DNA from: JBFMHD01 sp040752395 [NCBI: Candidatus Hydrogenedentota bacterium]
GTDB taxonomy: Bacteria > JBFMHD01
Length of the DNA stretch: 9,645 nucleotides
Assembly: GCA_040752395.1 (NCBI GenBank)
Contig: JBFMHD010000102.1
Coordinates: 1 to 9,645, forward strand
Direction of reading: 5' to 3'
Within the stretch, counting starts at the first letter, position 1. Every line of letters starts with the position of its first letter. The position numbers were made by a program, and so were the translations under genes. Shown in pieces: positions 1 through 9,645 of this stretch. The notes below the pieces were generated by a model, which was not told where the DNA came from, did no database searches, and was given only the letters and a program-made list of their open reading frames with translations.

Positions 1-177
1 GTACTGCAAAAGGCTTGGCGGAACTTGAATAAACAAGGAGCGTCAGGGATAGACAGACAAAGTATCAAAGAGATAGAGGAAAATGGAGTAGATGAATTTC
101 TGAAAGGGATACAGGAAGAATTGAAAGATGAAAGTTATCGGAAAGCCGTGAGAGGGAAAACTTCAAGCACGGTTTGA
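1..177 (+). pseudogene. Group II intron reverse transcriptase, N-terminal remnant
   Basis: Frame 1 reads without a start from the window edge to TGA at 175-177. Codons 1-47 give a typical N-terminus of a bacterial group II intron reverse transcriptase/maturase: an AW-x-x-x-N-x-x-GASGID block (near residues 5-18) followed by an acidic helix and LKDESYR, where intact proteins continue with a P-x-R-R-V-x-I-P-K block and then the polymerase domains. Here that continuation is missing. After residue 47 the frame simply runs through the RNA domain V hairpin, so residues 48-58 are not protein-like. The catalytic YADD region, maturase domain and any endonuclease domain are absent. I read this as an internal deletion of most of the ORF; the 5' part of the intron lies outside the window. 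The remnant cannot encode an active enzyme. Confidence 0.75.
143..175 (+). ncRNA. Group II intron domain V hairpin
   Basis: The lower helix pairs AAGCCGTG (143-150) with CACGGTTT (168-175), carrying the AGC catalytic triad at 144-146. The upper helix pairs GAGG (152-155) with CTTC (161-164) and closes on a GAAAA loop. A short unpaired stretch on the 3' side (165-167) sits where domain V has its conserved bulge. The motif is followed by TGATGAGGGGG, a junction I associate with bacterial group II introns whose ORF ends just before domain V. The fold was drawn by eye, not scored. Confidence 0.6.
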
Positions 178-180
178 TGA

Positions 181-274
181 GGGGGTGCTGGAGACAGTAT
201 GAATGTTAAGTGCTTAACTGGTCGCTTGCGACGTATCACTAACAATATCCTACTGCGCCAGCGCTCTACTCTAC
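181..274 (+). other. Possible domain VI and 3' end of the group II intron
   Basis: Bases 185-190 pair with 195-200 around a GAGA loop (two G.T pairs), in the position expected for domain VI. CTACTCTAC at 266-274 looks like a bacterial group II intron 3' end, but it lies some 65 bases further on than expected. The stretch between holds two small perfect hairpins, GTTAAG-TG-CTTAAC (205-218) and GTCGC-TT-GCGAC (221-232), which may be a later insertion. The rest up to 357 contains no gene that I can see. Confidence 0.3.
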
Positions 275-280
275 AGAGTG

Positions 281-301
281 AATGCAAAATGCAAAATTTG
301 T
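281..301 (+). repeat. Short heptamer tandem repeat (AATGCAA)
   Basis: Two perfect AATGCAA units are followed by a diverged third, AATTTGT. The period of 7 is the same as in the longer arrays at 7191-7302 and 8561-8727. It lies between the intron remnant and glnS. Confidence 0.5.
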
Positions 302-357
302 CTCATTATTAATGCAGAGGTCAATAGAAAATATTACAAAGTTTGAAAATTAAGTGA

Positions 358-2094
358 ATGAAAATGGATGATTATCAATACAAGTCTTTTATAGATGTGA
401 TTATAGAGAATGATTTAAAAACCGGCAAATACAATGGTCGTGTCGTTACGCGGTTCCCGCCTGAACCTAATGGGTATTTACATATAGGGCATGCTAAATC
501 TATTTGTCTTAATTTCGGGTTAGCAAAAAGATATAATGGTGTCTGTCATTTACGATTTGATGATACGAACCCTACAAAGGAGGATATTGAGTACATAGAA
601 TCAATAAAACGAGATGTTAAATGGCTGGGGTTTGATTGGGTGGAGAGGGTGTTTTATGCTTCAGATTATTTTCAACACTTATATGATTATGCGATACAAC
701 TGATTAAAGATGGTAAGGCTTATGTTTGTGATTTAAGTATGGATGAGATACGAGAAACACGAGGTACTTTAACAGAGCCGGGCAAAGAGAGCGTTTATAG
801 AGACAGGTCTATTGATGAAAATTTAAATTTGTTTAAGCGGATGGAAAGAGGAGAATTTAAAGAAGGAGAATGCGTATTACGTGCAAAGGTTGATATGAGC
901 TCTGGCAACGTAAATATGAGGGACCCGGTTATGTATCGTATCTTACATCAACCACATCATAGAACAGGCGATAAATGGTGTATATATCCGATGTATGATT
1001 TTGCTCATTGTATTTCTGATTCTATAGAAAAGATTACACATTCGATCTGTACTCTGGAGTTTGAGGACCATCGGCCGTTGTACGACTGGTTTCTTGATGA
1101 ATTGAAAATTTATCATCCCAGGCAGATAGAATTTGCGCGACTGAATCTTACTTGTACTGTTTTAAGTAAACGAAAATTATTAGAACTTGTTGAAAAAGGT
1201 TATGTGAGGGGCTGGGATGACCCGAGAATGCCCACAATAGCTGGATTACGGCGCAGGGGATATACACCTGAAGCCATCAGAGATTTTTGTGAACGGATAG
1301 GTGTAGCAAAAAGTAACAGTACAGTTGACATAGCATTACTTGAGCATTGTATCCGTGAGGAATTAAATAAACGTGCTCCCAGAATTATGGCTGTATTAAG
1401 ACCTTTGAAAGTGGTTATAGATAATTATCCTTTTGACAAAGAGGAATTTCTCGATGCTGAAAACAACCCTGAAGACCCGGGAATGGGATCACGTAAAGTT
1501 CTGTTTTCAAAAGTAATATACATAGAGAGAGAAGATTTTATGGAAGAGCCTCCAGAGAATTTTTTTAGATTATCACCCGGTAAAGAGGTTCGCTTAAAAA
1601 ACGCCTACTACATCAAATGTAATGACGTTGTTAAAAATCCAAAAACAGAAGAGGTTATTGAACTACATTGCACCTATGACCCTGAGACAAAAGGTGGTTG
1701 GTCAGCTGATGGACGGAAGGTAAAGGGGACTCTTCACTGGGTTTCTGCTAAACGATTTATAAAAGCCGAAGTTCGGTTATATGACTATTTATTTTTAAAA
1801 CCCAATCCTGACGAAAACTGGAACACATCTGATATTGCAGCAAATTTAAATCCAAATTCTTTAATTGTACTTGATTCCTGTTTAGTTGAACAAAGTCTAA
1901 AAGATGCGAAACCGGGTGATAGATTTCAGTTTTTAAGACATGGTTATTTTTGTGTGGATTCAGATTCTACAAAAGAGAGGCTTGTATTCAACCGTATTGT
2001 TGTTTTACGCGATAGCTGGAAGAAACGCGGGGAAGACCAGGTTGTAAAAATTCAATCAAAGACTGATGGGGATGCGTTGATAGAAGGTATGTAA
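358..2094 (+). CDS. glnS: Glutaminyl-tRNA synthetase
   Basis: Class I aminoacyl-tRNA synthetase that charges tRNA(Gln) with glutamine directly in the cytoplasm, an alternative to the Glu-tRNA(Gln) amidotransferase route. The Rossmann catalytic domain begins with [14 protein letters not shown], with HIGH at residues 42-45. The class I KMSKS loop appears as VLSKR at 268-272, in the GlnRS form. Long stretches match the E. coli enzyme almost word for word (for example [28 protein letters not shown]). The C-terminal half is the two-barrel anticodon-binding region, ending about 20 residues beyond the E. coli length. At 578 aa it is complete. An in-frame TGA directly precedes ATG 358, so the start is 358 or the ATG at 364; neither has a clear Shine-Dalgarno site. 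It is the first gene of a co-directional run, 19 bases before the next. Confidence 0.97.
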
Positions 2095-2113
2095 GTTTTA
2101 GAGACTTAAAGGT

Positions 2114-4369
2114 ATGACAGAAGAAAAAAAATATTATATTTTATACCACAATGCTGTTTATGGCTCATATACAATTGAAGAATTAGAGTTATTTCTTACA
2201 CCAGCAACGCTTGTATGCCGTGTTGGTGAAGATACCTGGCATACTGCATCAGATGTAGAAGAATTAAAACCATTATTACAAAAAAAAGCTACGCGACTTG
2301 AACCTGAGCAACCACCGGGATTTGAATACTATGTTTTACATCAAGGTAAAGAATACGGACCATATTCATTAGAGCAATTAAAAGAGTTTGTAACAAAAGC
2401 CACACAGATACGCATCGGTAAAAGTAATCGTTATATTCCTGCCTTTGAGCTTGCTGAACTTTACGATTTTTTTGAAAAAAAAGAGGTATCAGTTGAAAAA
2501 TATTGGTTCTACTATGATGATTCCGGAAAAGAGTTCGGTCCTTTTTCAAGACAGGAGCTTATCAATTTAATTAAAGAAGGCAAAATAACGGCACAAATGA
2601 AATTTAAACATATAACATGGAATATCCCTGTTATCCTTTCTGAATCGAAATTATACAAAGAGGTTACGAGTCCAACTGAACCTGGAAAACCAGAACCATC
2701 AGAAAAGAAACGGTTCGAATGGTATAAATTTTCGTTATTTATCTTTGCTTTCGCAGTTTTATTAATAGGATACTTTTTTCCTAAATCAGCCATTAAGGAG
2801 AATGCCAGGAATAAATCTGTTATTCAGCAAGAAACAAGCCAGGCTGAAGTTGATAGAGAAAATATAAAATCCGAATCTTTAAAAGTCGCCCCAATATTTG
2901 GAAGTTTATCCATTCCCCGGGAAAAAGAAGCTTGTTTAGTAGTTACGATGGTTGATGTAGGACAGGGGGATGGTTTTATTATTGTAACGCCTTCAAAAAA
3001 GGTTTATATAATTGATGCTGGTACGAATTCTACGACTACTATGATACCTTATCTAGGTAAACTGGGAATAACTAACATTGAGGCTGTTATAATGAGCCAT
3101 CCGCATACTGACCATATAGGAGGTATTGAAAAAATTTTATTAAATTTTCCTGTAAAAGAGGTTTATGACCCTGGTTACCCGCACACAACAGCTGTTTATA
3201 AAAAGTTGCTGGAACTAATACTTAACAAAGGGATAAATTATATTAATCCCAGAGCAGGTGATGAATATACCTTTGCAGATAATATCAGGGTTCAGATATT
3301 TCATCCGGATAGACCCGAGTACAGCAATATAAATAACAACTCTATAGTATGTAAACTTACTTACAACAAGACATCGATACTTTTTACAGGTGATGCTGAG
3401 GAGATGGCTGAAAAAATTATGTTAAATAAGTATGGTGACCAGCTACGAGCAGATGTTTTGAAAGTGGGTCATCACGGGAGTACAACCTCAACTACTGAAG
3501 AATGGTTGAGCAGGGTACAACCTAAAATTGCTTTGATTTCGTGCGGTGTAGGGAACAGCTACGGACATCCGCACACAGAGGTTATTGAGCGTTTGGGAAT
3601 GCGTAATATTGAGATCTATCGAACTGATTTAATGGGGTTTGTAATATTGAGATCAGATGGAATGAAATGGAGCGTAACAACTCATGAAACGCTTTATGAT
3701 GATGTTCATTTTGTATTTGATAAGGGGCTGATATATTATGAAACATTTGATGAGATAAATTTTTTAAAAAAATCTGGTTGGAGCGAGATGTTTGTTTCAG
3801 GGAGGGCTGATATATCAGGTGGTGCTTTAACTCTATACGCAGAACCGCGTGAGCAGATATATACTAAAGAGCCATCCGGACCATTAATACTAAAACAGCT
3901 GGAGATAGAGGATGGATACACAGTACTTATCAAGATGCAAGGTTCGGAGGCAAGAAACACTGATGGCGCGATTGTTATTTTTGGAGATAAATGGAACTGG
4001 GTATCATTAAGTTGTGCTGAGAGTAGAAACATCAGTCTTACAAACACAAATAACACCAATCAGAATACCGAATATTTTTATTTAAAGAAAAAACCAATAT
4101 TTTATGCGATTGAATTTTTTAGAGATAATATTAATATAGCTATTAGTGAAAACAGGAAGGATTGGGTAGTTATACGGCGTTATAAAGCAGCGGAGCTTGG
4201 TTTTTCTATTTCAGATGCTCAAATTGGTCTTTCGGCAAATTCCCGGGGTTATCAGCAAGCATTAGCTTTTTTCTTTGAGTATGCGGAATACAGTAGTAGT
4301 AGCAGGGATGCGTTACGCACAACAAAAAACCAGAACTTTGTTCAGGGACAGAGTCAGCAAAAAAAATAG
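2114..4369 (+). CDS. Three GYF_2-like domains, membrane anchor, ComEC-type metallo-beta-lactamase, lectin-like C-terminus
   Basis: Domain order as seen: three GYF_2-like units near residues 6-55, 70-121 and 129-183, each with an aromatic start, a G-x-[FY] or GP[FY] step and a following helix; a basic stretch, then a hydrophobic segment at about 204-223; a metallo-beta-lactamase fold at 275-515; and a C-terminal beta-rich region (about 535-725) resembling LamG/concanavalin-type domains. The metallo domain opens with VDVGQGD and carries HPHTDH at 329-334, GD at 426-427, HH at 453-454 and GHPH at 484-487, the pattern of the extracellular nuclease-like domain of ComEC/Rec2, but without ComEC's channel. 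By inference the GYF units are cytoplasmic and the hydrolase faces outward. The substrate is unknown; nucleic acid or a phosphoester is a reasonable guess. Start context is weak (AAAGG only one base from the ATG), so translation may be coupled to glnS. Confidence 0.8.
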   Translation: MTEEKKYYILYHNAVYGSYTIEELELFLTPATLVCRVGEDTWHTASDVEELKPLLQKKATRLEPEQPPGFEYYVLHQGKEYGPYSLEQLKEFVTKATQIRIGKSNRYIPAFELAELYDFFEKKEVSVEKYWFYYDDSGKEFGPFSRQELINLIKEGKITAQMKFKHITWNIPVILSESKLYKEVTSPTEPGKPEPSEKKRFEWYKFSLFIFAFAVLLIGYFFPKSAIKENARNKSVIQQETSQAEVDRENIKSESLKVAPIFGSLSIPREKEACLVVTMVDVGQGDGFIIVTPSKKVYIIDAGTNSTTTMIPYLGKLGITNIEAVIMSHPHTDHIGGIEKILLNFPVKEVYDPGYPHTTAVYKKLLELILNKGINYINPRAGDEYTFADNIRVQIFHPDRPEYSNINNNSIVCKLTYNKTSILFTGDAEEMAEKIMLNKYGDQLRADVLKVGHHGSTTSTTEEWLSRVQPKIALISCGVGNSYGHPHTEVIERLGMRNIEIYRTDLMGFVILRSDGMKWSVTTHETLYDDVHFVFDKGLIYYETFDEINFLKKSGWSEMFVSGRADISGGALTLYAEPREQIYTKEPSGPLILKQLEIEDGYTVLIKMQGSEARNTDGAIVIFGDKWNWVSLSCAESRNISLTNTNNTNQNTEYFYLKKKPIFYAIEFFRDNINIAISENRKDWVVIRRYKAAELGFSISDAQIGLSANSRGYQQALAFFFEYAEYSSSSRDALRTTKNQNFVQGQSQQKK

Positions 4370-4397
4370 TTGATTTTTATAAATAAATCGCTATAAT
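4370..4397 (+). promoter_or_regulatory. Candidate sigma-70-type promoter for the FapA gene
   Basis: TTGATT (4370-4375) and a perfect TATAAT (4392-4397) are separated by 16 bases in the 35-base gap before the FapA-family gene. A start 7-8 bases after the -10 box falls at 4404-4405, on the ATG itself. No Shine-Dalgarno sequence lies before that ATG, so the mRNA could be leaderless. The region is AT-rich, so a chance match is possible. Confidence 0.45.
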
Positions 4398-4404
4398 AAC
4401 TACG

Positions 4405-5844
4405 ATGATAAAAGAGATTAGGAAACTTGATGACAGGGCCCGGCGAGCCTATATAAAAATTAATGTCTCACCAAATCAGCTTAAAGCAACCTGCAAAATA
4501 GATATACCTGAAGAACTTGAGCCGGTAATACTTACAAAAGAGGATATCAAGGCCGCGTTAAAATTAAGGGGAGTAGTATTTGGCATAAATGAAGAAATTG
4601 TAAATGATATAATTAATCCCCCATATCGGCGAGAGGTTGTTATTGCAGAAGGGAAGCCAAAGAAGAACGGAGAAGATGCTAAACTCGAGTATCTTTTTGA
4701 TCTTGGGAAATTGACACCAAAAGAGTTGGAGGATGGCAGGGTTGATTTTTTTGAGTTAGGGTATGTTAAGAATGTTGTGGAGGGTCAGATACTTGTAAAG
4801 AAGATACCACCCACATCAGGTGAAGCCGGGATGACTGTTACAGGTAAACGGATCGAACCGATATCTGGCAGAGACAAGAAACTGCCAATGGGTAAAAATA
4901 CTGAAATTTCACCCAATGGACTTGAATTAAGAGCTACGACCCAGGGTCATGTTTATATCAAGAATAATAAGGTTATGGTTGAAAATATATTTGTTATAAG
5001 CAGTGATATAGATGTTTCTACGGGTCATATAGATTTTCTTGGCAGAGTTATTGTACATGGTGATGTGGCTGATAGAATAAGAATAACGGCCCGGGATGAT
5101 ATTGAGATTTATGGAGATGTTAGAGCAGCAACGATTAAATCGACTGAGGGAAGTATAAAAATTAGCAGAGCTATATTTGGTCGAAACAGCGCGTTTCTTA
5201 AAGCAAAGAAGAATATCTCGGCAAGATTTGTTGAGCAGGCAAGACTTGAGGCTGGTGGAGATGTTATTGTTCAGGAATATATATTACATTCTGAAGTGAG
5301 GTGTGAGGGTAAGATAGCTGTACTTGGCAAACCTGGTATAATTGCCGGAGGTTCTTATTATTGCATAGAATCTTTATATACAAATGACCTGGGAAGCGAA
5401 TCCGGGGTTAAAACGCAGGTAGAGGTGAATGATTTCACAGCACCAAAGTTGCAGGAAGAGATGTCTAAATTATTAGATGAAAGGTCTGTATTAAAAGCGA
5501 AATTAGCACCATTGGAGAGGGCGCTTAAAGATTTAAGAGAGATAGGGATTAGAGAAGATGCGCTGGCTACACAGAGAAGAGAAGAGCTATTAGAGCTTGT
5601 TAAACCGTTTCGTTATCTTTACCCGCAGTTATGTCTTCTTGAAGATGAGGTTGAAGAAAAAAAGAAATTTTTTAAAACTCTAAGTTCACCGCAAGAGGTT
5701 GTATGTCTTGGAAGGATATATCCCGGGGTGATAATAAAGATTGGTCCTGATGAAGTAGTAATAAAGGCTATGTATAGCAGTAAACGTTTTGTGCTTATTA
5801 ATAACAAAAGTATCAGTGTCCGTGATGTGAGAGCTGGAAGATAA
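4405..5844 (+). CDS. FapA / DUF342 family protein
   Basis: Belongs to the DUF342 family named for FapA, a polar flagellar assembly factor in Vibrio; many members occur in genomes without that system and have no known role. Visible parts: an N-terminal domain (about 12-190) ending in the family's GxxVTG-x-x-I/L-x-P-x-x-G-x-D pattern (MTVTGKRIEPISGRD, 143-157); a repetitive right-handed beta-helix (about 195-330) with short turns such as GRVIVHGDV, DDIEIYGDV and GGDVIV, similar in style to the MinC C-terminal domain; a charged coiled coil (about 345-425); and a small beta C-terminal domain. No signal peptide or membrane segment is seen, so it should be cytoplasmic. At 479 aa it looks complete. 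No flagellar gene is visible in this window, so the symbol fapA is withheld. cca starts 9 bases after its stop. Confidence 0.88.
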   Translation: MIKEIRKLDDRARRAYIKINVSPNQLKATCKIDIPEELEPVILTKEDIKAALKLRGVVFGINEEIVNDIINPPYRREVVIAEGKPKKNGEDAKLEYLFDLGKLTPKELEDGRVDFFELGYVKNVVEGQILVKKIPPTSGEAGMTVTGKRIEPISGRDKKLPMGKNTEISPNGLELRATTQGHVYIKNNKVMVENIFVISSDIDVSTGHIDFLGRVIVHGDVADRIRITARDDIEIYGDVRAATIKSTEGSIKISRAIFGRNSAFLKAKKNISARFVEQARLEAGGDVIVQEYILHSEVRCEGKIAVLGKPGIIAGGSYYCIESLYTNDLGSESGVKTQVEVNDFTAPKLQEEMSKLLDERSVLKAKLAPLERALKDLREIGIREDALATQRREELLELVKPFRYLYPQLCLLEDEVEEKKKFFKTLSSPQEVVCLGRIYPGVIIKIGPDEVVIKAMYSSKRFVLINNKSISVRDVRAGR

Positions 5845-5853
5845 CTATTAATT

Positions 5854-7200
5854 ATGCAAATCCCAGATGAAGTAAAAATATTGATAAATAAATTTAATGA
5901 AAAAGGGTTTAAATCGTATCTTGTTGGTGGTTGTGTAAGAGATTATCTTATGGGTATAAAAGTTAATGATTATGATTTAGCTACTGATGCAACACCAGAT
6001 GAGACAAGCAAAGTATTTAGCCATACGCATCCTGTAGGTGTAGATTTTGGTACGGTCCTTGTCATTATTCAAGGAAAGGGATTTGAGGTAACGAGTTTCA
6101 GAAAGGATATCGAAACAGATGGTCGTCATGCAAAAGTAGAGTTCTCACGAAATCTTATTGATGACCTGAACAGACGTGATTTTACGATTAATGCTATAGC
6201 TTATGACCCTTTGAAGGATGAGTATATAGACCCTTTTAAAGGGAGAGAAGACATAAAAAACAAGATACTACAAAGCGTCGGTGATTCACGGAAGAGATTT
6301 AAAGAGGATTACCTGCGGATTTTACGCGGCATAAGGTTCGCAGCTCGGTTTAAATTACAGATTGAGCAGTCTGTAAAAGAAGCTATTTCTGAAACTAAAA
6401 ACGGTATAAATATTTTATCAGATGAACGGATACGGGAAGAAATTTTAAAATCGCTTGAACAGATTGACAAACCATCAGACTATTTTAACTTGATGGATGA
6501 ATTATCGGTTTTAGCTGTAATTTTACCTGAACTTACAGAGCTTAAAGGCGTAGAGCAGAATTATTATCATCTTTATGATTGTTTTACACATACAATGGTC
6601 TCGATTGACAGAATCAAAAAAAAGTATCCGTTACTCAGACTTACGGTTTTACTTCATGATATAGCCAAACCCGAGTGCAAAACTTTTAAAAATGAGAAAA
6701 AAGATTTTACATTTACTGGTCATGACAGACAGGGTGCCAATATAGCAAAAAAAATTATGACACGATTAAAATTCTCAAAAGACGAGATTAAATACGTAAC
6801 CACTCTTATTAAAAATCATTTATATATACTTAATGAAAATGCGACCAAACCCGCTATACGCAGATATATTAATAGAATTGGTAAAGAATATTTGAAAGAT
6901 ATGTTCAGATTTCATTTTGCAGATGTATATTCACACAGATTTGCAGAGCAGAGAAGGAAGGAGGTACTTAATTTTTATAGACGGATAAAGGAGGTGCTTA
7001 AAGAAGAAAATGTCTTTAGTATAAAGGACCTTGCTATTAATGGTTATGATTTAAAAGATATGGGGTTGGAACCCTCGCCTTTATTCTCTAAAATATTAAA
7101 ACATTGTCTTGAGATCGTTCTTGATAACCCAGATAAAAACAAAAAAGAGATATTGATTGATGAAGTGAAAAAATATTTACAGACTTCTAGCGGGCTGTAG
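5854..7200 (+). CDS. cca: CCA-adding tRNA nucleotidyltransferase with HD domain
   Basis: Class II nucleotidyltransferase of the polymerase-beta superfamily that builds or repairs the 3' CCA of tRNAs. Seen in order: the G-G-x-V-R-D loop (LVGGCVRDYL, 23-32), the metal-binding DYD at 39-41, RRDFTINA at 107-114, the EDYLRILRGIRFAARF helix at 151-166, the SDERIREE motif near 189-196, then an HD domain with H246, H268-D269 and H290-D291. The length (448 aa) fits the HD-containing E. coli-like form. It could instead be a CC-adding or A-adding specialist, or a bacterial poly(A) polymerase, if a paralogue exists elsewhere. ATG 5854 has no Shine-Dalgarno site; with a 9-base gap, coupling to the upstream gene is likely. 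The last four residues (SSGL) and the TAG stop are encoded by a heptamer repeat tract, so the native C-terminus has probably been replaced or slightly altered. Confidence 0.93.
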   Translation: MQIPDEVKILINKFNEKGFKSYLVGGCVRDYLMGIKVNDYDLATDATPDETSKVFSHTHPVGVDFGTVLVIIQGKGFEVTSFRKDIETDGRHAKVEFSRNLIDDLNRRDFTINAIAYDPLKDEYIDPFKGREDIKNKILQSVGDSRKRFKEDYLRILRGIRFAARFKLQIEQSVKEAISETKNGINILSDERIREEILKSLEQIDKPSDYFNLMDELSVLAVILPELTELKGVEQNYYHLYDCFTHTMVSIDRIKKKYPLLRLTVLLHDIAKPECKTFKNEKKDFTFTGHDRQGANIAKKIMTRLKFSKDEIKYVTTLIKNHLYILNENATKPAIRRYINRIGKEYLKDMFRFHFADVYSHRFAEQRRKEVLNFYRRIKEVLKEENVFSIKDLAINGYDLKDMGLEPSPLFSKILKHCLEIVLDNPDKNKKEILIDEVKKYLQTSSGL

Positions 7201-7302
7201 CCCGTAGCCTGTAGCCTGTCCTGCTACTTCTCACTTCCCACTTCTTACTTCTTACTTTTTCCGTTATCTTGCCTCTTGCCTCTTGCTTCTTGCTTCTACT
7301 TG
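7187..7302 (+). repeat. Composite heptamer tandem-repeat tract, copy A
   Basis: From 7191 the tract can be cut into sixteen consecutive 7-base units: one CGGGCTG, three TAGCCTG-like (7198-7218), a linker TCCTGCT, five ACTTCTT-like (7226-7260), a linker CCGTTAT, four CTTGCTT/CTTGCCT (7268-7295) and CTACTTG. Three different heptamer families thus follow each other. CGGGCT-GT-AGCCCG (7191-7204) also forms a perfect 6-bp hairpin around the cca stop. The same families in the same order recur, inverted, at 8561-8673. Confidence 0.85.
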
Positions 7303-7330
7303 ATATCATTAGAGTTACAACGTTTTTCAG

Positions 7331-7335
7331 AGGAG
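7331..7335 (+). promoter_or_regulatory. Ribosome binding site that fixes the DUF362 gene start
   Basis: AGGAG lies 5 bases before ATG 7341. The frame is open back to an ATG at 7269, but codons 7269-7302 fall inside the heptamer repeat tract and give no family-like sequence. The conserved protein begins with MSKVYF at 7341. Confidence 0.8.
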
Positions 7336-7340
7336 ATGAT

Positions 7341-8456
7341 ATGAGTAAGGTTTACTTTATTAATATGCGGGCTAATATGAAAAAAACGAGTTTAAAAAGA
7401 TTACGAGAATTGGTATTAAAATCTAATTTTGATGAAATTTTAGAAAAGAATGATATTACAGCTGTTAAAGTCCATTTTGGTGAGAAAGGGAACGTTGCTT
7501 ATCTGCGGCCGATTTATGTCAGAGAAATAATAGATATGATTAAAGAAAAAGGGGCACGGCCTTTTCTCACTGATGTAAACACAATTTATAAAGGCTCGAG
7601 ATCCGATGCTATTGTGCATTTACAGACAGCGATTGAAAACGGGTTCAATTATGCTTCTATGAACGTACCGATAATTATAGCTGATGGCTTAAAAGGCGAA
7701 GCAAAAATAGATAAACACTTTAATAATTTAAAGCATTATAAAGTCATTGAAATTCCTGAGGCTATATATTATGCAGATAGTTTAATAGTTTTATCTCATT
7801 TCAAATTACATGAAGTAACAGGTTTTGGAGGTGCATTAAAGAATGTTGGCATGGGGTTAGCCACAAAAAGGGGCAAACTATCAATGCATTCGACAGTAGC
7901 ACCTTATGTAAAAGATAAAAAGTGTATAGGTTGTAAATTATGTATTAAATGGTGTCCTATGAATGCTATAGAATTTATCAATGGGAGATCAACGATCAAT
8001 AGTGAAAAATGTATAGGGTGTGGTCAATGTTTAGGAACCTGTCCAGAAGCCGCAATAAGTTTAAAGTGGGACGCATCTTCATCTGTTTTACAGGAGAGAA
8101 TGATGGAGCAATGTTATGCAATGCTCCAAAACAAAAAAGCCAAGGTTTTATTTGTTAATTTTTGTATAGATATAGTGCCTGAGTGCGATTGTTATGGCTA
8201 TTCGGACGCAAAAATATTACCTGATCTTGGTATATTTGCATCAACTGACCCTGTAGCCATTGATAAAGCCTGTGTTGATATGGTATTGAAGTCCATCCCT
8301 CTTGAAAAAACAGAGACAGTGCTTAAAGAAAGAGCAAAAAATAGTGATGTGTTCCGATGGGTGTATCCTGAGATAGATTATAATGTCCAGTTTGAGTATG
8401 CTTGTAAACTCGGGCTTGGCAGTTTGAAATACGAATTAATAAAATTATCGTTATAA
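7341..8456 (+). CDS. DUF362 protein with two [4Fe-4S] motifs (COG2768-like Fe-S center protein)
   Basis: The 371-aa product resembles the uncharacterised Fe-S center proteins grouped as COG2768. The first half (1-185) is a DUF362 domain with VKVHFGEKGN near 43-51, FLTDVNT at 75-81 and the FGGALKNVGMG loop at 162-172. A ferredoxin insert follows, with CxxCxxCxxxCP twice: cysteines 195, 198, 201, 205 and 224, 227, 230, 234, enough for two [4Fe-4S] clusters. The DUF362 fold then resumes, with three further cysteines (275, 282, 284, the last two in ECDC) and ASTDPVAIDKAC near 300-311. No signal peptide or membrane segment is seen, so it is likely cytoplasmic; an electron-transfer or reductive role is inferred, and the substrate is unknown. 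It is separated from cca by 140 bases of mostly repeat sequence and has its own strong ribosome binding site, so it is probably a separate transcription unit. Confidence 0.88.
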   Translation: MSKVYFINMRANMKKTSLKRLRELVLKSNFDEILEKNDITAVKVHFGEKGNVAYLRPIYVREIIDMIKEKGARPFLTDVNTIYKGSRSDAIVHLQTAIENGFNYASMNVPIIIADGLKGEAKIDKHFNNLKHYKVIEIPEAIYYADSLIVLSHFKLHEVTGFGGALKNVGMGLATKRGKLSMHSTVAPYVKDKKCIGCKLCIKWCPMNAIEFINGRSTINSEKCIGCGQCLGTCPEAAISLKWDASSSVLQERMMEQCYAMLQNKKAKVLFVNFCIDIVPECDCYGYSDAKILPDLGIFASTDPVAIDKACVDMVLKSIPLEKTETVLKERAKNSDVFRWVYPEIDYNVQFEYACKLGLGSLKYELIKLSL

Positions 8457-8493
8457 ATTCCCCATCCAGCTATAAAAATAGCGGAATTTAGGT
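8455..8493 (+). terminator. Possible intrinsic terminator after the DUF362 gene
   Basis: AAATTCC (8455-8461) pairs with GGAATTT (8483-8489), and an inner GCTAT-AAAA-ATAGC stem-loop (8469-8482) stacks on it across a 7-base bulge. A short TTTT run follows a few bases later (8493-8496). It is weak but directly abuts the stop codon. Confidence 0.35.
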
Positions 8494-8518
8494 TTTAAAA
8501 AATAAAAATCAAATATAA

Positions 8519-8539
8519 AAAATAGCCGGGCACTATTTT
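8519..8539. terminator. AT-rich hairpin, possible bidirectional terminator
   Basis: AAAATAG (8519-8525) pairs with CTATTTT (8533-8539) around CCGGGCA. The A-rich left and T-rich right flanks suit termination in either direction, but the stem is weak. Confidence 0.3.
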
Positions 8540-8560
8540 ATTCAGAAAGTAGGCAAATAA

Positions 8561-8673
8561 ATTTGCAATTTGCAATTTACAATGGAGCGAAGCGACAAGA
8601 AGCAAGATAACTGAAGAAGTGAGATGTATCAGGACGGGCTACAGGCTACAGGCTACGGACTACAGCCGGCTGG
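8561..8673 (-). repeat. Composite heptamer tandem-repeat tract, copy B (inverted relative to copy A)
   Basis: Read on the minus strand from 8669, the units are CCGGCTG, TAGTCCG, TAGCCTG, TAGCCTG, TAGCCCG, TCCTGAT, ACATCTC, ACTTCTT, CAGTTAT, CTTGCTT, CTTGTCG, CTTCGCT, CCATTGT, AAATTGC, AAATTGC. The order matches copy A (7191-7302). The copies differ mostly by whole units: one extra TAGCCCG, three fewer ACTTCTT-type and fewer CTTGCTT-type. Beyond the shared part, copy B adds an AAATTGC family that is close to the array at 281-301. Confidence 0.85.
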
Positions 8674-8695
8674 AACCCGAAGCCCGGAGCCTGCT

Positions 8696-8748
8696 GAAAA
8701 GTCTTGAGTCTTGAGTCTCGAGTCCTGTTTTGACTCACGACTCTTTTC
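8696..8748. repeat. AGTCTTG heptamer array inside an A/T-flanked dyad
   Basis: Four tandem heptamers, AGTCTTG, AGTCTTG, AGTCTCG, AGTCCTG (8700-8727), are followed by an inverted partner. GAAAAGTCTTGAGTC (8696-8710) can pair with GACTCACGACTCTTTTC (8732-8748), with one mismatch and a two-base bulge. With A's on the left and T's on the right, it could end both the plus-strand DUF362 transcript and the converging minus-strand tRNA transcript. Terminator function is inferred. Confidence 0.55.
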
Positions 8749-8805
8749 ATATCATCTTTAGTTTTTCATATTTTATATTTTATATCTTGGTGAGAGAATT
8801 TGGGC

Positions 8806-8882
8806 TGGTCGGGGTGAGAGGATTTGAACCTCCGACTTTCTGGTCCCGAACCAGACGCGCTCCCGAACTGCGCTACACCCCG
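8806..8882 (-). tRNA. tRNA-Pro(CGG)
   Basis: On the minus strand the 77-base sequence folds as a full cloverleaf: acceptor CGGGGTG/CACCCCG, D stem GCGC/GCGC, anticodon stem TCTGG/CCAGA with loop TTCGGGA, and T arm GGAGG-TTCAAAT-CCTCT. The anticodon CGG (plus-strand 8846-8848) reads CCG proline codons; G follows it at position 37. The 3' ACCA is encoded (8806-8809), so cca would act here only in repair. It closely resembles the E. coli proline tRNA of the same anticodon. The AT-rich upstream side (8883-8960) shows no promoter I would defend. It converges on the DUF362 gene. Confidence 0.95.
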
Positions 8883-8997
8883 ATTGTAATTTTAATAATA
8901 TCAATAAAAATTAAGATTTTTCCTTGATTTCAAAGAAATTAGAACTAATTATATCAAATTATAAATGAATAATAAAAAGCACTTTTAAGCATAAATT

Positions 8998-9075
8998 TGG
9001 TTACACTGTGGTGACAATCTAAAGCCATTTTTTAAATAAAAAATTGCCTCAAAAATTGTCACCACAGTGTAACCA
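8998..9075. repeat. Perfect 21-bp inverted repeat, transposon-end-like
   Basis: Bases 8998-9018 (TGGTTACACTG...) are the exact reverse complement of 9055-9075 (...CAGTGTAACCA), with 36 AT-rich bases between. The unit contains TGTCACCACAGTGTAACC. It can be read either as a 78-bp MITE-like element with terminal inverted repeats or as two insertion-sequence ends facing each other. I see no clear target-site duplication. A hairpin role cannot be excluded. Confidence 0.7.
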
Positions 9076-9078
9076 TCT

Positions 9079-9099
9079 ATTATCACCATAATGTAACCA
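9079..9099 (+). repeat. Third, diverged copy of the 21-bp repeat
   Basis: Matches 9055-9075 at 18 of 21 positions in the same orientation, starting 24 bases later. Multiple end-repeats of this kind occur at the termini of some insertion sequences, such as the IS21 family. Confidence 0.6.
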
Positions 9100-9205
9100 T
9101 TGCAGATAACGCCGCTTGACTTGCTACTTTGATCGCTTTGTAAGTATTTTCGATTTTTTCGTCAAGTTCTTTCCAACGATAATATGGAAAGTATCCCGGA
9201 CATCG
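9083..9205 (-). pseudogene. Possible C-terminal fragment of a mobile-element protein
   Basis: Forty codons read from 9205 down to TGA at 9083-9085, starting RCPGYFPYYRWKELDEKIEN and ending SAMVTLW. The helical, charged composition looks more protein-like than the AT-rich frame before it. The last five codons (MVTLW) lie inside the diverged 21-bp repeat, as expected for a transposase reading into its element's end. I cannot assign a family; it is too short for certainty. Confidence 0.25.
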
Positions 9206-9355
9206 TATACCCCTTAAAAAAGATAAAATGTATAAGTAAAAGTAACTTTAAGTTACTAAAGATATCTATAAGTAGAAAAGACATAGAAATAAAAAAAGAG
9301 GTTAAAAAGAGAGATGGGATCGGGCTCTTTGCTATTGCTTTCTTTATCCCTCTTT

Positions 9356-9601
9356 TTATTTACACAATTTTTCTATTGACATCCCGCCACACCGGTAATC
9401 CACCCGGTTTTCGTCTCGTGCATATCTGCCAGCACAAAGATAACGTGTGATATCTGTACTTATAGTTGCTTCTAACGTTTTCTTTAACATCTCTAAATGT
9501 TGGGGTTTCAAATCTCCACAGATATCATCCTCTTCGACCTTGACTTCTTTCCATAAGTCTGATTCTGTTAAGGCTGTTAACGGCTTACTCATGCTTTTCA
9601 T
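9356..9601 (-). pseudogene. IS256/mutator-type transposase, N-terminal remnant
   Basis: The 81-residue frame starts at ATG 9601. Residues 8-72 resemble the N-terminus of mutator (IS256-like) transposases: LTESDLWKEV near 11-20, a helix corresponding to the family's LE-x-x-x-x-x-E-[LM]-T segment, then AGRYARDENRVDYRCG at 57-72, where intact proteins read GYR or GYY after YRN. Similarity stops at about residue 72 (base 9386), and the frame ends nine codons later. The DDE catalytic domain is missing, so the protein cannot be active. An AAGGAGG (9612-9618) lies 10 bases before the ATG. The breakpoint joins AT-rich DNA at 9206-9385 that is unlike a transposase in any frame I read. Confidence 0.6.
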
Positions 9602-9611
9602 AGGGTATGTT

Positions 9612-9634
9612 CCTCCTTTTTAAGAGTTTTTATA
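9612..9634 (-). promoter_or_regulatory. Ribosome binding site and possible -10 box of the transposase remnant
   Basis: On the minus strand, TATAAA (9629-9634) precedes AAGGAGG (9612-9618), and ATG 9601 follows 10 bases later. Any -35 box would lie at or beyond the window edge. The 5' signals appear intact although the gene is broken. Confidence 0.45.
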
Positions 9635-9645
9635 CTTAATTAAGG

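Follow-up and report, generated by a model that had tools for sequence, protein, structure and literature searches.

Two inverted copies of a composite heptamer tract, probably built by gain and loss of 7-base units, around a DUF362 gene of Candidatus Hydrogenedentota

The window, by which we mean the whole 9,645-nucleotide stretch analyzed here, carries two copies of one composite tract in which several tandem heptamer arrays follow each other in a shared order. Copy A (7185-7294, + strand) was placed by A/B alignment, Tandem Repeats Finder, a mismatch-tolerant lag scan, and folding, and copy B (8586-8675, - strand, inverted relative to A) by the alignment. The composite was probably generated by slippage-type gain and loss of 7 bases on diverging units and then copied.

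Period-7 arrays in the window

Eight exact tandem runs of at least 10 matches were detected in the window, all with period 7 and all (8/8) intergenic; they represent seven arrays, as the array at 7267-7297 holds two overlapping exact runs. The same scan at periods 2 to 6 and 8 to 30 returned no runs in the window. When the threshold was lowered to at least 9 matches, nine intergenic period-7 runs were found, together with one run each at lags 19, 20, and 24. When the intergenic pieces were dinucleotide-shuffled 1,000 times, period-7 runs of at least 10 matches averaged 0.003 per shuffle, with a maximum of 1. The window thus contains 7-base tandem runs beyond chance (8 versus 0.003 per shuffle), the hallmark of heptanucleotide long simple sequence repeats; these lie outside coding sequence, and strong 7-base arrays occur to the exclusion of other periods.

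Tandem Repeats Finder, run at its lowest threshold, reported 14 rows, nine of them with period 7 (281-297, 7195-7219, 7226-7257, 7267-7297, 8560-8583, 8637-8665, 8700-8724, 8764-8785, and a weak A-rich row at 8496-8524). The remaining five rows were weak, with periods of 6, 6, 9, 10, and 24. The mismatch-tolerant lag scan identified three tracts in the window, 3/3 with period 7. The same scan outside ORFs gave period 7 in 1/8 tracts from 100 kb of genome G007, no tracts at all in 100 kb of G008, 0/1 in 45 kb of G010 plus G205, and 0/5 at nine DUF362-related loci.

The window may come from a metagenome record, and an assembly or sequencing artefact, or chance, could then be held responsible for the tracts. 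Their units have diverged and are not perfect copies, eight runs stand against an expectation of 0.003, and tracts of the same style occur in other genomes (below), all of which makes this explanation extremely improbable. The composite tract proposed from an earlier, sequence-only reading is therefore real, and the additional arrays with other motifs that it had pointed out were located at 281-297 (AATGCAA, + strand) and 8700-8724 (AGTCTTG, + strand); a TTTTATA array (8764-8785, + strand) was absent from its list.

The AATGCAA array lies just 3' of a match to group II intron RNA. This Rfam match (141-274) scored 41.1 bits against a cut-off of 40, and the array begins 7 bases past it. The match overlaps the end of a frame (1-177) that looks like a truncated reverse transcriptase but had no Pfam match.

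Homology of copies A and B

Copy A consists of a hairpin, CGGGCTGTAGCCCG, followed by a TAGCCTG array (7195-7219, + strand, 3.6 units, 88% matches), a connector, an ACTTCTT array (7226-7257, + strand, 4.6 units), a second connector, and a CTTGCCT/CTTGCTT array (7267-7297, + strand, 4.4 units); the tolerant lag scan placed the tract at 7216-7307. Shared by both copies were the hairpin start, the TAGCCTG and ACTTCTT arrays, and the first part of the CTTGCTT array, as had been claimed for the families and their order. The shared homology covers spans somewhat different from the 7191-7302 and 8561-8673 given previously, and an AATTTGC array adjoining copy B (8560-8583, + strand), which those limits had placed inside it, is absent from copy A.

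The local alignment of A and B scored 91.5, compared with a best score of 36.5 from 500 base shuffles and a best of 69.5 from 500 shuffles of the 7-base blocks of A. The order of the blocks itself therefore carries signal, because the score exceeds that of block-shuffled sequence. The non-repeat connectors also align, TGTCCTGCT with CGTCCTGAT after the TAGCCTG array and CCGTTATCTTGC with CAGTTATCTTGC after the ACTTCTT array; the connector words are GTCCTG 3' of the TAGCCTG array and GTTATCTTGC ahead of the last array. As judged from this alignment, A and B are homologous, connectors included. Since the non-repeat connectors align too, the shared order is most simply read as descent of one composite that was copied, and the view that a fixed order of motifs needs an explanation of its own found no support.

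Relative to A, copy B has one TAGCCTG unit more and three ACTTCTT units fewer. The alignment gaps measured 7, 21, 2, 2, and 2 bases, so the expectation that the copies differ by whole units held for the first two gaps (28 of the 34 gapped bases) but not for the three 2-base gaps, which all fall in the last array, the weak 3' part of the alignment.

The motifs had also been described as unrelated, which is overstated at one point, as ACTTCTT differs by one base from the GCTTCTT of the CTTGCTT array, but holds for the seven motifs as a set, whose likeness did not exceed that of shuffled motifs (P = 0.54). A unit in tract A, GCCTCTT, differs at two bases from GCCTGTA (TAGCCTG in rotated form), and 2/9 nearby motif pairs in the window were one base apart, compared with 9% of control pairs. 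Given how weak these window pairs are (2/9 versus 9%, and P = 0.54 for the set), a step in which units diverge rests on the other genomes described below.

Two further arrangements were considered. A grouping of the seven window motifs as one mutational family found no support, their likeness being at the shuffled level given above, and a single 7-base phase through all blocks, which the eye seemed to pick out, was rejected because long-lag matching did not exceed that of random phase shifts (P = 0.54 for A and 0.60 for B).

Genomic setting of the copies

Five + strand genes are annotated in the window, encoding a GlnRS, a GYF plus metallo-beta-lactamase protein, FapA, a CCA-adding type nucleotidyltransferase, and a DUF362/ferredoxin protein. 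Copy A sits between the CCA-adding/poly(A) polymerase-like (cca-like) gene (5854-7200, + strand; PF01743, PF12627, PF13735) and the DUF362 plus 4Fe-4S ferredoxin gene (7341-8456, + strand; PF04015). Copy B sits between the latter and a tRNA-Pro(CGG) gene (8806-8882, - strand), downstream of the tRNA and in the same orientation.

The GlnRS shares 57 to 63% identity with those of G003, G004, and G005; GlnRS is usually missing from cyanobacteria. A search of genome contigs with the DUF362 protein returned nine distant loci only, none from a close relative of the window organism. The gene at 2114-4369 fuses three GYF_2 domains to a metallo-beta-lactamase domain and continues into a long C-terminal region without a Pfam match. 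A perfect 21-base inverted repeat (8998-9018/9055-9075) and a degenerate 24-base tandem (Tandem Repeats Finder, 9055-9100) lie between tRNA-Pro and a small ORF. An ORF of 81 amino acids (9356-9601, - strand) likewise has no Pfam match.

The first unit of the TAGCCTG array in copy A provides the stop codon of the cca-like gene. Homology between A and B starts at 7185, within this gene, so that its final codons and stop (TCT AGC GGG CTG TAG) belong to the tract. The gap that holds copy A measures 140 bases, compared with 19, 35, and 9 bases for the other three gaps of the gene row. This difference, and the presence of the last codons inside the A/B homology, suggest that the composite came to the end of the cca-like gene as one block. 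The insertion of A is inferred from these features.

A tight gene row interrupted by A, and two inverted copies about 1.3 kb apart, would also fit a mobile element or a non-autonomous derivative of one (MITE- or REP-like) in which the heptamers are incidental, and the inverted copies could then bound a mobile DUF362 cassette. An imperfect 54-base hairpin in copy B (8641-8694, - strand; RNA fold, inverted repeat I6) could be counted in favor of such an element, as could the word CTTCTA on either side of A (at 7184 and 7293), which is weak as a target duplication because it is embedded in CTTCT-rich sequence. No terminal inverted words of at least 6 bases, such as a MITE would carry, were found at the ends of A or B, and none of the seven ORFs scanned matched a transposase family. 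BLAST of copy A against 50,697 phage and 72,556 plasmid records (E = 0.01) gave no match, in a search whose low-complexity filter may hide some. With regard to REP/BIME-type palindromes, there are two copies only, with the long hairpin in B and none of note in A. We consider a mobile element rather improbable.

In the copy B hairpin, the TAGCCTG array forms one arm and a degenerate heptad array in inverted orientation the other, with roughly one mismatch per 7 bases, a pattern that would fit an old duplication of units in inverted orientation. The RNA fold of 8641-8694 had z = -2.14 on the - strand (equalled by 4/200 shuffles) and z = -0.69 on the + strand (40/200), and copy A folded no better than shuffled sequence (z = -0.32). 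No canonical terminator was found in A or B; the interval 7100-8900 held two terminator-like sites (shuffle mean, 1.2), one of which lies inside the AGTCTTG array.

These properties bear on a functional alternative, in which the tracts serve as RNA- or DNA-binding platforms, each heptamer taken up by one OB-fold cold-shock-type protein or other regulator that tunes stability or translation. For copy A the platform would lie in the cca-DUF362 intergenic part of the transcript, and for copy B downstream of tRNA-Pro. Bacillus subtilis CspB binds heptamer repeats with one protein per heptamer and has been considered for the TAACTGA repeats (PMC4679880). A and B are oriented alike with respect to their upstream genes (cca and tRNA-Pro, respectively), and copy A ends about 45 bases ahead of the DUF362 start codon. 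The fold of copy A at shuffle level and the free variation of unit numbers between A and B speak against a platform, and only two copies were seen, whose likeness is expected from copying alone. A binding function of this kind, at either location, is in our judgment quite unlikely.

Similar tracts in other genomes

Composite period-7 tracts were found beyond the window, as the sequence-only reading would lead one to expect, in genomes G154 and G006. The exact composite of the window was present in none of 395 genomes from the phylum to which G004 belongs (G004 is the genome of the Chlorobiota record that locus L008 comes from), and the TAGCCTG array in none of 400 genomes from the phylum of G005. 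A TAGCCTG triple with at most one mismatch matched one (G154) of 198 genomes sampled from the G004 phylum, a count that is uninformative alone because the reversed control pattern also matched one (G120).

G154 contained 41 GGCTACNGGCTACNG sites, whereas the reversed control had no match there. A search of 41 genomes, taken as G154 relatives, found GGCTACNGGCTACNG in six (G154 included), with 41 sites in G154, 16 in G006, 9 in G061, and one each in three others; the single matches represent background, since seven genomes have one reversed-control match. A common motif order in G154 runs from GGCTACN through GAATACC or GACTACC and GACTTCC to GCCCACC. GGCTAC followed by GCCCAC gave 50 matches at 30 places, compared with seven matches for the reversed-pattern control; one of the 30 places (C57) did not have the look of a heptamer tract. 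At 22/30 places the spacing between the last GGCTAC and GCCCAC fell into one class modulo 7, with values of 15, 22, 29, and 36 (two to five units). The binomial P of 5e-13 for this commonest class treats places as independent and is too small, because several are near-identical duplicates (C4 and C91, and two in C4). The opposite order gave 12 matches at nine places (its own reversed control, 9), some of which are real heptamer tracts; the motif order in G154 is thus not absolute.

In G006, tracts run from GAATTCA through GAAGTCA and GAAGCCA to GTAGCCA and GCAGCCA. The order GAATTCA to GTAGCCA was found at four places, one of which (C9) passes straight from the first to the last with no intermediate unit, and the reversed order at one place.

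Thirteen of the 20 G154 stretches and five G006 stretches had been picked for holding arrays. Among tracts in unselected stretches, 4/16 in G154 and 4/12 in G006 had period 7, which is common there but not exclusive. Outside ORFs in all stretches, array-picked ones included, the proportions were 31/58 and 13/17. Inside automatic ORFs of at least 100 amino acids, some of which may be spurious, they were 14/34 and 3/15. Other modules are repeated in mosaic in the intergenic DNA of G154 (L049, L061, L062, L088), such as CATCCGTG...AATCCGTG and GGATAGCTTGACAGCTCGATAGCTGAAGAGCTTAAC.

We also searched IMG/VR with four patterns, each of about 2.7 units of a window motif, and recovered 37 stretches (7, 13, 7, and 10 by pattern). 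A further period-7 array of another motif was present in 14/37, several of which look like the same virus two or three times, and in 0/13 of the ACTTCTT stretches. The composite pattern of the window had no match in the viral contigs. One viral contig (L014) carries two long 13-base arrays (GCTACAGATCGCC) of 19 and 25 units at 3336-4667 and, about 2 kb past them, a perfect nine-unit ACAGGCT array (6833-6896).

If units diverge locally and are then re-expanded, neighbors that differ by one base should be in excess, and such an excess was observed outside the window. In viral contigs, 8/12 distinct motif pairs within 100 bases were one base apart, compared with 12% of control pairs made of motifs from different loci. 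The corresponding values for neighboring motifs were 9/25 versus 9% in G154 and 5/14 versus 16% in G006. The parallels in G154, G006, and the viral contigs are a likeness of architecture, not of descent.

Relation to known heptamer repeats

Mrazek, Guo and Shah (2007; via PMC4679880 and PMC4692102) reported period 7 as the commonest class of long simple repeats in most genomes studied, in scattered lineages. That long simple repeats of bacteria have a period in common without sharing sequence has likewise been published, and polymerase slippage has been proposed as the cause (Mrazek 2007, via PMC4679880). The window resembles these heptanucleotide repeats in its period-7 tandem units and differs from them, as they are portrayed in these citing papers, in that a single block here combines several motif families, whose order and connectors are repeated in its second copy.

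Heptamers of filamentous cyanobacteria are known as STRR. The window shares with them intergenic tandem heptamers of several motifs, which bears out the likeness in style noted from the sequence, and gives no sign of a cyanobacterial host. Three tandem heptanucleotides are described for the filamentous cyanobacterium Calothrix PCC 7601 (PMC4692102), and composites of different STRR motifs are not described in the excerpted text of that paper.

The TAACTGA direct repeats of Beggiatoaceae, Cyanobacteria, and Bacteroidetes are mostly intergenic tandem heptamers with a patchy distribution (PMC4679880). The tandem heptamers of the window are also intergenic; TAACTGA, the one fixed motif given for that class in the excerpts, is not tandem in the window, where TAACTGATAACTGA occurs zero times on both strands.

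The GGGNATC and GGGGAYT G-quadruplex heptamers of Xanthomonas and Nostoc form heterogeneous arrays that vary strongly in length between close relatives, some as inverted pairs (PMC4692102). Heterogeneous heptamer arrays and an inverted pair are seen in the window as well, but the published elements, as excerpted, belong to one G-rich motif family, whereas copy A has one GGG and two CCC, and copy B, read as A, has no GGG and one CCC; a GGG run in each unit was found in neither. Geobacter metallireducens has 49 four-unit GGGACCG elements, within genes and between them (PMC2700814). These, like the window composite, are a dispersed family of tandem heptamers and, unlike it, are described there as having a single motif and four units and as occurring also inside genes.

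Origin of the composite

The reading that we hold to be probable, slippage-type change on diverging units followed by copying, would proceed as follows. Slippage-type replication errors, as proposed in print (PMC4679880, PMC4692102), would add or remove single 7-base units. Point mutation may alter a unit, and later duplications could spread the change to its neighbors, giving blocks of different, often related motifs; this step is supported outside the window. The finished composite would then have given rise to an inverted copy at a second site some 1.3 kb distant, as the A/B alignment supports, and the block order would be fixed because the composite was copied ready-made. Subsequent gains and losses of units would account for the unequal lengths of A and B. 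For copy A, the arrival point appears to have been the 3' end of a tight gene row, where the composite would have replaced the end of the cca-like gene. Most of it may be neutral spacer DNA that serves no specific function and is tolerated chiefly in intergenic positions, 7 not being a multiple of 3. A proposal in print links the preference for 7 to how long a DNA segment the polymerase interacts with (PMC4679880, PMC4692102).

On a broader interpretation, composite heptad tracts with an ordered structure would make up a class of their own among dispersed bacterial repeats, present in lineages that are not related. They would be the work of a lineage-specific process that advances in fixed 7-base steps (a polymerase, reverse transcriptase, or repair enzyme whose grip on the template spans 7 nucleotides) and would spread as intergenic cassettes; we regard this as doubtful. 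Published work already covers an excess of heptanucleotides as well as arrays that are heterogeneous within one motif family. A composite of several heptamer families in conserved order was not found described in the literature searched, part of it in excerpt.

The window, with period 7 as its only strong period, and composites with a step-by-step unit history offer test material for the question of why 7-base units are so frequent in bacterial tandem repeats. Reading them as products of divergence and re-expansion predicts which motifs would adjoin.
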